Of a stretch of 64,000 nucleotides of DNA, positions 1 to 64,000 are shown one piece after another; within the stretch, counting starts at the first letter, position 1, and each line of letters begins with the position of its first letter. The position numbers and the translations under genes were made by a program. The notes beneath the pieces were generated by a model. The model was not told where the DNA came from. It saw nothing but the letters and a program-made list of their open reading frames with translations, and searched no databases. Source of the stretch: Xylanimicrobium pachnodae JCM 13526 = NBRC 107786 (GTDB lineage: Bacteria; Actinomycetota; Actinomycetes; Actinomycetales; Cellulomonadaceae); assembly GCA_001592145.1 (NCBI GenBank), contig BCWJ01000004.1, forward strand, positions 62,001-126,000, written 5' to 3'.

Positions 1-2019
1 GCTCAGGCGCGCGGCCTTGTCGGACCACTTCTCCTTCGGGATCACGTAGCGCAGGCAGAACAGGGCGAGCGCGACGGCCATCATCCCGTACACGCCCATC
101 ATCGACGCGTGGGCGTGGTTGGCGGTCAGGGCCGTGCCGATCTCGTAGTAGGACACGATCGGCAGGTTGATGAGGAACCCGAAGATGCCGGCGCCCACGA
201 AGTTCCAGAACCCGACGGCGACGAGGAACATCACGGCCCACCGGTGCGGGAACGGCGCGGAGGACCGCGACTGCTGCCGCGCGCCGAGCTGGAGGAACGT
301 CCACGCCTCGACCGTCAGGAAGGTCAGCGGGATCACCTCCAGCGCGGAGAAGATCGCGCCCAGCGCGGTGTGCTCGACCGGCGTGCCGGAGAAGTACAGG
401 TGGTGCATCGTGCCGATGACGCCGCCGGCGGAGTACAGGATGATGTCGAGGAAGATGATCCCGAGCGCGATCTTGCGCCGGATCACGCCGAGCATCACGA
501 AGATGTACGCGACCATGACCGTGGTGAACAGCTCCATGAAGTCCTCCACCCACAGGTGGACCACCCAGAAGCGCCAGAAGTCGGCGACGGTGATCTGCGT
601 CTCGGTGCCGGCCAGCATGCCCACGGTGTAGAACGCCGGGATCGCGATGCCCGCGTAGAAGAACAGCCACGGCATGTTCGAGGGGTGCTCGGTGCGCAGC
701 CGGGAGCGGATGGTGCGGAACACGATGAAGATCCACAGGAACAGCCCGAGCGCCAGGCCGCCCTGGAAGACCTTGGGCAGGTCCAGGTACTCCCACTGCT
801 GGTCGAACAGGGGCGAGCCCGCGGCCCACTTCGCGCCGAACGTGCTCAGCGCCGTCCCGGTCAGCGCTCCCAGCAGCACGACGGCGGCGGCCCCGAGCAG
901 GATGTAGGACAGCAGCCCCTGCTTCTTGGGCTCGCGCCCCGAGATGAACGGGGCGAGGAAGATCCCGGCGGCGAGGAGCGCGACCACCACCCAGAACAGC
1001 GAGAGCTGCACGTGCCAGGTGCGGGCCAGGTTGTAGGGCAGGATCGCGGCGAGGTCGATGCCGAAGAAGCTGCCCAGGTCGGCGCGGTAGTGCTGGATGG
1101 CCCCGCCCAGCAGGGTCTGGGCCAGGAAGAGCAGCGCGACGACGAAGAAGAACCAGGCGGTGGCGCGCTGGGCGGGCGTGATCTTGACCTCGCCGGGCTG
1201 CTTGAACGAGAGCGCGGGGGCGTCGATGCTGTGCCAGCCGATCTTCTGGCTCCACCGGCCGTAGACGAAGAACAGCGCCCCGGCGCCGACGAGCAACGCG
1301 GCCAGCGAGAGGGTGCTCCACAGGACCAGGTCGGCGGTGGGCCCGTTGTCCACGAGGCTCTCGGCCGGCCAGTTGTTGGTGTACGAGTAGTCGTGGCCGG
1401 GCCGGTTCGCGGAGGCGGACCAGGCGGTCCACGCGATGAACGCGGTGAGCTGGTGCAGGTCGGCCGGATCGGTGATCGCGTCGGGGATGAGCCCGTTCTT
1501 GGCGCTGTCCGGGCCGAAGTAGCCCGTGTAGTAGGAGGTCATCTCGTCGAACGCGGCGACCTGCTCAGCGGTCAGCGTGAGGGTCTTGGTGTCCGCGTCG
1601 TACCGGTTGGTCCGCATGATCGCGGTGAGGTCGGCCTGCGGGTCGCTGGAGCCGGCCGCCCTCAGCTGGTCCTGGACGAACAGCGCCGAGCGGTGCAGGT
1701 AGTCCGCGGTGAAGTCGGGTCCCAGGTATCCGCCGTGCCCGACGACGGAGCCGTACTCCTGCAACCCGCGGCGCAGGAACAGCGCCTGCCCGGCCGTGAC
1801 GTCGTCGCCGGTGAAGACGACGCTCCCGTCCGTGGCGACCGCACGGTCCGGGATCGGGATGCCGTCGGTGTAGGTGCGGTACGCCAGGATCCCCATGATC
1901 AGGAAGCCGAAGACCATCACCAGGGCGACGCCCTGCCACCACCCTTTGACCGACATGGTCGGGATGCGGGTGCGCCCGCCCACGGCGTCGATCCGCGGGG
2001 AAGAACCCAGACGTGTCAC
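1..2019 (-). CDS. norB: Quinol-dependent nitric oxide reductase (qNOR), C-terminus cut by window edge
   Basis: Single-chain nitric oxide reductase of the haem-copper oxidase superfamily. It reduces two NO to N2O at a haem b3/non-haem iron centre in the membrane, using quinol. 673 residues are present without a stop; qNORs usually run to about 750-790. The N-terminal helix (GWWQGVALVMVFGFLIMG) and the soluble domain typical of qNOR precede the NorB core. Family histidines are visible in WHVQLSLFW, TMHHLYFSG and NHAHASMMG, and the FeB-side glutamate region in HLWVEDFMELF. The GTG start has a GAGGAG ribosome site 5 nt upstream. It appears monocistronic from its own promoter. Such enzymes detoxify NO or support partial denitrification; no other denitrification gene lies beside it. 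Confidence 0.95.
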   Translation of the reverse strand, partial: MTRLGSSPRIDAVGGRTRIPTMSVKGWWQGVALVMVFGFLIMGILAYRTYTDGIPIPDRAVATDGSVVFTGDDVTAGQALFLRRGLQEYGSVVGHGGYLGPDFTADYLHRSALFVQDQLRAAGSSDPQADLTAIMRTNRYDADTKTLTLTAEQVAAFDEMTSYYTGYFGPDSAKNGLIPDAITDPADLHQLTAFIAWTAWSASANRPGHDYSYTNNWPAESLVDNGPTADLVLWSTLSLAALLVGAGALFFVYGRWSQKIGWHSIDAPALSFKQPGEVKITPAQRATAWFFFVVALLFLAQTLLGGAIQHYRADLGSFFGIDLAAILPYNLARTWHVQLSLFWVVVALLAAGIFLAPFISGREPKKQGLLSYILLGAAAVVLLGALTGTALSTFGAKWAAGSPLFDQQWEYLDLPKVFQGGLALGLFLWIFIVFRTIRSRLRTEHPSNMPWLFFYAGIAIPAFYTVGMLAGTETQITVADFWRFWVVHLWVEDFMELFTTVMVAYIFVMLGVIRRKIALGIIFLDIILYSAGGVIGTMHHLYFSGTPVEHTALGAIFSALEVIPLTFLTVEAWTFLQLGARQQSRSSAPFPHRWAVMFLVAVGFWNFVGAGIFGFLINLPIVSYYEIGTALTANHAHASMMGVYGMMAVALALFCLRYVIPKEKWSDKAARLS

Positions 2020-2115
2020 AGCGACTCCTCGGTCAGTGATGCGGGGGTATCCAGCCAGGTCGGACGGAACGTTCGGTTCATCGCAAGGACAAACCCAGAC
2101 CTGGCGCGGTTCGGA

Positions 2116-2141
2116 ATTTAGACCTCTGGAATCCTCTAAAT
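2116..2141. promoter_or_regulatory. Inverted repeat upstream of norB, candidate NO-responsive operator
   Basis: ATTTAGA and TCTAAAT form perfect 7-bp arms separated by 12 bp, about 100 bp upstream of the norB start, in a locally AT-rich patch that stands out from the surrounding GC-rich DNA. The position suits a regulator site or promoter for norB. It does not match a site I can name with certainty, so the NO-sensing role is inference. The rest of the 2020-2200 stretch shows nothing else recognisable. Confidence 0.4.
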
Positions 2142-2203
2142 CCAGTCTGACCACGGCAAGGACAAGGAGGTGTAGGTCACACCCGGGGCCGGTGGCACGA
2201 CAA

Positions 2204-2241
2204 AGGGGAGCAGCCGACCCGGTCGGATCGGCTGCTCCCCT
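2204..2241 (-). terminator. Stem-loop terminator of the clpS-murI-DUF3054 operon
   Basis: Two perfect 14-nt arms (AGGGGAGCAGCCGA and its complement) flank a 10-nt loop, 24 bp past the stop codon of the DUF3054 gene. No clear U-tract follows, as is common in high-GC actinobacteria. It separates this operon from the norB promoter region. Confidence 0.75.
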
Positions 2242-2265
2242 CGGAAGCTCGGGATGCGGGCGCGG

Positions 2266-2637
2266 TCAGCCCGCCCTGCGCCGCGGCGGCACCGCGAGCG
2301 CGCGCCAGCCCACCAGGGTCACGCCCAGGAACCCGGTGGCCACGGCGAGGAAGGCCGGTGCGAACCCGGCGCCGGGGACCAGCAGGCCCCGCAGGGTCAC
2401 CCCCACCGCGACGGTGACGAGCCAGACGATCACCCCGGTGGGCCACAGCCGCGCCGGGGCGCGCCACGCCCGGCCGGCGCCCCAGCCCACCGCGAGCGCC
2501 ACGGCGAAGCACGCCCCGAGCGCGGCCAGGTGCCCGGATCCCTCCGCGGCGGAGTCGTGGGCACGGGACCCGAACAGCAGGAACACGAACACGACGACGA
2601 CGTCGTAGGCGAGGGCTCGGCCCCAGGTGACGGTCAC
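2266..2637 (-). CDS. DUF3054 family membrane protein
   Basis: Small integral membrane protein of about 123 residues with four hydrophobic segments (ALAYDVVVVFVFLLFG, LAALGACFAVALAVGW, GVIVWLVTVAVGVTLRG, PAFLAVATGFLGVTLVGW). It resembles the actinobacterial DUF3054 family, whose function is not established. The second of two in-frame GTG codons is preferred because an AAGGAG site lies 8 nt upstream; the alternative GTG at 2643 overlaps the stop of the preceding MBL gene but is too close to that site. It is the last gene of a five-gene minus-strand operon. Confidence 0.75.
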   Translation of the reverse strand: MTVTWGRALAYDVVVVFVFLLFGSRAHDSAAEGSGHLAALGACFAVALAVGWGAGRAWRAPARLWPTGVIVWLVTVAVGVTLRGLLVPGAGFAPAFLAVATGFLGVTLVGWRALAVPPRRRAG

Positions 2638-2639
2638 GG

Positions 2640-3494
2640 TCACAGCTCCTTGCAGCCGTCGGGGGTGGCGAGGCAGGACGGGCCGGCGTACTCGGCGCGC
2701 GCCTCGGCCAGCACGACGGCGGGATCGGTCCACGAGGGCAGGTGGGTCAGGACGAGCCGGGAGACGTGGGCCTCGCGGGCGACGCGCCCGGCCCGCGCCC
2801 CGGTGAGGTGGATGCCCGCCTCCACGGCGTCGTCGCGGCCCTGGACGAACGCGGCCTCGGCGAGCAGCAGGTCGGCGTCGCGGGCGACCTCGACGACGGT
2901 GTCGCAGTAGTCGGTGTCTCCCGTGTACGCCAGCACGGCCGCGGCACCGGGCCGCAGCGTGGACGGCCCGTCGACGCGCAGCCCGTAGGCCTCGACCGGG
3001 TGGAACACGGGGCGCGGGGTGATGACGAGCGGCCCGATGCGCACGCCCGCGCCGTCGGTCCAGGTGCGGAAGTCGTAGATCTCGTGCATCGACTCCCCCG
3101 GGTGCAGCCCGTACATGGCCCCGGCCCGCTCGGCGACGTCAGCGGGTCCGTAGACGGGCAGGTGCGGCGGCACCCCGGTGCTCGCGTACCCGAGCTCCGG
3201 GTGGTACTTGAGGTGCACGTACAGGCCCGACAGGTCGGCGCAGTGGTCGGGGTGGAGGTGGCTGAGCGCCACGGCGTCGAGCGCGTGCAGGCTGACGTGC
3301 CGTTGGAGATACCCGAGCCCGCCGCTGCCCAGGTCGACCACCACGTTCCAGTCGCGCACGGCGACGTCGGGCGGCACGACGCCGGAGGCGATCCCGGCGG
3401 CGACGGCGTCGGCGGGCACCTGGACCAGGTAGGTGGAGGCAGGCGAGTCGGGCCGCGGCGCGGACCCGGCGACGCCGAGCGTGCGCAGGATCAT
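2640..3494 (-). CDS. MBL-fold metallohydrolase, Rv1339-like (putative cyclic nucleotide phosphodiesterase)
   Basis: 284-residue metallo-beta-lactamase-fold hydrolase of the RNase Z-like type. The zinc motif HxHxDH is present as [11 protein letters not shown], and a further metal aspartate lies in [10 protein letters not shown]. Position directly after murI matches mycobacterial Rv1338-Rv1339; Rv1339 has been reported as an atypical cAMP phosphodiesterase. Activity here is inferred from family and synteny. The start ATG overlaps the murI stop (ATGA), so the pair is translationally coupled. A class III adenylate cyclase is also encoded in this window (46344-47387), so a cAMP role is plausible. 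A longer upstream reading frame lies inside murI and is not used. Confidence 0.85.
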
Positions 3495-4297
3495 CGGGCG
3501 GCCTCCACGAGCCGCACCTCGGGGCCCAGGAACCGGCGGGCGAGCCCCTCGAACTGCACCGGGTCCCCGGTGGCGACGAACCGGTGGGCGGGCGCGCCGG
3601 CCTGAGGTGAGCGCTCCAGCCCCTGCGCCACGAGCGTGCGGTACACGTCCTTCGCCGTCTCCTCCGCGGACGAGACGAGCGTGACGTCCTCCCCCATGAC
3701 GTAGGAGATCGCGCCCGCGAGCAGCGGGTAGTGCGTGCAGCCCAGCACGAGGGTGTCGACGTCGGCAGCGCGCACGGGGTCCAGGTACCGGTGCGCGGCC
3801 TCGAGGATCTCGGGTCCGGACGTGATGCCCCGTTCGACGAGCGGCACGAAGTCGGGGCACGCGCGCGTGGTGATGTGCAGCCCGGGGGTGACGTGGAAGG
3901 CGTCGTCGTACGCCCGCGAGTCGATGGTGGCCTTGGTGCCGATGACGCCGATGCGCCCCGATCGTGACGCGACCACGGCGCGGCGCGCGGCCGGTCGGAT
4001 CACCTCGACGACGGGGATCCCCCGGCGCACCTCGTAGCGCTCGCGGGCGTCGGGCAGGGCGACGGCGGTGGCCGAGTTGCAGGCGATGACCAGGAGCTTG
4101 ACCCCCTGGTCCACGAGGTCGTCCATGACGGCCAGCGCCATGGCCCGCACCGCCGCCAGGGGCTTGGGGCCGTACGGGGAGTTGGCGGTGTCACCGATGT
4201 AGAGCACCTGCTCGTGCGGGAGCTGGTCGAGGATCGCCCGGGCCACGGTGAGGCCGCCCACACCGCTGTCGAACACGCCGATCGGTGCATCGTTCAC
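3491..4297 (-). CDS. murI: Glutamate racemase
   Basis: Cofactor-independent racemase that makes D-glutamate for peptidoglycan. The 268-residue length is normal. The N-terminal [13 protein letters not shown] signature and both catalytic cysteines, C73 in ACNSAT and C187 in GCTHYP, are present. It overlaps the next gene by 4 bp. The gene order clpS, DUF2017, murI, MBL hydrolase is the usual actinobacterial one. Confidence 0.97.
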
Positions 4298-4349
4298 CGG
4301 GGAAGCCTAGCGGGGGCACCGCGGCGCGCCCCCGGATCCGGCCGTGGCG

Positions 4350-5081
4350 TTAGCCACGATCGTTCGCGCCGCGGTGCTCCCGGTAGTCGTCGAGCATCGC
4401 GGAGACGAGCGACTCCTGCGCGAACCCGGCGGCCACGAACACACCGCCCCAGTACCGCCGCGAGGCGACGTCCTGTGCCGTGTCGTCGTCGAAGTCGCCG
4501 CCCAGCAGCTCGTCGTGCAGCGCCTCGACCTCGTCGTCCGTGGTCAGGTCGAGTCGTTGCGCCAGGACCAGGCGGATGTCGGTGAGCGCGGCCGCGACGT
4601 CGCGCGCGTCAGGGCGGGTCACGAGCACGACGGCGGCGTCACCGGCGTCGTCGCCGGCGTCGTCGCCGGCACCGGGCCCGGCCGGGTCATCGCCCGACGC
4701 GCCCTCGCCGACGACGACGGCGAAGCGCTCGAGCCCCCGCACCTTGGCGGCGGCCAGGTCGGTCTGGGTGAGGTGACGGAACTCGGCGGCGACGGCGTCG
4801 TCGTCGCGGGAGGCGTCGGGCAGCAGCCGGCGCGCGGCGGGATCGTCGGGCACGCGCGGGACGCCGGTGGACTGCACGGCGGGGTCGAGCGCGTCCAGCA
4901 TGCCGTGCGTACTGCCGTCAGTCTCAGGGCCGACGTCGTGCGCGGTGGCACCCCGGGCCGGCAGCCCCGCCTGCGCACGCAGGAACTCGGCGACCTCCCG
5001 CGCCACCTGGGCGAGCACGGCCCGCTCCACCTCCTCCCAGTAGGCGGCGTACCCGTCGGCCACGGGCCGGAACGGCGTCAT
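4350..5081 (-). CDS. DUF2017 family protein
   Basis: 243-residue protein of the actinobacterial DUF2017 family (Rv1332-like), found almost always next to clpS; its function is unknown. No signal peptide or membrane segment is visible. It is acidic, with a low-complexity stretch around residues 135-147 (repeated GDDA units encoded by a short 12-bp tandem repeat near 4637-4675). Its ATG overlaps the clpS stop by 4 bp, indicating coupling. A small hairpin (CGTGGC/GCCACG, 4343-4358) covers the stop codon. Confidence 0.85.
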
Positions 5082-5398
5082 CCGGCGTCCCCCTGCGACG
5101 AGCGCTGCATCGTGGCCCACAGCCCGAACCCGTGCATGGCCTGCACGTCCACCTCCATGCGTTCGCGCGACCCGGTCGAGACGACGGCGCGGCCCTCGCG
5201 GTGCACCTGCAGCATGAGGGAGCGGGCGCGGGCCGGCGGGTAGCCGAAGTAGCTCTCGAACACGTAGGTCACGTACGTCATGAGGTTGACCGGGTCGTTC
5301 CAGACCAGGGTCACCCACGGGTCGGCGAGCGCCGCGGACGCGTGCGTGTCGATCTCGGGTTCCGCGTGCACCCCCGGTGCCGCCATCGTCGCTGCCAC
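5078..5398 (-). CDS. clpS: ATP-dependent Clp protease adaptor ClpS
   Basis: 106-residue N-degron adaptor that delivers substrates with destabilising N-terminal residues to the ClpC/ClpA unfoldase. The binding-pocket signature is visible in [20 protein letters not shown], followed by the conserved helix [26 protein letters not shown] (described in pieces: residues about 55-80). The GTG start gives the family-typical length; an ATG four codons later is an alternative. It is the first gene of the operon and is transcribed divergently from the mutase fusion at 5578. Confidence 0.93.
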
Positions 5399-5577
5399 CC
5401 TGCCAGCCTACGGAGTCGGCCGGGTCGCGGCCCGGCCGGTGCGACGTCCCGCGACACGCCCGGTCCACGTGGGCATCCGGGCGCCAGGACCGCGCGTATT
5501 TGGAAGGATCCTGTCGTAATCTGGTGTCACGCCGTGGCATCTGTCACGCGCGACTCGATCCCTCGGGAGCAGCCCCC

Positions 5578-7794
5578 ATGGTGTCCGCCACTGCCCAGAC
5601 CGCCGCCGTCGTTCTCGCGGCGGGCCACGACGACGTCTCACGTTCCCTGCTGACCCATGCCCTCGGCGACTCGACGGTGGTCCAGGCCGCCGTCGGCTCC
5701 GTGGCCCGGGTGGTGGACCCGGCCCGCATCGTCGTCGTCGTCGCCCCCGGGGACACGGCGGTGCGCGAGGCGCTGGGAGACGGGTACACGTACGTGGAGC
5801 AGGCGGAGCCGCGGGGCACGGGCGACGCCGTGTACGCCGCACGCGGCGCGATCGAGGCGCTCGAGGGCGCCGCCGGCGGCGTCGACCGCGTGCTGGTCAC
5901 GTACGCCGACACCCCGCTGCTGCGCGCCGAGTCGCTGCGCGGCCTGCTGCACCGGTTCACCCTCAAGCGCGCGGACCTCGCGATCCTCACGGCGATCGTG
6001 GGCGACGCCGTGCACGAGTACGACGAGTACGGCGAGGTGGTGCGCGAGGCCACCGACTCGGGCCACGCGCCCATCATCGCGATCCGTGACCACGCCGAGC
6101 GCCGCTCGGCACGCACGGGCCGCACCGAGCTCAACGTGGGCGCCTACGCCGTCGCACCGACCCTGCTCTTCCGCGAGCTGGAGGAGATGGCCGCCGACGG
6201 CGAGTACCGGCTCACCGAGCTGGCCCGCCGCATCATCGGCCGCGGAAAGTCGATCACCTCGTACCAGATCGTGGACACCTCGGAGGTGCGCGGCATCAAC
6301 ACCCCCGACGAGCTGCAGCAGGCCGCCGACATCGTGCTGGCCCGCCTGTTCCGCCCGGTCAAGAACACCGACACCAAGATCGTGTTCGGCACCGGCGGCT
6401 GGCGTGCGCTCATCGGCGAGGGCTACACGCTGGCGAACGTGCGCCGCCTGAGCCAGGCGATCGCCAACGAGGTGACGCGCCGCGGGCTGGAGCGTCAGGG
6501 CGTCGTCATCGGCGGCGACCGCCGCTTCCTGTCTCGCGAGTCGGCCGAGGCCGCGGCCGAGGTGTTCGCCGGCAACAACATCCCCGTCACGCTGCTGCGC
6601 GACGACGTGCCGACCCCGCTGGTCACCTTCGCGGCGCCCTACCTCAAGGCCGCCTACGGCGTCATCATCACCTCGTCGCACAACCCGCCGCAGTGGAACG
6701 GCATGAAGGTGTTCCGCGCCGACGGTTCGCTGCCCCTCGACGACGAGACGGACCGCTACCAGGACGAGGCGAACGAGCTCAACATCTCCGACGTCGTCAC
6801 CCTGGACCTGGAGCGGGCGCGCGAGGCCGGCATCGTGGTGGACGCCGAGCTCGACGAGCCCTACATCGACGCGATCGAGCGCATCGTCGACGTCGAGGCG
6901 GTGCGCGGCTCCGGCCTGCGCGTCATCGTCGACGCCATGTACGGCACGTCGCAGTCCACACTGGGCACGATCCTGACCGACATGCGCGTGCGGGCCGAGT
7001 TCATCCACGCCCAGCACAACCCGCTGTTCGGCGGCATCGCCCCCGCCCCCGACGACGAGCGGCTGCACACCCTCAAGGGGCTCATCCAGTCGGGCAAGGG
7101 CCGCTACTCGCTGGGCATGGCCACCGACGGCGACTCGGACCGCATCGGCATCGTGGACGAGCAGGGCGAGTACGTCGAGGCGAACGACCTCCTGCTGCTC
7201 CTGTACTGGTACCTGCACGAGGTGCGCGGCGAGCGCGGCGGCGTGGTGCGCAACCTGTCCACCACCCACATGCTCGACCGGCTCGCGGCCCACTTCGGCG
7301 AGGAGTCCCGCGAGGTCAAGGTGGGCTTCAAGCACGTCACCGCGGGCATGGAGGAGATCGACGCCGTGCTGGGCGGCGAGTCCTCGGGCGGCCTGACGGT
7401 GCGCGGCTGGCTGCTGGGCAAGGACGGCATCTTCGCGTGCGCCCTGGTGGCCGAGATGCTGGCCCGCACGGGCAAGACGATCTCCGCGCTGCGCCAGGAC
7501 ATCTGGGACATCACGGGGCGCCTGTACATGGCGGACGCCTCCGTCCCCGCCACCCCGGAGATGCGGGTCGAGGTGCCGCGTCGCCTGGCCTCCGAGCCGC
7601 TGACGCACGTGGGCCGCTACGAGGTGGCCTCCGTCTCGCATCTGGACGGCACGAAGATCGTGCTCACGGACGGGAGCTGGGCCCTGCTCCGCTTCTCCGG
7701 CACCGAGCCGCTGCTGCGCATGGTGGCCGAGTCCGACTCCCCCGCCAAGGCGCAGGAGCTGCTCGCGTGGCTCAAGGGCTTCGTGACCGCATGA
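5578..7794 (+). CDS. Fusion: GlmU-like nucleotidyltransferase domain (degenerate) + phosphohexomutase
   Basis: 738 residues with two domains. Residues about 5-260 fold like a sugar-phosphate nucleotidyltransferase (VVLAAG, EPRGTGDAV, TYADTPLL, ELNVGAYAV, INTPDEL). The glycine-rich loop normally reading GxGTRM is replaced by HDDVSRS, and the following catalytic lysine is not found. Residues about 265-738 are a complete alpha-D-phosphohexomutase: phosphoserine loop TSSHNP (S367), metal loop DGDSDR (517-522), sugar loop GESSGG (600-605) and phosphate loop RFSGTEP (705-711). It probably interconverts hexose (or GlcNAc) 1- and 6-phosphates. It lies 76 bp upstream of a GH94 phosphorylase that produces a sugar-1-phosphate, which fits. 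Substrate preference cannot be read from the sequence. Confidence 0.85.
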   Translation: MVSATAQTAAVVLAAGHDDVSRSLLTHALGDSTVVQAAVGSVARVVDPARIVVVVAPGDTAVREALGDGYTYVEQAEPRGTGDAVYAARGAIEALEGAAGGVDRVLVTYADTPLLRAESLRGLLHRFTLKRADLAILTAIVGDAVHEYDEYGEVVREATDSGHAPIIAIRDHAERRSARTGRTELNVGAYAVAPTLLFRELEEMAADGEYRLTELARRIIGRGKSITSYQIVDTSEVRGINTPDELQQAADIVLARLFRPVKNTDTKIVFGTGGWRALIGEGYTLANVRRLSQAIANEVTRRGLERQGVVIGGDRRFLSRESAEAAAEVFAGNNIPVTLLRDDVPTPLVTFAAPYLKAAYGVIITSSHNPPQWNGMKVFRADGSLPLDDETDRYQDEANELNISDVVTLDLERAREAGIVVDAELDEPYIDAIERIVDVEAVRGSGLRVIVDAMYGTSQSTLGTILTDMRVRAEFIHAQHNPLFGGIAPAPDDERLHTLKGLIQSGKGRYSLGMATDGDSDRIGIVDEQGEYVEANDLLLLLYWYLHEVRGERGGVVRNLSTTHMLDRLAAHFGEESREVKVGFKHVTAGMEEIDAVLGGESSGGLTVRGWLLGKDGIFACALVAEMLARTGKTISALRQDIWDITGRLYMADASVPATPEMRVEVPRRLASEPLTHVGRYEVASVSHLDGTKIVLTDGSWALLRFSGTEPLLRMVAESDSPAKAQELLAWLKGFVTA

Positions 7795-7870
7795 CCCCCA
7801 GCACGACCCCATCGAACGACAACTGACACCCCCGCGCACCGAGCGCGCAGACGGCGAAGCGAGATCACGC

Positions 7871-10336
7871 ATGAGGTTTGGCAGGTTTGACGAGGACGCC
7901 CACGAGTACGTGGTGGAGCGTCCGGACGTCCCGGCGTCCTGGACCAACTATCTGGGCGGCAAGGACTTCTGCACGGTCATCGCCCACCATGGCGGCGGCT
8001 ACTCCTACTACAAGTCCGCCCAGAGCGGCCGCATCACCCGGTTCCGCCAGAACGGCGTGCCGCTCGACCGGCCCGGCAAGTACGTGTACGTGCGCGACGC
8101 CGAGGCGAACGGCGGGGCCGGCGACTTCTGGTCGATCTCCTGGCAACCGGTGGGCAAGCCGTTCGTGGGCCCGGACCAGGCCGTCCCGCTCGACGGGACG
8201 GCCGGGCGCTGGACGTCGGCGCACGGCACCGGGTACTCCCGCTTCGAGTCCTCCTACCGGGGCATCGACGCGCGCCAGACCGTGTTCGTCCCGCTCGACG
8301 ACGACGCCGAGGTCTGGGACGTACGCCTGACCAACACCACCGACGTGCCGCGCACGCTCACGGTCACGGGCTACGTCGAGTTCTCGTTCCACACCATCAC
8401 GGTGGACAACCAGAACCTGCAGATGTCGCTGTACTCCCAGGGCGCCGACTACGCCGACGGCGTCATCGAGGTGGACGCGTACTACGAGCCGTGGACGTTC
8501 CACTACTTCACGTCCGCGGGCCCGGGCGGCGCCGCGGCCGACTCGTTCGACGCGCTGCGCGACGCGTTCATCGGCTCCTACCGCGACGAGTCCAACCCGC
8601 TGGCCGTCTCCGTGGGCCAGGGGTCCGGCTCGCAGGGCACCACGCAGAACCACTGCGGCGCCCTGGCGCACCAGGTGACGATCCAGCCGGGCGAGACCGT
8701 GCGGCTGTCGTACGTGCTCGGCTACGGCTCGCGCGCCGCCGCGGGCCTCGCGATGCGTGCCAAGTACGCCGACCCCGCCGTCGTCGACGCCGAGTTCGCG
8801 GCGCTCGTGGACCACTGGCGCGCCAAGCAGGCCAAGCTCGCCGTGACCACCCCGCACGCCGGCATGAACGCCATGCTCAACACCTGGACGCTGCTCCAGG
8901 CCGAGACGTGCGTGGTGTGGTCGCGCTTCGCGTCGTTCGTCGAGGTGGGCGGGCGCACCGGCCTGGGCTACCGCGACACCGCACAGGACTGCATGAGCGT
9001 CATCCACTCCAACCCGACTCGGTCCAAGCAGCGCATCGTGGAGCTGCTGCGCGCCCAGACGGAGGCGGGCTACGGCCTGCACCTGTTCGACCCGGCCGAC
9101 TTCGACCCGGACGCCCCGAAGCTCCCGGACATCCCGTCGCCCACCATCGTGCCCAAGACCGACCGCGCCTCCCTGATCCACGGCCTGGAGGACACCTGCT
9201 CGGACGACCACCTGTGGCTCGTGCCCACCATCGCCGAGTACGTCAAGGAGACGGGCGAGACCGAGTTCCTCGACCAGGAGATCACCTACGCCGAGGGCTC
9301 GACCGGCACGGTGTGGGAGCACCTGGAGCGCGCCCTCGACTTCACGTCCGCCCAGATCGGCGCCAACGGCGTCGCACTCGGCCTGCGCGCCGACTGGAAC
9401 GACGGCATCAACCTGGGCGGCGGCGAGACGGCCCTGGTGACCTTCCTGCACGCATGGGCCATCCGCGCGTACCTGGAGCTGGCCACCGCGCTCGGGCGCA
9501 CGGGCGCCGTCGAGCGCTACGAGGCCGAGCTGGAGCGCCTGGCCGCCGTGGCGGACAAGGAGCTGTGGGACGGGCGCTGGTGGCGCCGCGGCATCACCCG
9601 CGACGGCGTGCTCATCGGCTCGCAGGACAACACCGAGGGCAAGATCTTCCTGGAGCACCAGGCGTGGCCCGTCATCGGCGGCATCACGTCACGCGAGCGC
9701 GGCATCGCGTCCATGGACGCCGTGCACGAGCTGCTGGGGTCCGAGTTCGGCACGCACCTGAACTGGCCGGCGTTCACGCAGGTGGACGACAGCATCGGGT
9801 TCCTCACCCGCGTCTACCCGGGCATCAAGGAGAACGCCGCGATCTTCAGCCACCCCAACGCGTGGCCGATCATCGCCGAGGCCATGCTGGGTCGCGGCAA
9901 CGAGGCCATGGCGTTCTACGACTCGATCCTCCCCTACCACCAGAACGACCAGATCGAGACGCGCGAGGCCGAGCCGTACGCCTACGTGCAGTTCGTCTAC
10001 GGCCGCGATCACGAGCGGTTCGGGCTCGGGCAGAACCCCTGGCTGACCGGGTCCGCGGGCTGGATGTACACGGCCGCCACCAAGTACATCCTGGGCATCC
10101 GCCCCGCCCTCGATGGGCTCATCGTGGACCCGGCGATCCCCGCCGACTGGGACGGCTTCGAGGTGCGCCGCGAGTGGCGCGGCGCCGTCTACGAGATCAC
10201 CGTGCGCAACCCGGAGCACGCACAGAAGGGCGTGCGCTCCCTCGTCGTGGACGGCACCGAGCTCCCCGCCGGGACGACGACGGTGCCGCTCGCCCCCGCC
10301 GGCGCGAGCGTGCGAGTGGAGGTCACGCTGGGCTGA
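7871..10336 (+). CDS. GH94 phosphorylase, probably N,N'-diacetylchitobiose phosphorylase
   Basis: 821-residue cytoplasmic inverting disaccharide phosphorylase (glycoside hydrolase family 94, full length, no signal peptide). From memory of the families it follows Vibrio diacetylchitobiose phosphorylase more closely than Cellulomonas cellobiose phosphorylase. Examples are SRFASFVEVGGRTGLGYRDT (351-370), DTCSDDHLWLVPT (441-453) and YGRDHERFGLGQNPWLTGS near the C-terminus. The catalytic acid region RADWND is at 506-511. The expected reaction is diacetylchitobiose plus phosphate to GlcNAc and GlcNAc-1-phosphate. The preceding mutase fusion could convert the phosphorylated product to GlcNAc-6-phosphate. 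Cellobiose specificity is the main alternative. Confidence 0.85.
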   Translation: MRFGRFDEDAHEYVVERPDVPASWTNYLGGKDFCTVIAHHGGGYSYYKSAQSGRITRFRQNGVPLDRPGKYVYVRDAEANGGAGDFWSISWQPVGKPFVGPDQAVPLDGTAGRWTSAHGTGYSRFESSYRGIDARQTVFVPLDDDAEVWDVRLTNTTDVPRTLTVTGYVEFSFHTITVDNQNLQMSLYSQGADYADGVIEVDAYYEPWTFHYFTSAGPGGAAADSFDALRDAFIGSYRDESNPLAVSVGQGSGSQGTTQNHCGALAHQVTIQPGETVRLSYVLGYGSRAAAGLAMRAKYADPAVVDAEFAALVDHWRAKQAKLAVTTPHAGMNAMLNTWTLLQAETCVVWSRFASFVEVGGRTGLGYRDTAQDCMSVIHSNPTRSKQRIVELLRAQTEAGYGLHLFDPADFDPDAPKLPDIPSPTIVPKTDRASLIHGLEDTCSDDHLWLVPTIAEYVKETGETEFLDQEITYAEGSTGTVWEHLERALDFTSAQIGANGVALGLRADWNDGINLGGGETALVTFLHAWAIRAYLELATALGRTGAVERYEAELERLAAVADKELWDGRWWRRGITRDGVLIGSQDNTEGKIFLEHQAWPVIGGITSRERGIASMDAVHELLGSEFGTHLNWPAFTQVDDSIGFLTRVYPGIKENAAIFSHPNAWPIIAEAMLGRGNEAMAFYDSILPYHQNDQIETREAEPYAYVQFVYGRDHERFGLGQNPWLTGSAGWMYTAATKYILGIRPALDGLIVDPAIPADWDGFEVRREWRGAVYEITVRNPEHAQKGVRSLVVDGTELPAGTTTVPLAPAGASVRVEVTLG

Positions 10337-10351
10337 CCCCCACGATCGCGG

Positions 10352-10402
10352 CCTGGCGTGACGAGATGCGTGGCGAAATCACAGCACATTCGTCACGCCA
10401 GG
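10352..10402. terminator. Long inverted repeat between GH94 gene and pncB
   Basis: Perfect 13-bp arms CCTGGCGTGACGA and TCGTCACGCCAGG with a 25-nt spacer, extended outward by an imperfect CGCGG/CCGCG pair. It sits 16 bp past the GH94 stop and ends about 28 bp before the pncB start. It can act as terminator of the upstream pair. Its nearness to pncB also allows an operator or leader role; no U-tract is present. Confidence 0.5.
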
Positions 10403-10430
10403 ACCGCGAATGGGGCCTAGCGTTGCGCCT

Positions 10431-11828
10431 ATGACCGAGATCGACCGGGGCACCGCCGCCCCCCTGACCGGCGCGATCCCGGCCGCGACCCTCCCCGCCG
10501 CGCGCCCGACGACCGCGCTCCTGACCGACAAGTACGAGCTGACCATGCTCCAGGCGGCGCTTGCGGACGGAACCGCACAACGGCACTGCGTCTTCGAGGT
10601 GTTCACGCGACGGCTGCCCGCGGGCCGCCGCTACGGGGTGCTCGCCGGCACCGGCCGCATCCTGGAAGCCCTGCCCCACTTCCGCTTCGACGACGTCGAG
10701 CTCGGCTTCCTGGACGAGACCGGCGTCGTCGACGACCGCACCCTCGACTACCTGTCCGGCTACCGGTTCACCGGGAGCATCGTCGGGTACGCGGAGGGCG
10801 AGGCGTTCTTCCCCGGCTCCCCCGTGCTCCAGGTCGAGGGCACGTTCGCGGAGGCCGTGCTGCTCGAGACCGTGATCCTGTCGATCCTCAACTTCGACTC
10901 CGCCATCGCCTCGGCCGCCTCGCGCATGACGTCCGCCGCCGTGGAGCGGCCCTGCCTGGAGATGGGCGCCCGCCGCGCGCACGAGCAGGCCGCCGTGGCC
11001 GCCTCCCGGGCCGCCGTCATCGCCGGCTTCGCCGGGACGTCCAACCTGGAGGCCGGCTACCGCTACGGGCTGGCCACCATCGGCACCGCAGCCCACGCCT
11101 TCACGCTCCTGCACGACGACGAGCTCTCCGCCTTCCGGGCACAGGTCGCGGCGCTCGGCACCGGCACCACCCTCCTGGTGGACACCTACGACGTGCGCCA
11201 AGGGGTCGTCAACGCCATCACCGCCGCCGGCACGGGTCTCGGCGCCGTACGGCTCGACTCCGGCGACCTCGGCTCCCTGGCCGTCGAGACCCGCCACCAG
11301 CTCGACGAGCTCGGCGCCACCGGCACCCAGATCGTGGTCACGTCCGACCTCGACGAGCACGCCATCGCGGCGCTCGCGGCCACCCCGGTGGACTCGTACG
11401 GCGTCGGCACGTCCCTGGTGACCGGCTCGGGCGCGCCCACCTGCGGGATGGTCTACAAGCTCGTGGCTCGGGCCGACGCGGACGGGGTGCTGCAGCCGGT
11501 GGCCAAGGCCTCCGCCGGCAAGCCGAGCCAGGGCGGCCGCAAGGCCGCCGCGCGCCGCCTGGGCGACGACGGTCGCGCCGTCGAAGAGGTGCTGGTGGTG
11601 GGCGAGGACGAGGCCGTGGCCGCCTGGGAGCCGCCGAGCGACGACCTGCGCGCCCTGCACGTACCCCTCGTGATCGACGGCGCCGTGGACTCCCGCTGGG
11701 TGGGCGCCTACGGGGTGGAGAACGCGGCGCGCACGCACCTCGCCTCGCGGGCCGAGCTCCCCCGGGGGGCCCGGCGCCTGTCCGCGGGTGATCCCGCGTT
11801 GCCCACGACGACGCTCACCCTGCCCTGA
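10431..11828 (+). CDS. pncB: Nicotinate phosphoribosyltransferase
   Basis: Converts nicotinate and PRPP to nicotinate mononucleotide (NAD salvage), cytoplasmic. About 465 residues. Family features include the N-terminal LLTDKYELTMLQAAL, FEVFTRRLPAGRRYGVLAG, the EMGARRAHEQ segment, VDTYDVRQGV, VRLDSGDL and TSDLDEHAI. The ATG at 10431 is chosen over an upstream GTG at 10410, which would start inside the inverted repeat region. In mycobacteria pncB1 lies beside clpS; here the two are separated by the mutase/GH94 pair. Confidence 0.95.
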   Translation: MTEIDRGTAAPLTGAIPAATLPAARPTTALLTDKYELTMLQAALADGTAQRHCVFEVFTRRLPAGRRYGVLAGTGRILEALPHFRFDDVELGFLDETGVVDDRTLDYLSGYRFTGSIVGYAEGEAFFPGSPVLQVEGTFAEAVLLETVILSILNFDSAIASAASRMTSAAVERPCLEMGARRAHEQAAVAASRAAVIAGFAGTSNLEAGYRYGLATIGTAAHAFTLLHDDELSAFRAQVAALGTGTTLLVDTYDVRQGVVNAITAAGTGLGAVRLDSGDLGSLAVETRHQLDELGATGTQIVVTSDLDEHAIAALAATPVDSYGVGTSLVTGSGAPTCGMVYKLVARADADGVLQPVAKASAGKPSQGGRKAAARRLGDDGRAVEEVLVVGEDEAVAAWEPPSDDLRALHVPLVIDGAVDSRWVGAYGVENAARTHLASRAELPRGARRLSAGDPALPTTTLTLP

Positions 11829-11849
11829 CCGACGCGGCCCTGGCGCGTC

Positions 11850-11869
11850 GGCTATACACGTGTATAGCC
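11850..11869. promoter_or_regulatory. Perfect 20-bp palindrome, probable TetR operator
   Basis: GGCTATACACGTGTATAGCC is a perfect palindrome ending 7 bp before the GTG start of the TetR gene. It overlaps a TATAGC-like -10 element, which suggests a leaderless or very short-leader transcript. The placement is typical of autoregulation of a TetR repressor and its downstream ABC exporter. Confidence 0.8.
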
Positions 11870-11876
11870 TGGTCCC

Positions 11877-12533
11877 GTGGACACCGGCGAACCTGACGTC
11901 ACGGCACGCGATCGCATCCTCGACGCCGCGATCGACTGCTTCGCGCGGCACGGCTTCGACGCCCCCGTACGGACCATCGCCGCCGCGGCCGACGTCTCCC
12001 CCGGCCTGATCACCCACCACTTCGGCTCCAAGGACGCCCTGCGCGCCGAGTGCGACACCACCGTCATCGCCCGGTACCGCACCTTCAAGGACGACGCCGT
12101 CGAGACCCCGTCCGAGTCGCTGCGGGGCCTGTTCCCCGACATGGGGGACGCCCCGGTGCTCGTCGTGTACATGATCCGCGCGCTCGGCACCGGGGGCGCT
12201 CCCGCACGGGTCTTCCGCGACCAGCTCGTCGACCAGCTGCGCGTGGTGATGACGCACTCGCTGGCCACCGGACTCGTGCGCCCCTCCCGCGACGAGGAGG
12301 CGCGGCTGCGCACGATCGTCACGCAGTCCATGGGCGGGCTGCTCGTCGAGTTCATGACCGACCCGGGGGCGAGCCCCGAAGAGTTCGTCGCGCGGGTCAT
12401 GTCCCCCACCCACGAGACCCTCCTCCCGCTGCTCGAGCTGTACACCGAGGGACTCTTCGCCACCTCCGACCTGCTCGACACGTACCTCAGCCTCCAAGGC
12501 ACCATCCCCACTCCAGAGACGGACATCCGATGA
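11877..12533 (+). CDS. TetR family transcriptional regulator
   Basis: 218-residue repressor. The N-terminal helix-turn-helix covers about residues 10-55 ([45 protein letters not shown]). The C-terminal ligand domain is of the actinobacterial type with TetR_C_33-like features and has no recognisable ligand motif. It overlaps the ABC ATPase start by 3 bp (ATGA), so it very likely controls the exporter operon through the palindrome just upstream. Confidence 0.92.
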
Positions 12534-13531
12534 CTGGCAACGCACCTGCCCTCCGGGTCGAGGGCCTCACCAAGAGCTTCGGTCACGTCCACGCGCTGCG
12601 CGGACTCGACCTCGTGGTACCCCGCGGCCAGGTGACCGGCTTCCTGGGCCCGAACGGCGCCGGCAAGTCCACCACCATCCGCGTGCTGCTCGGCCTGCTG
12701 CGGGCCGACGGCGGCACCGTGCGCGTGCTCGACCAAGATCCCTGGTCCGACGCCGTCGCCCTGCACCGCCGCATCGCCTACGTGCCCGGCGACGTCACCC
12801 TGTGGCCCAACCTCACCGGCGGCGAGGCCATCGACATCCTGTGTCGGCTCTCGGGCCCGCTCGACCCGGCCCGCAAGGCCGCCATGCTCGACCGCTTCGA
12901 GCTCGACCCCACCAAGAAGGCACGCACCTACTCCAAGGGCAACCGCCAGAAGGTCGCGCTCGTGGCGGCGCTCGCGTCCCGCGCCGAGCTCCTGCTGCTC
13001 GACGAGCCGACCTCGGGACTCGACCCGATCATGGAGGCCGCCTTCACGCAGTCGATCGCCGAGGTCAAGGCCGAGGGCCGCTCCGTGCTGCTGAGCAGCC
13101 ACATCTTCGCGGAGGTCGAGAAGCTCGCCGATCGCGTCGCCATTATCCGCGACGGCGTCACCGTCGAGCAGGGGTCGCTGGCCGAGCTGCGGCACCTCAC
13201 CCGCACCTCCGTGACGGTCGCGCTCGACGGCGGACCCGACGGGCTCGCCGCCCTGCCCGGCGTGCACGACCTCGCGGTGCACGACGACGGCCAGCACGTC
13301 ACCTTCGCCGTCGACACGGGTTCCCTGCCCGCGGTGCTCGCGGAGCTCGCGACGCTCCACCCGCGCTCGCTCGTCGCGAACCCGCCCTCGCTCGAGGAGC
13401 TGTTCCTCCAGCACTACAACGCGGCCGGGGCCGACGCTCCGGCACCCACGGGGTCTGCCCCGTCGGGCCCGGCTGCGTCGGATCAGGCACCGTCGGCCGC
13501 CACCCGCGCCGGACGGGCGGCGACGCGATGA
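12530..13531 (+). CDS. ABC transporter ATP-binding protein
   Basis: 333-residue ATPase of the DrrA/CcmA-like class. Walker A is [10 protein letters not shown], the signature is the variant [11 protein letters not shown], Walker B is [13 protein letters not shown], and the H-loop lies in LLSSHIF. The C-terminal about 100 residues form the DUF4162-like extension of exporter ATPases, followed by an Ala/Pro/Ser-rich tail. It pairs with the permease at 13528 by a 4-bp overlap. Likely a drug or lipid exporter; substrate unknown. Confidence 0.93.
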
Positions 13532-15186
13532 CCGTCCAGGAGATCTCGCGTCACACCACCCCGGCCGGCCGGCCACAGCACACCGCGCCGCACGAGACGC
13601 TGGCGGGGCTGGGGGCCATGAGCCGCCTCTTCTGGCGGCGCAACCGGGTGCGGCTCGTCGTGTGGGCCGTGTTCGTGATCGCGATGGTCGGGTACGTCAT
13701 CAGCTACTACCAGTCCATCTTCACCACCCAGGCCTCGCTCGACGACTTCGCCCGGGTCAGCGACACCCCCGGCATCAAGGCCCTGACCGGGCTCGCCGCG
13801 AACCCGGCCACGATGGGCGGCGCCGTGTGGACCAAGATCTGGATGTTCGTCGCGGTCGCGCTCGCCATCGGGGTGGTGTTCCTGGTGACGCGCAACGGCC
13901 GGGCCGACGAGGAGACCGGCCGCACCGAGCTGCTCCGGTCCCGCGTGCTCGGGCTGCACGCCGGGTCCGTCGCCACCTGGTCATGGGTCGCCGGGCTGTG
14001 CGTCGTGGCCGGGCTGGGCACGGCGCTCGTCAGTGCGGCCATGGGCCTCGACCCGGCCGGGACGGGCATCACCGGGTCCCTGCTGTTCGGCCTGTCCGTG
14101 ACCGGCGCCGGGCTGTTCGGGCTCGGCGTGGGTGCCGTCGCGGGTCAGGTCACCTCGACCAGCCGCGGCGCGAACACGCTCGGGTCGGTCGTCGTCGTCG
14201 GGTTCTACGTGCTGCGCATGGTGGGCGACCTGGGCAACGGCGCCCTGACCTGGGCCTCCCCCATCGGGTGGGCGCAGCAGGTCGAGCCGTGGGGGGCGGA
14301 CCGGTGGTGGCCGCTGGCCCTGCTGGTGGCGCTCACCGCGGCACTGCTCGCCGTCGCGGGCCTTATCGAGGCGCGCCGCGACCACGGGGCGGGGCTGCTG
14401 CCCGAACGGCTCGGCAACCCCGGCGCACCACGGCGCTGGGCGTCCCCCCTCGGGCTCGCCCTGCGCCTGCAGCGCGGGCCCATCGCCGGGTGGACCGTCG
14501 CGGTCGTGCTCACCGCCGGGCTCTTCGGCTCCGTGGTCGAGTCGATGACCGACCTGCTCGACGACGCCGCCGCCTCGGCGACCGACCTGATCGGCGGCAC
14601 CGGCGTCGACGCCCTGCTGGCCATGCTGACCGGGCTCATCGCGCTCGTCGTGGCCGTGTTCGCCGTGCAGTCGGCAGTGTCGCTGCGCGGGGACGAGGCG
14701 ACCGCGATCCTCGAACCCCAGCTCGCGGGCGCCGTCGGCAGGGTCCGGTGGGCGGCGCAGCGCCTGGTGATCCCCGTCGTGGGCTCAGCCGTGCTGCTCG
14801 CCGTCGGCGGCGCCATCTTCGGCGCCTCGTACGGGTCCACCGTCTCCGACCCGTCGCAGGCCGCGAGGCTCGCCGGGGCGGCCCTCGCCTACTGGCCCGC
14901 GATCATGGTCCTCACCGGGGTCGCCGTGCTGCTCTTCGGGTACCTGCCGCGCCTGGCCGTCGCCCTGTCGTGGGGTGTGATCGCGGCCGTGTGGTTCCTG
15001 ATGTTCGTGGGTGACGCGCTGGGCCTGCCCCAGTCGCTGCTCGACGTGCTCCCCTGGAGCGCCACCCCGTACGTCCCCCTCGAACCGCTGACCTGGACCC
15101 CGCTGATCGTCATGACGGTGGTCGCCGCGGCCTTCGTCGCGCTCGGCCTGCGACGGTTCCGCGCCCGCGACCTGCAGCCTGCCTGA
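13528..15186 (+). CDS. ABC exporter permease, two-repeat type
   Basis: 552-residue membrane protein resembling polyketide/antibiotic exporter permeases. About 12 hydrophobic segments fall in two halves (first beginning [21 protein letters not shown], second beginning [18 protein letters not shown]), joined by a basic cytoplasmic linker near residues 285-315. A soluble N-terminal tail of about 35 residues precedes the first helix. It ends the TetR-ATPase-permease operon and is followed by a terminator. Confidence 0.9.
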
Positions 15187-15192
15187 GCGGAA

Positions 15193-15232
15193 CCGCCCGA
15201 GCAGAACCGCCGACGCGGAACCGCTCGGGCGG
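15193..15232. terminator. Bidirectional terminator between exporter operon and helicase
   Basis: Perfect 10-bp arms CCGCCCGAGC and GCTCGGGCGG with a 20-nt loop, placed between the convergent stops at 15186 and 15243. It can serve both strands. Confidence 0.7.
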
Positions 15233-15242
15233 GCCCGCGCCC

Positions 15243-17207
15243 TCAGGACTCGACGAACCAGGCGCGGACCATCGCGACGCGGGCGTCGAGCTGCGCCGCC
15301 GTGGCGAGCGGGACCTCCGGTCCGCCGCACCGGCGGCGCAGCTCCGTGTGCACCGAGCCGTGCGGGCGGCCGGACTTGCGCGCCCATGCCGAGACCAGCT
15401 TCGACAGCTCCTTGCGCAGCGCGGCAGCCCGCCGGTGCTCCTGCTCGGACTGCTCCGCCGCGGCCTCACGGGGCGAGGGTCCGCTCCCGCGGCCACGCAG
15501 CTGGTCCGCCTGCCGCTGACGCAGCAACGTGGCCACCTGATCGGGCTCCAGCAGGCCGGGCAGGCCCAGGAAGTCCAGCTCCTCGGCCGAGCCGACCTCG
15601 CCGCCCGTGCCGAACTGGCCGCCGTCGAACAGCACCCCGTCGAACGCGGCCTGCGACTCCATGGCCTCGAACGAGCCCAGCAGGTCACCCGACGCCTTCT
15701 CCTCGCGGTTGGCGGCCGCGAGCAGCGCCGCCTCGGGGTCGTACTCGATACCTTGTTCCTCGGCGGTGGCGGGTCGATCGAGCGCGTGGTCCCGCTCCAC
15801 CTCCATCGCGCCCGCCAGCTCGAGCAGCGGCGCCACGGACGGCAAGAACACCGACGCCGTCTCGCCGCGCGTGCGGGCCCGCACGAACCGGCCCACGGCC
15901 TGGGCGAAGAACAGCGGGGTCGACGCCGAGGTGGCATACACCCCGACGGCCAGCCGGGGCACGTCGACGCCCTCCGAGACCATGCGCACCGCGACCATCC
16001 ACCGCGAGTCGTCACGCGCGAAGGCGTCGATCCGGTCCGAGGCGCCGTCGTCGTCGGACAGCACGACCGTGGGCGACGATCCCGTGATGCGCGCCAGATG
16101 GCCCGCGTACGCGCGCGCCGTCGTCTGGTCGGTGGCGATGACCAGGCCACCGGCGTCGGGCACGGAACGGCGCACCTGCGTGAGGCGCTGATCAGCAGCG
16201 GCGAGCACGGACGGGATCCACTCGCCCTCCGGGTCCAGCGCCGTCCGCCACGCCTGCGCCGTCAGGTCCTTGGTCATGGCCTCACCCAGACGGGCCGAGA
16301 CCTCGTCCCCCGACTTGGTGCGCCAGCGCATGTTCCCCGAGTACGTCATGAACAGCACCGGCCGCACGACCTTGTCCCGCAGCGCGTCGCCGTACCCGTA
16401 GGTGTAGTCGGCCTTGGAACGGCGGATGCCGGCGCCGTCGGCCTCATACGTGACGAACGGGATCGGCGAGGAGTCCGAACGGAACGGGGTGCCCGTGAGG
16501 GCCAGTCGGCGCGTCGCCTCCTCGAACGCCTCGCGCACACCGTCACCCCAGGACAGCGCGTCGCCGCCATGGTGCACCTCGTCGAGGATCACCAGGGTGC
16601 GCGCGGCCTCGGTGCGCGCGCGGTGCAGCGCCGGGTTCGCGGCCACCTGGGCGTACGTCAACGCCACGCCGTCGTATTGCGAACCGTGGCGTCCCTGGGA
16701 GTTCTTGAAGGACGGGTCGATCCGGATGCCGACGCGCGCCGCGGCGTCCGCCCACTGGTGCTTGAGGTGCTCGGTGGGTGCGACGACCGTGACACGCCGC
16801 ACGACCTGCCGCTCCATGAGCTCGGTGGCCACGCGCAGCGCGAACGTCGTCTTGCCCGCGCCCGGGGTGGCGACGGCCAGGAAGTCACGGGGCTCCCGGG
16901 CGCGGTATGCCTCGAGCGCCTCGGCCTGCCAGGCACGCAGGTTCGACGCGGTGCCCCACGGCGCACGACGCGGGAATGCCGGACCCAGCTGGGACGCCGC
17001 CGCCGAGGACGGGGCCTGCGGAGCGGGGCGCACGGGGGTGCCCGCATCCGGAAAACCGACGGCGCGGACATCCGACGCGCCGACGGCGCGGACATCCGAC
17101 GCGCCGACGGCGCGGAGCTCGACGTTCCGCTCCGTGGGGGGTTCCGGCTCTGCCGCCGCGGCGAACAGATCGAAGGGGTCGGGATCGGGGAGAGGGAGGG
17201 CGCTCAC
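15243..17207 (-). CDS. DEAD/DEAH box helicase (SF2)
   Basis: 654-residue SF2 helicase common in actinobacteria. Motif I is VATPGAGKTTFAL, motif II is ILDEVHHGG, motif III is LALTGTPFRSD, and the C-terminal RecA lobe carries the arginine-finger motif QAVGRFVRAR. A Q-motif-like segment precedes motif I (LRAWQAEALEAYRA). The first about 75 residues are low complexity and include an octapeptide repeat (RAVGASDV). The GTG start at 17207 begins the conserved SALPLPDPDPFDLF segment; a longer frame upstream is not supported. Role probably in DNA or RNA metabolism; exact function unknown. Confidence 0.88.
   Translation of the reverse strand: MSALPLPDPDPFDLFAAAAEPEPPTERNVELRAVGASDVRAVGASDVRAVGFPDAGTPVRPAPQAPSSAAASQLGPAFPRRAPWGTASNLRAWQAEALEAYRAREPRDFLAVATPGAGKTTFALRVATELMERQVVRRVTVVAPTEHLKHQWADAAARVGIRIDPSFKNSQGRHGSQYDGVALTYAQVAANPALHRARTEAARTLVILDEVHHGGDALSWGDGVREAFEEATRRLALTGTPFRSDSSPIPFVTYEADGAGIRRSKADYTYGYGDALRDKVVRPVLFMTYSGNMRWRTKSGDEVSARLGEAMTKDLTAQAWRTALDPEGEWIPSVLAAADQRLTQVRRSVPDAGGLVIATDQTTARAYAGHLARITGSSPTVVLSDDDGASDRIDAFARDDSRWMVAVRMVSEGVDVPRLAVGVYATSASTPLFFAQAVGRFVRARTRGETASVFLPSVAPLLELAGAMEVERDHALDRPATAEEQGIEYDPEAALLAAANREEKASGDLLGSFEAMESQAAFDGVLFDGGQFGTGGEVGSAEELDFLGLPGLLEPDQVATLLRQRQADQLRGRGSGPSPREAAAEQSEQEHRRAAALRKELSKLVSAWARKSGRPHGSVHTELRRRCGGPEVPLATAAQLDARVAMVRAWFVES
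17056..17118. repeat. 24-bp in-frame tandem repeat in helicase gene
   Basis: Two identical 24-bp units starting at 17056 and 17080 and a partial third from 17104 encode repeats of RAVGASDV in the non-conserved N-terminal region of the helicase. Units are whole multiples of a codon, so copy-number change would keep the frame. Confidence 0.85.
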
Positions 17208-17241
17208 TGCTGGTGGTATCCGCCCTTCCCGGCTCGTGCGA

Positions 17242-17562
17242 TCACTTGTCTCCCGGCGTGTTCGGCGAGTCGCCGTCCTGAGGACTGCGCAGGCCCTCGT
17301 AGATCTCCTTGCAGACGGGGCACACCGGGAACTTGTTCGGGTCGCGCCCCGGCACCCACACCTTGCCGCACAGCGCGATGACCGGTTTGCCCGACAGCGC
17401 CGACGCCATGATCTTGTCCTTGCGCACGTAGTGCGCGAACCGCTCGTGATCGCCCGGCTCGACCTCCGAGCGGGTCTCCTCACGCTCCAGCAGATCGGTG
17501 CCGGCGCCGGGGTCGGACGGCGCGGCAGGCCGCGCGGAGGGAGACGAGAGGGGTTGGGTCAT
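17242..17562 (-). CDS. DUF3039 family protein with a small zinc-ribbon-like motif
   Basis: 106-residue protein. The conserved C-terminal half (HERFAHYVRKDKIMASALSG, then GKVWVPGRDPNKFPVCPVC) marks the actinobacterial DUF3039 family. Cysteines in ALCGKVW and VCPVCKEIYE could bind a metal ion. Function unknown. It lies 34 bp upstream of the helicase gene on the same strand and may be co-transcribed. About 140 bp upstream to the nagB stop hold no recognisable element. Confidence 0.85.
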   Translation of the reverse strand: MTQPLSSPSARPAAPSDPGAGTDLLEREETRSEVEPGDHERFAHYVRKDKIMASALSGKPVIALCGKVWVPGRDPNKFPVCPVCKEIYEGLRSPQDGDSPNTPGDK

Positions 17563-17705
17563 GCGGGAGATTCTACGACCAGGCCCCCGACACGGCCCCG
17601 CCTCCGCCCCGACGGCCGTGCGGCGCGGCGCACGCGCGAGCGCCCCCGCGCGTCGGCCTCCCGAGGTGGGACGCCGGACGTACGAGGACGCTCGAGACGC
17701 GGTTC

Positions 17706-18488
17706 CTACAGGCCCTGCCAGGCCGGCTTCGTGGCGTAGGTCTGGCGGTAGTAGTCGGCGAGCTGGAGCCGACTGGCGGCCGCGTCGTCGATCAGCACGG
17801 TGGCGTGCTGGTGCATCTGCATGATGGTGGCGGGCCACATCGCGGAGACGGGGCCCTCCACGAGCTGGTGCACGGCCTCCGCCTTCTGCTTGCCGGTGGC
17901 GAGCAGCACCAGGTGGCGGGCGCTCATGATGGTGCCCAGGCCCTGCGTGAGACAGTGCACCGGGACCTTGTCGAGGTCGCCGTCGAAGAACCGCGCGTTG
18001 TCCTCGCGGGTCTGCGCGGTCAGGGTCTTGATGCGCGTGCGCGAGGCGAGCGAGGAGCCCGGCTCGTTGAACGCGATATGACCGTCGGTGCCGATGCCGA
18101 GGATCTGGACGTCGACCCCGCCCGCGTCGACGATCGCCTGCTCGTAGCGGACGCAGGCCTCCTCGAGGTCCTCGGCGAGCCCGTCCGGGCCCTGGACCTG
18201 CTCGGGCGCCCAGCCGACGCGCGAGGCGATCTCCTTCTCGATGACGTTGCGGTACCGCTCGGGGTGATCCGCCGGCAGCCCGACGTACTCGTCGAGCATG
18301 AACCCGCGCGCCTGCGCGAACGACAGCCCCTCCTCGGTGTGCCGGCGGGCGAGCTCGTCGTAGACCTTGAGCGGGCTCGAACCGGTGGCCAGGCCGAGGA
18401 CGGCGTCGGGCTTGCGTCGCAGCAGCTTGTCGATGTGGTCGGCGGCGAGGAGTGCGAGCTCCTCAGCCGGTGCGATGACAACTTCCAT
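17706..18488 (-). CDS. nagB: Glucosamine-6-phosphate deaminase
   Basis: Converts glucosamine-6-phosphate to fructose-6-phosphate and ammonia, feeding amino-sugar carbon into glycolysis. 260 residues, normal length. Phosphate-binding loop LATGSSPLKVYDEL; catalytic residues D66 in MLDEYVGL and D135, H137, E142 in GIGTDGHIAFNEPG. AGGAG lies 6 nt before the ATG. It follows the ROK kinase on the same strand after a 107-bp gap with no clear terminator, so it is probably part of the importer operon or has a weak extra promoter. Confidence 0.97.
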   Translation of the reverse strand: MEVVIAPAEELALLAADHIDKLLRRKPDAVLGLATGSSPLKVYDELARRHTEEGLSFAQARGFMLDEYVGLPADHPERYRNVIEKEIASRVGWAPEQVQGPDGLAEDLEEACVRYEQAIVDAGGVDVQILGIGTDGHIAFNEPGSSLASRTRIKTLTAQTREDNARFFDGDLDKVPVHCLTQGLGTIMSARHLVLLATGKQKAEAVHQLVEGPVSAMWPATIMQMHQHATVLIDDAAASRLQLADYYRQTYATKPAWQGL

Positions 18489-18595
18489 CTAACTCTCCTG
18501 CTCGGAACAGCCACGCACGGGGACCGCGCGAGGGAACGGACGTCGGCGGGGTGACGCCGGCGTGGATCGGTGCGGCGCAGGGTGCCGCCACACCA

Positions 18596-19612
18596 TCATG
18601 AGGCCTGGGTGAGGGCCGCGTTCCGTGCCAGCACAGCCGCACCGACCGCCGCGACGGGAACGGTGTGGGGCGCCAGGATCACGCGGTCCGCAAGATGAAG
18701 GGAGGCCAGGAACGGGGACTGCCCCGCCTGCCTGGCCAGCGCCGCCTGGACGGCGTCCAGGAGCGGCTGCCCGAGCTGCGACACGCCACCGCCCAGGACC
18801 ACGCGGCGCACGTCGACGCTCAGGGCGAGCATGCGCACACCTGCCGCAACCGCGTCCGCGTAGGCGTCCCGGGCGGCGACCGCCGCGGGGTTCCCCTGCG
18901 CCGCGGCCTCGAAGAGCTCGACCGGTGCGGGGCGGCCCGACGTGGCGGGCCACAACCGCTCGACGGCGGTGCCCGAGGCGTACAGCTCCAGGCAGCCGCG
19001 CTGGCCGCACGGGCACACCGGTCCCGCCGGGTCGATCGGGATGTGCCCGATCTCGCCGGCGGCCCCGCTCCCCCGGCGCACGGCGCCGTCGAGCACGAGA
19101 CCGGCGGCCAGCCCGGTGCCCAGCGCGAGGAACGCCAGGTCGAGGGGCCGGCCGGGCGCATCCGGCGCAAGGTGCGCCGCCCCGAGCGCGGCGATGTTCA
19201 GGTCGTTGTCGAGAACCACGCCGACGCCGAGCTCCGCGCTCAGCCGCCGCGCCAGAGGGAAGGGCGCGGCAATGCCGACGTTGACCGCGTAGCGCACGGT
19301 TCCGTCGTCGTGGCTGACCAGTCCTGGCACCCCGACCCCGACCCCGCCGAGGTCGGCGACGACGACGCCGGCCTCGGCGGCCACCTCACGCACCGCCCGC
19401 GCCGCGACCTCCACGACGGCCTGTGCGCCGCGTTTGGTGTGGAGACGAGCCTGGGCGAGGACGTCCCCGCCGGGGCCGAGCACCGCCGCGAGAGTCTTCG
19501 TCCCGCCGATGTCCAGGCCGACCGTCGGCAGCGGACCGCTCGCCGTGGCGGGCCGGCCGGTGCGGGGCACCTCGCCGCGGGGTCGGTACTCCACAGGCTC
19601 GTCGGCGGCCAC
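18596..19612 (-). CDS. ROK family sugar kinase, probably N-acetylglucosamine/glucose kinase
   Basis: 338-residue ROK kinase. ATP loop GLDIGGTKTLA, catalytic aspartate in VLDNDLNIAALG, sugar-binding EIGHIPID, and the zinc motif CPCGQRGCLE. There is no N-terminal helix-turn-helix, so it is an enzyme, not a repressor. The GTG at 19612 has an AAGG site and starts 5 bp after the permease stop. Position between the sugar importer and nagB suggests phosphorylation of GlcNAc (NagK-like); glucokinase activity is possible. Confidence 0.88.
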   Translation of the reverse strand: MAADEPVEYRPRGEVPRTGRPATASGPLPTVGLDIGGTKTLAAVLGPGGDVLAQARLHTKRGAQAVVEVAARAVREVAAEAGVVVADLGGVGVGVPGLVSHDDGTVRYAVNVGIAAPFPLARRLSAELGVGVVLDNDLNIAALGAAHLAPDAPGRPLDLAFLALGTGLAAGLVLDGAVRRGSGAAGEIGHIPIDPAGPVCPCGQRGCLELYASGTAVERLWPATSGRPAPVELFEAAAQGNPAAVAARDAYADAVAAGVRMLALSVDVRRVVLGGGVSQLGQPLLDAVQAALARQAGQSPFLASLHLADRVILAPHTVPVAAVGAAVLARNAALTQAS

Positions 19613-19616
19613 CGCG

Positions 19617-20522
19617 TCAGCCCTTGACCGCACCGGAGACGAGGCCGCTGGTCATCCGGCCCTGCACGAACAGGAAGAACACGATGACGGGGATGGCGAT
19701 GAGAGTGGACGCCGCCATGACCTGCGCCCAGTCGATGCCGCGGCTCGCCGAGGCCGACATGAAGGTGCGCAGCCACAGCGGCAGCGTCTGCGACGTCTGG
19801 CTGGGCAGGGCGACGAGCGCGACGGTGAACTCGTTCCACGCCTGGAGGAACGCGTAGACCCCGGAGGCGACGAGACCCGGCGCGAGCAGCGGCAGCGTGA
19901 TCCGCATGAACGCCTGGGTCCGTGAGAGCCCGTCCACCATGGCCGCCTCTTCCAGCTCGGCCGGGATCCCCGCGACGAACCCGCGCAGCATCCAGATGGT
20001 GAACGGCACCACCGCCGCCGTATAGATCACGGAGACGCCGATGACGTTGTTCAGCAGGCCGACGCTGGAGAGCATCTTGTACTGCGCGATGAAGAGGCCC
20101 TCGGCGGGAAGCATCTGGATGAACAGGACGGCGAGGATGAACGACTTGCGGCCCTTGAAGCGCCACCGGCTGATGGCGAGCGCTCCGAGGAAGGCGAACA
20201 CGAGCACGAGCACCACGGTCAGCAACGTCACCGAGAGGCTCATGCGCAGCGCCGGCCAGAAGCCGCTGCCGGACTGCAGCAGGTAGTGGAAGTTGGACAG
20301 CGTGCCCCGGGTCGGCAGGAACCGCGGAGTAGTCGATCGGAGCAGCGCGTTGGGCGTGAATGCCGAGAGCACCATCCAGTAGACGGGGAACGCCCAGCAG
20401 ACTGCGACGACGACGGCGAGCAGAGACAGGGCCCACTTGCCGATGCGGCGAGGGGTCAGCACCCGGCGCCGGGGCGCTGCCTGTGATACGTGGGCGTGCG
20501 GGCGGGTCGCGACGGTGGTCAT
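19617..20522 (-). CDS. Carbohydrate ABC transporter permease, MalG type
   Basis: 301-residue inner-membrane permease of the CUT1 family with six predicted helices and the EAA loop EEAAMVDGLSRTQAFMRITLP. Partner of the MalF-type permease, which it overlaps by 4 bp. With the lipoprotein gene it forms an importer resembling the NgcEFG class for GlcNAc or chitobiose. No ATPase gene is in the operon; many actinobacterial CUT1 systems share an MsiK-type ATPase encoded elsewhere. Confidence 0.93.
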   Translation of the reverse strand: MTTVATRPHAHVSQAAPRRRVLTPRRIGKWALSLLAVVVAVCWAFPVYWMVLSAFTPNALLRSTTPRFLPTRGTLSNFHYLLQSGSGFWPALRMSLSVTLLTVVLVLVFAFLGALAISRWRFKGRKSFILAVLFIQMLPAEGLFIAQYKMLSSVGLLNNVIGVSVIYTAAVVPFTIWMLRGFVAGIPAELEEAAMVDGLSRTQAFMRITLPLLAPGLVASGVYAFLQAWNEFTVALVALPSQTSQTLPLWLRTFMSASASRGIDWAQVMAASTLIAIPVIVFFLFVQGRMTSGLVSGAVKG

Positions 20523-21451
20523 GACTCGTCCTCCTTCAGCAGGCTACGGACGTAGGGGGCGGACAGCACGACGGTGAGGAGGAGGACGAAGATCGCGACC
20601 GCCGCCGCACCCCCGAAGTTGTTGCGGTTCATGCCGAGGTCGTAGATGAAGTTTCCGAGCAGGTTGGTCTCGGCGATCGGGGCGCCCGCGTCCTGGAGGA
20701 GCTTGATCTGGGCGAACACCCGCAGGTCCCAGATGATCTGGAGCAGCAGCACGATCGCGAGCACGGGCCGCACGAGCGGCATGATGATCCGCCACAGGAT
20801 CTGGGTCTTGTTGGCACCGTCGATCCGCGCGGCCTCCAGCAGCTCGTCGTTGACCTGGGTGAGGCCCGCGAACAGGGAGAGCGCGACGAACGGCACCGAC
20901 ATCCAGACGATGATGATGGTGGCGACCAGGAAGAAGGAGAGGGGCGTCGCCGTCCACACGTGACCGCGGAACCCGGTCAGGCCCATCTTGACGAGCAGCC
21001 AGTTGATGACGCCGTACTGGTCGTTGAACAGCCAGCGGAAGACGGTGACGGCCGCGATGACCGGGGTGGCCCAGGCCAGCAGCAGCGCGATCTGGAGGAC
21101 CACCTTGGCCCAGCCGTGCACGGCGCGCATGAGGAGCGCGAACGCCAGTCCGAGAATCACGGTCAGACCTGCGTTGACCAGGCAGAAGATGATCGAGCGG
21201 ACGACCACGGCGAACGCCGTCGAGTCGGAGAAGATGCGGGCGTAGTTGTCCAGGCCGGCGAACGTCGGCGGCGCGCTGCCGAACTGCTGCGCGAGGCCGA
21301 ACTCCTGGAACGAGGTGACGATCTGCCAGTAGACGGGGTAGCCGAGCCCGAGAAGCAGGACGGCGACAGCGGGGATCAGCAGGAGATATGGGGCGGCCGG
21401 CTTGCGGCGCTGCCGCACCTCCTGCGTGCCGTGCGCGGTGATGGTGGCCAT
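20519..21451 (-). CDS. Carbohydrate ABC transporter permease, MalF type
   Basis: 310-residue CUT1 permease with six to seven hydrophobic segments and the EAA loop LLEAARIDGANKTQILWRIIMP. The ATG at 21451 has AAAGGAG 8 nt upstream; an upstream in-frame extension is not supported. It lies 80 bp after the solute-binding lipoprotein gene and overlaps the second permease. Confidence 0.93.
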   Translation of the reverse strand: MATITAHGTQEVRQRRKPAAPYLLLIPAVAVLLLGLGYPVYWQIVTSFQEFGLAQQFGSAPPTFAGLDNYARIFSDSTAFAVVVRSIIFCLVNAGLTVILGLAFALLMRAVHGWAKVVLQIALLLAWATPVIAAVTVFRWLFNDQYGVINWLLVKMGLTGFRGHVWTATPLSFFLVATIIIVWMSVPFVALSLFAGLTQVNDELLEAARIDGANKTQILWRIIMPLVRPVLAIVLLLQIIWDLRVFAQIKLLQDAGAPIAETNLLGNFIYDLGMNRNNFGGAAAVAIFVLLLTVVLSAPYVRSLLKEDES

Positions 21452-21531
21452 GTGGGGGGCTCCTTTGCGGTCCGGCCGGGTGGTGCGCCGGGGTGCGGGG
21501 CGGGGTCGCCGCCCCGCACCCCGGGCGGGGG

Positions 21532-22872
21532 TCACTTGCCGTTCAGCATGGGGGTGATCTTGGCGTCGTACTCCTTGGCGAGCGCCGTCACGTCACCGCC
21601 CTCGGCGATCTTCTGGAAGAGCTCCTCGTAGACGTTCGCGCCCTCGACGGCGGCCCAGCCCGGCGCGGCCGGCGTGAGCTTCGAGTTCTGCGCGGTCTCG
21701 ATCATCGTGGTGGCGAACTTGTCGTCACCCAGCGAGGACACGTACTCCGAGTTGGCCGGGCCGAGGCCCGCACCACCGAGCATCTTCTGGTACTCCGGCG
21801 AGAAGATGATGCGCATCAGGTTCTCGGCGAGCTGGGGGTGCTGCGAGTTGGCCGAGATGGCGATGTTCGAGCCACCGGCGAACACGGGGGCGACGCCGCC
21901 GTCCACGCCCGGCAGGGCGAAGATGTCGAACTTGGTGTCGTCGGCCATCCCGTCACGGACGGTCTTGCCCTCGTCGTTGGTCGTCAGGTCACCGATCGAC
22001 CAGCGGGCCCACGCCGGAGCCATGATGGTCGCGCCGGTGGCCGGCGAGCCGTCCTCCCCGTCGTTGATGAAGTCCCAGTACGCGTCGTCCTTGGCCGTGG
22101 TAGGCAGGTTCGAGGCGCCCTTGAACATGTCCTGCCACTGCTCGAGGCCCTTGATGGTGTTGGGGTCCGACAGCGTGGAGGTCCACTCGGTGCCGTCGAC
22201 GGTGGCGAGCTCGCCACCGTTGGCAAACACCCAGGAGATGCCGTTGCGCCAGTCCTGGCCGCCGATGGCGAACCCGGACAGGTCGTCCGTGCGCAGCTTC
22301 TTGACGTCGTCGACGAAGTCGGCGAGCGTCTTCGGGGTCTCGGTGATGCCGGCCGCGGTCCACAGGTCCTTGCGGTAGAACATGTAGCGCGAGCCGAAGT
22401 AGTACGGCATGGCGTAGTGCTTGCCGTCGAAGTCGCCCGCGGCGACGAACGACTGGAGCAGGTTGTCGCCGCCGAGCTCCTCGAAGAAGTCCGGCGTGAT
22501 CTCACGGAACGCACCCACGGCGGTGAACGTCGGGGCCTGCGTGTTGCCGATCTCGACGACGTCGGGCGAGTTGGCCTTGTCGGCCAGCGCCGTGGTGAGC
22601 TTCGGGACCAGGTCGGTCCACGACTGCTCCTCGATCGTGAGCGTCGAGCCCGGGTTCTCCTTGGCGAAGGTGTCGACCAGGTACTGACGCAGGTCGTCGG
22701 GCGTGTCGGCGCCGTTGAGCCAGAGCGTGATGTTCCCGGCCTCAGCCGCGCCGGTGTCGTTCGGCTCGGGCGACGAGGCGTCGCCCGTCCCTGAGCCACC
22801 GCACGCGGTCAGCGCAAGCGCCAGGGTGATGGTCGAGGCCACGGTGGTGGCAACGAGGCGGTTCCTCTTCAC
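21532..22872 (-). CDS. Sugar ABC transporter substrate-binding lipoprotein
   Basis: 446-residue extracellular CUT1 binding protein. Signal peptide with lipobox LTAC (lipidated C24), then a low-complexity linker and the type I binding fold beginning ITLWLNGADTPDDLRQYLVD. GTG start with AGGAAG about 7 nt upstream. First gene of the importer-kinase-nagB operon and transcribed from the gap after the ROK repressor gene. Substrate probably GlcNAc or short chito-oligosaccharides, inferred from nagB, GH20 and the ROK genes; not shown by sequence alone. Confidence 0.92.
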   Translation of the reverse strand: MKRNRLVATTVASTITLALALTACGGSGTGDASSPEPNDTGAAEAGNITLWLNGADTPDDLRQYLVDTFAKENPGSTLTIEEQSWTDLVPKLTTALADKANSPDVVEIGNTQAPTFTAVGAFREITPDFFEELGGDNLLQSFVAAGDFDGKHYAMPYYFGSRYMFYRKDLWTAAGITETPKTLADFVDDVKKLRTDDLSGFAIGGQDWRNGISWVFANGGELATVDGTEWTSTLSDPNTIKGLEQWQDMFKGASNLPTTAKDDAYWDFINDGEDGSPATGATIMAPAWARWSIGDLTTNDEGKTVRDGMADDTKFDIFALPGVDGGVAPVFAGGSNIAISANSQHPQLAENLMRIIFSPEYQKMLGGAGLGPANSEYVSSLGDDKFATTMIETAQNSKLTPAAPGWAAVEGANVYEELFQKIAEGGDVTALAKEYDAKITPMLNGK

Positions 22873-22898
22873 TGCTTGTCTTCCTTCCGGTGGTGCAT

Positions 22899-22915
22899 CG
22901 ACGGTGATGCCGTCG
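22899..22915. promoter_or_regulatory. Small inverted repeat in the importer promoter gap
   Basis: CGACGG and CCGTCG with a 5-bp spacer, about 27 bp upstream of the lipoprotein gene start. The 115-bp gap between the importer and repressor genes should hold the importer promoter. The repeat is short enough to be chance. Confidence 0.2.
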
Positions 22916-22987
22916 CTGGGGTGTTGCAGATCGGGCTGTCCCCATGGGCAGGAACAGGTGATGTTGCGGTTCAGGCTCCGGCGGGTG

Positions 22988-24142
22988 TCAGGACACCCCC
23001 AACTGGGCGCCCAGGACGAGGACGGCTGCTCCGGCGAGGACCACGTCCTCGTCCAGGGTCGCCATCCGCAGTCGGAGTCCCGCACTGACGGCGGGCATCG
23101 TTCGCTCGGCGACGGTGGTCTGTGCTGCGTCACGCAGCGAGCCGTCCAGCAGGTCGGCGGGGCCGGACAGCAGCACCTCGCCGAGGTTCAGGGCCGAGAT
23201 CACCGGCGCGAGCGTGATCCCGAGGATGCGGCCGACGTGCGCGAGCGCGGCGTCGGCGGCGTCGCGGTCGAGGCCTTCGATGCGGCGGCGCAGCGCGGGC
23301 GCGGAGAGCACGGTCTCCAGGCAGCCGCGGCGGCCACAGGCGCAGAGCTCGCCGTCGTCGACGACGGTGACGTGCCCGAGCTCACCGGCCGCGCTGTTCG
23401 CGCCCCAGACGCGCGACCCGTCGACCACGAGGCCGGCGCCGACGCCCTGACCGACCGTGACCACGAGCATCGAGTCGCCGCCGCCGCCGAAGGTGTACTC
23501 CCCCAGCGCGGCGACGTCGGCGTCGTTGGCGACCTGGACGGGCAGGCCCAGGTGGTCCGTGAGCAGGCTCGCCAGCGGCAGGTCGGTCCACTTTCGGTTG
23601 GGTGCCTCGTGGACGCGGCCGGACTCGTCGATGACGCCGGGGGCGCCGATGCCGACGCCGATGACCGGCTGCGTGGCCGACGCGATGAGCCGGCGCGCGA
23701 AGCGTTCGATGAGGGAGACCAGCTCGTCGCCCGAGCGGTCGTGGACCGACAGCGAGCGCCGCACCACGGCCTCTCCCGTGAGTGTCAGGACGGCGCCGCG
23801 CATCACGGTGTCGTCCGAGAGGTCGACGGTGACGATCTGGTACGCGTCCGTGCGCATCCCGACGAGGATCGCCGGCTTGCCGACGCCGCGACCACGCTGC
23901 ACGCCGAGCTCCTCGACCAGCCCCTCGGCCAGCAGGCCGTTGATGAGGTCGGAGACGGTGACGCGGGTCAGCGACGTGGCGCGGGCCAGGTCGGCGCGAG
24001 ACGTGGGGCCCTCGTGGAAGAGGTGCTGGAGCACGAGGGCACGGTTGTGCGCTCTGGTGTGCTCCGGAAGCACCTTTGCCGTGGCGCGAAGACCGGACCC
24101 GAGGGTCCGCCTCGAGGCGCCCGCGCTGGTTGTCGAGGACAT
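22988..24142 (-). CDS. ROK family transcriptional repressor (NagC/XylR-like)
   Basis: 384 residues: winged helix-turn-helix at about 30-85 (HNRALVLQHLF, SRADLARATSLTRVTVSDLI, GLLAEGLVEELG) followed by a ROK sugar-binding domain with VGIGAPGVID, NDADVAALGEY, the EXGH-type AGELGHVTV and the zinc motif CACGRRGCLE. It probably senses a sugar or sugar phosphate and represses the importer operon directly downstream and perhaps the divergent hydrolase genes at 24384. It may repress itself through the repeat at 24147. Confidence 0.92.
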   Translation of the reverse strand: MSSTTSAGASRRTLGSGLRATAKVLPEHTRAHNRALVLQHLFHEGPTSRADLARATSLTRVTVSDLINGLLAEGLVEELGVQRGRGVGKPAILVGMRTDAYQIVTVDLSDDTVMRGAVLTLTGEAVVRRSLSVHDRSGDELVSLIERFARRLIASATQPVIGVGIGAPGVIDESGRVHEAPNRKWTDLPLASLLTDHLGLPVQVANDADVAALGEYTFGGGGDSMLVVTVGQGVGAGLVVDGSRVWGANSAAGELGHVTVVDDGELCACGRRGCLETVLSAPALRRRIEGLDRDAADAALAHVGRILGITLAPVISALNLGEVLLSGPADLLDGSLRDAAQTTVAERTMPAVSAGLRLRMATLDEDVVLAGAAVLVLGAQLGVS

Positions 24143-24146
24143 GTTT

Positions 24147-24165
24147 GTTAGTAAAGCGCCTTAAC
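24147..24165. promoter_or_regulatory. Candidate ROK repressor operator
   Basis: GTTAGTAAAGCGCCTTAAC, an imperfect inverted repeat (GTTA...TAAC arms), lies 5-23 bp upstream of the repressor start in an AT-rich patch of the 240-bp divergent gap. The GTTAGTAAA half resembles the TTAGTAAA-type sites known for actinobacterial ROK regulators. The rest of the gap up to 24383 has no clear promoter that I can name. Confidence 0.45.
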
Positions 24166-24383
24166 GAGCCCTCGTCTAACATCGCTGTCGCCCGAGGACC
24201 ACTCGTGATGCAACCGTAACCTGGATCACGGCGCGATCCGCACCCGACCCTGGCGCTCGACCCGGCGTCCTCGCAGGTCAGCGTGCCACATTTCTGACCG
24301 GCCCCGCACGCTGACGCGCTCGGATCAGGTGCTGGATGCGCCAGACGACGCCGACGCCACCCTCTCCGCCGCCTCGTGCCACG

Positions 24384-26039
24384 ATGTCGCGCGTGACGAA
24401 TCTGTCGCTGGTGCTCCGCGATGTCCGCATCCCTACGACCGACCGCGTCGACCACCTCACGCCCGCCGACCTGGTGGTCGCGGCGGGCCGCGTCCAGCGC
24501 GTCGAGCCCCCGGGCACGGCCCGCGGCGCCCACGTGATCGACGGCGGCGGGCGCGTGGCCCTGCCGGGCTTCATCGACGCGCACTCGCACGCGGGGGGCG
24601 CCGTGTTCGACCCCGAGGTCCAGCTCGCGCTGCTGCGCCAGGGCGTGACGGGCATCGTCGTCGGGCAGGACGGCATCGGTGCAGCACCGTCCGACGAGGC
24701 GAGCGCGCGGTGGTCCGCGCGGTACTTCGCGGCGATCGACGGTGCGCACCCGCGCTTCGCGGGCGGCTCCGTGCGCGAGCTGCTCGCCACCTACGACGAC
24801 GCCACGCCGATCAACGTCGCGACCGTGGTGCCCCACGGGAGCCTGCGCTACCTGGTGATGGGCGCCGAGCAGCGTCCCGCGTCGCCGGCGGAGACCGCCC
24901 GGATGGCCGCGATCCTGGACCAGGCGCTCGACGACGGCGCCGCGGGGCTGTCCACCGGGCTCGAGTACGTGCCCGCGGCCTGGGCCGACGAGGCGGAGCT
25001 GGTGGCGCTCGCACGCGTGACCGCCGCACGCGGCCTACCGCACGTCTCGCACATGCGCGGCTACGAGTCGGCGGCGGGGTCCGCCCTGGCCGAGCTGGTG
25101 CGGATCGCCGAGGCGACGGGGGTGGCCACGCACGTGTCCCACCTGCACGGCCCGCTCGACCTCATCGTGCCCGACCTCGCGGCAGCCCACGGCCGGGGCC
25201 TGGACGTCACCTTCGACTCCTACCCGTACCTGCGCGGCTTCTCCCTGCTGTCGATGGTCGGGCTGCCCACCTGGCTGCCGCTCGCCGACGCCGACGCCTG
25301 CCTGACCGCGCTGCGCGACCCCGCCGTGCTCACCCGCCTGCACGCCGAGCACCTGGACGCCCTGGCCGACCTGTGGCCGCGCGTCACCCTCGCGGGCCTG
25401 CCCACGGACGGGACCGGCCGGCGCGACCTGACGTGGGCCGCCGGGCTGCGGCTGCCCGAGCTCGCCGCTCGACTGGACCTCTCCCCCGCCGAGGCGGCCG
25501 TGACGATCCTGGTCGAGACCGGGCTGCGGGCGTCCTGCATCTTCGAGCAGCCCCCCACCAACTCCCCCGACTCCGTGCGCACCCTGGCGGACCACCCCAG
25601 CCACCTGACCGGGTCCGACGCCATCTACGTGCCGCGCACGGGCGCCCACCTGCACCCGCGCGGCTGGGGTGCGTTCGCGCGGCTGCTCGCCGGACGCGTC
25701 CTGGACCGCGCCACCGACCTGGGCGACGGCGCGGGCACGGGGGGCGGCGGGTGGTCGTGGTCCGACGCCGCCGAGCACCTGTCGGCACGCGCCGCCCGTC
25801 GGTTCCGCCTGACGGGCCGCGGCACGCTGACCCCCGGCTCCGTCGCCGACGTCGTCCTGGTGGACCCGGACACCCTCGCCGACCGGGCCACGTTCGCCGA
25901 CCCGTGCGCGCTCGCGACCGGGATCGACGACGTCGTCGTCGCGGGCGTCCCCGTGCTCGCCGCCGGAGCTCTCACGGGCGAGACCCCCGGCCGGGCCCTA
26001 CGCCCCACCGCGCACCCCCAGCCACACCCCGCCACCTGA
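24384..26039 (+). CDS. Amidohydrolase, N-acyl-D-amino-acid deacylase (D-aminoacylase) family
   Basis: 551-residue metal-dependent amidohydrolase. Metal histidines are H67 and H69 in DAHSHAGG; later ones lie in HVSHMRGYES and HVSHLHGP; the catalytic aspartate is in LTGSDAIYVP. D-aminoacylases usually have a bridging cysteine in GNCG after the second strand; here the motif is GQDG, with Asp in place of Cys. Cytoplasmic. It is divergent from the ROK repressor and 11 bp upstream of the GH20 gene, so deacetylation of an N-acetylated amino sugar is a reasonable guess, especially as no canonical nagA lies in the window. Action on N-acyl-D-amino acids is the annotation-based alternative. Confidence 0.8.
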   Translation: MSRVTNLSLVLRDVRIPTTDRVDHLTPADLVVAAGRVQRVEPPGTARGAHVIDGGGRVALPGFIDAHSHAGGAVFDPEVQLALLRQGVTGIVVGQDGIGAAPSDEASARWSARYFAAIDGAHPRFAGGSVRELLATYDDATPINVATVVPHGSLRYLVMGAEQRPASPAETARMAAILDQALDDGAAGLSTGLEYVPAAWADEAELVALARVTAARGLPHVSHMRGYESAAGSALAELVRIAEATGVATHVSHLHGPLDLIVPDLAAAHGRGLDVTFDSYPYLRGFSLLSMVGLPTWLPLADADACLTALRDPAVLTRLHAEHLDALADLWPRVTLAGLPTDGTGRRDLTWAAGLRLPELAARLDLSPAEAAVTILVETGLRASCIFEQPPTNSPDSVRTLADHPSHLTGSDAIYVPRTGAHLHPRGWGAFARLLAGRVLDRATDLGDGAGTGGGGWSWSDAAEHLSARAARRFRLTGRGTLTPGSVADVVLVDPDTLADRATFADPCALATGIDDVVVAGVPVLAAGALTGETPGRALRPTAHPQPHPAT

Positions 26040-26050
26040 AGGAAGCCGCC

Positions 26051-27886
26051 GTGACCGCGCACGTGACCACGAACCTGGGGCTCGTCCCCGCCCCGACCCG
26101 CGCCGTCTCGATCGACGGCACCGCGGCCCTCGCCACCACACACCCCGGCACCACACACCCCAGCACCACACTCCCCAGCGCCACACTCCCCAGCAGCGCG
26201 GCCGTCGGCGAGGTGGTCCTGAGCGACGGGGCGACGATCACCGTCGCCCCGCCTCTGGTCCCCGCGGTGCGCTGGTGGCGCCGCATCACCGACGAGGCGT
26301 TCGGGGTGATCTTCCGGGACGCCGACGGCGCCGCGCCGACACCCGCGACCGACGCCGACGTGACCTCCGCGGCCCGCGCCGTCGTGACCTTCGAGGTCGA
26401 CGCGGCGCTGCCCGCCGGCGGGTACCAGTTGACGGTGGACGCTGCCGCGGGCACCGTCGTCGTCGGCTGCGCGGACCTGGCCGGGGCGCACGCGGCGACG
26501 CAGACGCTGCGCGAGCTGGCCGGCCCGGCGGCGTTCCGGCGCGGCCCGGTGGGCACCCGGCTGGCGCTGCCCGGCTGCGAGGTGCGAGACGCACCGCGGT
26601 TCGCGTGGCGGGGCGTGCTGCTCGACGTCGCACGCCACTTCCTGCCCAAGGCCGACGTGCTGCGGTTCGTGGACCTCGCGGCCGCCCATCACCTCAACGT
26701 GCTCCAGCTCCACCTGACGGACGACCAGGGCTGGCGCGTCGCGATCGCGGCGTACCCACGGCTGACTCAGGTGGGCGCCTGGCGCCCCGAGTCCATGGTG
26801 GGCGACCGGCGCAGCGGGTCGATGGACGGCCGCCCGCACGGCGGGTTCTACTCGGCCGACGACCTGCGCGAGATCGTCGCCTACGCGCGCGAGCGCGGTG
26901 TGACGGTGGTCCCCGAGATCGAGGTGCCGGGCCACGCGGCCGCCGCGATCGCCGCCTACCCGGAGCTGGGGATGGGCGGCGGCGCGCCGCGCGTGTGGAC
27001 CACCTGGGGCATCAGCCCGGACATCCTGGACCCGTCGGAGGCGACGCTCGACTTCTTCCGCGGGGTGCTCGACGAGGTCTGCGCGATCTTCGACGGCCCG
27101 TACGTGGCGCTCGGCGGGGACGAGGTGCCCACCACGTCGTGGGCGGCCGCACCGCACGTCGTGGAGCGCGCGCTGGCGCTCGGCCTGCGTGCCGAGGACG
27201 GCGGCGCCGACGTCGGCCGCCTGCGCGGCTGGTTCATCGCGCGGCTCGCCGAGCACGTGCGCTCGCACGGGCGGCGCGCGGTGGTCTGGGACGAGGCGTT
27301 CGGTCCCGACCTGCCCGCCGACGTCATCGTCACGTCCTGGCGGGGCTGGGCGGTGGGCGCGCGAGCCATCGCCACCGGGCACGACGTCGTCATGGCCCCC
27401 GAGCAGGCCGTGTACCTCGATCACCGTCAGGCTCCCGGCGCCGACGAGCCGATCCCGATGGGCTTCGTGCACACCCTCCAGGACGTGCACGCCTTCGAGC
27501 CCTTCCCCGCGCAGCTGGCGGCGCCGTCGGGGCCCGGGAGGCTGCTGGGCGCGCAGGCGGAGCTGTGGACGGAGCACCTGGACTCGGCCCGGCGGGTGGA
27601 CTACGCGGCGTTCCCTCGGCTCGCGGCGTTCGCGGAGGCGGTGTGGACCGTGGGCCTGCCCGCGGACCGCGGCGCCGGGACGGCGGCGACCACCGAGTTC
27701 GTCGAGCGGCTGACACAGCACCACCTGCCCCGGCTCGACGCCGCGGGGGTCGAGTACCGGCCGCTCGCCGGGCCGCTGCCGTGGCAGACGTGGCCCGGGG
27801 TCCCGGGCATGCCCCGCGACCTGGACTCGGAGCTGGCCGCGGGTGGCTTCGAGGGCGTGGGCGGTTGGAACCCTGACCACGAATGA
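26051..27886 (+). CDS. Beta-N-acetylhexosaminidase (GH20), cytoplasmic
   Basis: 611 residues. Removes terminal beta-GlcNAc (or GalNAc) from oligosaccharides by substrate-assisted catalysis. N-terminal GH20b-like domain, then a barrel from about residue 185 (FAWRGVLLDVARHFLPK, HLTDDQGWRV, PEIEVPGHA) with the catalytic pair D357-E358 in ALGGDEVPT and the tryptophan-rich WTEHLD region near the end. No signal peptide, so it should act on imported chito-oligosaccharides. GTG start with AAGGAAG upstream, 11 bp after the deacylase stop: one operon. Residues about 29-48 are a Thr/Pro repeat. Confidence 0.94.
   Translation: MTAHVTTNLGLVPAPTRAVSIDGTAALATTHPGTTHPSTTLPSATLPSSAAVGEVVLSDGATITVAPPLVPAVRWWRRITDEAFGVIFRDADGAAPTPATDADVTSAARAVVTFEVDAALPAGGYQLTVDAAAGTVVVGCADLAGAHAATQTLRELAGPAAFRRGPVGTRLALPGCEVRDAPRFAWRGVLLDVARHFLPKADVLRFVDLAAAHHLNVLQLHLTDDQGWRVAIAAYPRLTQVGAWRPESMVGDRRSGSMDGRPHGGFYSADDLREIVAYARERGVTVVPEIEVPGHAAAAIAAYPELGMGGGAPRVWTTWGISPDILDPSEATLDFFRGVLDEVCAIFDGPYVALGGDEVPTTSWAAAPHVVERALALGLRAEDGGADVGRLRGWFIARLAEHVRSHGRRAVVWDEAFGPDLPADVIVTSWRGWAVGARAIATGHDVVMAPEQAVYLDHRQAPGADEPIPMGFVHTLQDVHAFEPFPAQLAAPSGPGRLLGAQAELWTEHLDSARRVDYAAFPRLAAFAEAVWTVGLPADRGAGTAATTEFVERLTQHHLPRLDAAGVEYRPLAGPLPWQTWPGVPGMPRDLDSELAAGGFEGVGGWNPDHE
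26135..26194. repeat. 15-bp in-frame tandem repeat in GH20 gene
   Basis: Four near-identical 15-bp units (first unit ACCACACACCCCGGC) encode TTHPG-like pentapeptides near the N-terminus of the hexosaminidase. The region is outside the catalytic domain. Confidence 0.85.
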
Positions 27887-27976
27887 GACGGCGTCTCAAT
27901 ACGTCGCCACCGGGGCGTTCACCGAGCGCCGCGGACGAGACGGGGTCTGGCTTTGCGACTGAGTCTCAGGCATAAT
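27884..27976 (+). promoter_or_regulatory. Promoter of acyl-CoA dehydrogenase operon with three related operator-like repeats
   Basis: TGAGACGGCGTCTCA (27884-27898) is a perfect 15-bp palindrome starting on the GH20 stop codon. A near copy, CGAGACGGGGTCTGG, is at 27936-27950, and a shorter CTGAGTCTCAG is at 27959-27969. The last lies inside a plausible promoter: TGGCTT (27948), 17 bp, CATAAT (27971). Repressor binding there would block RNA polymerase. Regulator not identified. Confidence 0.65.
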
Positions 27977-28020
27977 GGGGCCGTCGAGCGAGGAGGCTCG
28001 ACCTGACGAGAGGTGCAGCC

Positions 28021-29187
28021 ATGCAGCGTGACATCTACGACGAGGACCACGAAGCGTTCCGCGAGGTCGTCCGAGAGTTCGTCAAGCGGTACGTGTCGCC
28101 CGAGAAGGCGGCGCAGTGGGACCGCGACGGCGAGGTGGACCGCCCCACGATGTTGGCTGCCGCCGAGCACGGCCTGATCGGGCTCTCCGTCCCCGAGGAG
28201 TTCGGCGGCGCCGGGATGCTCATGGACTACCGCTTCCGGTCCGTGGTCAACGAGGAGCTCATCCGGTGCGGGCACGGTTCCGCGCTGGCCGGCGCGTTCG
28301 GCATCCACGACGACCTCGCCGTGCCCTACCTCGCCCACTTCGGCACCGACGCCCAGCAGCAGAAGTGGCTGCCGAAGATGGCCACGGCCGAGGTGCTCGG
28401 CGCGCTCGCCATGACCGAGCCCGGCGCTGGCTCCGACCTGCGCGGCGTGACCACGACCGCGAAGAAGGTGGACGGCGGCTACGTGGTCAACGGCGCCAAG
28501 ACGTTCATCTCCTCGGGCAAAACGGCCGACCTCGTCGTCACCTTCGTCAAGACGGGCGAGGGCAACCGGCCCGACGCGTTCAGCCTGATCCTGATCGAGG
28601 ACGGCATGGCCGGGTTCGACCACTCCAAGACGCTGCACAAGATGGGCTTCCCCGGCCACGACACCGCGGAGCTCACCTTCACCGACGTGTTCGTGCCCGA
28701 CGAGAACCTCATCGGCGGCGTCGAGGGCCTGGGCTTCATCCAGCTCATGAAGAACCTGCCGCTCGAACGCCTCTCGATCGGCGCGGTCGCCGCCGCGGTG
28801 GGCGAGGCCGCCCTGGAGTGGACGCTGGAGTACACCACGAGCCGCCAGGCGTTCGGCCATCCCGTCGTCGACTTCCAGAACACCCGGTTCCGCCTGGCGG
28901 AGATGGCGACGACGGTCGACGCGATGTGGGCGTTCACCGACCGCGCCATGAACCTGTACCGCCACGGCAAGCTGAGCGCCGACGAAGCCGCCAAGGTCAA
29001 GTTCTGGTGCACCGAGCGCGAGTGGGAGATCCTCGACCAGGGCGTCCAGCTCCACGGCGGCTACGGGTACATCACCGAGTACCCGATCGCCCGCGCGTTC
29101 CTCGACGCCCGCGTGCACCGCATCTACGGCGGCACCAACGAGGTGATGCGCGAGATCGTGGCGCGCAGCGTGACCGGCCGCAAGTAG
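28021..29187 (+). CDS. Acyl-CoA dehydrogenase
   Basis: 388-residue FAD enzyme that oxidises an acyl-CoA to the 2-enoyl-CoA. N-terminal helical domain, then the family signature AMTEPGAGSDLRG (about 130-142), the beta domain with NGAKTFISSG, and the C-terminal helical domain with RQAFG and the glutamate E374 in YGGTNEVMRE; a second candidate catalytic Glu lies in NLPLERLSIG, as in long-chain/isovaleryl enzymes. Chain length preference is unclear. First gene of an operon with etfB, etfA and a cytochrome, its electron acceptors. Confidence 0.95.
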   Translation: MQRDIYDEDHEAFREVVREFVKRYVSPEKAAQWDRDGEVDRPTMLAAAEHGLIGLSVPEEFGGAGMLMDYRFRSVVNEELIRCGHGSALAGAFGIHDDLAVPYLAHFGTDAQQQKWLPKMATAEVLGALAMTEPGAGSDLRGVTTTAKKVDGGYVVNGAKTFISSGKTADLVVTFVKTGEGNRPDAFSLILIEDGMAGFDHSKTLHKMGFPGHDTAELTFTDVFVPDENLIGGVEGLGFIQLMKNLPLERLSIGAVAAAVGEAALEWTLEYTTSRQAFGHPVVDFQNTRFRLAEMATTVDAMWAFTDRAMNLYRHGKLSADEAAKVKFWCTEREWEILDQGVQLHGGYGYITEYPIARAFLDARVHRIYGGTNEVMREIVARSVTGRK

Positions 29188-29224
29188 CCCCACAGTTCGA
29201 GATACCGGAGAGTCGAGGTCAGGC

Positions 29225-30016
29225 ATGAGGATCGTCGTCCTGGTCAAGGAGGTCCCGGACACCTACGGCGAGCGCACGCTCCACCTGGAGACGGGCCTCG
29301 CCGAGCGGGCCACCTCCGACAACGTCGTCGACGAGATCGGTGAGCGCGCCCTGGAGGTCGCGCTCACCTACGCCGACGCCCACCCCGGGACCGAGGTCCA
29401 CGTGCTGACGGTCGCCCCCGCGGGGGCGACCACCTCGGTGCGCAAATGTCTGGCCCTGGGCGCGGCTGCGGCGACCCACGTGGCCGACGAGGGGCTCGTG
29501 GGCGCCGACCTGGGCCTGACCGCGCAGGTGCTCGCCGCGGCGCTCGGCCGCATCGGGTACGACCTGGTGCTCGCCGGCAACCAGTCCACCGACTCCATGG
29601 CGGGCGTGCTCCCGGCCATGCTGGCCGAGCACCTGGGCGTCCCGAACGCCACCAACCTCGCGGACGTGACGATCGAGGAGTCCGGCATCTCCGGCACCCG
29701 GGTCACCGACGACGGCACCGTCCAGGTGAGCGCGCCGCTGCCCGCCGTGGTCTCCGTCACCGAGTCCCTGCCCGACGCCCGCATGGCGAACTTCAAGGGA
29801 ATCATGGCGGCCAAGAAGAAGCCCCTGGAGGTGCTCACCCTGGTCGATCTGGGCCTCGGCGACCTGGGCCTGGACGGCGGGGACCTGACGACCGCGCGGT
29901 CGATCATGCTCGCGGTCGAGGCGCGCCCGCCGCGCACCGCCGGGGTCACCATCACCGACGACGGCGACGCGGGCGTGCGGCTTGCCGCGTTCCTCGCCGA
30001 GAACCACCTGCTCTAG
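29225..30016 (+). CDS. etfB: Electron transfer flavoprotein beta subunit
   Basis: 263-residue small subunit, binding AMP structurally. [16 protein letters not shown] start, conserved nucleotide-loop region [18 protein letters not shown], and the recognition-loop region [20 protein letters not shown] that docks acyl-CoA dehydrogenases. It follows the dehydrogenase by 37 bp and precedes etfA by 14 bp. Confidence 0.96.
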
Positions 30017-30030
30017 AGACGGGACCGACG

Positions 30031-30993
30031 ATGACCCCCGCACCCGATCCCATCCTCGTGCTGCTCGACACCACACCCGACGGGGGCCTCGCCAGGTCCG
30101 CCGCCGCGCTGCTCGGCGCCGCCGCCGGCGTCGGCACGCCGGTCGCGCTCGTCCTGGGCGACGACGACGCCGCGAAGGCCGCCGCGGACCTCGGCGCCGT
30201 GACCGTGCTGCAGGCACCCCCAGCGACCACCGTCTCCGTGAGCGCCGCCGACGCGCTCGTCGCCGCGGCGGAGCTCGTGCACCCCGACGCGATCCTGACC
30301 GCCCACTCCGTCGACGGACGCGAGGCCGCCGCCCGCTACGCCGTCCGGGCGCGGGCCGGGCTCGCCACCGACGCGATCGGCGTCGCACGCGACGAGCAGG
30401 GCGTCATCGCCCGGCACTCCGCGTATGGCGGCGCCTACACCGTCACGTCCGCCGTCACCCACGGCGCACCCGTGATCACCGTGCGCCACGGCGCCGTCGA
30501 CGCCCGGGCGACGCCGCAGCCGCCCGACGTCGTCGCGCTCGACGTGCCCGCCAGCGGCGTCCCTGCCGCTGGCATCGGTGCCGTCAGCGCGGTACCCCGC
30601 AGCGCCGGGCGGCCCGACCTCAGCGGCGCACGCATCGTGGTCGCGGGCGGGCGCGGGCTCGGTGCGCAGGAGAAGTTCGCGCTCGTCGAAGAGCTGGCCG
30701 ACGCGCTGGGGGCGGCCGTGGGCGCCTCCCGCGCCGCCGTGGACGCCGGGTGGGTACCGCACTCGTTCCAGGTGGGGCAGACCGGCGTGCAGGTGTCCCC
30801 CCAGCTCTACGTCGCCCTCGGCATCTCGGGGGCCATCCAGCACCTGGCCGGGATGCAGACGTCCCAGACCATCGTCGCCGTCAACAAGGACGCCGACGCA
30901 CCCATCTTCGCCGTCGCCGACTTCGGCGTCGTCGGCGACGTGTTCACCGTGGTGCCGCAGCTCATCGACGCGATCGCGAAGGCGAGGGCCTGA
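30031..30993 (+). CDS. etfA: Electron transfer flavoprotein alpha subunit
   Basis: 320-residue large subunit. The C-terminal FAD domain is complete: [72 protein letters not shown] and [13 protein letters not shown] at 30031. Two bases separate its stop from the next start, so the cytochrome downstream is very likely translated with it. Confidence 0.96.
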
Positions 30994-30995
30994 CC

Positions 30996-32408
30996 GTGGC
31001 GCTCGCACCCGGGATCCGTCAGGGCCTGCCCCGCCGACCGGGCGGGCCGCCGTGGCCCGACGTCGCCGCTGGTGTCCCGGTCACCCCCGCGGCCGCCGCC
31101 ACCCACCGGGTGGCCGTGCCCGTCGAGACCACGCCGGCCGCTCCCGTGGTCGAGGCCGTCGACGCTGCCCCCGTCGGCCCCCCCGTCGGCCCCCCCGTCA
31201 CCACGCCCGCCACCACACTCGCCGCCGCCACCGCCACCGCCACCGTTGCCGTGCGCCGCGGCCTGCCCCGCACCCCGGGCGGCGACCCGTGGCCACCGGC
31301 CGGGACCGTCACCGTCCGCCGTGCCGCACCGCCGGTGGTCGAGCCCGTCGACGCCGCACCCCCGGCCCCGGTGAATGCCGCGCCGTCGTCGCACAGCACG
31401 CTCCCCGTGGACGCCGCGCCGTCGTCGGACAGCACGCTCCCCGTGGACGCCGCGCCGTCGTCGGACGTGACGCCCCCGGCGGGGACGACGACGCGGCGTG
31501 AGCCGCGGCGGATCCGCAGCCGCACGCTGGGCGCCTGGTCCTGGCTGGCGACGCGCTGGGGGGCGGCTGCCGTCGCCGCGGCGGGCCTGATCATCCTGGC
31601 CGCACGCGGCGTCACGACGCTGCCCGGTGTGCCCGGGTTCCTGGAGCGCTACCCGGGCACCTACCCGCTGCCGGAGACCGCACCCGTCGGGTTCCCGCTG
31701 TGGGCGAACTGGATGCACTACCTGAACTTCTTCTTCCTGGTGCTGATCGTGCGCACGGGCCTCCAGGTGCGCCACGAGCGCAAGCCGGCCGCCTACTGGA
31801 CGCCCACGAAGGGGGGCACCAAGATCAGCCTGGCCGCGTGGCTGCACACCGCCGTCGACGTGCTCTGGCTCGCCAACGGTCTCGCGTTCGGCGTCCTGCT
31901 GTTCGCCACCGGGCAGTGGGCCCGGATCGTGCCGACGTCGCTTGAGGTCTTCCCCAACGCGGCGTCCGCGCTGCTGCAGTACCTGACGATGGACTGGCCG
32001 GACGAGCAGGGGTGGGTGGCGTTCAACAGCCTCCAGCAGCTCATGTACTTCCTGGTGGTGTTCGTCGCGGCCCCGCTCGCCGCCCTCACGGGGGTGCGGA
32101 TGAGCCGGTGGTGGCCGCAGCGCGCGGAGCGGCTGAACCGGCTCTACCCCGCTCCCCTGGCCCGCGCCGTGCACTTCCCGACCATGGTGTTCTTCGTGCT
32201 GTTCGTCGTGGTGCACGTGTTCCTCGTGTTCGCCACGGGCGCGCGGCGCAACCTCAACCACATGTTCGGGGCCAACGACACCGTGACCTGGGGCGGGGTC
32301 GCATGGTTCACGCTCGGGCTCGCCGTCGTCCTCGGCGCCGTGGCCGCCGTCCGGCCGCTCGTCGTCGCGCCGGTCGCATCGCTGTTCGGGAAGGTCAGCA
32401 GCCGCTGA
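30996..32408 (+). CDS. Cytochrome b561-like membrane protein linked to EtfBA
   Basis: 470 residues. The first about 185 are soluble, Ala/Pro-rich and contain the motif GLPRxPGGxPWP twice (near residues 10 and 88) plus a 12-residue repeat. The C-terminal half has about six hydrophobic helices with histidines suited to haem b: [32 protein letters not shown] and [10 protein letters not shown]. It resembles cytochrome b/b6-domain proteins. Immediate coupling to etfA suggests that it takes electrons from EtfBA to the quinone pool. That role is inference; a separate EtfQO- or EtfD-like protein may exist elsewhere. Confidence 0.8.
31377..31484. repeat. 36-bp in-frame tandem repeat in cytochrome gene
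   Basis: Units begin at 31377, 31413 and 31449; the first two are almost identical and the third diverges after about 20 bp. They encode AAPSSxSTLPVD repeats in the linker before the membrane domain. Confidence 0.85.
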
Positions 32409-32476
32409 CGGCGTCGTCGTCCTTCGCCACGACCCAGACCGGCCACCACGCAATCCGGCCAGCACGCACCTCGCAA

Positions 32477-32515
32477 CGCACGAGGGGCGGTCCGTGACGG
32501 ACCGCCCCTCGTGCG
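32477..32515. terminator. Strong bidirectional terminator between cytochrome gene and ssrA
   Basis: Perfect 19-nt arms (left arm begins CGCACGAGGGGCGG) with a 1-nt formal loop, so 3-5 nt in practice. It lies 68 bp after the plus-strand cytochrome stop and 16 bp beyond the 3' end of the minus-strand tmRNA, and can end both transcripts. Confidence 0.9.
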
Positions 32516-32530
32516 TGACAACTGGCGAAC

Positions 32531-32899
32531 TGGTGGAGCTGCAGGGAATCGAACCCTGGTCCGGTGACGCTTTTCCAGGACTTCTCCGGGCGCAGTCTGC
32601 TACGGCTTTTCTCGGCCCCCGCGCTGGCGCAGACTCCTTCGCGGACGGGCTCAGTCGCCTTGGGTGTCCCGCTGACCTAAGCGACCCAGGTCAGCGGCTG
32701 AGCTCTCTAGATGACGCGAGCTACCGGGTCGAGAGCGATCCCGGGCTCACGGACTTCGAAGCTCGCTCAGGCGGCGAGGGCGAAGTCGTTGCGCGTGTTA
32801 TCGGCAACTATAGGTTCGCAGGCATCGTTAACGAGATAAGCCTGCGTTCTCGGCCCGCTTCTCCTCGAAGCACGACCACCGTCGAAACCGATCAGCCCC
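32531..32899 (-). ncRNA. ssrA: Transfer-messenger RNA (tmRNA, ssrA)
   Basis: 369-nt tmRNA that rescues stalled ribosomes with SmpB. The 5' end GGGGCTGATCGGTTTCGAC and the 3' end ending in AGCTCCACCA pair as a tRNA-like acceptor stem, with CCA encoded; the T-arm GGTTCGATTCC is present. The tag reading frame, 32805 down to 32767, encodes ADNTRNDFALAA and a TGA stop, a typical actinobacterial proteolysis tag ending in ALAA. The open frames crossing this region are not genes. smpB lies just upstream on the same strand. Confidence 0.97.
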
Positions 32900-32962
32900 A
32901 TGTGCAGTTGTCAATGAGCCCAGTCTACCGGCCCGTGGCAGGGCACGGCGACGGGCTTTCGC

Positions 32963-33496
32963 TCACGACAGAAGTTCGCGCTGGCGCATGGCGCGTTGCG
33001 CCTCGCGCATGTCCTGCTGCTCGCGCAGGGTCTGCCGCTTGTCGTACTCCTTCTTGCCGCGGGCGAGGGCGATCTCGACCTTGGCGCGGCCGTCCAGGAA
33101 GTACAGGGACAGCGGCACGATGGTGTGCCCCTTCTCAGCCACCTTGTGGCTCAGGCGCACGATCTCGTCCTTGTGCAGCAGCAGCTTGCGCTTGCGGCGC
33201 GGGGCGTGGTTGTTCCACGTGCCCTGGAAGTACTCCGGGATGTGCACACCCTCCAGCCACGCCTCGCCGCGGTCGATCAGCACGAACCCGTCCACGAGCG
33301 AGGCCCGACCCATCCGCAGTGCCTTGACCTCCGTGCCGGACAGCACGATGCCCGCCTCGAGCACGTCCTCGATCACGTAGTCGTGGCGCGCCTTCTTGTT
33401 GTTCGCCACCAGGGTGCGCACCGGCCCCATGTCCGCGGCCTTCGGCTTGGCCTTGGCCCACGCCTCAGCCACCTGCTTGGGCGCACCCTTCGCCAC
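32963..33496 (-). CDS. smpB: SsrA-binding protein SmpB
   Basis: 177-residue RNA-binding partner of tm[24 protein letters not shown] start, [17 protein letters not shown], the [20 protein letters not shown] core and the basic C-terminal tail ([14 protein letters not shown]) that occupies the ribosomal mRNA channel. The N-terminus is about 20 residues longer than in E. coli. GTG start with AAGGAG. Next to ssrA, as is common. Confidence 0.97.
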
Positions 33497-33562
33497 TGCT
33501 GCTCCTTCGTCCTGTCCCGGCCCCGTCCGGACCGGCCTCCCAGAATACGGGGCGACGGTCGG

Positions 33563-34930
33563 TCAGGGCAGCCAGGGCACCGGGTTCGTGGCCGTGCCGT
33601 TGACGTACAGCTCGAAGTGCAGGTGCGGGCCGGTGATGCGCCCCGTGCCCCCCGAGTAGCCGATGATCTGCCCCTGCTCCACCCACTGGCCCACCTGGGC
33701 TCGCCCGGCGTCCGCCATGTGCAGGTAGCGGGTCTGCACGTTCTGCCCCTGGTAGACGCCGTGGTTGATGCGGACGTTGCAGCCCGGTGCGACCTCGCAG
33801 CGCGAGTACACGACCTCACCGCTCTGCGCCGCCCGGATGGGCGCCCCGAGCGGTGCCCGGAAGTCCGCCCCCGCGTGCAGCATCCACACGTGGTAGGTGG
33901 GGCTCAGCCGCCACCCGAAGTTGCTCGTGACGTACGTCGACGCCGTCGGCCAGGCCAGGAACTTGCCCGACGTCGGCGCGCTCCCGCCACCGCCGCCGCC
34001 ACCGGCTCCGCCCCCGCTGCCCGTGGCGGGCTTGGACGCTGCTTCCTTGGCCCGCTGCGCGGCGATCTCGGCATCCCGGGCGGCCTGCTTCTTCAGGAGG
34101 CTCTTGATCTCGGCCTCCGTCTTCGTGACGTCCTCCTTGGTCGCCTCGATCTCCTGCATCGTCGTGTCGCGCTGCGCCTCGATCGTCGCGTTGAGCCGCT
34201 CCTGCTTGGCGATGAGGTCCTTGACCTCCTGCTCCCGGTCCTTGGCGACCTGCTCCGCCGCGCGGGCCTGCTCCACCTTGGCGTCCGCGGCGGCCTTGAG
34301 CTGGGTGATCTGCTCCTGGATCGCGGCCAGCCGCGCCTCCTGGTTCAGGGCCAGCGCCTCCGCGTCCTGCAACGCCGTGAGCGAGCGCTCCTGCGAACGT
34401 GCCGCCGACGACGACACGGCGTACTCGGCCAGGAAGTCCTTGGTGGACTGCGCACCCGTGACCAGCCCGAACGCGGACACGTCGCCCTGGCCGCGCGCAG
34501 CCTCCCGGGCCATCTGCGCGATGTCCGCCCGGGCCGCCTCCACCTTGCCGGCCCCCGCGTCGAGCTGCGCCGACACCGCGGCCTCCTGGTCCTGCGCGTC
34601 CTGCAGGCGCTGCGCCAGGAGCTCCGCCTCGCGCTGCGCCGACTGGACGTCCGCCTGCGCGCGCGCCAGCTCCGCCTGCGCGACCGGAAGGCGGGTCCGG
34701 ACGTCGTCCAGGTCCAGGGCAGCCTGCCTGAGCTTCGCGTTCGTCTCGTCGAGGCTCGCTTCCAGCGTGGCGCGCTCCGCCTTGCGCTGCTCCGCCGCAC
34801 TGCGTGCTGCGGCGAGCCGGTCGTCGATGTCGTCAGCGGCGGCGCTCTGGCCGACCCCGATCCCGATCGTCACGACCAGGGCCGCGGCCACCAGGCCCCG
34901 GACCGTCTTCGTCAGCGTACGTACCCTCAT
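33563..34930 (-). CDS. Secreted M23 peptidase with coiled coil (EnvC-like)
   Basis: 455 residues. Signal peptide (VRGLVAAALVVTIGIGVGQSAAA), long coiled coil about residues 35-295 rich in Ala/Glu/Gln, a Gly-rich linker, and a C-terminal LytM/M23 domain from about 330 with zinc motifs HAGADFRAP (HxxxD) and GPHLHFEL (HxH). It starts one base after the ftsX stop. This architecture and position match FtsEX-controlled cell-wall hydrolases or their activators (EnvC in E. coli; mycobacteria use the NlpC/P60 enzyme RipC). All zinc ligands seem present, so it may be an active endopeptidase. Confidence 0.92.
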   Translation of the reverse strand: MRVRTLTKTVRGLVAAALVVTIGIGVGQSAAADDIDDRLAAARSAAEQRKAERATLEASLDETNAKLRQAALDLDDVRTRLPVAQAELARAQADVQSAQREAELLAQRLQDAQDQEAAVSAQLDAGAGKVEAARADIAQMAREAARGQGDVSAFGLVTGAQSTKDFLAEYAVSSSAARSQERSLTALQDAEALALNQEARLAAIQEQITQLKAAADAKVEQARAAEQVAKDREQEVKDLIAKQERLNATIEAQRDTTMQEIEATKEDVTKTEAEIKSLLKKQAARDAEIAAQRAKEAASKPATGSGGGAGGGGGGGSAPTSGKFLAWPTASTYVTSNFGWRLSPTYHVWMLHAGADFRAPLGAPIRAAQSGEVVYSRCEVAPGCNVRINHGVYQGQNVQTRYLHMADAGRAQVGQWVEQGQIIGYSGGTGRITGPHLHFELYVNGTATNPVPWLP

Positions 34931-34931
34931 C

Positions 34932-35843
34932 TCACACCCTCGTGTACCGGTTGAGCGTCACGACCGAGGAGACCACGGCGAGGATCACCGCGATCCCGAT
35001 GAGCAGCGGCGCCACGGTCAGGACGTCGCCCGTCGTCACATAGGCGATCCAGTCCACCGACTGCTCCAGCCAGTCCGTGACCAGGTAGCGCACCCCCAGC
35101 CACAGCCCGCCGACGGCGAGCAACGACCCGATGACGGCGGCGATCGCACCCTCCAGCAGGAACGGCAGCTGCACGAACACGTTCGACGCGCCGACCAGCC
35201 GCATGATGCCCGTCTCGCGCCGGCGCGACACCGCGGAGAGCCGGATCGTCGTCGTGATGAGCAGCACCGCGGCCAGCAGCATGACGACGGCGAGGCCGGC
35301 GGCGAGGAGCGAGAGCCGGTTGAGCGCAAGGAACAGCGGGTCGAACACCGCCCGCTGGTCCTCGACGACCTCGACGCCGTCGCGGCCCGCGAGCACGTCC
35401 GAGACCACCTCGTACTGGCTCGGATCGGCCAGCTTGAGGCGGAACGACGCCTGCATGTCGTCGACGGTGAGCTGCGTGCCGTGGAAGCCGTCAGGGTAGT
35501 TCTTCTGGAACGCCTCGAACGCCTGCTGCTTCGTCTCGAAGTAGGTGCGGGTCACCTCGTTCGACAGCTCGGTGTCGATGAGGTCCTTGATCGCCGCGAT
35601 CTGGTCGTCGGTGGCCTCGCCCGCGGCGCACGTCGGCGCCCTCGACCCTGTCGGGCACAAGAACACCGACACCTCGACCAGGTCGTACCAGTCGGTCTGC
35701 AGCTTGTTCACCTGCATCTGGATGAGCGCCGCCGCACCCATGAACCCCAAGGACACGAACGTGACCAGAACGACGGAGATGACCATCGACAAATTGCGGC
35801 GCAGGCCGCGAAGCACCTCGGTGAGGACGAACTGGAGCCGCAT
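34932..35843 (-). CDS. ftsX: Cell division protein FtsX
   Basis: 303-residue membrane subunit of the FtsEX complex: a first helix (NLSMVISVVLVTFVSLGFMG), an extracellular domain of about 130 residues with two cysteines (in LCPTGSRAPTC) that may form a disulfide, and three C-terminal helices. It transmits FtsE ATP hydrolysis to a periplasmic wall hydrolase, here probably the M23 protein encoded next. Three bases separate it from ftsE. Confidence 0.95.
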   Translation of the reverse strand: MRLQFVLTEVLRGLRRNLSMVISVVLVTFVSLGFMGAAALIQMQVNKLQTDWYDLVEVSVFLCPTGSRAPTCAAGEATDDQIAAIKDLIDTELSNEVTRTYFETKQQAFEAFQKNYPDGFHGTQLTVDDMQASFRLKLADPSQYEVVSDVLAGRDGVEVVEDQRAVFDPLFLALNRLSLLAAGLAVVMLLAAVLLITTTIRLSAVSRRRETGIMRLVGASNVFVQLPFLLEGAIAAVIGSLLAVGGLWLGVRYLVTDWLEQSVDWIAYVTTGDVLTVAPLLIGIAVILAVVSSVVTLNRYTRV

Positions 35844-35846
35844 CCG

Positions 35847-37055
35847 TCAGCCCTCCTCCGCCTGCCGGGCGGCGCGTTCACGCAGCACCTGCTGGACGAC
35901 GTCGTCCGCCTCCGCGGGCGGGCGGCCCGCCTGGCCGGCCATCCGGGAGGCTCCGTACGGGGCGGGGGCCGCATACGTGATGGGTCCGGACGCACCCGGC
36001 GCGGGCGAGGATGCCGCGGGCCGGTACGGGGCGGGCCGGAGCGGGGCGGGCGAGACCGGCGCCGGGAAGACCGGGGTCGGTCGGCCGGCCTCGACGGGTT
36101 CGACCGCCCCCGGCTCGACCGTCGGCCGTTCGGCCGGCGGCGCCGCCGGGACCGTTCGGACGACCGCGGCACGCCGGTCGGCACGCCGCGCCGTGTGACG
36201 GTGGCTCGCCACCGCAGGCTCTGGCGTCCGCTCGCGCGCGGCCGAGGCTGCCGCGTTCGCCTCCGCCGCCACGTCCGCGGCGTCGGGCGTGATGCGGTGG
36301 ACCCGACGACGGTCGCTCTCGTCGGACGCGTCCAGGACCGCGCTCGCGGCGACGTCGGGCAGGATGCGTTCCCGCTCGCCGTACACGCCCGCGGCCTCGT
36401 CGCGGATCACGTGCCCGCCCGAGAGCTCGACCACGCGCTTGCGCATCTCGTTGACGATCTCCTCGTCGTGGGTGGCCATCACCACCGTGGTGCCGGTGCG
36501 GTTGATCCGCTCCAGCAGGCGCATGATGCCGAGCGACGTCGTCGGGTCCAGGTTTCCCGTCGGCTCGTCCGCGAGCAGGATCGGGGGCCGGTTGACGAAC
36601 GCGCGCGCGATGGCGACACGCTGCTGCTCACCGCCGGACAGCTCGTGGGGGCGGCGCTTCTCCTTGCCGTCCAGGCCCACCATCTCCAGGACCTCGGGAA
36701 CGGTCGTCTTGATGGCGTGGCGAGGCTTGCCGATCACCTCGAGCGCGAACGCGACGTTCTCGTACACCGTCTTGTTCGGCAGCAGGCGGAAGTCCTGGAA
36801 CACCATGCCGATGCTGCGGCGCAGTCCCGGCACCTTCCAGCCGGACAGGCGGGCCAGGTCACGGCCCGCGACGTAGACCTTGCCGCGCGTGGGGCGCTCC
36901 TCGCGCAGCGCGAGGCGCAGGAACGTCGACTTCCCGGAACCGGACGCGCCCACCAGGAAGAGGAACTCTCCCCGGGCGACGTCGACGCTCACGGTGTCGA
37001 GGGCAGGCCTGGCGCCACGGGCGTAGACCTTCGACACGTCTTCGAAACGGATCAC
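35847..37055 (-). CDS. ftsE: Cell division ATP-binding protein FtsE with long C-terminal extension
   Basis: 402 residues; the family is usually about 229. Residues 1-228 are a complete FtsE: Walker [10 protein letters not shown] (36-44), Q-loop FQDFRLLP, signature LSGGEQQR (139-146), Walker [14 protein letters not shown] and MATHDEEIV. Residues about 230-402 are an added Ala/Pro/Arg-rich, low-complexity cytoplasmic tail with a predicted charged end ([20 protein letters not shown] in the last 20). GTG start at 37055 ([12 protein letters not shown]), the normal FtsE beginning. First gene of ftsE-ftsX-M23. The 215-bp gap upstream to prfB holds only a short GGCGCTCCGT repeat near 37217. Confidence 0.95.
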
Positions 37056-37270
37056 GGAGCAGGCTCCCGCGCTAGGGGACGAGACGACGGACCACCACCC
37101 GTTGGCGGCAGTCCCGCGTTCGACCATCGCACGGTGGTCGCGGCTACCCGATGAGTGACACGCCGCCGACGAAGGATCACGCTCGCCTGTCGCCGGATCG
37201 CCGCCTCACGGCGCTCGGTGGCGCTCCGTGGCGCTCCGTGGCGCCGCGGACGGCGACGGCGCCCGGCCGG

Positions 37271-38383
37271 TCAGTCCGCGTTCTGGGAGCTGCGGCGCCA
37301 GCGGATACCGGCCTCGATGAAGTCGTCGATGGCGCCGTCGAACACGGCCGCCGTGTTTCCGGACTCGTGCTCGGTGCGCAGGTCCTTGACCATCTGGTAC
37401 GGCTGCAGGACATAGGAACGCATCTGGTCACCCCAGGACGCCTTGATGTCTCCGGCCAGCTCCTTCTTCTTCGCCGCCTCCTCCTGCTGGCGCACCAGCA
37501 GCAGCCGGGACTGCAGCACCCGCAAGGCGGCCGCACGGTTCTGGATCTGCGACTTCTCGTTCTGCATCGAGACGACGATGCCCGTCGGGATGTGCGTCAT
37601 CCGCACCGCGGAGTCCGTGGTGTTGACCGACTGACCACCCGGGCCGGACGAGCGGAAGACGTCCACCTTGATCTCCGAGTCCGGGATCTCGATCGAGTCG
37701 GTCTGCTCGATGAGGGGCACCACCTCGACCGCCGCGAACGACGTCTGGCGGCGGCCCTGGTTGTCGAACGGGGAGATGCGCACCAGGCGGTGCGTGCCCG
37801 CCTCCACCGACAGGTTCCCGAACGCGTACGGGCTGTTGACCTCGAACGTCGCGGACTTCAGGCCCGCCTCCTCCGCGTAGGAGGTGTCCATGACCTTCGT
37901 CGGGTAGCCGTGCCGCTCCGCCCAGCGCAGGTACATGCGCAGGAGCATCTCCGCGAAGTCCGCCGCGTCCACGCCGCCCGCACCCGCCCGGATCGTCACG
38001 ACCGCCTCACGGGCGTCGTACTCGCCGCTCAACAGCGTGCGGACCTCCAGCGCGTCCAGATCCTTGCGGATCCCGACGATCTCCCCCTCGGCCTCCGTGA
38101 GCGAGTCCTCGTCCTCCATCTCACGGCCCAGCTCGACGAGCGTCTCGACGTCGTCGATCCGGCGCCCCAGCGTCGTGACGCGGCCCAGCTCGGCCTGCGT
38201 CGCCGACAGTGCCGACGTGACCTTCTGCGCCGCCTCGGGGTCGTCCCACAGATCGGGGGCCGAGGCCTGCTCGGAGAGGTCGGCGATCTTCGCCTGCAGT
38301 GCCTCCGGGTCGCTCACCGACTCGATGGACTCGAGGGTGGAGCGCAGCGCGCGGATCTCTGCGGGGAAGTCGATGGTGGACAC
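37271..38383 (-). CDS. prfB: Peptide chain release factor 2
   Basis: 370-residue RF2 that terminates at UGA and UAA. Stop-codon tripeptide SPF (204-206) and the catalytic GGQ (249-251, in [12 protein letters not shown]). The reading frame is continuous from the GTG start, so the programmed +1 frameshift known from E. coli prfB is absent. Gene order prfB, ftsE, ftsX and, further along, smpB is conserved in actinobacteria. Confidence 0.97.
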
Positions 38384-38475
38384 GAGAACCTAGGCTACCT
38401 GCGCCCGGTCACGGCAGTGCCCGCGGGTCGCCGTGGGCGTCGTTTCCCACCATGTGGGCGTTTTCCACAGGAACC

Positions 38476-38504
38476 TTGGGGCCGTCGTCGGGCGCCGGTT
38501 ATGG
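38476..38504 (+). promoter_or_regulatory. Possible promoter of the Tad cluster
   Basis: TTGGGG (38476-38481), a 17-bp spacer and TTATGG (38499-38504), about 73 bp upstream of the ATPase gene in the 194-bp divergent gap with prfB. It fits a sigma-70-type layout but matches consensus weakly. Confidence 0.35.
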
Positions 38505-38577
38505 TGGCGCACCGGACGGCCCATCTCGGTCGTCGCGGGTCCACCGACCCGGACACCGCAGGACCTGGGGACGATGC

Positions 38578-39834
38578 ATGACCGCCGTTGTCGACGATGC
38601 CACCGCGATCATCGAACGCGAGGTGCGCGAGCTCGTGCGTCGCCGCGGGATCGACCCCGTCCGCGAGCGCGGTGCGCTCACCTCTCTGGTGTCCGACGCC
38701 GTCAGCGACTACACCGACCGCACCGCGCGCGGCCTCGTGCCACCGCTCGCCGACGTCGGCGAGACCACCCGCACCCTGGTGGACCTGCTGGCCGGACTCG
38801 GCCCGCTCCAGCAGTACCTCGACGACCCGAGCGTCGAGGAGGTGTGGCTCAACGGGCCGGCACAGGTGTTCGTCGCCCGCGGGGGCGTCCCCGAGCTGAC
38901 GACGACGATCCTCACCTCCGGGCAAGTGCGCGACCTGGTGGAACGCATGCTCAAGCCGAGCGGGCGCCGCCTCGACCTCAGCTCCCCGTTCGTGGACGCC
39001 GCCCTGCCCGACGGGTCACGCCTGCACGTCGTGATCCCCGACGTCACCCGTTCGGAGATGGCGGTCAACATCCGCAAGCACGTCGTACGGGCCACCCGTC
39101 TGGAGCACCTGGTGCGCCTCGGCTCCCTGACACCGCACGCCGCGAGGTTCCTCGACGCCGCGGTGCGGGCGGGGCTGAACATCCTGGTCGCCGGGGCGAC
39201 TCAGGCGGGCAAGACGACGATGCTCAACGCGCTGGCCGGCTCGATCCCCGCGGCGCAGCGGGTCATCACCTGCGAGGAGGTGTTCGAGCTCCGGCTCGAC
39301 GTCCGCGACATCGTCGGGATGCAGTGCCGCCAGCCGTCGCTCGAGGGCACCGGCGAGATCCCCCTGCGCCGCCTGGTCAAGGAGGCGCTCCGGATGCGCC
39401 CCGACCGCATCGTCGTCGGCGAGGTGCGCGAGGCGGAGAGCTTCGACCTGCTCGTAGCGCTCAACGCCGGCATCCCGGGCATGTGCACCATCCACGCGAA
39501 CTCGGCGCGCGAAGCGGTCACGAAGCTGTGCACGCTGCCGCTGCTCGCCGGGGAGAACGTGACGCACCATTTCGTGGTGCCCACCGTCGCCAACGCCGTG
39601 GACGTGGTGGTGCACCTGGGTGTGACGCCGAGCGGTGAGCGGCAGGTCCGCGAGATCGTCGCGGTCACGGGACGGGTCGAGGAGGGCCGGGTCGAGACCG
39701 CCGGGCTGTTCCACCGGCAGCCGCAGGCACTCGGCGGGCGGCTGGTGCGCGGCGACGGCTTCCCCGCGGGCGAGGAACGGTTCGCCCGAGTCGGCGTCGA
39801 CGTGCGGGCGCTCCTGGCTGCGGAGGTGGGCTGA
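38578..39834 (+). CDS. tadA: CpaF/TadA family secretion ATPase
   Basis: 418-residue hexameric type II/IV secretion ATPase that powers Flp/Tad pilus assembly. N-terminal domain, then GLGPLQQYLDDPSVEEVWLN, Walker A AGATQAGKT (205-213), Asp box and Walker B around ALRMRPDRIVVGEVR, and the His box GMCTIHANSAREA. First gene of a tadA-B-C-(small)-E-E cluster. Confidence 0.93.
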   Translation: MTAVVDDATAIIEREVRELVRRRGIDPVRERGALTSLVSDAVSDYTDRTARGLVPPLADVGETTRTLVDLLAGLGPLQQYLDDPSVEEVWLNGPAQVFVARGGVPELTTTILTSGQVRDLVERMLKPSGRRLDLSSPFVDAALPDGSRLHVVIPDVTRSEMAVNIRKHVVRATRLEHLVRLGSLTPHAARFLDAAVRAGLNILVAGATQAGKTTMLNALAGSIPAAQRVITCEEVFELRLDVRDIVGMQCRQPSLEGTGEIPLRRLVKEALRMRPDRIVVGEVREAESFDLLVALNAGIPGMCTIHANSAREAVTKLCTLPLLAGENVTHHFVVPTVANAVDVVVHLGVTPSGERQVREIVAVTGRVEEGRVETAGLFHRQPQALGGRLVRGDGFPAGEERFARVGVDVRALLAAEVG

Positions 39835-39835
39835 G

Positions 39836-40693
39836 ATGGGCGTGCTGGCCGGACTGCTCCTGGGCCTCGGAGCCTTCTGCGTGTGGTGGTCGTTCTGGGC
39901 ACCGTCCGGACGGCCCCGGCGCACCTCGGCGCGCGTGGCCCGCACCCAGGACCTGCTGATCCAGGCGGGTGCGGCCTCGGTGACACCGGGCGCGCTGTAC
40001 GCGACGAGCGCGATCCTGGCGGTGATCGTGTTCCTGGCGGTCGTCGTCACCACCCGGTCGGCTGCCATCGCTCTGTGCTTCGCGCTGATGGCCGCCGCGG
40101 CACCGTCGATGCTCGTCGGGGTGCGGGCTCGCAAGCGGCGCCGGGACCTGCGCGAGGTGTGGCCCGAGGTGGTCGACCACCTGGCCTCAGGCGTGCGAGC
40201 CGGACTGTCCCTGCCGGAGGCGGTCGGTCAGCTCGGGGAGCGCGGACCCGCCGAGCTGCGCGAGCCCTTCGCCCGGTTCGCCGCGGACTACCGGGCCACC
40301 GGGCGGTTCTCCGAGGCGCTCGACCTGCTCAAGGTTCGGCTGGCCGACCCCGTGGCCGACCGGATCATCGAGGCGCTGCGCCTGACGCGCGAGGTCGGCG
40401 GGTCGGATCTGGGCCAGATGCTGCGCACACTGTCCACGTTCCTGCGGGAGGACGCCCGCACGCGCGGCGAGCTGGAGGCCCGCCAGTCCTGGACGGTCAA
40501 CGGGGCACGGCTCGCCGCAGCCGGCCCATGGGTGGTGCTCGCGTTTCTCGCGACGCGAGCCGAGACGGCCGCGGCATACGACGATCCCGTGGGGGTCCTC
40601 GTGCTCGCGTGCGGTGCCGGATGCTCCATCGTGGCCTACCGGCTCATGGTGCGGATCGGGCGGCTCCCCGAGGAAGGCAGGGTGCTGCGATGA
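39836..40693 (+). CDS. tadB: TadB-like type II secretion system F-domain protein
   Basis: 285-residue inner-membrane platform protein. Two N-terminal helices, a cytoplasmic GspF/T2SSF helical domain (WPEVVDHLASGVRAGLSLPEA, REVGGSDLGQMLRTLSTFLRED) and two C-terminal helices. It starts one base after the tadA stop and overlaps tadC by 4 bp. Confidence 0.88.
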   Translation: MGVLAGLLLGLGAFCVWWSFWAPSGRPRRTSARVARTQDLLIQAGAASVTPGALYATSAILAVIVFLAVVVTTRSAAIALCFALMAAAAPSMLVGVRARKRRRDLREVWPEVVDHLASGVRAGLSLPEAVGQLGERGPAELREPFARFAADYRATGRFSEALDLLKVRLADPVADRIIEALRLTREVGGSDLGQMLRTLSTFLREDARTRGELEARQSWTVNGARLAAAGPWVVLAFLATRAETAAAYDDPVGVLVLACGAGCSIVAYRLMVRIGRLPEEGRVLR

Positions 40694-41628
40694 GCGACTG
40701 GGTCTCCCCCGACGGTGCACTGATCGGCCTGCTGGGCGGGCTCGGCCTGGTGCTCGTCACCGGATGGTTCCGTTCCCGACGCATCACCCTGGCGACCCGG
40801 CTCGCGCCCGCGCTGCGGGCCCGGGACGCCACCAGCAGCCTGCTGCGCGACCAGCCCGGCCGGTCGCCGTTCCCCGTCGTCGAGCGGCTCCTCGCACCAT
40901 GGCTCACCGACCTCACCACGTGGTTCGAGCGGTTGGGGTCGCCCCGCGCCGAGGTGCGGCGACGGCTCGACCGCGCGGGCTCCGCCGAGTCGGTGGACCA
41001 GTTCCGCGCCCGGCAGGTGGTGTGGACCGTCGCCGGTCTGGCCGCCGGGCTGCTCCTCGCGCTGCTCATCGGCGCCTCTCGCGGGTTCGCACCGCTGCCG
41101 CTCGCGCTGCTGGTGCTCATCTCCGGGGCGTGCGGGTTCGCTCTGTGCGACCAGATGCTGAGCCGTCAGATCGCGCAGCGCGAGGAGCGGATGGTCGCGG
41201 AGTTCCCCACGATCGCGGAGCTGCTCGCGTTGGCCGTCACGGCCGGCGAGGCACCGCTGTCAGCGCTCGAACGCGTCGCCGCGACCGCCCAGGGCGAGCT
41301 GTCCGCGGAGATCCGCCGCACGCTCTCGGACGTGCGCGCGGGCGCCCCGATCGCACTCGCGCTCACCGACATGGCCGACCGCACGGGCCTACCGTCCCTG
41401 ACCCGCTTCGCGGAAGGTGTCGCGGTGGCCTTGGAACGCGGCACCCCGTTGGCCAGCGTGCTGCGCAGCCAGGCCCAGGACGTCCGGGAGTCCGGTCGGC
41501 GTGCCCTCATGGAGGCCGGCGGGCGCAAGGAGGTCGCCATGATGATCCCCGTCGTGTTCCTCATCCTCCCGGTCACCGTCGTCTTCGCCGTCTACCCCTC
41601 CCTCGCGACGCTCAAGCTCACGTCGTGA
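40690..41628 (+). CDS. tadC: TadC-like type II secretion system F-domain protein
   Basis: 312-residue second platform protein. N-terminal helix, linker, two helices (WTVAGLAAGLLLALLIGASRG, PLALLVLISGACGFAL), T2SSF domain (FPTIAELLALAVTAGEAPLSALERVA) and a C-terminal hydrophobic end (MMIPVVFLILPVTVVFAVYPS). Probably forms the membrane base with TadB. Confidence 0.88.
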   Translation: MSDWVSPDGALIGLLGGLGLVLVTGWFRSRRITLATRLAPALRARDATSSLLRDQPGRSPFPVVERLLAPWLTDLTTWFERLGSPRAEVRRRLDRAGSAESVDQFRARQVVWTVAGLAAGLLLALLIGASRGFAPLPLALLVLISGACGFALCDQMLSRQIAQREERMVAEFPTIAELLALAVTAGEAPLSALERVAATAQGELSAEIRRTLSDVRAGAPIALALTDMADRTGLPSLTRFAEGVAVALERGTPLASVLRSQAQDVRESGRRALMEAGGRKEVAMMIPVVFLILPVTVVFAVYPSLATLKLTS

Positions 41629-41650
41629 CCGCTCACCGAAAGGCGCTCCC

Positions 41651-41878
41651 ATGCCCGACAGCACCCCCATCACGCCGCATCACGCCGCCCGGATCACGGA
41701 GGACCGCGACGTCGCGGACCACGACCTCCCTGCCGGCGACCCGGAGCGCGGCGACGTGCCCGGCTGGGTCCTGGTCACGTTGATGACCGCCGGGCTCGTG
41801 GTGGCTCTCTGGGCCATCGCGGGGCCGCTGCTCGAGGATGCGTTCACGCAGGCGATCTCCAGCGTCACCGGGCTGTGA
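41651..41878 (+). CDS. Small single-pass membrane protein of the Tad cluster, possible pilin-like subunit
   Basis: 75 residues: a polar, acidic N-terminus (about 36 residues) and one hydrophobic helix (PGWVLVTLMTAGLVVALWAI) near the C-terminus. Flp pilin genes normally sit in this position of the cluster. The usual prepilin mark, Gly then Glu at +5, is not seen: after ERG comes DVPGW. So either it is a divergent pilin-like protein or an accessory factor. It overlaps the next gene by 4 bp (GTGA). No function can be assigned. Confidence 0.7.
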   Translation: MPDSTPITPHHAARITEDRDVADHDLPAGDPERGDVPGWVLVTLMTAGLVVALWAIAGPLLEDAFTQAISSVTGL

Positions 41879-42264
41879 CCCGGCGCGCGACGTCCGGCGA
41901 CGACGGTTCGGCGATCGCCGAGTTCGTGCTGGTCGCCGCGCTGGTGCTCGCGGTGTTCCTGGGCGTCGTGCAGGTCGCGTTCGCGCAGCACGTCCGGTCC
42001 TTGGCGATAGATGCCGCGGCTGAGGGCGCCCGGGTCGCGGCCCGCGCCGACCGGGAGCCCGCCGACGGCGTGGAGCGCACCCGCACCCTGCTCACTCGCT
42101 CGCTGACCGCGTCGTACGCCACGGACGTCGCCGCGCGGACCGTGGAGCGGGACGGTCATGCCGTCGTGGAGGTGACGGTGCGCGCGCCCCTGCCGGTCGT
42201 GGGCCTGCTCGGACCCTCCGGCTCGATGACCGTGACCGGTCATGCCCTCCAGGAGGAGCGGTGA
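41875..42264 (+). CDS. tadE: TadE-like pseudopilin
   Basis: 129 residues. N-terminal hydrophobic helix preceded by a prepilin-type site: DDG then SAIAEF, with Glu at +5 (SAIAEFVLVAALVLAVFLG). The TadE_like domain continues with AQHVRSLAIDAAAEGARVAA. Minor pilin of the Tad machinery, processed by a prepilin peptidase not encoded in this window. GTG start overlapping the preceding stop. Confidence 0.85.
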   Translation: MTRRATSGDDGSAIAEFVLVAALVLAVFLGVVQVAFAQHVRSLAIDAAAEGARVAARADREPADGVERTRTLLTRSLTASYATDVAARTVERDGHAVVEVTVRAPLPVVGLLGPSGSMTVTGHALQEER

Positions 42265-42749
42265 GGACACCTGATCCCGTACCCGGCCCCGCCGGGCCAG
42301 CAGCCGAGTCCGACGGCGAACGCGGCTCCGCGGTCGTGGAGTTCATCGGCACCGCCGTCCTGCTGCTCATTCCGCTGATCTACCTGGTCCTGACCGTCGG
42401 GCGGCTCCAGGCCGGCGCGTTCGCCGTCGACGGCGGCGCCCGCGAGGCGGCCCGAGCGGTGGTCACCGCGACGTCGTCGGCCGCGGCGGAGGAGCACGCT
42501 CGGACGGCCGTGGCACTCGCGCTGACCGACCAGGGGTTTGGTCCGGAGCAGGCGTTCACCGAAGGTGCCGTCCGGGTGGCGTGCTCGGCGGACCCCTGCC
42601 TGACGCCAGGCGGCACGGTCACGGCGACGGTGCGTGTCGCCGTGCCGCTCCCGTTCATCCCGCCGATCCTGCGGGGCTGGGTACCGCTCGAGGTACCCGT
42701 CGAGGCGCAGTACCGCACCACCGTCGACCAGTTCGCGGAGGTGCGATAG
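42261..42749 (+). CDS. Second TadE/TadF-like pseudopilin
   Basis: 162 residues. Prepilin-type site ERG then SAVVEF (Glu at +5), hydrophobic helix (FIGTAVLLLIPLIYLVLTV), then an extracellular domain with two cysteines (VACSADPCL) that could form a disulfide. The start GTG overlaps the tadE stop (GTGA). Last gene of the cluster; the LCP genes converge from the other side. Confidence 0.83.
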   Translation: MRTPDPVPGPAGPAAESDGERGSAVVEFIGTAVLLLIPLIYLVLTVGRLQAGAFAVDGGAREAARAVVTATSSAAAEEHARTAVALALTDQGFGPEQAFTEGAVRVACSADPCLTPGGTVTATVRVAVPLPFIPPILRGWVPLEVPVEAQYRTTVDQFAEVR

Positions 42750-42778
42750 GCGCGGTCACGCCGACGGTGGCGTCGGGA

Positions 42779-44041
42779 TCACCCCTGCGGCAACGACGGC
42801 GCGGGGTCCGCGTCGTCGGCCTCGAACGCCGTGTCACGGTCCGCGTCGCGCTCCATCTCACGCTGCGCCTCGCGTGCGGCGACGACCTCGGGCGGCGGGT
42901 CGCCCGCAGCGATCCGCGCCCACAGCGTGTCCGCCGCACCACTCACCCACACCACCCGGTTGGGGTCGTGGGGCGCTTGCGTCACGGGGAGCGGAGTGAA
43001 CACGATGGCCTCGGGATCCAGACCGCGCAGGCTCCACGCCAGCCCGGCCGCCTGGGTGGGGCTCGCGAGCCGGCGGCCCGGTGACACGGACGCCAGGGCC
43101 GCCTCCGTGAGCCGGAAGAGCTGGGGGGCGTTGGTGACGATGTTCTGGCTCAGCAGCTCGCGCAGCAACGCGTCGACGAAGAACTGCTGGCGGGTGATCC
43201 GGGCCAGGTCGCTCCCCATCTCCAGACCCATGCCGCTCCCGCCACGGGCGCGCACGAAGTTGAGCGCCTGGTCGCCGTCGAGCACCACGTCCCCGGCGGG
43301 CAGGTCGAGGTTCACGTACCGGTCCCCGCGCACGGGCTCGGGCAGGTGGACGGGCACCCCTCCGACCGCGTCGACCAGTCCGATCAGTCCGTCCATCTTG
43401 ACGATGACGTGGTCGGTGATCCGCACCCCGGTGTTGTGCTCGACGGTGAGGATGGTGCAGGCGGCCGCCGCGGTGAGGTCCCGGTCGGCTCCCCCACCGA
43501 TCGCGAACGCCGAGTTGAACATGGCCGCACGCCGGGGCCTGGTCTCGCCCCCGGCGGCGGTGGGGCACGCGGGGATGTCCACCAGCGAGTCGCGCGGGAT
43601 GGAGACGACCTCGACGTGGCCGCGGTCGCCCGCGACGTGCACCAGGAGGGTCGTGTCCGAGTGGAACTCGCTCCCGGCACCCGCGAGTCCCGCGTTCGCA
43701 CCACCGCGGTAGTCGGTGCCCATCACCAGGATGTTCAGGGCGCTGCCGGCGAACGGGTCGTCCGGGTTCGTCATGGCGACCGGCCGGTCGTCGCGGCTCG
43801 CGAGCAGGGCGTCGACGTCGGTGACGCGCAGCCCCGCGCTGAGGTTGGCGAAGGTGCCGGCGCTCGCGGACGCGGCGAAGACGATGACGCTCGTCATGAC
43901 GAGTGCGACCGCGCGCGCGCCGCGACGCACCGGGTGGTGGTGGGCGTGCCGGGGCGAGGAGGTGGTGGCGCCCGCCCGGCCAGGGTGCGCGGCGCGGCGG
44001 GTGCGCGGCGGCGCGGCATGGCGCGGGCGTGGTGTGGGCAT
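42779..44041 (-). CDS. LCP (LytR-CpsA-Psr) family protein, copy 1
   Basis: 420-residue membrane-anchored phosphotransferase of the family that attaches wall polymers (arabinogalactan, teichoic acid or glycans) to peptidoglycan. Basic Pro/Arg/His-rich cytoplasmic tail, one helix near residues 45-65 (ALVMTSVIVFAASASAG), then the LCP domain with NILVMGTDYRGG, DTTLLVHVAGDRG, VVSIPRDSLVDIP, VDAVGGVPVHLP and ALNFVRARGG. ATG start. A paralogue lies 120 bp upstream on the same strand. Confidence 0.92.
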   Translation of the reverse strand: MPTPRPRHAAPPRTRRAAHPGRAGATTSSPRHAHHHPVRRGARAVALVMTSVIVFAASASAGTFANLSAGLRVTDVDALLASRDDRPVAMTNPDDPFAGSALNILVMGTDYRGGANAGLAGAGSEFHSDTTLLVHVAGDRGHVEVVSIPRDSLVDIPACPTAAGGETRPRRAAMFNSAFAIGGGADRDLTAAAACTILTVEHNTGVRITDHVIVKMDGLIGLVDAVGGVPVHLPEPVRGDRYVNLDLPAGDVVLDGDQALNFVRARGGSGMGLEMGSDLARITRQQFFVDALLRELLSQNIVTNAPQLFRLTEAALASVSPGRRLASPTQAAGLAWSLRGLDPEAIVFTPLPVTQAPHDPNRVVWVSGAADTLWARIAAGDPPPEVVAAREAQREMERDADRDTAFEADDADPAPSLPQG

Positions 44042-44161
44042 TGCCGGAACCTAACGGGCTGCCCGCGCCTCGAGGCGGCGCAGGCGCGCACGACGCGGGA
44101 CTGCGGCCCGTCCCGAGCGGCCCGGCGCAGCGGCCACCAGGGGTTGGCGCGTACCGCGCGT

Positions 44162-45502
44162 CTACGAGGGGCACACCCCGGGCAGCAGCGTCGGGGTCGG
44201 CGTCGGGGTCCCCGTGTCATTGGTCGCGTCCGGAGTCGAGCCGTCGACGGCCGCCCCACCGTCGAGTCCCGCACCGTCCGACCCAGCACCGTCCGACCCA
44301 GCACCGTTCGACCCAGCACCGTCCGACGCGCCACCGCCAGAGCCGACGCCATCCGAGCCGGCGCCGTCGGCCGGAGATGCGGTGGTGCCGTCCGCCGCCT
44401 CGATCTGGGTGGCGGCGACGCCGGGCGGCGGGTCGCCGGCGGCGATCCGCGCCCAGAGCGGATCCGTCTGCGAGGTGACCCACACGACCCGGTTGGCGTC
44501 GCTGGGTGCGGTCGCCACGGCCAGCGGGGTGAACACGATGTTGTTCTGGTCCAGGTTCCGCAGGCTCCAGGCCAGGCCGGCCAGGGCGGCCGGGCTGCCG
44601 ATCTCGGGGTTCGTGTTGATGGAGGCCAGCACGGCGGCGACCACCTGGTAGAGGTGGGGCGAGTCGGTGACGATGTTCTGCGCGAGCAGCTCGCGCATCA
44701 TGGAGTCGAAGAACGCCTGCTGACGCTTGATCCGTTCCAGGTCGGAGCCGATCTCCAGCCCCATCCCGGTCCCGTGGCGCGCGCGGAGGAAGTTGATCGC
44801 CTCGTACCCGGTCAGGGTGTGCTCACCCGCGGGCAGGTCGAGGTCCACCATGGTGCCGTGCACCGGTTCCGGGAAGCACATGCGCACCCCGCCGACGGCG
44901 TCCACGACGCCGATGACGCCGGTCATCTGTACGACCACGTGATCGGTGATCCGCACCCCGGTGAGGCTCTCGACGGTCGCGATGGTGCAGGCGGCGGCCC
45001 CGGCGACGTCATGGTCCGCGCCACCCCCGATGGCGAAGGCCTCGTTGAACATCGCGCCCTTGCGCGGCCGGGACGTGCCGCCACCCGGCAGCGGGCACGC
45101 GGGGATGTCCACGAGCGAGTCGCGCGGGATGGAGACCACCTCGATCCAGCGCCGGTCGCCGGAGACGTGGACCACCAGTGTCGAGTCGGAGTGGAACTCG
45201 TCGCCGGAGCCGGCGAGCTCGTCGTTGCCGTCGCCGCGGAAGTCCGTGCCCATGACCAGGATGTTCAGCGCCTGGCCTGCTTTGGGGTCGTCGGGGTTCG
45301 GAGTGGCGAGCACGGGTCGCTCGACGACGCCGCTGAGCAGCGAGTCGACGTCGGAGGTCTCGATCTTCGACTGGAGTGCGACGTACGCGGACGCCGTGGC
45401 GGCGCCGCCGAATGCCAGCAGGCCCGTCAGTGACAGCGCGACGGCGTGGCGGACCCGGTGGGTGCGCGGATGGGCTGTGTGCTGCGGGGGCGCCTTGACC
45501 AC
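44162..45502 (-). CDS. LCP (LytR-CpsA-Psr) family protein, copy 2
   Basis: 446 residues, closely similar in layout to copy 1: short cytoplasmic tail, helix (AVALSLTGLLAFGGAATASAY), LCP domain with NILVMGTDFRGD, STLVVHVSGDRR, SIPRDSLVDIP, VDAVGGVRMCFP and AINFLRARHG. The C-terminus carries a Gly/Ser/Asp repeat region and a Thr-Pro stretch ending PGVCPS. GTG start at 45502. Divergent from the SRAP gene across a 79-bp gap. Confidence 0.92.
   Translation of the reverse strand: MVKAPPQHTAHPRTHRVRHAVALSLTGLLAFGGAATASAYVALQSKIETSDVDSLLSGVVERPVLATPNPDDPKAGQALNILVMGTDFRGDGNDELAGSGDEFHSDSTLVVHVSGDRRWIEVVSIPRDSLVDIPACPLPGGGTSRPRKGAMFNEAFAIGGGADHDVAGAAACTIATVESLTGVRITDHVVVQMTGVIGVVDAVGGVRMCFPEPVHGTMVDLDLPAGEHTLTGYEAINFLRARHGTGMGLEIGSDLERIKRQQAFFDSMMRELLAQNIVTDSPHLYQVVAAVLASINTNPEIGSPAALAGLAWSLRNLDQNNIVFTPLAVATAPSDANRVVWVTSQTDPLWARIAAGDPPPGVAATQIEAADGTTASPADGAGSDGVGSGGGASDGAGSNGAGSDGAGSDGAGLDGGAAVDGSTPDATNDTGTPTPTPTLLPGVCPS
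44271..44330. repeat. 15-bp in-frame tandem repeat in LCP copy 2
   Basis: Four units of GCACCGTCCGACCCA (one with a T substitution, the last diverging) encode GSDGA-like pentapeptides in the C-terminal linker of the LCP protein. Confidence 0.85.
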
Positions 45503-45581
45503 CGCCTGAATCTAGTGGCGCGGCGCCCGGACGGCCTGTGCGACGGCACGCTCTGTCACAGGCTGGGACAAGAATGGTCAT

Positions 45582-46334
45582 ATGTGCGGCAGGTTTGCTT
45601 CCTTTCGCAGTGCGCAGGACGTCGCCGACTCACTGGCGATCGCCGAGCTCGCGCACGACGCCGTCACGCTCGAACCGTCATGGAACGTGGCCCCGACGGA
45701 CGCCGTGCGCATCGTCGTCGAACGTCCTGCCCGGTCCGGCCGGGACGCCGGGACGGGCGAGATCACCCGCTCGCTCCAGGTGGCGCGGTGGGGGCTGGTG
45801 CCGTCGTGGGCCAAGGATCCCGGGGTGGGCGCACGCATGATCAACGCCCGCTCCGAGACCCTGCTGGCCAAGCCCGCGTTCGCCAAGCCGCTCGCGGTGC
45901 GCCGCTGCCTGGTCCCGGCCGACGGCTACTTCGAGTGGCGCAAGCTCGCGCTGCCGCCCGGCGCGGGGCCGACGGCACGCCCGCCCAAGCAGGCGTACTG
46001 GATCCACCGCGACGGGGAGCCCGTGCTGTTCGCAGGGCTCTACGAGTTCTGGCGGCCGCGCGGCCCCGAGCCCGCGCCCTGGCTGGTCACGACCACCGTG
46101 ATCACCACCGCGGCGTCGGCGTCGATGGCGCCGGTGCACGACCGCATGCCGGTGGCGCTCACCCCCGGCGCGTGGGACGCCTGGCTGGATCCGGCGGTGG
46201 GGCCCGAGCACGCGGCGAACCTGCTGACGCAGCCGGTGGCGGAGTTCGCGCTGCGCCCGGTGACTGCGCTGGTCAACTCGGTGCGCAACAACGGCCCGTC
46301 GCTGCTGGAGGCCGACCCCGACCCGATCGGCTGA
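45582..46334 (+). CDS. SRAP domain protein (HMCES/YedK family)
   Basis: 250-residue DNA-repair protein that crosslinks to abasic sites in single-stranded DNA through Cys2. The catalytic set is visible: MCGRFA start (C2), INARSETL, GYFEW (Glu) and PVHDRMPV (His). The ATG must be the true start, because Cys2 has to be exposed after Met removal. Single gene, convergent with the cyclase. Confidence 0.95.
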   Translation: MCGRFASFRSAQDVADSLAIAELAHDAVTLEPSWNVAPTDAVRIVVERPARSGRDAGTGEITRSLQVARWGLVPSWAKDPGVGARMINARSETLLAKPAFAKPLAVRRCLVPADGYFEWRKLALPPGAGPTARPPKQAYWIHRDGEPVLFAGLYEFWRPRGPEPAPWLVTTTVITTAASASMAPVHDRMPVALTPGAWDAWLDPAVGPEHAANLLTQPVAEFALRPVTALVNSVRNNGPSLLEADPDPIG

Positions 46335-46343
46335 GCAGGTGCG

Positions 46344-47387
46344 TCAGTGTGCCGCGTACGCGCGCTGGAGCCGCACGGGCTTCATCGCTCCGATGCCCTG
46401 CAGGTCCACCTCGGGCCGCTCGGTGAGCGCGTACCGCGGCGAGGTCGCCAGGAGCGCGGCGGTGCGCGGGTCGACGAGCACCTCGCCGGGCTGCGACGCC
46501 TCCGTGAGCCGCGACGCGAGGTTGACCGACTGACCGAAGATGTCGCCGAACCGCGACAGGACGCGGCCCCACACGAACGCGACACGGACGGGGATCTCCG
46601 GCCCGTCAGGGTTGGCCTGTGCCAGCCCCAGGGCAACCTCCGCCCCGATCTCGACCGTGTCCGCGTTGAACAGCACGGCGTCCCCCACCGTCTTGACCAC
46701 CCGGCCGCCGGCGCCCGTCACGATGTCGCGGGCGCGCGTCTCGAACACCTGCACGAAGTCGGCCAGCTCCTGGGAGCCCAGCCCGGCGGTGCGCTTGGTG
46801 AAGGAGACGATGTCGGCGAAGCCCACCGCCCGGCGCAGCGGGAGCTGCTGGGTGTGCGGGTCGTCGCCGCGGGCGCCCGCGAACTCCGTGGCGTAGCGGC
46901 CGGTCACGGCGACGAGCTGGCGGCGCCAGGCGTGCTCGAGCTGCCGGGCGAGCACGTCGGCAAGGTGCGGCAGGTGCTCCAGCACGGACAGGCGCGCGGA
47001 GACGTCGTCCAGGCCCTGGGCTCGGGTGGCGTTCTCGACGAACGCCTCCGCCTGCCACAGGGCGAGCCGCTCTGTGGTGTGGCCCACGGATCGCACGAGC
47101 GTGCGCAGCGCCGACTCGTCCAGGTGCTCCGAGTCGGCCAGGACGGCGAGCTCACGCAGCGACTCGAGGTCGGAGTCGGTGAACCAGCGCTCGGTGGCGT
47201 GCTGCACGGGCAGGCCCAGCCAGCTCCAGTAGTCGGCGATGAGCTCTTCGGACAGGCCGGTGCCCTCGACCAGGTCGTTCAGCGTGTACCGGCGCGGGCC
47301 GCCCAGGATCTCGGCGTCGATGCGGGCCGCGGTGTCCGCCGCGGTCCCCGGTTCGGGTTCGGGGTCCTGGCGCGGCTCGCTCGTCAC
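46344..47387 (-). CDS. Class III adenylate/guanylate cyclase with N-terminal regulatory domain
   Basis: 347-residue cytoplasmic cyclase. N-terminal about 150 residues resemble the helical regulatory domain of mycobacterial cyclases such as Rv1264/Rv2212 (RRYTLNDLVEGTGLSEELIADYW). The catalytic domain starts near 175: metal aspartates in VGFADIVSFTKRT and TVGDAVLF, substrate-defining Lys in RVVKTVGD, and the transition-state motif GQSVNLASRLTEAS. All key residues are present, so it should be active and probably makes cAMP. 9 bp upstream of it on the same strand ends birA. Confidence 0.92.
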   Translation of the reverse strand: MTSEPRQDPEPEPGTAADTAARIDAEILGGPRRYTLNDLVEGTGLSEELIADYWSWLGLPVQHATERWFTDSDLESLRELAVLADSEHLDESALRTLVRSVGHTTERLALWQAEAFVENATRAQGLDDVSARLSVLEHLPHLADVLARQLEHAWRRQLVAVTGRYATEFAGARGDDPHTQQLPLRRAVGFADIVSFTKRTAGLGSQELADFVQVFETRARDIVTGAGGRVVKTVGDAVLFNADTVEIGAEVALGLAQANPDGPEIPVRVAFVWGRVLSRFGDIFGQSVNLASRLTEASQPGEVLVDPRTAALLATSPRYALTERPEVDLQGIGAMKPVRLQRAYAAH

Positions 47388-47396
47388 GCGGGCAGT

Positions 47397-48254
47397 CTAT
47401 GGCTCGCGGCGGCGCAGGTGGTGGACGTCGCCGGCCTCGACGAGGCGCACGCTGCCGTCGTCGCGGGTCACGACGAGCGCGCCGTCGATGGCCAGGTAGG
47501 CCGCCGTGCCCTCGACCGTGCCGGCCCCGCCCGCCAGCTCGACGCGGACGGGGGCACCGAGCGTCGCGGACATGGCGCCGTACTCGTCGGCGAGGGACGG
47601 CTGCCCGTCCGCGCCCGGTGCGTGCGCGTCGCCGTCGTCGCCCGCCCAGCGCGCCGTGACGCCGTCGAGCTCCGTGAGCAGGTCGACAAGCAGCGAGGTC
47701 CGGTCGGCGTGCGCCCCGGCCAGAGCGAGCGACGTCGCCGTCGGCACGGGGAGCTCCTCGGCTCCCTGGGCGACGTTGAGGCCGATGCCGACGACGACGA
47801 GGTCACCGGCGGCCGGGACGCCCTGGACGAGCACGCCCGCGACCTTGCGCCAGGACCCGAAGCCCTCGACCGGTGCGGCAGCGGGCAGCACCACGTCGTT
47901 GGGCCACTTGAGCGCGGCGGGCACCCCGGCACGGCGCAGCACCCGCACGACGGCCACACCTGCGAGCAGGGGCAGCCAGCCGCGCACGTCGGCCAGGACC
48001 GCGGGAGCCAGCAGCGCGGACATCGTCAGAGCCGCGTAGGACGGCGTCTCCCACACCCGTCCGGCACGGCCCACACCGGCCGTCTGGTGCTCGGCGACGA
48101 GAGCCGCGGGCGCGGACACCTGGCCCGCAGCGGCCGCCGCCACGAGCTGCACGTTGGTGGACGGGGCGGTGGCCAGCACCTGGATGCTGGTCCACCTCCC
48201 CGTGGGCGCGATCAAGGGGGCCAGTGCGTCGACGTCGAGCGGCGTGCGTTCCAC
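47397..48254 (-). CDS. birA: Biotin-[acetyl-CoA-carboxylase] ligase, class I (no DNA-binding domain)
   Basis: 285 residues. Activates biotin and attaches it to carrier proteins such as the biotin carboxylase-BCCP protein encoded at 59382. Biotinyl-AMP loop HQTAGVGRAGRVW (a variant of GRGRRGR), KWPNDVVLP, and VVGIGLNV. GTG start VERTPLDVDALAPL; the longer frame upstream has no conserved sequence. Divergent from accD, the usual actinobacterial layout. Confidence 0.94.
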   Translation of the reverse strand: MERTPLDVDALAPLIAPTGRWTSIQVLATAPSTNVQLVAAAAAGQVSAPAALVAEHQTAGVGRAGRVWETPSYAALTMSALLAPAVLADVRGWLPLLAGVAVVRVLRRAGVPAALKWPNDVVLPAAAPVEGFGSWRKVAGVLVQGVPAAGDLVVVGIGLNVAQGAEELPVPTATSLALAGAHADRTSLLVDLLTELDGVTARWAGDDGDAHAPGADGQPSLADEYGAMSATLGAPVRVELAGGAGTVEGTAAYLAIDGALVVTRDDGSVRLVEAGDVHHLRRREP

Positions 48255-48397
48255 GCCGTCATTCTCCCCTGCGGCGGCGCGCGTCGGGCGTTCTCGCACC
48301 GATGCGTGGCGCGTTGTCGGATTCCACCAAGACCAGTGCCTGAAACGGGTCGCGACTCGCCTCGATCTGTACGTATGCGCCAACTAGGCTCCTGAGC

Positions 48398-49993
48398 GTG
48401 AATGCCGCCACACCCACCATCGCCGGGACCGCAGCCAAGCTTGCCGACCTGGAGCGACGCCGGGCCGCCGCCGTGGCCGACCGCGAGGGCGCCGCGCAGG
48501 ACAAGCAGCACGCCCGGGGCAAGAAGTCGGCGCGGGAACGCATCGAGGCGCTGCTGGACGAGGGTTCGTTCGTCGAGCTGGACGCACTGGCCACCCACCG
48601 CAGCCGCAACTTCGGGCTCGACAAGAACCGCATCCCGGGCGACGGCGTCGTCACCGGGTACGGCACCGTGGACGGCCGCCAGGTGTGCGTGTTCTCGCAG
48701 GACTTCACCGCGTTCGGCGGATCGCTGGGCGAGGTGCACGGGCAGAAGATCACCAAGGTGCAGGACCTGGCACTGCGCACGGGCGTGCCGATCATCGGCA
48801 TCTCGGACGGCGGCGGCGCGCGCATCCAGGAGGGTGTCGCGGCGCTGACCCAGTTCGCGGAGCTGTTCCGGCGCAACGTGGCGGCGTCGGGCGTGATCCC
48901 GCAGATCTCGCTGATCCTGGGGCCGAGCGCGGGCGGCGCCGTGTACTCCCCCGCGCTGACGGACTTCATCGTCATGGCCGACGGCACGTCGAACATGTTC
49001 ATCACCGGGCCCGACGTCATCCGCTCGGTGACGGGCGAGGACGTGGACTTCGAGACGCTGGGCGGGGGTCGCACCCACAACCAGCGCTCCGGCGTCGCGC
49101 ACTACCTGGGCGCGGACGAGGACGAAGCGATCGACTACGTGCGCAGCCTCATCGGCTACCTGCCGCAGAACAACCTGGGCGACCCGCCGAGCTTCCCGCC
49201 CGAGGAGCCGGACGACGTGATCGGTCCGCTCGACCTGGAGCTCGACGAGCTCATCCCGGACTCGGACAACCAGCCGTACGACATGCGCACGGCTGTCGAG
49301 ACGGTGCTGGACGAGGACTCGTTCCTGGAGGTCCAGCCCCTCTTCGCGCCCAACGTGCTCGTCGGTTTCGGGCACGTGGAGGGGCAGGCGGTGGGCGTCA
49401 TCGCCAACCAGCCCCTCCAGATGGCCGGCACGCTCGACATCGACGCGGCGGAGAAGGCCGCCCGGTTCGTGCGCACCTGTGACGCGTTCAACCTGCCGGT
49501 GCTGACGTTCGTGGACGTGCCCGGCTTCCTGCCGGGCGTGGGCCAGGAGCATCAGGGCATCATCCGCCGCGGCGCGAAGCTCATCTACGCGTACGCGGAG
49601 GCCACGGTGCCGCTGGTCACCGTCATCACGCGCAAGGCGTACGGCGGCGCGTACATCGTCATGGGCTCCAAGCAGCTGGGGGCCGACGTCAACCTGGCCT
49701 GGCCCACCGCGCAGATCGCCGTGATGGGTGCCGGTGGCGCGGTGAACATCCTCCAGCGGCGCACTCTGGCCTCGGTCGCGGCGCAGGGCGGTGACGTCGA
49801 GGCCGAGCGCGCGCGCCTGACCGCCGAGTACGAGGAGGCGATCGTGAACCCGTGGGACGCCGCGGAGCGCGGGTACGTCGACGCCGTCATCCGGCCGTCC
49901 GAGACCCGCCTCCAGGTGGTCCGGGCGTTGCGCGCGCTGCGGACGAAACGCGCCAGCCTGCCTCCGAAGAAGCACGGAAACATCCCCTTGTGA
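48398..49993 (+). CDS. accD: Acyl-CoA carboxylase carboxyltransferase (beta) subunit
   Basis: 531-residue carboxyltransferase of the AccD5/PccB type that moves CO2 from carboxybiotin to acetyl- or propionyl-CoA. Oxyanion-hole glycines in [12 protein letters not shown] and [41 protein letters not shown] region (about 365-390), and the C-terminal [18 protein letters not shown] start. Partner of AccE at 50576 and the alpha subunit at 59382. The choice between acetyl- and propionyl-CoA cannot be settled by eye. Confidence 0.95.
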
Positions 49994-50048
49994 TCCCGCC
50001 ATCGATGGTTAGTCTGTCGAAACCACCCAGCACGGAGACGATCGCCAG

Positions 50049-50579
50049 ATGAGCACCGAGCACGAGACCCACTCCGCCGAGCCTCGCCCGGGAGCCGACC
50101 CGGTCCCGCTGCACGCCGCCGTCGACGCCCTGGCCGCCGCCCTGCACGAGTACGTGGACACGGCCGTGGGTGTGCGCGCGGAGTTCGGCGCCGCGGAGTC
50201 GGACGAGGACCCGCGCATCCTCGCGCTCGAGAACCGCGTCGGCCAGCTGAACGCCGGTCTCTTCGACGCCCTGCACGGCACGCTGGGGATGCACCCCGAC
50301 CTCACCAGCTCGGTGTGGGAGCCGTGGGAGGCCCACGACCCCGCCGACGACCACGACCTGCCCGACGGGGTGGAGCAGGCCGACGTGTTCTACGTCGGGT
50401 TCCTGGTGGCCGCACCGCCCCACGACGCGGACATGACGCTGGACGGCATGATCGACCTGCTCGACGAGGTGGGTGACGAAGCCACGGCCCGGTTCGCCGA
50501 CGCCGGGTACGAGGTCGTGGAATGGGCCACGTCGCGCGGTGGCCCACCCGGGTTCGACGACGAGGACGACGACGAATGA
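50049..50579 (+). CDS. Hypothetical acidic protein between accD and accE
   Basis: 176 residues, strongly acidic, no signal peptide or membrane segment, ending in a run of Asp/Glu. Nothing in it is recognised as a named domain. It starts 55 bp after accD and overlaps the accE start by 4 bp (ATGA), so it is translated with accE and may relate to carboxylase assembly or merely share the operon. Codon use looks native. Confidence 0.7.
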   Translation: MSTEHETHSAEPRPGADPVPLHAAVDALAAALHEYVDTAVGVRAEFGAAESDEDPRILALENRVGQLNAGLFDALHGTLGMHPDLTSSVWEPWEAHDPADDHDLPDGVEQADVFYVGFLVAAPPHDADMTLDGMIDLLDEVGDEATARFADAGYEVVEWATSRGGPPGFDDEDDDE

Positions 50580-50815
50580 CCGCGGCCGTCCGGATCGTGC
50601 GCGGCGAGCCCGACGAGGTCGAGGTCGCCGCCCTGGTGGCCGGTCTGGCAGCGGTGGCCGCCGCCCCCGGCCTGCCCGACGACGAGGCGCCGCTCGCCGA
50701 GTGGACCAACCATGCGCGCACCGTCCGGGGTGAGGCGGGCGCGACGGCGCGCAGCTTCGGCGGCCGGTCGGGGCGCCACAACGCCGACGCGTGGCGCTGG
50801 AGCCTGCGCAGCTGA
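50576..50815 (+). CDS. accE: Acyl-CoA carboxylase epsilon subunit
   Basis: 79-residue small subunit typical of actinobacterial acyl-CoA carboxylases, stabilising the alpha-beta complex. Start VRIVRGEPDEVEVAALVAGL and the C-terminal W(R)W-type end (DAWRWSLRS) are the family marks. Overlaps the preceding gene by 4 bp. Confidence 0.9.
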   Translation: MTAAVRIVRGEPDEVEVAALVAGLAAVAAAPGLPDDEAPLAEWTNHARTVRGEAGATARSFGGRSGRHNADAWRWSLRS

Positions 50816-50863
50816 GCGTCGGCTCCCCTCGCGGCCGCCGCCCCAGTCGGTAGGGTCGCGCCT

Positions 50864-52603
50864 GTGACCCAGCACAGCCCGGCCCAGCCCGACTCGACCC
50901 AGCACGACCCGGCCCAGCACACCTCCCGCCGCACCCCGTCCGCCATCGACGCCGTCGCTGACGCGTACGTCGCGAAGGTCTGCGAGCTCGACCCGCTGAC
51001 GGCCACGTCGATCGGCGTCGCGGGATACGACCACCTGATGACCGACCTGTCCCCCGCCGGGCACGAGGCCCGCGCCGGGCTGGACCGCGCGACGCTGCGC
51101 GAGCTGGACGGGATCACCCCCGCCGACGACGTCGACCGCGTGACCCTGGCCGCGATGCGCGAGCGGCTGGGCCTGGCCGTCGAGCTGCACGACGCCGGGG
51201 AACCGCTGGCCGACCTCAACGTCATCGCGTCCCCGTTGCAGGGGCTGCGCGACGTGTTCGACGTCATGCCCACGGGGACCGTCGAGGCGTGGGAGAACAT
51301 CGCGTCACGCCTGGGCGCGCTCCCGGACGCCGTCGACGGGTACATCGCGTCGCTGACCGAGGCCGCGCGCCGCGGCAACGTGCCGGCGATCCGCCAGGTG
51401 CGCGAGGGCATGACGCAGGCGCGTGACCTGGCGGGCCGCGAGTCCTTCTTCGCGGCGTTCATCCACGGCAAGGACTCCGAGGTGCTCGACGAGGGTGTCG
51501 CGTGCTCGCTGGTGCGCAAGGAGCTCGAGCACGGGGCCACCGCGGCGCGCGAGGCGTACGGGCGGCTGGCCGACTTCCTGGAGCGGGACCTCGCGCCGCG
51601 GGCGCCGCAGGCCGACGCCGTCGGGCGCGACCGGTACGCCCTGTTCTCCCGGCAGTTCCTGGGCGCCACCGTGGACCTGGACGAGACGTACGCGTGGGGC
51701 GTCGAGGAGCTGGCCCGGATCGTGGCCGAGCAGACGGCGGTGGCCCGCGAGATCGCCGGGCCGGGCGCCACGGTCGAGGACGCGGTGGCGACGCTCGACG
51801 CCGACCCCCGCTACCAGCTCGACGGCACAGACGCCCTGCGCGCGTGGATGCAGGAGACCGCCGACCGGGCCATCGCGGACCTGGACGGCGTGCACTTCGA
51901 CATCAGCGCCCCGGTGCGGACGATCGAGTGCCTGATCGCCCCCACCCAGACGGGCGGCATCTACTACACGCCGCCGAGCGACGACTTCACGCGGCCGGGC
52001 CGCATGTGGTGGTCCGTCCCGGCGGGCGTGACCCGGTTCGGCACCTGGCGCGAGAAGACGACCGTGTATCACGAGGGCGTTCCGGGCCACCACCTCCAGT
52101 GCGCGGAGGTGGTGGTCGCGCGCGACACCCTCAACTCGTGGCGCCGCCTCATGTGCTGGGTCTCGGGGCACGGCGAGGGCTGGGCGCTGTACGCCGAGAA
52201 GCTGATGGACGAGCTCGGGTACCTCGCCGACCCGGGCGACCGTCTGGGCATGCTCGACGCCCAGCGCATGCGGGCCGCGCGCGTGGTGTTCGACATCGGC
52301 GTGCACCTGGGCCTGGCGGCGCCGGCCGAGTGGGGCGGCGGCACCTGGGACGCCGACAAGGCGTGGCCGTTCCTGCGCTCGAACGTCAACATGGCCGAGG
52401 AGTTCGTGCGCTTCGAGTACAACCGCTACCTGGGCTGGCCCGGCCAGGCCCCCGCGTACAAGGTGGGCCAGCGCCTGTGGGAGCAGGCCCGTGACGACGC
52501 CCGCACGGCGGCCGGCGGGGACTGGGACGCGAAGGCGTTCCACGCGCGGGCCCTGTCGCTCGGCTCGGTGGGCCTGGACGTGCTGCGCGACGCCCTGGCC
52601 TGA
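50864..52603 (+). CDS. DUF885 family metalloprotein (putative carboxypeptidase-like)
   Basis: 579 residues, cytoplasmic. The zinc-peptidase-like motif YHEGVPGHHLQ (about residue 405) and GHGEGWALYAEKL (about 440) mark the DUF885 family, which is related to M32-like metallopeptidases; few members are characterised. The first about 22 residues are a low-complexity Gln/His/Pro stretch coded by short CCCAGCACGACC-like repeats, so a start further in is possible. It lies within the carboxylase locus but is unlikely to be functionally tied to it. Confidence 0.85.
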   Translation: MTQHSPAQPDSTQHDPAQHTSRRTPSAIDAVADAYVAKVCELDPLTATSIGVAGYDHLMTDLSPAGHEARAGLDRATLRELDGITPADDVDRVTLAAMRERLGLAVELHDAGEPLADLNVIASPLQGLRDVFDVMPTGTVEAWENIASRLGALPDAVDGYIASLTEAARRGNVPAIRQVREGMTQARDLAGRESFFAAFIHGKDSEVLDEGVACSLVRKELEHGATAAREAYGRLADFLERDLAPRAPQADAVGRDRYALFSRQFLGATVDLDETYAWGVEELARIVAEQTAVAREIAGPGATVEDAVATLDADPRYQLDGTDALRAWMQETADRAIADLDGVHFDISAPVRTIECLIAPTQTGGIYYTPPSDDFTRPGRMWWSVPAGVTRFGTWREKTTVYHEGVPGHHLQCAEVVVARDTLNSWRRLMCWVSGHGEGWALYAEKLMDELGYLADPGDRLGMLDAQRMRAARVVFDIGVHLGLAAPAEWGGGTWDADKAWPFLRSNVNMAEEFVRFEYNRYLGWPGQAPAYKVGQRLWEQARDDARTAAGGDWDAKAFHARALSLGSVGLDVLRDALA

Positions 52604-52642
52604 GACACCCCCCGCGCTGATCGAGCCCGCCGGGACCCGCGT

Positions 52643-53755
52643 CTACGCGAGCGCGAGGGTGTACCCCCGCTTGACGACCGTACGGATGAGGTCCTTGCGG
52701 CCGGCCGCCTCGCGCGTGCGCGCCACGGCCACCTCGACGGCGTGCGGGTCGCGCGAGCCGCCGGGCAGCGCGTCGAGCACCTGGTCACGGCTCAGGACGG
52801 CTCCGGGGGCGGAGGCGAGCAGGCGCAGGATCTCCACCCCGGTCGACGCCAGGGGCAGCACCCGCCCACCCAGCACCGCGGTGCGGGCGCGCACCACGAG
52901 CGGCCCCGCGACCGTGGCCACCGGGACGGTCTGCTCGTAGTACGCGACGACGGCGCGCACCAGCGCGCCGAGCCGGGCCCGGTCCGGTTGGACGGGCGCG
53001 ATCCCGCGGCGTTCCAGGGGCGCCGCCGTCACGGGGCCGACCGCACCGACCAGGAGGCGCCCGGACGCGCACCGCTCGACGACGGCGGCGAGCAGGCCCT
53101 CGTCCTCGACGGCGCGGAGCCACGCCTCCGCGCCGGGCGCGGAGGTGAACACGACGGCGTCGACCTCCCCCTCCGCGACGGCCCACACCGACGCCTGGAG
53201 GGCGGCCGGATCGGCCGGCGGACCCCAGCGGTAGGTGACCAGGTTCGTCACGTCGGCGCCGGCGGCGACGAGGGCGTCGTCGAGCCCGTCGGCGCCCGCA
53301 CCGTGCTGCTGGACGGCCACCCGGCGCCCGGCGACACCCTCACCGAGCAGCAGCTCGGCGATCTCCGCGGACGTCTCGGACTCGGCGACCCACGCGGCGG
53401 TCAGGCCCGCGGCCTGGATGGCGCCGCGCGCCTTGGGTCCGCGCGCCAGGATGCGGGTGCCCGCGAGCGCCGTGAGCACGTCGGCGTGCAGGCCGTGGGC
53501 GTCGGCGGCCTCGATCCAGGCGCGGAACCCGACTCCGGTGGTGGCCACGAGGATGTCGGGCGGCGCTGCCACGAGGGCGCGGGTGGCCGCGAGGAGGGCG
53601 TCGTCGTCGGCGTGGGGCACGATCGAGCACGCGGGTGCGTGCCGCACGGTGGCGCCGCGGCGTTCGAGTGCGACGGCCAGGTCCCCGGAGCGGCGGTCGG
53701 CGGTCACGAGCACGGTGCATCCGGCCATGACCTGGGCGAGGGGTGGTTCACCCAC
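52643..53755 (-). CDS. NnaR-like regulator: uroporphyrinogen-III synthase-like domain + winged helix
   Basis: 370 residues. Residues about 10-265 resemble HemD (CTVLVTADRRSGDLAVALERRG, VAVQQHGAGADGLDDAL, VVFTSAPGAEAWL). Residues about 280-370 are an OmpR/PhoB-type winged helix (LASTGVEILRLLASAPGAVLS, VEVAVARTREAAGRKDLI, VVKRGYTLAL). This fusion is the architecture of NnaR, the actinobacterial regulator of nitrate/nitrite assimilation. It overlaps the end of nirD, so it is the last gene of nirB-nirD-nnaR. Start is GTG at 53755; ATG at 53728 is an alternative. Confidence 0.88.
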   Translation of the reverse strand: MGEPPLAQVMAGCTVLVTADRRSGDLAVALERRGATVRHAPACSIVPHADDDALLAATRALVAAPPDILVATTGVGFRAWIEAADAHGLHADVLTALAGTRILARGPKARGAIQAAGLTAAWVAESETSAEIAELLLGEGVAGRRVAVQQHGAGADGLDDALVAAGADVTNLVTYRWGPPADPAALQASVWAVAEGEVDAVVFTSAPGAEAWLRAVEDEGLLAAVVERCASGRLLVGAVGPVTAAPLERRGIAPVQPDRARLGALVRAVVAYYEQTVPVATVAGPLVVRARTAVLGGRVLPLASTGVEILRLLASAPGAVLSRDQVLDALPGGSRDPHAVEVAVARTREAAGRKDLIRTVVKRGYTLALA

Positions 53756-54137
53756 GCATGCCGCCCGAGGTCTCGCCCGTGCTGCCGACCATCACCACTC
53801 CGTCCACCACCCGCGCAGGATACGTGGTCAGGTCGCCCGGCAGCCCGTAGCGCGGGGTGTACCCGGCGGCATCGAGGCAGCGCCCGGTGCGCAGCGAGAA
53901 CACCTGCTTGTACACGGGCCCGGCGACGGTGAGCTCACCGCCACGGGTGCCGACGATGCCGCGGGCCATGACGTTCGCCCCCGAGTAGGGGTCGAGCTGC
54001 TGGACGGCGAGCACCTCGTCGTCGGTCATGCGGAACAGGGCGATCTGCTCGGGTTCGCCGGAGGTGGCGAGCAGTGCGGCGGCACCCCGTTCGACGGCGA
54101 GGTCGGCGAGGCGGCATACCGGTGTCCAGGCGCTCAT
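53748..54137 (-). CDS. nirD: Nitrite reductase (NADH) small subunit
   Basis: 129-residue Rieske-like small subunit (WTPVCRLADLAVERGAAAL start, QIALFRMTDDEVLAVQQLDPYS, KQVFSLRTGRCLD). As in other NirD proteins, the Rieske Cys/His ligands for the 2Fe-2S cluster are not present: no CxH or CxxH pair is seen. It overlaps nirB by 4 bp. Confidence 0.93.
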   Translation of the reverse strand: MSAWTPVCRLADLAVERGAAALLATSGEPEQIALFRMTDDEVLAVQQLDPYSGANVMARGIVGTRGGELTVAGPVYKQVFSLRTGRCLDAAGYTPRYGLPGDLTTYPARVVDGVVMVGSTGETSGGMRG

Positions 54138-56779
54138 CGTGCGGTCTCCGTTCGTACGGGCAGTACCGGCAGCACGGCGCCGGCCACGAGCACGGCCTCC
54201 CGTTCACCTGGCCGGGCGGGGCGTCGCTGGCCGCGTTCGAGCACGTAGGCCAGGTCGGGGTCGGGCGTGCTGGGTGCGTTGACGAACGAGGCGAACCGGG
54301 CGAGCTTCTCGGGGTCGTCGAGCACGGCCTTCCATTCGTCCTGGTACCCGGCGACGTGCGCGGCCATGGCGGCGTCGAGGTCCGCGGCGATGCCGAGCGA
54401 GTCGTCCATGACGACGGCGCGGACGCCGTCGAGGCCGCCGTCGACCTCCTCGATCCAGGCGGCGGTGCGCTGGAGCCGGTCGGCGGTGCGCACGTAGTAC
54501 ATGAGGAACCGGTCGACGGTGCGCACCAGGGCGGCGTCGTCGAGGTCCTCCGCGAGGAGCTGGGCGTGGCGCGGCGTGAAGCCGCCGTTGCCGCCCACGT
54601 AGACGTTCCACCCCTTGTCGGTGGCGATGATGCCCACGTCCTTGGCGCGGGCCTCGGCGCACTCGCGGGCGCAGCCGGAGACGCCCAGCTTGAGCTTGTG
54701 CGGGGAGCGCAGGCCCCGGTAGCGGAGCTCGAGGTTCACGGCCATGCCCACGGAGTCCTGCACGCCGTAGCGGCACCAGGTGGAGCCCACGCAGGACTTC
54801 ACGGTGCGCAGCGCCTTGCCGTACGCGTGCCCGGACTCGAAGCCGGCCTCGACCAGGCGCCCCCAGATCTCGGGGAGCTGGTCGATGCGGGCGCCGAACA
54901 GGTCGATGCGCTGCCCGCCGGTGACCTTGGTGTAGAGCCCGAAGTCGCGGGCGATCTGCCCGATGACGATGAGGCCGTCGGGTGAGACCTCGCCGCCGGG
55001 CATGCGGGGCACCACGGAGTAGGTGCCGTCCTTCTGCAGGTTGGCCAGCGCGTGGTCGTTGGTGTCCTGCAGTGCGGCCTGCTCCCCGGCCAGCACGTGC
55101 CCGCTGCCCAGGGAGGCGAGGATCGAGGCGATGACGGGTCGGCAGATGTCGCAGCCGCGCCCGGGCCCGTCGGCGCCGTCGGGCACGCGACCGAACCGGT
55201 CGATGATCGCGGAGAAGGTGCGCAGCTCGACCACGCGGACGGCGTCGAAGAGCTGGGCGCGGGAGAGGTCGAAGTGCTCGCACAGGGCGGTGCTCACGGC
55301 GACGCCGGCCTTGGCGAGCTCGGTGGTGGTGAGCCGCTTGACGAGCGGCAGGCAGGAGCCGCACGAGGTGCCGGCCCGCGTGCAGGCCTTGACGCCTGCG
55401 AGGTCGGTGCAGCCCTTCTCGGTGACCGCGGCGCGGATGGTGCCGGCGGTGACGTTGTTGCACGAGCAGACGGTGGCGTCGTCGGGCAGGGCGATCTCGG
55501 GCTTCGCCGCGCCGTCCGCGGCCGCAGGGAGCAGGAACGCGCTGGGGTCGCCGGGCAGCTCACCGCCCAGCAGCGGACGCAGGGACGCGTACGGCTCGGC
55601 GTCCCCGACGAACACTCCGCCGAGCAGGGTGCGGGCGTCGTCGGCGAGCACGAGCTTCTTGTACACCCCGGCCACCGGGTCCGCCCACACCACCTCGACG
55701 GCGTCGGGGGTGCGCCCGTGGGCGTCGCCGAAGCTGGCGACGTCGACGCCGGTGAGCTTGAGCTTGGTGGCCGTGTCCGCCCCGGGGAACACACCCTGCC
55801 CACCCAGGAGCTGGTCGGCCACCACCTCCGCCATGGCGTAGCCGGGAGCGACCAGGCCGATGCAGGACCCCTGGATGCACGCCACCTCGCCGACGGCGTA
55901 GATCGCCGGGTCGGCGGTGCGGCACGTGAGGTCGACGACGGCGCCGCCGCGCGGGCCGATCTCCAGGCCGGCCTCCCGGGCGAGCTCGTCGCGCGGGCGC
56001 ACCCCGGTGGCGAGCACGACGACGTCGGCGTCGAGCCGCCCGCCGCCCGCGAAGTCGAGCCGCCCGACGTCACGGGTGCCGCGCCGGGGGCGGAACGCGG
56101 CGGTCGCGGTCGAGGTCCGCACGTCGATGCCGCGGGCGCGGATGAGCCGTTCGAGCGCCTGCCCGCCGCCCAGGTCGAGCTGGGCGTCCATGAGGTGCGT
56201 GCCGAACTGGATCACGGTGGCCTGCGCGTCCATGGCCCGCAGCGCCCCGGCGGCCTCGAGCCCGAGCAGCCCCCCGCCGATCACGGCACCACGCACGGGC
56301 CGCTTCTTCCCGCGCACGGTGGGCGCCTCGGCCTCCTGGGCCGTGACCCACCCGCGCAGGGCCGCGACGTCATCGATGGTGCGGTAGACGAACACGCCGC
56401 CCAGGTCGGCCCCTTCGATCGGGGGTACGGCGGCCGACGACCCGGTGGCGAGCACGAGCGCGTCGTAGGGCGTGACGTGCCCGAGCCGGTCACGCACCGT
56501 GCGGGACTCTCGGTCGATCGCCACCACCGCGCGGTCCAGGTGCAGGGTCACGAGCGGGTCTTCCCACAGGGCGGGGTCGCCGAGCGCGAGCTGGGAGGCG
56601 TCCCGGGCGGAGAAGTACGAGGTCAGCGCGACCCTGTCGTACGGGCGGCGCGGCTCCTCGGCGAAGACCGTCACCCGCCACGTGCCGGTGTCCCGCGTGC
56701 GCAGCGCCTCGACGAGGCGCTGCGCGACCATGCCGCCGCCGACGACGACGAGGTGACGCTGCCCTGGTTCCGTGTCCAT
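54134..56779 (-). CDS. nirB: Nitrite reductase (NADH) large subunit
   Basis: 881 residues; reduces nitrite to ammonium in the cytoplasm. N-terminal FAD/NADH domain (HLVVVGGGMVAQRLVEAL, ATGVRPRDELA, AVGEVACIQG), a BFD-like 2Fe-2S domain (CSCNNV, CTRAGTSCGSC at about 435-480), then the sirohaem/4Fe-4S domain with cysteines in SCVGSTWCRYG and GVSGCARECAEA. ATG at 56779; an in-frame GTG 9 bp upstream is possible. First gene of the operon; the promoter gap holds a 22-bp palindrome. Confidence 0.95.
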   Translation of the reverse strand: MDTEPGQRHLVVVGGGMVAQRLVEALRTRDTGTWRVTVFAEEPRRPYDRVALTSYFSARDASQLALGDPALWEDPLVTLHLDRAVVAIDRESRTVRDRLGHVTPYDALVLATGSSAAVPPIEGADLGGVFVYRTIDDVAALRGWVTAQEAEAPTVRGKKRPVRGAVIGGGLLGLEAAGALRAMDAQATVIQFGTHLMDAQLDLGGGQALERLIRARGIDVRTSTATAAFRPRRGTRDVGRLDFAGGGRLDADVVVLATGVRPRDELAREAGLEIGPRGGAVVDLTCRTADPAIYAVGEVACIQGSCIGLVAPGYAMAEVVADQLLGGQGVFPGADTATKLKLTGVDVASFGDAHGRTPDAVEVVWADPVAGVYKKLVLADDARTLLGGVFVGDAEPYASLRPLLGGELPGDPSAFLLPAAADGAAKPEIALPDDATVCSCNNVTAGTIRAAVTEKGCTDLAGVKACTRAGTSCGSCLPLVKRLTTTELAKAGVAVSTALCEHFDLSRAQLFDAVRVVELRTFSAIIDRFGRVPDGADGPGRGCDICRPVIASILASLGSGHVLAGEQAALQDTNDHALANLQKDGTYSVVPRMPGGEVSPDGLIVIGQIARDFGLYTKVTGGQRIDLFGARIDQLPEIWGRLVEAGFESGHAYGKALRTVKSCVGSTWCRYGVQDSVGMAVNLELRYRGLRSPHKLKLGVSGCARECAEARAKDVGIIATDKGWNVYVGGNGGFTPRHAQLLAEDLDDAALVRTVDRFLMYYVRTADRLQRTAAWIEEVDGGLDGVRAVVMDDSLGIAADLDAAMAAHVAGYQDEWKAVLDDPEKLARFASFVNAPSTPDPDLAYVLERGQRRPARPGEREAVLVAGAVLPVLPVRTETAR

Positions 56780-56822
56780 GGCGGGCACGCTAGGAAACCC
56801 GCGTTACGCCGGGGGGCGCGAG

Positions 56823-56844
56823 GATGTTTCCGGCCGGAAACATC
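56823..56844. promoter_or_regulatory. Perfect 22-bp palindrome in the nirB / AEC transporter divergent promoter
   Basis: Half-site GATGTTTCCGG followed directly by its reverse complement, 44 bp upstream of the nirB ATG and 98 bp upstream of the divergent transporter gene. The half contains GTTTC/GAAAC, the element seen in GlnR-type boxes, but the arrangement is a single symmetric site. Likely operator for the nitrite operon, with NnaR or GlnR as candidates by inference. Confidence 0.75.
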
Positions 56845-56941
56845 TCCCTCACCGCGCGGGGACGCAGCAGTGAGACGACGCACCGGGAGAATGACGGCAG
56901 CACCCCCGACCGCACCGACCCGCACCAACCCAAGGAGCACC

Positions 56942-57874
56942 GTGACCGGGATCCTCACCGGCTTCTCGATCATCGGCGTCGTCGTCGCGACCGGGTACGT
57001 GTGCGCGCGCCTGCGCATCGGGGGACCGGGCGCGCTCGAGGCGCTCAACCGCATCGCGTTCTTCGTCGCGATCCCTGCGCTGCTCTTCACCATCATCTCG
57101 GCCGCCGACCTGGGCGCGCTGGTCTCCGCTCCCCTGCTCGTCCAGGCCGCCGCGGCCGCCCTGGCCGCTTCCGCGTTCCTCGTGGTGAACGCCGTGCGCC
57201 TGCGGCTGACGGCGTCGGAGGCCACGGTCGGGGCGGTCGCGAGCGGGTACGTCAACGCGAACAACATCGGGCTGCCGGTGGCCGCGTACGTGCTGGGCGA
57301 CGCCACCGTCGTCGTCCCGGTGATCCTGCTCCAGCTCCTGGTGATGGCACCGATCACGCTGACCGCCCTGGACGCGCAGACGTCGGGGCGGGTGCGCGCC
57401 CGGGCGCGGCTGTGGTTCGTGCTCCGCCAGCCGCTGCGCAACCCGATCATCCTGGCGTCGGTGGCGGGCGCCCTGGTCAGCGGGTTCGGATGGCCGGTGC
57501 CCGCCGTGGTCCACGAGCCGCTCGCCCTGCTGGGCGGCGCGGCCATCCCGATGATGCTCATGGCGTTCGGGATGTCGTTGCGCGGGTCGCGCCCGCTGCA
57601 CGCGGGCTCCTCACGCCGCGCGGCCGCGACGGCCGCCGTGATCAAGGCCGTCGTCATGCCCGCGCTCGCGTTCGTGCTCGCCCGGTCCGTGTTCGGGTTG
57701 CACGACGACGCCGTGCTCGCCTCGGTGCTGCTCGCCGGGCTGCCGACGGCGCAGAACGTCTACAACTACGCGGCGCGCTACCGGGCAGGCGAGGTGCTGG
57801 CCCGCGACACGATCCTCGTCACCACGGTCACCGCGCCGCTGACGCTCCTGGCGGCGGCCGCCCTGCTCGGATGA
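56942..57874 (+). CDS. AEC family transporter (auxin efflux carrier-like)
   Basis: 310-residue membrane protein with about ten helices in two five-helix repeats, the bile/auxin carrier fold. Crossover segment GYVNANNIGLPVAAYVLGD and C-terminal GLPTAQNVYNYAARY are characteristic. GTG start with AAGGAG 6 nt upstream. It shares the divergent promoter region with nirB; members move organic acids such as malate, so the substrate is open. Confidence 0.9.
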   Translation: MTGILTGFSIIGVVVATGYVCARLRIGGPGALEALNRIAFFVAIPALLFTIISAADLGALVSAPLLVQAAAAALAASAFLVVNAVRLRLTASEATVGAVASGYVNANNIGLPVAAYVLGDATVVVPVILLQLLVMAPITLTALDAQTSGRVRARARLWFVLRQPLRNPIILASVAGALVSGFGWPVPAVVHEPLALLGGAAIPMMLMAFGMSLRGSRPLHAGSSRRAAATAAVIKAVVMPALAFVLARSVFGLHDDAVLASVLLAGLPTAQNVYNYAARYRAGEVLARDTILVTTVTAPLTLLAAAALLG

Positions 57875-58602
57875 CGGCGACCCGCATGACGGCGCGCAGC
57901 TCCGGACGCAGGCGGACGGCCTTCCGCATCGCGTCCTGGTGGGTGCGCGACTACCTGTACGCGCTGCGCTGGCAGCGGCGTGCCACGCTGCACCCGGGGC
58001 GACCGGAAAGCTTCCTGGCCGGCGAGGGCCGCCCCGTGGTGCTGCTGCCCGGGGTGTGGGAGCGGTGGGGTTTCCTCCGCCCGCTGGCGCAGGCCCTGCA
58101 CGCGGCGGGGCACCCCGTCCACGTGATCCCTGCGCTCGGCCGTAACGCACGCCCCGTCCCCGAGGCGGCGAGCACGGTCGCCGCGCTGCTCGCGGAGCGC
58201 GACCTGCGCGACGTCGTCCTGGTGGCGCACTCCAAGGGCGGGCTGGTGGGCAAGTACCTCATGGCGGAGCTGGACCCGCAGGCCAGGGTCTCGGCCATGG
58301 TGGCGATCTGCACGCCCTTCGCCGGGTCGCCGTACGCGCGCCACCTCCCGGCGCGGGCGCTGCGCGAGTTCTCCCCCGAGGCGCCCACCACACGCGGCCT
58401 CCAGGCGCACCGCGAGGTCGACGCGCGCATCACCACGATCTCCGGCGTGTTCGACCCGCACATCCCCGGTGGGTCCACGCTCGACGGCGCCACGAACGTG
58501 GTGCTCGACGACGGTGGTCACTTCCGCCTGCTCGGCCTGCGCACGGTGCACGACGCCGTGCTCGCCGTGGCCGGGCGACCGTCGCCGTCCCGCTCGACAT
58601 AG
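57871..58602 (+). CDS. Alpha/beta hydrolase (lipase/acyltransferase-like)
   Basis: 243 residues. Beta strand and oxyanion region VVLLPGVWERWGFLRPLA, nucleophile elbow VAHSKGGLVGKYLM (Ser in HSKGG, in place of the usual GxSxG first Gly), Asp in SGVFDPHIPGGS, and a late histidine in DDGGHFRLLG. No signal peptide. The start overlaps the transporter stop by 4 bp. Substrate unknown. Confidence 0.85.
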   Translation: MTATRMTARSSGRRRTAFRIASWWVRDYLYALRWQRRATLHPGRPESFLAGEGRPVVLLPGVWERWGFLRPLAQALHAAGHPVHVIPALGRNARPVPEAASTVAALLAERDLRDVVLVAHSKGGLVGKYLMAELDPQARVSAMVAICTPFAGSPYARHLPARALREFSPEAPTTRGLQAHREVDARITTISGVFDPHIPGGSTLDGATNVVLDDGGHFRLLGLRTVHDAVLAVAGRPSPSRST

Positions 58603-58611
58603 GGTGCCCGT

Positions 58612-59289
58612 GTGCCCACCGTTCACCTGGTTCTCGCCTCCCAGTCCCCCGCCCGCCTGAGCACCCTGCGCGCCGCGGGCGTGACCCCCACCGTGGTGGT
58701 CTCCCAGGTCGACGAGGACGCCGTGCTCGCCGCCGCCCGCGAGCGGTTCGACGGTCTCGAACCCGCCGACGCCGTCCTGGTCCTCGCGCAGGCCAAGGCC
58801 GAGGAGGTCGCCCGGCGGGTGGAGGACGACGAGGAGACCGCAGACCTGCTCGGCGCCCAGGTGGCCGACGCCGTCGTCGTCGGCTGCGACTCCATGCTGG
58901 AGCTCGACGGTGCGATCCTCGGCAAGCCCGCCGACGCCGCCGACGCCGTGGCGCGCTGGCAGGCCATGCGCGGCAGGAGCGGCGTGCTGCACACGGGCCA
59001 CTGGGTGATCGACCTGCGCGACACCGCCACGGGCGGGACGGGCGCCACCCTCGGCGCCACGTCGTCGACCACGTGCCACTTCGCGGACGTCGACGACGAC
59101 GAGATCGCCGCCTACGTGGCCACCGGCGAGCCGCTGAACGTGGCCGGCGCCTTCACCATCGACGGCCTGGGCGGCCCCTACATCGACGGCGTGGAGGGCG
59201 ACCACCACGGCGTCGTCGGCATCTCGCTGCCCCTGCTGCGCGACCTGCTGGGCGAGCTCGACATCCCATGGCGGGCGCTGCGCGGCTGA
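58612..59289 (+). CDS. maf: Maf-like nucleotide pyrophosphatase
   Basis: 225 residues. Hydrolyses non-canonical or m7G/UTP-type nucleoside triphosphates. [19 protein letters not shown] start with the SxxR motif, [15 protein letters not shown] with the catalytic Asp, and [14 protein letters not shown] with [14 protein letters not shown] start. In many actinobacteria maf sits between accE and the carboxylase alpha subunit; here extra genes intervene on the accE side. Confidence 0.93.
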
Positions 59290-59313
59290 CCACGCTTTTG
59301 GGGGGTTCCCACA

Positions 59314-59347
59314 AACGCCCCGCGGGGGCGTTGGCCCCAACGGGGCC
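59314..59347 (+). terminator. Two adjacent hairpins after maf
   Basis: AACGCCCC/GGGGCGTT with a 3-nt loop (59314-59332), then GGCCCC/GGGGCC with a 3-nt loop (59333-59347), 24-58 bp past the maf stop. Together they can end the upstream transcript before the carboxylase alpha gene. No U-tract. Confidence 0.6.
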
Positions 59348-59381
59348 GGTCGGTGCGCGGCCCGCCGCGCTACCGTGAGCC

Positions 59382-61169
59382 GTGCCCATCTCCAAGGTCC
59401 TCATCGCCAACCGTGGCGAGATCGCCGTGCGGGTCGCGCGTGCGTGCGCCGACGCCGGTCTCGCGTCCGTCGCGGTCTACGCCGATCCCGACCGGGGGGC
59501 GCTGCACGTGCGCGTCGCGGACGAGGCGTTCGCGCTCGGCGGGGTACGCGCCCAGGAGACGTACCTGGACGTCGCCAAGCTGCTCGACGTCGCACGCCGT
59601 TCGGGGGCGGACGCGGTGCACCCGGGGTACGGGTTCCTCTCGGAGAACGCCGCGTTCGCGCAGGCCGTCATCGACGCGGGGCTCACGTGGATCGGCCCAC
59701 CCCCGGCGGCCATCGAGTCCCTCGGCGACAAGGTGAGCGCCCGGCACATCGCGCTGCGCGCCGGGGCCCCTCTGGTGCCGGGCACGCCGGACCCGGTGAC
59801 GTCTGCGGCGGAGGTGACGGACTTCGCGCGCGAGCACGGCCTGCCCGTCGCGATCAAGGCGGCGTTCGGCGGCGGCGGGCGCGGCCTGAAGGTGGCCCGC
59901 ACGTTCGAGGAGATCGAGGAGCTGTACGAGTCCGCGGTGCGCGAGGCGGTGGCCGCGTTCGGGCGCGGCGAGTGCTTCGTGGAGCGGTACCTGGACCGGC
60001 CCCGGCACGTGGAGACGCAGTGCCTGGCCGACGTGCACGGCGGCGTCGTCGTCGTGTCCACACGTGACTGCTCGCTGCAGCGCCGCCACCAGAAGCTGGT
60101 CGAGGAGGCGCCGGCGCCGTTCCTCACCGACGCCCAGAACGCCCAGCTCGACGCCGCGTCGAAGGCGATCCTGCGCGAGGCCGGGTACGTGGGCGCGGGT
60201 ACGTGCGAGTTCCTGGTGGGCGCGGACGGCACGATCTCCTTCCTGGAGGTCAACACGCGCCTCCAGGTGGAGCACCCGGTCACCGAGGAGGTCACGGGCA
60301 TCGACCTGGTGCGCGAGCAGTTCCGCATCGCGGACGGTGAGGCGCTCGGCTACACGTCGACGACGCCGCGGGGGCACTCCCTGGAGTTCCGCATCAACGG
60401 GGAGGACCCGGCCGCCGGGTTCCTGCCCGCCCCGGGCAAGATCACCACGCTGCACTGGCCCACGGGCCCCGGGGTGCGCGTGGACACGGGAGTGGTCGAG
60501 GGTGACACGGTCTCGGGCAGCTTCGACTCGATGATCGCCAAGCTGATCGTGACGGGCGCCTCCCGTGAGCAGGCGGTGCAGCGTGCCCGCCGGGCCCTGC
60601 GGGAGCTGGAGGTCCAGGGCATCCCCACGGTGGTGCCGTTCCATCGCGCCGTGCTCGACGCCCCCGACTTCGTGGGTCCCGAGTTCGCCGTGCACACCCG
60701 CTGGATCGAGACGGACTTCACCGACGTCGTCGCGGCGCTGGCGCCCGCCGGGTCCACGCAGCCCGACGACGACGAGGAGGAGCTGCAGCCGCAGGCCGAG
60801 CGCGTCGTCGTCGAGGTGGGTGGACGCCGCCTCGAGGTGGTGCTCCCCGCGGGGCTCGGCGTGGCAGCGGGCCGGGCCCGCACCGCCAACGCGCGCGGCG
60901 CCGCGAGCCGCCGCCCGGCCGGGCGCCGCTCGAACGGGACCGGACGCGCCGCGAGCGGCACCACGCTCACCTCGCCCATGCAGGGCACCATCGTCAAGGT
61001 GGCCGTCACCGACGGTACCGAGGTGGCCGAGGGTGACCTCGTCGTCGTGCTGGAGGCCATGAAGATGGAGCAGCCGCTCGTGGCGCACAAGGCGGGCACC
61101 ATCACGGGCCTGACCCTGGAGCCGGGCGCCTCCGTCACGGCGGGCGCACCGATCTGCGAGATCGCCTGA
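59382..61169 (+). CDS. Acyl-CoA carboxylase alpha subunit: biotin carboxylase + BCCP
   Basis: 595 residues, AccA3-like. Biotin carboxylase domain ([21 protein letters not shown]-grasp loop [28 protein letters not shown]; catalytic Arg in [10 protein letters not shown]), a linker about 450-530 rich in Arg/Ala, and a C-terminal biotinyl domain with the lysine in EAMKMEQ (about 560). Supplies carboxybiotin to the AccD at 48398 with AccE; BirA at 47397 biotinylates it. GTG start. Confidence 0.95.
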
Positions 61170-61207
61170 CCCGTGCCGCCGACCCGTGGCGTCGCTACCC
61201 TGGCGCC

Positions 61208-61741
61208 GTGACCGCCCCGATCCCGCGCCCGAGCCCGCACCACCGTCATGACGGCGACGGCTGGGTCGAGTGCTCGTTCGGTGGTGAGCCGCACCGGCAC
61301 TGGGGCCGGTTCGGGGCTGCCGGGCTGTTCCTGGCCCGCCGCTCTCCCGACGGGCGGGTCGCCGACGTCGTGCTCCAGCACCGGGCTCTGTGGTCGCACC
61401 ACGGCGGCACGTGGGGCATTCCGGGTGGGGCGCTCGCGTCGGGCGAGGACGTCGTCGCGGGGGCGCTGCGCGAGTCCGCGGAGGAGGCGGGGATCGTCCC
61501 GGCGGCCGTGCGCATCATCGGGCAGCACACCGTGGACCACGGGCTGTGGCGGTACACGACGGTGGTGGCCGAGCCTGCCGGGAGTGCGCGGATCGAGCCT
61601 CGGGCGACGGACGCGGAGTCCCTGGAGGTGCGGTGGGTTTCGCGGCGGAGCGTGAGCCGACTGCCCCTGCTCCCGGCGTTCGCCGTGGCGTTACCGTCGC
61701 TGCTGGCGCTGTGCGACCGCCCCGAGGTGTCCAGCATCTGA
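61208..61741 (+). CDS. NUDIX hydrolase
   Basis: 177 residues. The Nudix box is GG(x5)E(x7)RESAEEAGI at about residues 75-97. The N-terminus contains a His-rich stretch (PSPHHRHDGDGWVEC). Probably a nucleotide-diphosphate or 8-oxo-dGTP-type hydrolase; substrate not determinable. Follows the carboxylase gene by 38 bp and may be co-transcribed. Confidence 0.88.
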   Translation: MTAPIPRPSPHHRHDGDGWVECSFGGEPHRHWGRFGAAGLFLARRSPDGRVADVVLQHRALWSHHGGTWGIPGGALASGEDVVAGALRESAEEAGIVPAAVRIIGQHTVDHGLWRYTTVVAEPAGSARIEPRATDAESLEVRWVSRRSVSRLPLLPAFAVALPSLLALCDRPEVSSI

Positions 61742-61758
61742 TTTAACGCACGGAAGCG

Positions 61759-61819
61759 TTGCGGAAATCGCGCCGGCTCGGATAACGTGCCGACCTGTCA
61801 TGAGGTAAGCCTTACCTAC
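61759..61819 (+). promoter_or_regulatory. efeUOB promoter with IdeR/DtxR-type iron box
   Basis: TTGCGG (61759), a 16-bp spacer and GATAAC (61781) make a plausible promoter. TGAGGTAAGCCTTACCTAC (61801-61819), with a perfect 15-bp palindromic core AGGTAAGCCTTACCT, matches the DtxR/IdeR iron-box pattern (AGGTnAGnCTnACCT). It lies just downstream of the expected start of transcription, so iron-loaded regulator would repress efeUOB when iron is sufficient. Confidence 0.85.
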
Positions 61820-61836
61820 CTGCGGCAGGAGCGCCC

Positions 61837-62688
61837 GTGTTCGCCAACTTTCTCATCGGCCTGCGTGAGGGCCTCGAGGCGGCCCTCGTGGTCGGCATCC
61901 TGGTCGCCTACCTGGTCAAGTCCGGGCGCCGCGACATGCTGCCGCAGCTCTGGCTCGGCATCGGCGTGGCCGTCGCGATCTCGCTGGGCTTCGGCGCCCT
62001 GCTGACGTTCGGCCCACAGGGCCTGACCTTCGAGGCGCAGGAGGCCATCGGCGGCACGCTGTCGATCGTCGCGGTCGGGCTCATCACCTGGATGATCTTC
62101 TGGATGGGCAAGACGGCCCGGTTCCTCAAGGCGAACCTGCACTCCAAGCTCGACCACGCCGTCGAGGGCGGCCGTTGGGCGGTGGCCACCATGGCGCTGC
62201 TCGCCGTCGGCCGCGAAGGCCTGGAGACCGCGCTGTTCCTCTGGGCCGGTGCCAGCACCACCGGGGCGTCGACGCGGCCGCTGCTCGGCGCCGTGCTGGG
62301 CCTCGCCGTCGCCGTGCTGCTCGGCTGGCTCGTGTACCGCGGGGCGCTGCGCCTCAACCTGCGCGTCTTCTTCCGCTGGACCGGGCTCGGGCTCATCGTC
62401 ATCGCCGCGGGCGTGCTCGCCTACGGCGTCCACGACCTCCAGGAGGCCGGGATCCTGCCCGGACTGAACTCGCTCGCGTTCGACGTGTCCGCGCAGATCC
62501 CGCCGTCCTCCTGGTACGGCACCCTGCTCAAGGGCTTCCTGAACTTCTCCCCCGCCACCACCTGGCTCCAGGCCGTCGCCTGGGTGCTGTACGCGGTGCC
62601 CACGCTCGCCCTGTTCATCCGCACCGCGTTCGGCGGGTCCCCGGCCCCGCGCCCCACCTCCGCCGTTCCCGCCGCCGCCCACTCCTGA
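61837..62688 (+). CDS. efeU: Iron permease EfeU (FTR1 family)
   Basis: 283-residue inner-membrane iron permease with seven helices and both REGLE iron motifs: LREGLEAALVV near the N-terminus and VGREGLETALFLW near residue 130. Works with EfeO and EfeB to take up iron. GTG start with AGGAG 6 nt upstream. First gene of the iron-box-controlled operon. Confidence 0.96.
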   Translation: MFANFLIGLREGLEAALVVGILVAYLVKSGRRDMLPQLWLGIGVAVAISLGFGALLTFGPQGLTFEAQEAIGGTLSIVAVGLITWMIFWMGKTARFLKANLHSKLDHAVEGGRWAVATMALLAVGREGLETALFLWAGASTTGASTRPLLGAVLGLAVAVLLGWLVYRGALRLNLRVFFRWTGLGLIVIAAGVLAYGVHDLQEAGILPGLNSLAFDVSAQIPPSSWYGTLLKGFLNFSPATTWLQAVAWVLYAVPTLALFIRTAFGGSPAPRPTSAVPAAAHS

Positions 62689-62699
62689 AAAAGGTCACC

Positions 62700-63917
62700 G
62701 TGCTCCGTCAGCTTCCCCGCCTCCGCCCGGCGCTGTTCACGCTCCCCCTGCTCGGCACGGCACTCGTCGCCACCGCCTGCACCCCGAACTCCGCGGCGAC
62801 ACCGGACGGCACGGGCACGGGCCCGGCGGCCGTCACGGTCACCAGCACCGCCGACGCCTGCACGCTCTCGACCACCCAGGTGCCGTCGGGCAGCGTCGTC
62901 TTCACCGTGACCAACGACGGCGACGACGTGACCGAGTTCTACCTGCTCGCCTCGGACGGCCTGCGCATCGTCAGCGAGGTCGAGAACATCGGCCCCGGCC
63001 TGACCCGCGACCTCGTGGTGAGCGCCAAGCCCGGCGACTACCTCACGGCGTGCAAGCCCGGCATGATGGGCGACGGCATCCGCGCCCCGTTCACCGTCAC
63101 CGACTCGGGCGCCGACGTCGGCCCCACCGGAGCGCTGGCCGACCAGATCGCGGCGGCGACGGCGTCGTACCTGGCCTACGTCAAGGACCAGACCGACCAG
63201 CTCCTGGCCGGGACGCAGGACTTCGTCACCGCGGTCAAGGCCGGTGACGACGACGCCGCCCGCGCCCTGTACGCCCCCACCCGCGCGCACTGGGAGCGCA
63301 TCGAGACCGTCGCCGAGTCGTTCGGCGACCTGGACCCGTCCATGGACGCGCGCGAGGCGGACCTCGAGCCGGGCCAGGAGTGGACCGGCTGGCACCTCCT
63401 GGAGAAGGACCTGTGGCCCCCGGCCGCGGCCGACAACGGCGGCACCGCCTACGTGCCCCTGACCGACGCGCAGCGTGCCGAGTACGCCGACAAGCTGCTC
63501 GCCGACACCCAGACCCTGCACGAGCGCGTCCACGCCGACGACTTCCCCGACGTCATCGACGCCGCCGCCATCGGCAACGGCGCCAAGGGCCTGCTCGACG
63601 AGGTCGCCACCGGCAAGGTCACGGGCGAGGAGGAGATCTGGTCGCACACCGACCTGTGGGACTTCCAGGCCAACGTCGACGGCGCGAAGGTCGCGTTCGA
63701 GGGGCTGCGGGACGCCGTCGGCACCAAGGACCCGGACCTGGTCACGACGCTCGACGCCCGGTTCACCGACCTGCAGGCCCTGCTCGACCAGCACCGCGAC
63801 GGTGACGGGTTCGTGCTCTACACCGCGCTCGACGAGGACCAGGTCAAGGCGCTCGCGGCCGCGGTCGACGCCCTGGGCGAACCGCTGAGCCGACTGACCT
63901 CCGCGGTCGTCCTATGA
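62700..63917 (+). CDS. efeO: Iron uptake lipoprotein EfeO (cupredoxin + M75)
   Basis: 405 residues. Signal peptide with lipobox-like VATAC, a short Thr/Gly linker, an N-terminal cupredoxin-like domain (about 45-140) and an imelysin-type M75 domain with the HxxE motif GWHLLEKDLW (about 232). Exported metal-binding component of EfeUOB. GTG start 11 bp after efeU; the stop overlaps the efeB start. Confidence 0.94.
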   Translation: MLRQLPRLRPALFTLPLLGTALVATACTPNSAATPDGTGTGPAAVTVTSTADACTLSTTQVPSGSVVFTVTNDGDDVTEFYLLASDGLRIVSEVENIGPGLTRDLVVSAKPGDYLTACKPGMMGDGIRAPFTVTDSGADVGPTGALADQIAAATASYLAYVKDQTDQLLAGTQDFVTAVKAGDDDAARALYAPTRAHWERIETVAESFGDLDPSMDAREADLEPGQEWTGWHLLEKDLWPPAAADNGGTAYVPLTDAQRAEYADKLLADTQTLHERVHADDFPDVIDAAAIGNGAKGLLDEVATGKVTGEEEIWSHTDLWDFQANVDGAKVAFEGLRDAVGTKDPDLVTTLDARFTDLQALLDQHRDGDGFVLYTALDEDQVKALAAAVDALGEPLSRLTSAVVL

Positions 63918-64000
63918 CCGAGCCCACCCCCCAGACCGCCCCGCCCGCCGAGACCCCGCAGCACACCGGCGTCACCCGGCGCTCCCTGCTGGGCTTCGGC
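63914..64000 (+). CDS. efeB: Deferrochelatase/DyP-type peroxidase EfeB, N-terminus only
   Basis: Only the first 29 codons are in the window. They show a Tat-type signal start (TRRSLLGFG) after a Pro/Thr-rich leader, as expected of EfeB. The ATG overlaps the efeO stop by 4 bp. Identity rests mostly on position in the efeUOB operon. Confidence 0.85.
   Translation, partial: MTEPTPQTAPPAETPQHTGVTRRSLLGFG

Follow-up and report, generated by a model that had tools for sequence, protein, structure and literature searches.

We found that a fused gene in the window, the 64,000-nucleotide stretch of DNA whose numbering is used throughout, encodes a degenerate GlmU-type nucleotidyltransferase domain joined to a phosphohexomutase and is paired with a gene for an N,N'-diacetylchitobiose phosphorylase (ChBP). 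The mutase belongs to a clade of ChBP-partner mutases, and the N-terminal domain has lost its catalytic loop, has retained positions of the ligand pocket and is under purifying selection. The reading we favour, with moderate confidence, is that ChBP feeds a GlcNAc-1-phosphate (GlcNAc-1-P) mutase on which a UDP-GlcNAc-binding pseudo-uridyltransferase would act as a regulatory domain. The substrate, the ligand, the regulation and its direction are what we infer from these observations.

The fusion gene lies on the plus strand at 5578..7794, with an ATG at 5578 and a stop at 7794, and translation of the window gives a protein of 738 amino acids. Its C-terminal part is by Pfam and by fold a complete four-domain phosphohexomutase (aa 267–738, 6376..7791). 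PGM_PMM domains I, II, III and IV lie on aa 268–729, all four above the gathering score, and the best predicted-fold match is the solved mutase 1tuo (Z 42.7, rmsd 2.4, 429 residues aligned). The phosphoserine loop TSSHNP (aa 365–370, 6670..6687), the metal loop DGDxDR and the phosphate loop SGTEP are all present, and among the 66 fusions described below they occur in 66, 65 and 64, respectively. Judged by domains and motifs the fusion is a member of the alpha-D-phosphohexomutase superfamily.

Residues 1–260 (5578..6357) form the GlmU-type N-domain, which was assigned by sequence and by a predicted fold that matches GlmU N-domains. Pfam placed NTP_transf_3 on aa 27–208, NCBIfam GlmU models cover aa 4–266 with scores under their cut-offs, and the best GlmU N-domain sequence match to aa 1–260 has an E value of 1.1e-13. 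In a model of the full-length protein (pTM 0.61) the linker had a pLDDT below 50, so that the mutual placement of the halves is weak, and the fold matches listed for it were mutases only; the N-domain was therefore folded separately from an 18-sequence alignment (mean pLDDT 87, pTM 0.88). GlmU entries made up the first 32 rows of the refined alignment of this model to solved folds, with 4aaw as the best match (Z 30.0, rmsd 2.3, 240 residues aligned). A Pfam scan found no hexapeptide domain, the left-handed beta-helix acetyltransferase of the GlmU C-terminus, in the fusion.

A GH94 gene (7871..10336, plus strand, 821 aa) starts 76 nt downstream of the fusion stop, and its product contains the GH94 catalytic domain (520 bits in Pfam) and the supersandwich domain. 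An earlier note on this DNA had described a 738-residue fusion of a GlmU-like domain to a complete phosphohexomutase, directly upstream of a GH94 gene of the diacetylchitobiose phosphorylase type. The reading frame, the Pfam domains and the gap confirm this arrangement, and the assignment of the GH94 enzyme was also borne out. Its top solved relative is 1v7v, the Vibrio proteolyticus ChBP, at 958 bits, and 8bou, also an N,N'-diacetylchitobiose phosphorylase, scores 492 bits, whereas cellobiose phosphorylases reach at most 442 bits; on the contrast with 1v7v a cellobiose phosphorylase was rejected as its identity. Its D511 lines up with the general acid Asp492 of V. proteolyticus ChBP and is invariant in 10 of 10 sequences compared. 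By these alignments the GH94 protein is of the ChBP type, nearer to characterised ChBP than to cellobiose enzymes.

We then aligned 66 fusions from three phyla, some of them near-copies (e.g. L084 and L085), with the source genome's own GlmU, a separately encoded protein with an intact signature loop. Outside the 66 stand L106 (which shares its genome with L068), L082 (which shares its record with L062), L097 (broken frame), L080 (a fragment), L159 (new), L160, L162 and L163 (the same as L093, L114 and L113, already counted) and one copy split across two contigs (L225 and L226). Positions are given in E. coli GlmU numbering, in which Asp105 and Asn227 are the metal ligands. The available part of one report gives Ala14, Gly17, Thr18, Gln83, Gly88, Thr89, Gly151, Glu166, Asn181, Lys26 and Arg19 as MtGlmU contacts to UDP-GlcNAc and pyrophosphate (PMC8386105).

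In the window fusion the degenerate nucleotide signature loop occupies aa 13–26 (5614..5655) and reads LAAGHDDVSRSLLT; the corresponding stretch of the genome's GlmU is LAAGQGTRMKSSRPK. The LAAGxGTR loop was found in 0 of the 66 fusions, and at the aligned positions residues of the signature loop are retained in 6 (Arg18), 2 (Lys25), 1 (Arg18 and Lys25 together), 10 (Gly16) and 4 (Thr17) of them. Gln76, Gly81, Asp105 and Asn227 are retained in all 66, Ala13 in 63, Thr82 and Asn169 in 62, Gly140 in 61 and Glu154 in 58. At a conservation mark of 58 of 66, which was fixed after the counts were seen, 9 of 9 positions on the UDP-GlcNAc or metal side are conserved vs 18 of the remaining 215 core columns (p 1.4e-9). 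The split tracks the chemistry, with the pyrophosphate side gone and the UDP-GlcNAc side retained. The N-domain carries the UDP-GlcNAc contact residues of a GlmU uridyltransferase, and as the bearer of a functional uridyltransferase loop it was rejected, GxGTR...K with Arg18 and Lys25 being absent. This suggests that the N-domain is a pseudo-uridyltransferase whose catalysis has seemingly been lost, and since LAAGxGTR is in none of the 66 and Arg18 and Lys25 are mostly lost, synthesis of UDP-GlcNAc is unlikely. Arg22, which comes six residues after the LAAG glycine, does not vary among the 10 actinobacterial fusions compared and might substitute for Arg18.

The N-domain is under purifying selection. 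In 14 usable pairs of 16, two being saturated and excluded, its dN/dS was 0.034–0.385 and that of the mutase part 0.023–0.228, and the N-domain had the higher value in 12 of the 14. This faster change would suit a domain that is a structural module only, serving dimerisation, stability or docking to ChBP, attached to an unregulated GlcNAc-1-P mutase. The same is true of four copies (L068, L069, L070 and L101, the named ones being Bifidobacteriaceae metagenome genomes) in which about 45 sugar-side residues are missing and the fusion persists; because of this missing part UDP-GlcNAc sensing is hard to reconcile with these four. However, a scaffold would have no reason to keep nine ligand- and metal-side positions in 58 to 66 of 66 sequences when only 18 of 215 other core columns are so conserved, and we regard a structural module as unlikely, if still a serious alternative.

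The N-domain could also capture GlcNAc-1-P and channel it to the mutase site, with no sensing of UDP-GlcNAc. The product of ChBP is a sugar-1-phosphate and the sugar-side residues are retained in most sequences, both in keeping with such a role. Gln76 and Gly81 on the uracil side are nevertheless retained in all 66 fusions, and a pocket for GlcNAc-1-P alone would have no use for them, which makes simple capture quite improbable. On our reading UDP-GlcNAc is the probable ligand of the N-domain, and the domain would gate the mutase.

The mutase half was placed in two trees, a careful one of 50 rows, including 8 of 41 stand-alone mutases from ChBP loci, and a quick one of 106 rows, including 16 of the 41. 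In the careful tree a branch (100/100) separates 21 fusions from the other rows. A single clade (100/100) unites the fusions, the clostridial and Vibrio-type ChBP-linked mutases and L071, L072 and L197, and 9 general mutases fall outside it; the quick tree agrees. L071, L072 and L197 have no adjacent ChBP, and the genome of L197 has a ChBP elsewhere. The tree shows kinship and not frequency, since the stand-alone ChBP rows were picked for lying by ChBP. The sugar-specificity loop (aa 599–605, 7372..7392) is GGESSGG, a marker of the clade, which occurs in 65 of 66 fusions and in every clostridial-type (16 of 16) and Vibrio-type (9 of 9) row. In 20 other stand-alone mutase rows, among them one gene entered twice (L198 and L183), the loop is GGEESGG in 15 and GGESSGG in 3, presumably L071, L072 and L197 from their place in the tree.

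In V. cholerae the ChBP VC0612 and VC0611, which is named GlcNAc-1-phosphate mutase, are an unfused pair according to the available part of PMC5209532, and the accessible part of PMC4505101 gives the same predicted route. By clade and by sugar loop the fusion mutase falls with these VC0611-type, ChBP-adjacent mutases. Because it has both features in common with them and the V. cholerae gene bears that name, the fusion mutase likely converts GlcNAc-1-P to GlcNAc-6-P.

Next we determined how closely the fusion is linked to ChBP. As a query at E ≤ 1e-80 the fusion matched 12 of 149 evenly drawn genomes of the order, and a domain check gave 10 fusions and 2 stand-alone mutases. The GH94 protein matched 22 of the 149, and the 10 matches above 900 bits came from the 10 fusion genomes, in every one of which the fusion adjoins this GH94. 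Since the same 10 of 149 genomes carry both genes, adjacent each time, the pairing is not due to chance. In 346 genomes of the phylum the fusion was found only in the source genome, the other 22 matches covering the mutase part only.

Among the matches listed, the named carriers are Oerskovia, Cellulosimicrobium, Paraoerskovia, Sediminihabitans, Sanguibacter and Actinotalea; further carriers listed are Propionibacteriaceae and Bifidobacteriaceae metagenome genomes, a Chloroflexota genome (L093) and the alphaproteobacterial Rhizomicrobium electricum (L114) with a related genome (L113). The nearest named relative in these matches is a Promicromonosporaceae metagenome genome (L079), with a ChBP 87% and a fusion 85% identical. 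Among 190 genomes of its class, Rhizomicrobium alone has the fusion. Its cluster (L114) encodes GntR, a SIS/NagB-II-like protein (344.7, under the NCBIfam cut-off of 430), NagA (above the TIGR00221 cut-off), GH18, an MFS protein, the fusion and ChBP. The Propionibacteriaceae cluster (L099) encodes NagA (224.7, just under the NCBIfam cut-off of 225.65), NagB, a ROK regulator, a solute-binding protein, permeases, a ROK kinase, the fusion and ChBP.

A scan starting from ChBP covered the 80 best loci out of at least 573 and is therefore no census. It gave 23 loci with the fusion, 1 actinobacterial-type fragment at a contig edge (L080), 41 with a stand-alone mutase and 15 with neither. The 41 are mostly from Clostridia, and the mutase lies within about 0.5 kb of ChBP in 38 and 4–7 kb off in L130, L154 and L158; that of L151 is partial. 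The 15 comprise L083, which has a fusion elsewhere in its genome, L096, which has a clade mutase elsewhere, L092, whose ChBP has no close mutase of the clade, L152 and 11 spirochaete loci. None of the 11 spirochaete loci has a clade mutase, and a search of 9 spirochaete ChBP genomes found no close one, the best match being 34% identical. In 398 Pseudomonadota genomes there were 10 ChBP matches, one of them the Rhizomicrobium fusion genome (G484). In the other 9 of 9 a stand-alone mutase with GGESSGG directly follows ChBP; we call these loci Vibrio-type because the start of the ChBP of L271 is nearly identical to that of V. proteolyticus.

The linkage is looser in Chloroflexota. In 201 genomes 4 matches span both domains, and 3 of these are beside ChBP; the fourth is in G826, in which no GH94 match was found. 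A search with the G826 protein found the fusion in 31 of 199 genomes of the class to which G826 belongs, in 32 copies, and the flanks retrieved, some on contigs too short to show all neighbours (e.g. L228, L232, L243, L248 and L256), place ChBP beside 2 of the 32 (L195 and L249). The linkage of homologues to GH94, which the earlier note proposed to check, gave a split outcome, full in the order sample (10 of 10) and slight in this class, and strict fusion–ChBP linkage everywhere was rejected, also because of G826. Neighbours at some Chloroflexota fusion loci include NagA, SIS-domain proteins, the exo-muramidase NamZ, GH20, a galactokinase-type kinase and a NAGPA-domain protein. With queries drawn from the fusion loci after reading them, which favours those loci, an amino-sugar gene or ChBP was found at 12 of 37 Chloroflexota fusion loci vs 0 of 21 general-mutase loci (p 0.002), or 10 of 37 vs 0 of 21 when ChBP is not counted (p 0.007); 25 of the 37 have neither. 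As G826 has no GH94 match and only 2 of 32 copies adjoin ChBP, ChBP is not the sole source of substrate. The pattern suggests a family of amino-sugar-1-phosphate mutases that is ChBP-fed in some lineages and is perhaps fed by other sugar-1-phosphate routes elsewhere.

The Chloroflexota copies, most of which lie away from ChBP, and the NCBIfam result, in which the fusion matches every mutase type only under the cut-off, are what one might expect of a general phosphoglucomutase/phosphomannomutase that is beside ChBP by accident. This is very unlikely given the separate clade and sugar loop (other stand-alone rows have GGEESGG in 15 of 20 and GGESSGG in 3), the neighbour comparison above and the linkage to ChBP in 10 of 10 genomes of the order sample.

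In the pathway we favour, ChBP (7871–10336) would convert imported N,N'-diacetylchitobiose and phosphate to GlcNAc-1-P and GlcNAc, and the C-terminal mutase would pass GlcNAc-1-P on as GlcNAc-6-P to catabolism by NagA and NagB. Phosphorolysis saves one ATP relative to hydrolysis. The N-domain, a dead GlmU uridyltransferase with its UDP-GlcNAc pocket retained, would be a regulatory ligand-binding domain that sets the rate of the mutase. Because UDP-GlcNAc is in turn made directly from GlcNAc-1-P, a mutase that responds to UDP-GlcNAc could hold back catabolism when this cell-wall precursor is short; metabolically, it would be sensible for high UDP-GlcNAc to activate the mutase. The earlier note had the fusion taking GlcNAc-1-P to GlcNAc-6-P, or in part toward UDP-GlcNAc. 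The former appears likely from the clade of ChBP-adjacent mutases and from the NagA and NagB-type genes in the clusters of L114 and L099, and the latter fell with the loop (0/66) and the genome's own intact GlmU. A truly bifunctional enzyme sending part of the GlcNAc-1-P to UDP-GlcNAc would fit the retained features of the domain, namely its fold, the equivalents of Asp105 and Asn227 and the majority of the UDP-GlcNAc contacts, but it is highly improbable with the GTR loop in no fusion, Lys25 in 2 of 66 and a loop-intact GlmU in the genome, and UDP-GlcNAc synthesis by the fusion was rejected for the loss of the signature loop.

Genes for further steps lie in the window about 7 kb downstream of GH94, in a cluster on the opposite (minus) strand. 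This encodes the glucosamine-6-phosphate deaminase NagB (17706..18488, above the NCBIfam cut-off), likely the downstream catabolic step, and, by Pfam and NCBIfam, a ROK-family sugar kinase (18596..19612), a carbohydrate ABC transporter of two permeases and a solute-binding protein (19617..22872) and a ROK-family transcriptional regulator of the cluster (22988..24034). The kinase is a candidate for phosphorylating the free GlcNAc that is split off from chitobiose, and the transporter a candidate importer of chitobiose or GlcNAc. A NagA candidate elsewhere in the genome falls short of the 225.65 cut-off with 209 bits. The gene after GH94 encodes nicotinate phosphoribosyltransferase (NCBIfam), and the small opposite-strand genes just upstream of the fusion presumably resemble clpS and DUF2017, from gene order. 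A scan with a DasR-like pattern gave 44 matches at up to 3 mismatches vs a shuffle mean of 13.8, with no such site in the 206 bp that precede the fusion. Repeats in this 206-bp region were examined with no informative outcome.

GlcNAc-1-P from phosphorolysis can be burned or go straight into the wall precursor UDP-GlcNAc. If our reading is correct, a dead UDP-GlcNAc pyrophosphorylase joined to a mutase directly couples chitin use to wall demand, and a bacterial nucleotide-sugar pseudoenzyme serves as a sensor, as reported for GMPPA in animals. More tentatively, the whole family may be a UDP-GlcNAc-gated valve at the point where amino-sugar catabolism and cell-wall synthesis part. It would have arisen a single time, probably in bacteria like Chloroflexota, with actinobacteria and an alphaproteobacterial lineage acquiring it as a partner of ChBP.

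Searches of the open-licence literature, which most subscription journals lie outside, yielded no description of the fusion or of a nucleotidyltransferase pseudoenzyme with a phosphoglucomutase, and the accessible main text of the review PMC8950772 has no word beginning with mutase, fusion or fused. To that extent the earlier note's remark that it knew of no such described fusion holds, with the unfused pair known in Vibrio from the part of PMC5209532 cited above. Within that scope, what is new is a ChBP-partner mutase that bears a dead UDP-GlcNAc pyrophosphorylase domain; the unfused pair of ChBP and GlcNAc-1-P mutase was already known. Like the fusion locus, the Vibrio (GlcNAc)2 operon has a mutase of this clade next to ChBP, and 9 of 9 Vibrio-type loci share the sugar loop, but the operon's mutase is a stand-alone protein of 470–485 aa, downstream of ChBP and without a GlmU-type domain. 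The N-domain resembles the GlmU N-terminal uridyltransferase domain in fold (Z 30.0) and in its UDP-GlcNAc and metal positions, and differs in lacking Arg18 and Lys25 of the signature loop and in having a mutase in place of the acetyltransferase domain. Bifunctional nucleotidyltransferase/phosphomannomutase fusions (844–851 aa, near general mutases in L075, L077 and L078) have the same domain order and are annotated as acting on mannose and not GlcNAc. Their loop is intact (GEGTRL or GEGSRL) and the mutase parts of the three compared are 22–24% identical to that of the window fusion, which lacks the active loop and was rejected as a member of this type. According to the available part of PMC11228364, GMPPA is a non-catalytic GDP-mannose-binding partner that regulates GMPPB. 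It is, like the proposed N-domain, a dead nucleotidyltransferase kept as a nucleotide-sugar-binding regulator, but it is a separate eukaryotic subunit that acts on another pyrophosphorylase, with no fusion to a mutase. GlmR/YvcK of Bacillus, which the accessible part of PMC13046274 describes as binding UDP-GlcNAc and reports to act on GlmS, is another protein, likened to the proposed N-domain by function only, as a UDP-GlcNAc-binding regulator of the amino-sugar pathway.

We found that some homologues of the 738-residue fusion, in which a GlmU-type pseudo-nucleotidyltransferase domain is joined to a phosphohexomutase, carry a shortened GlmU-type domain. Approximately 45 residues on its sugar side are gone from the fusions of four Bifidobacteriaceae-type metagenome genomes (L068, L069, L070 and L101). 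A contig labelled Sphaerisporangium cinnabarinum ATCC 31213 (L085) encodes a fusion that shares 98-99% identity with the Cellulosimicrobium funkei one, and the genome under this label is probably mislabelled or mixed. In a Chloroflexota locus (L229:2-10028) the fusion is clustered with a SIS protein, NamZ, a galactokinase-type kinase, a NAGPA-domain protein and NagA, which looks like a cluster for cell-wall amino-sugar salvage. The window itself also contains a tmRNA gene (32531-32899, minus strand; tag ADNTRNDFALAA).

When Treponema-type genomes with the GH94 diacetylchitobiose phosphorylase were searched (L107, L117, L120, L122, L125, L133, L149 and L156), no close mutase of the clade that includes the fusion mutase was found. 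Other actinobacterial groups encode a nucleotidyltransferase-mutase fusion of 844-851 residues that adjoins a general mutase (L075, L077 and L078) and has an intact nucleotide signature loop.

In two actinobacterial genomes (L071:6478-11407 and L072:7295-12340) we observed a row of genes for a ROK regulator, a stand-alone mutase, a nucleotidyltransferase and a galactokinase-like kinase; the Pfam domain scan covered the L072 row. Searches of both genomes gave no GH94 match. The stand-alone mutase belongs to the same clade as the fusion mutase, and the nucleotidyltransferase is a separate protein with an intact-looking loop (GLGSRM/GLGTRM). These rows are perhaps an unfused version of the same idea as the fusion.
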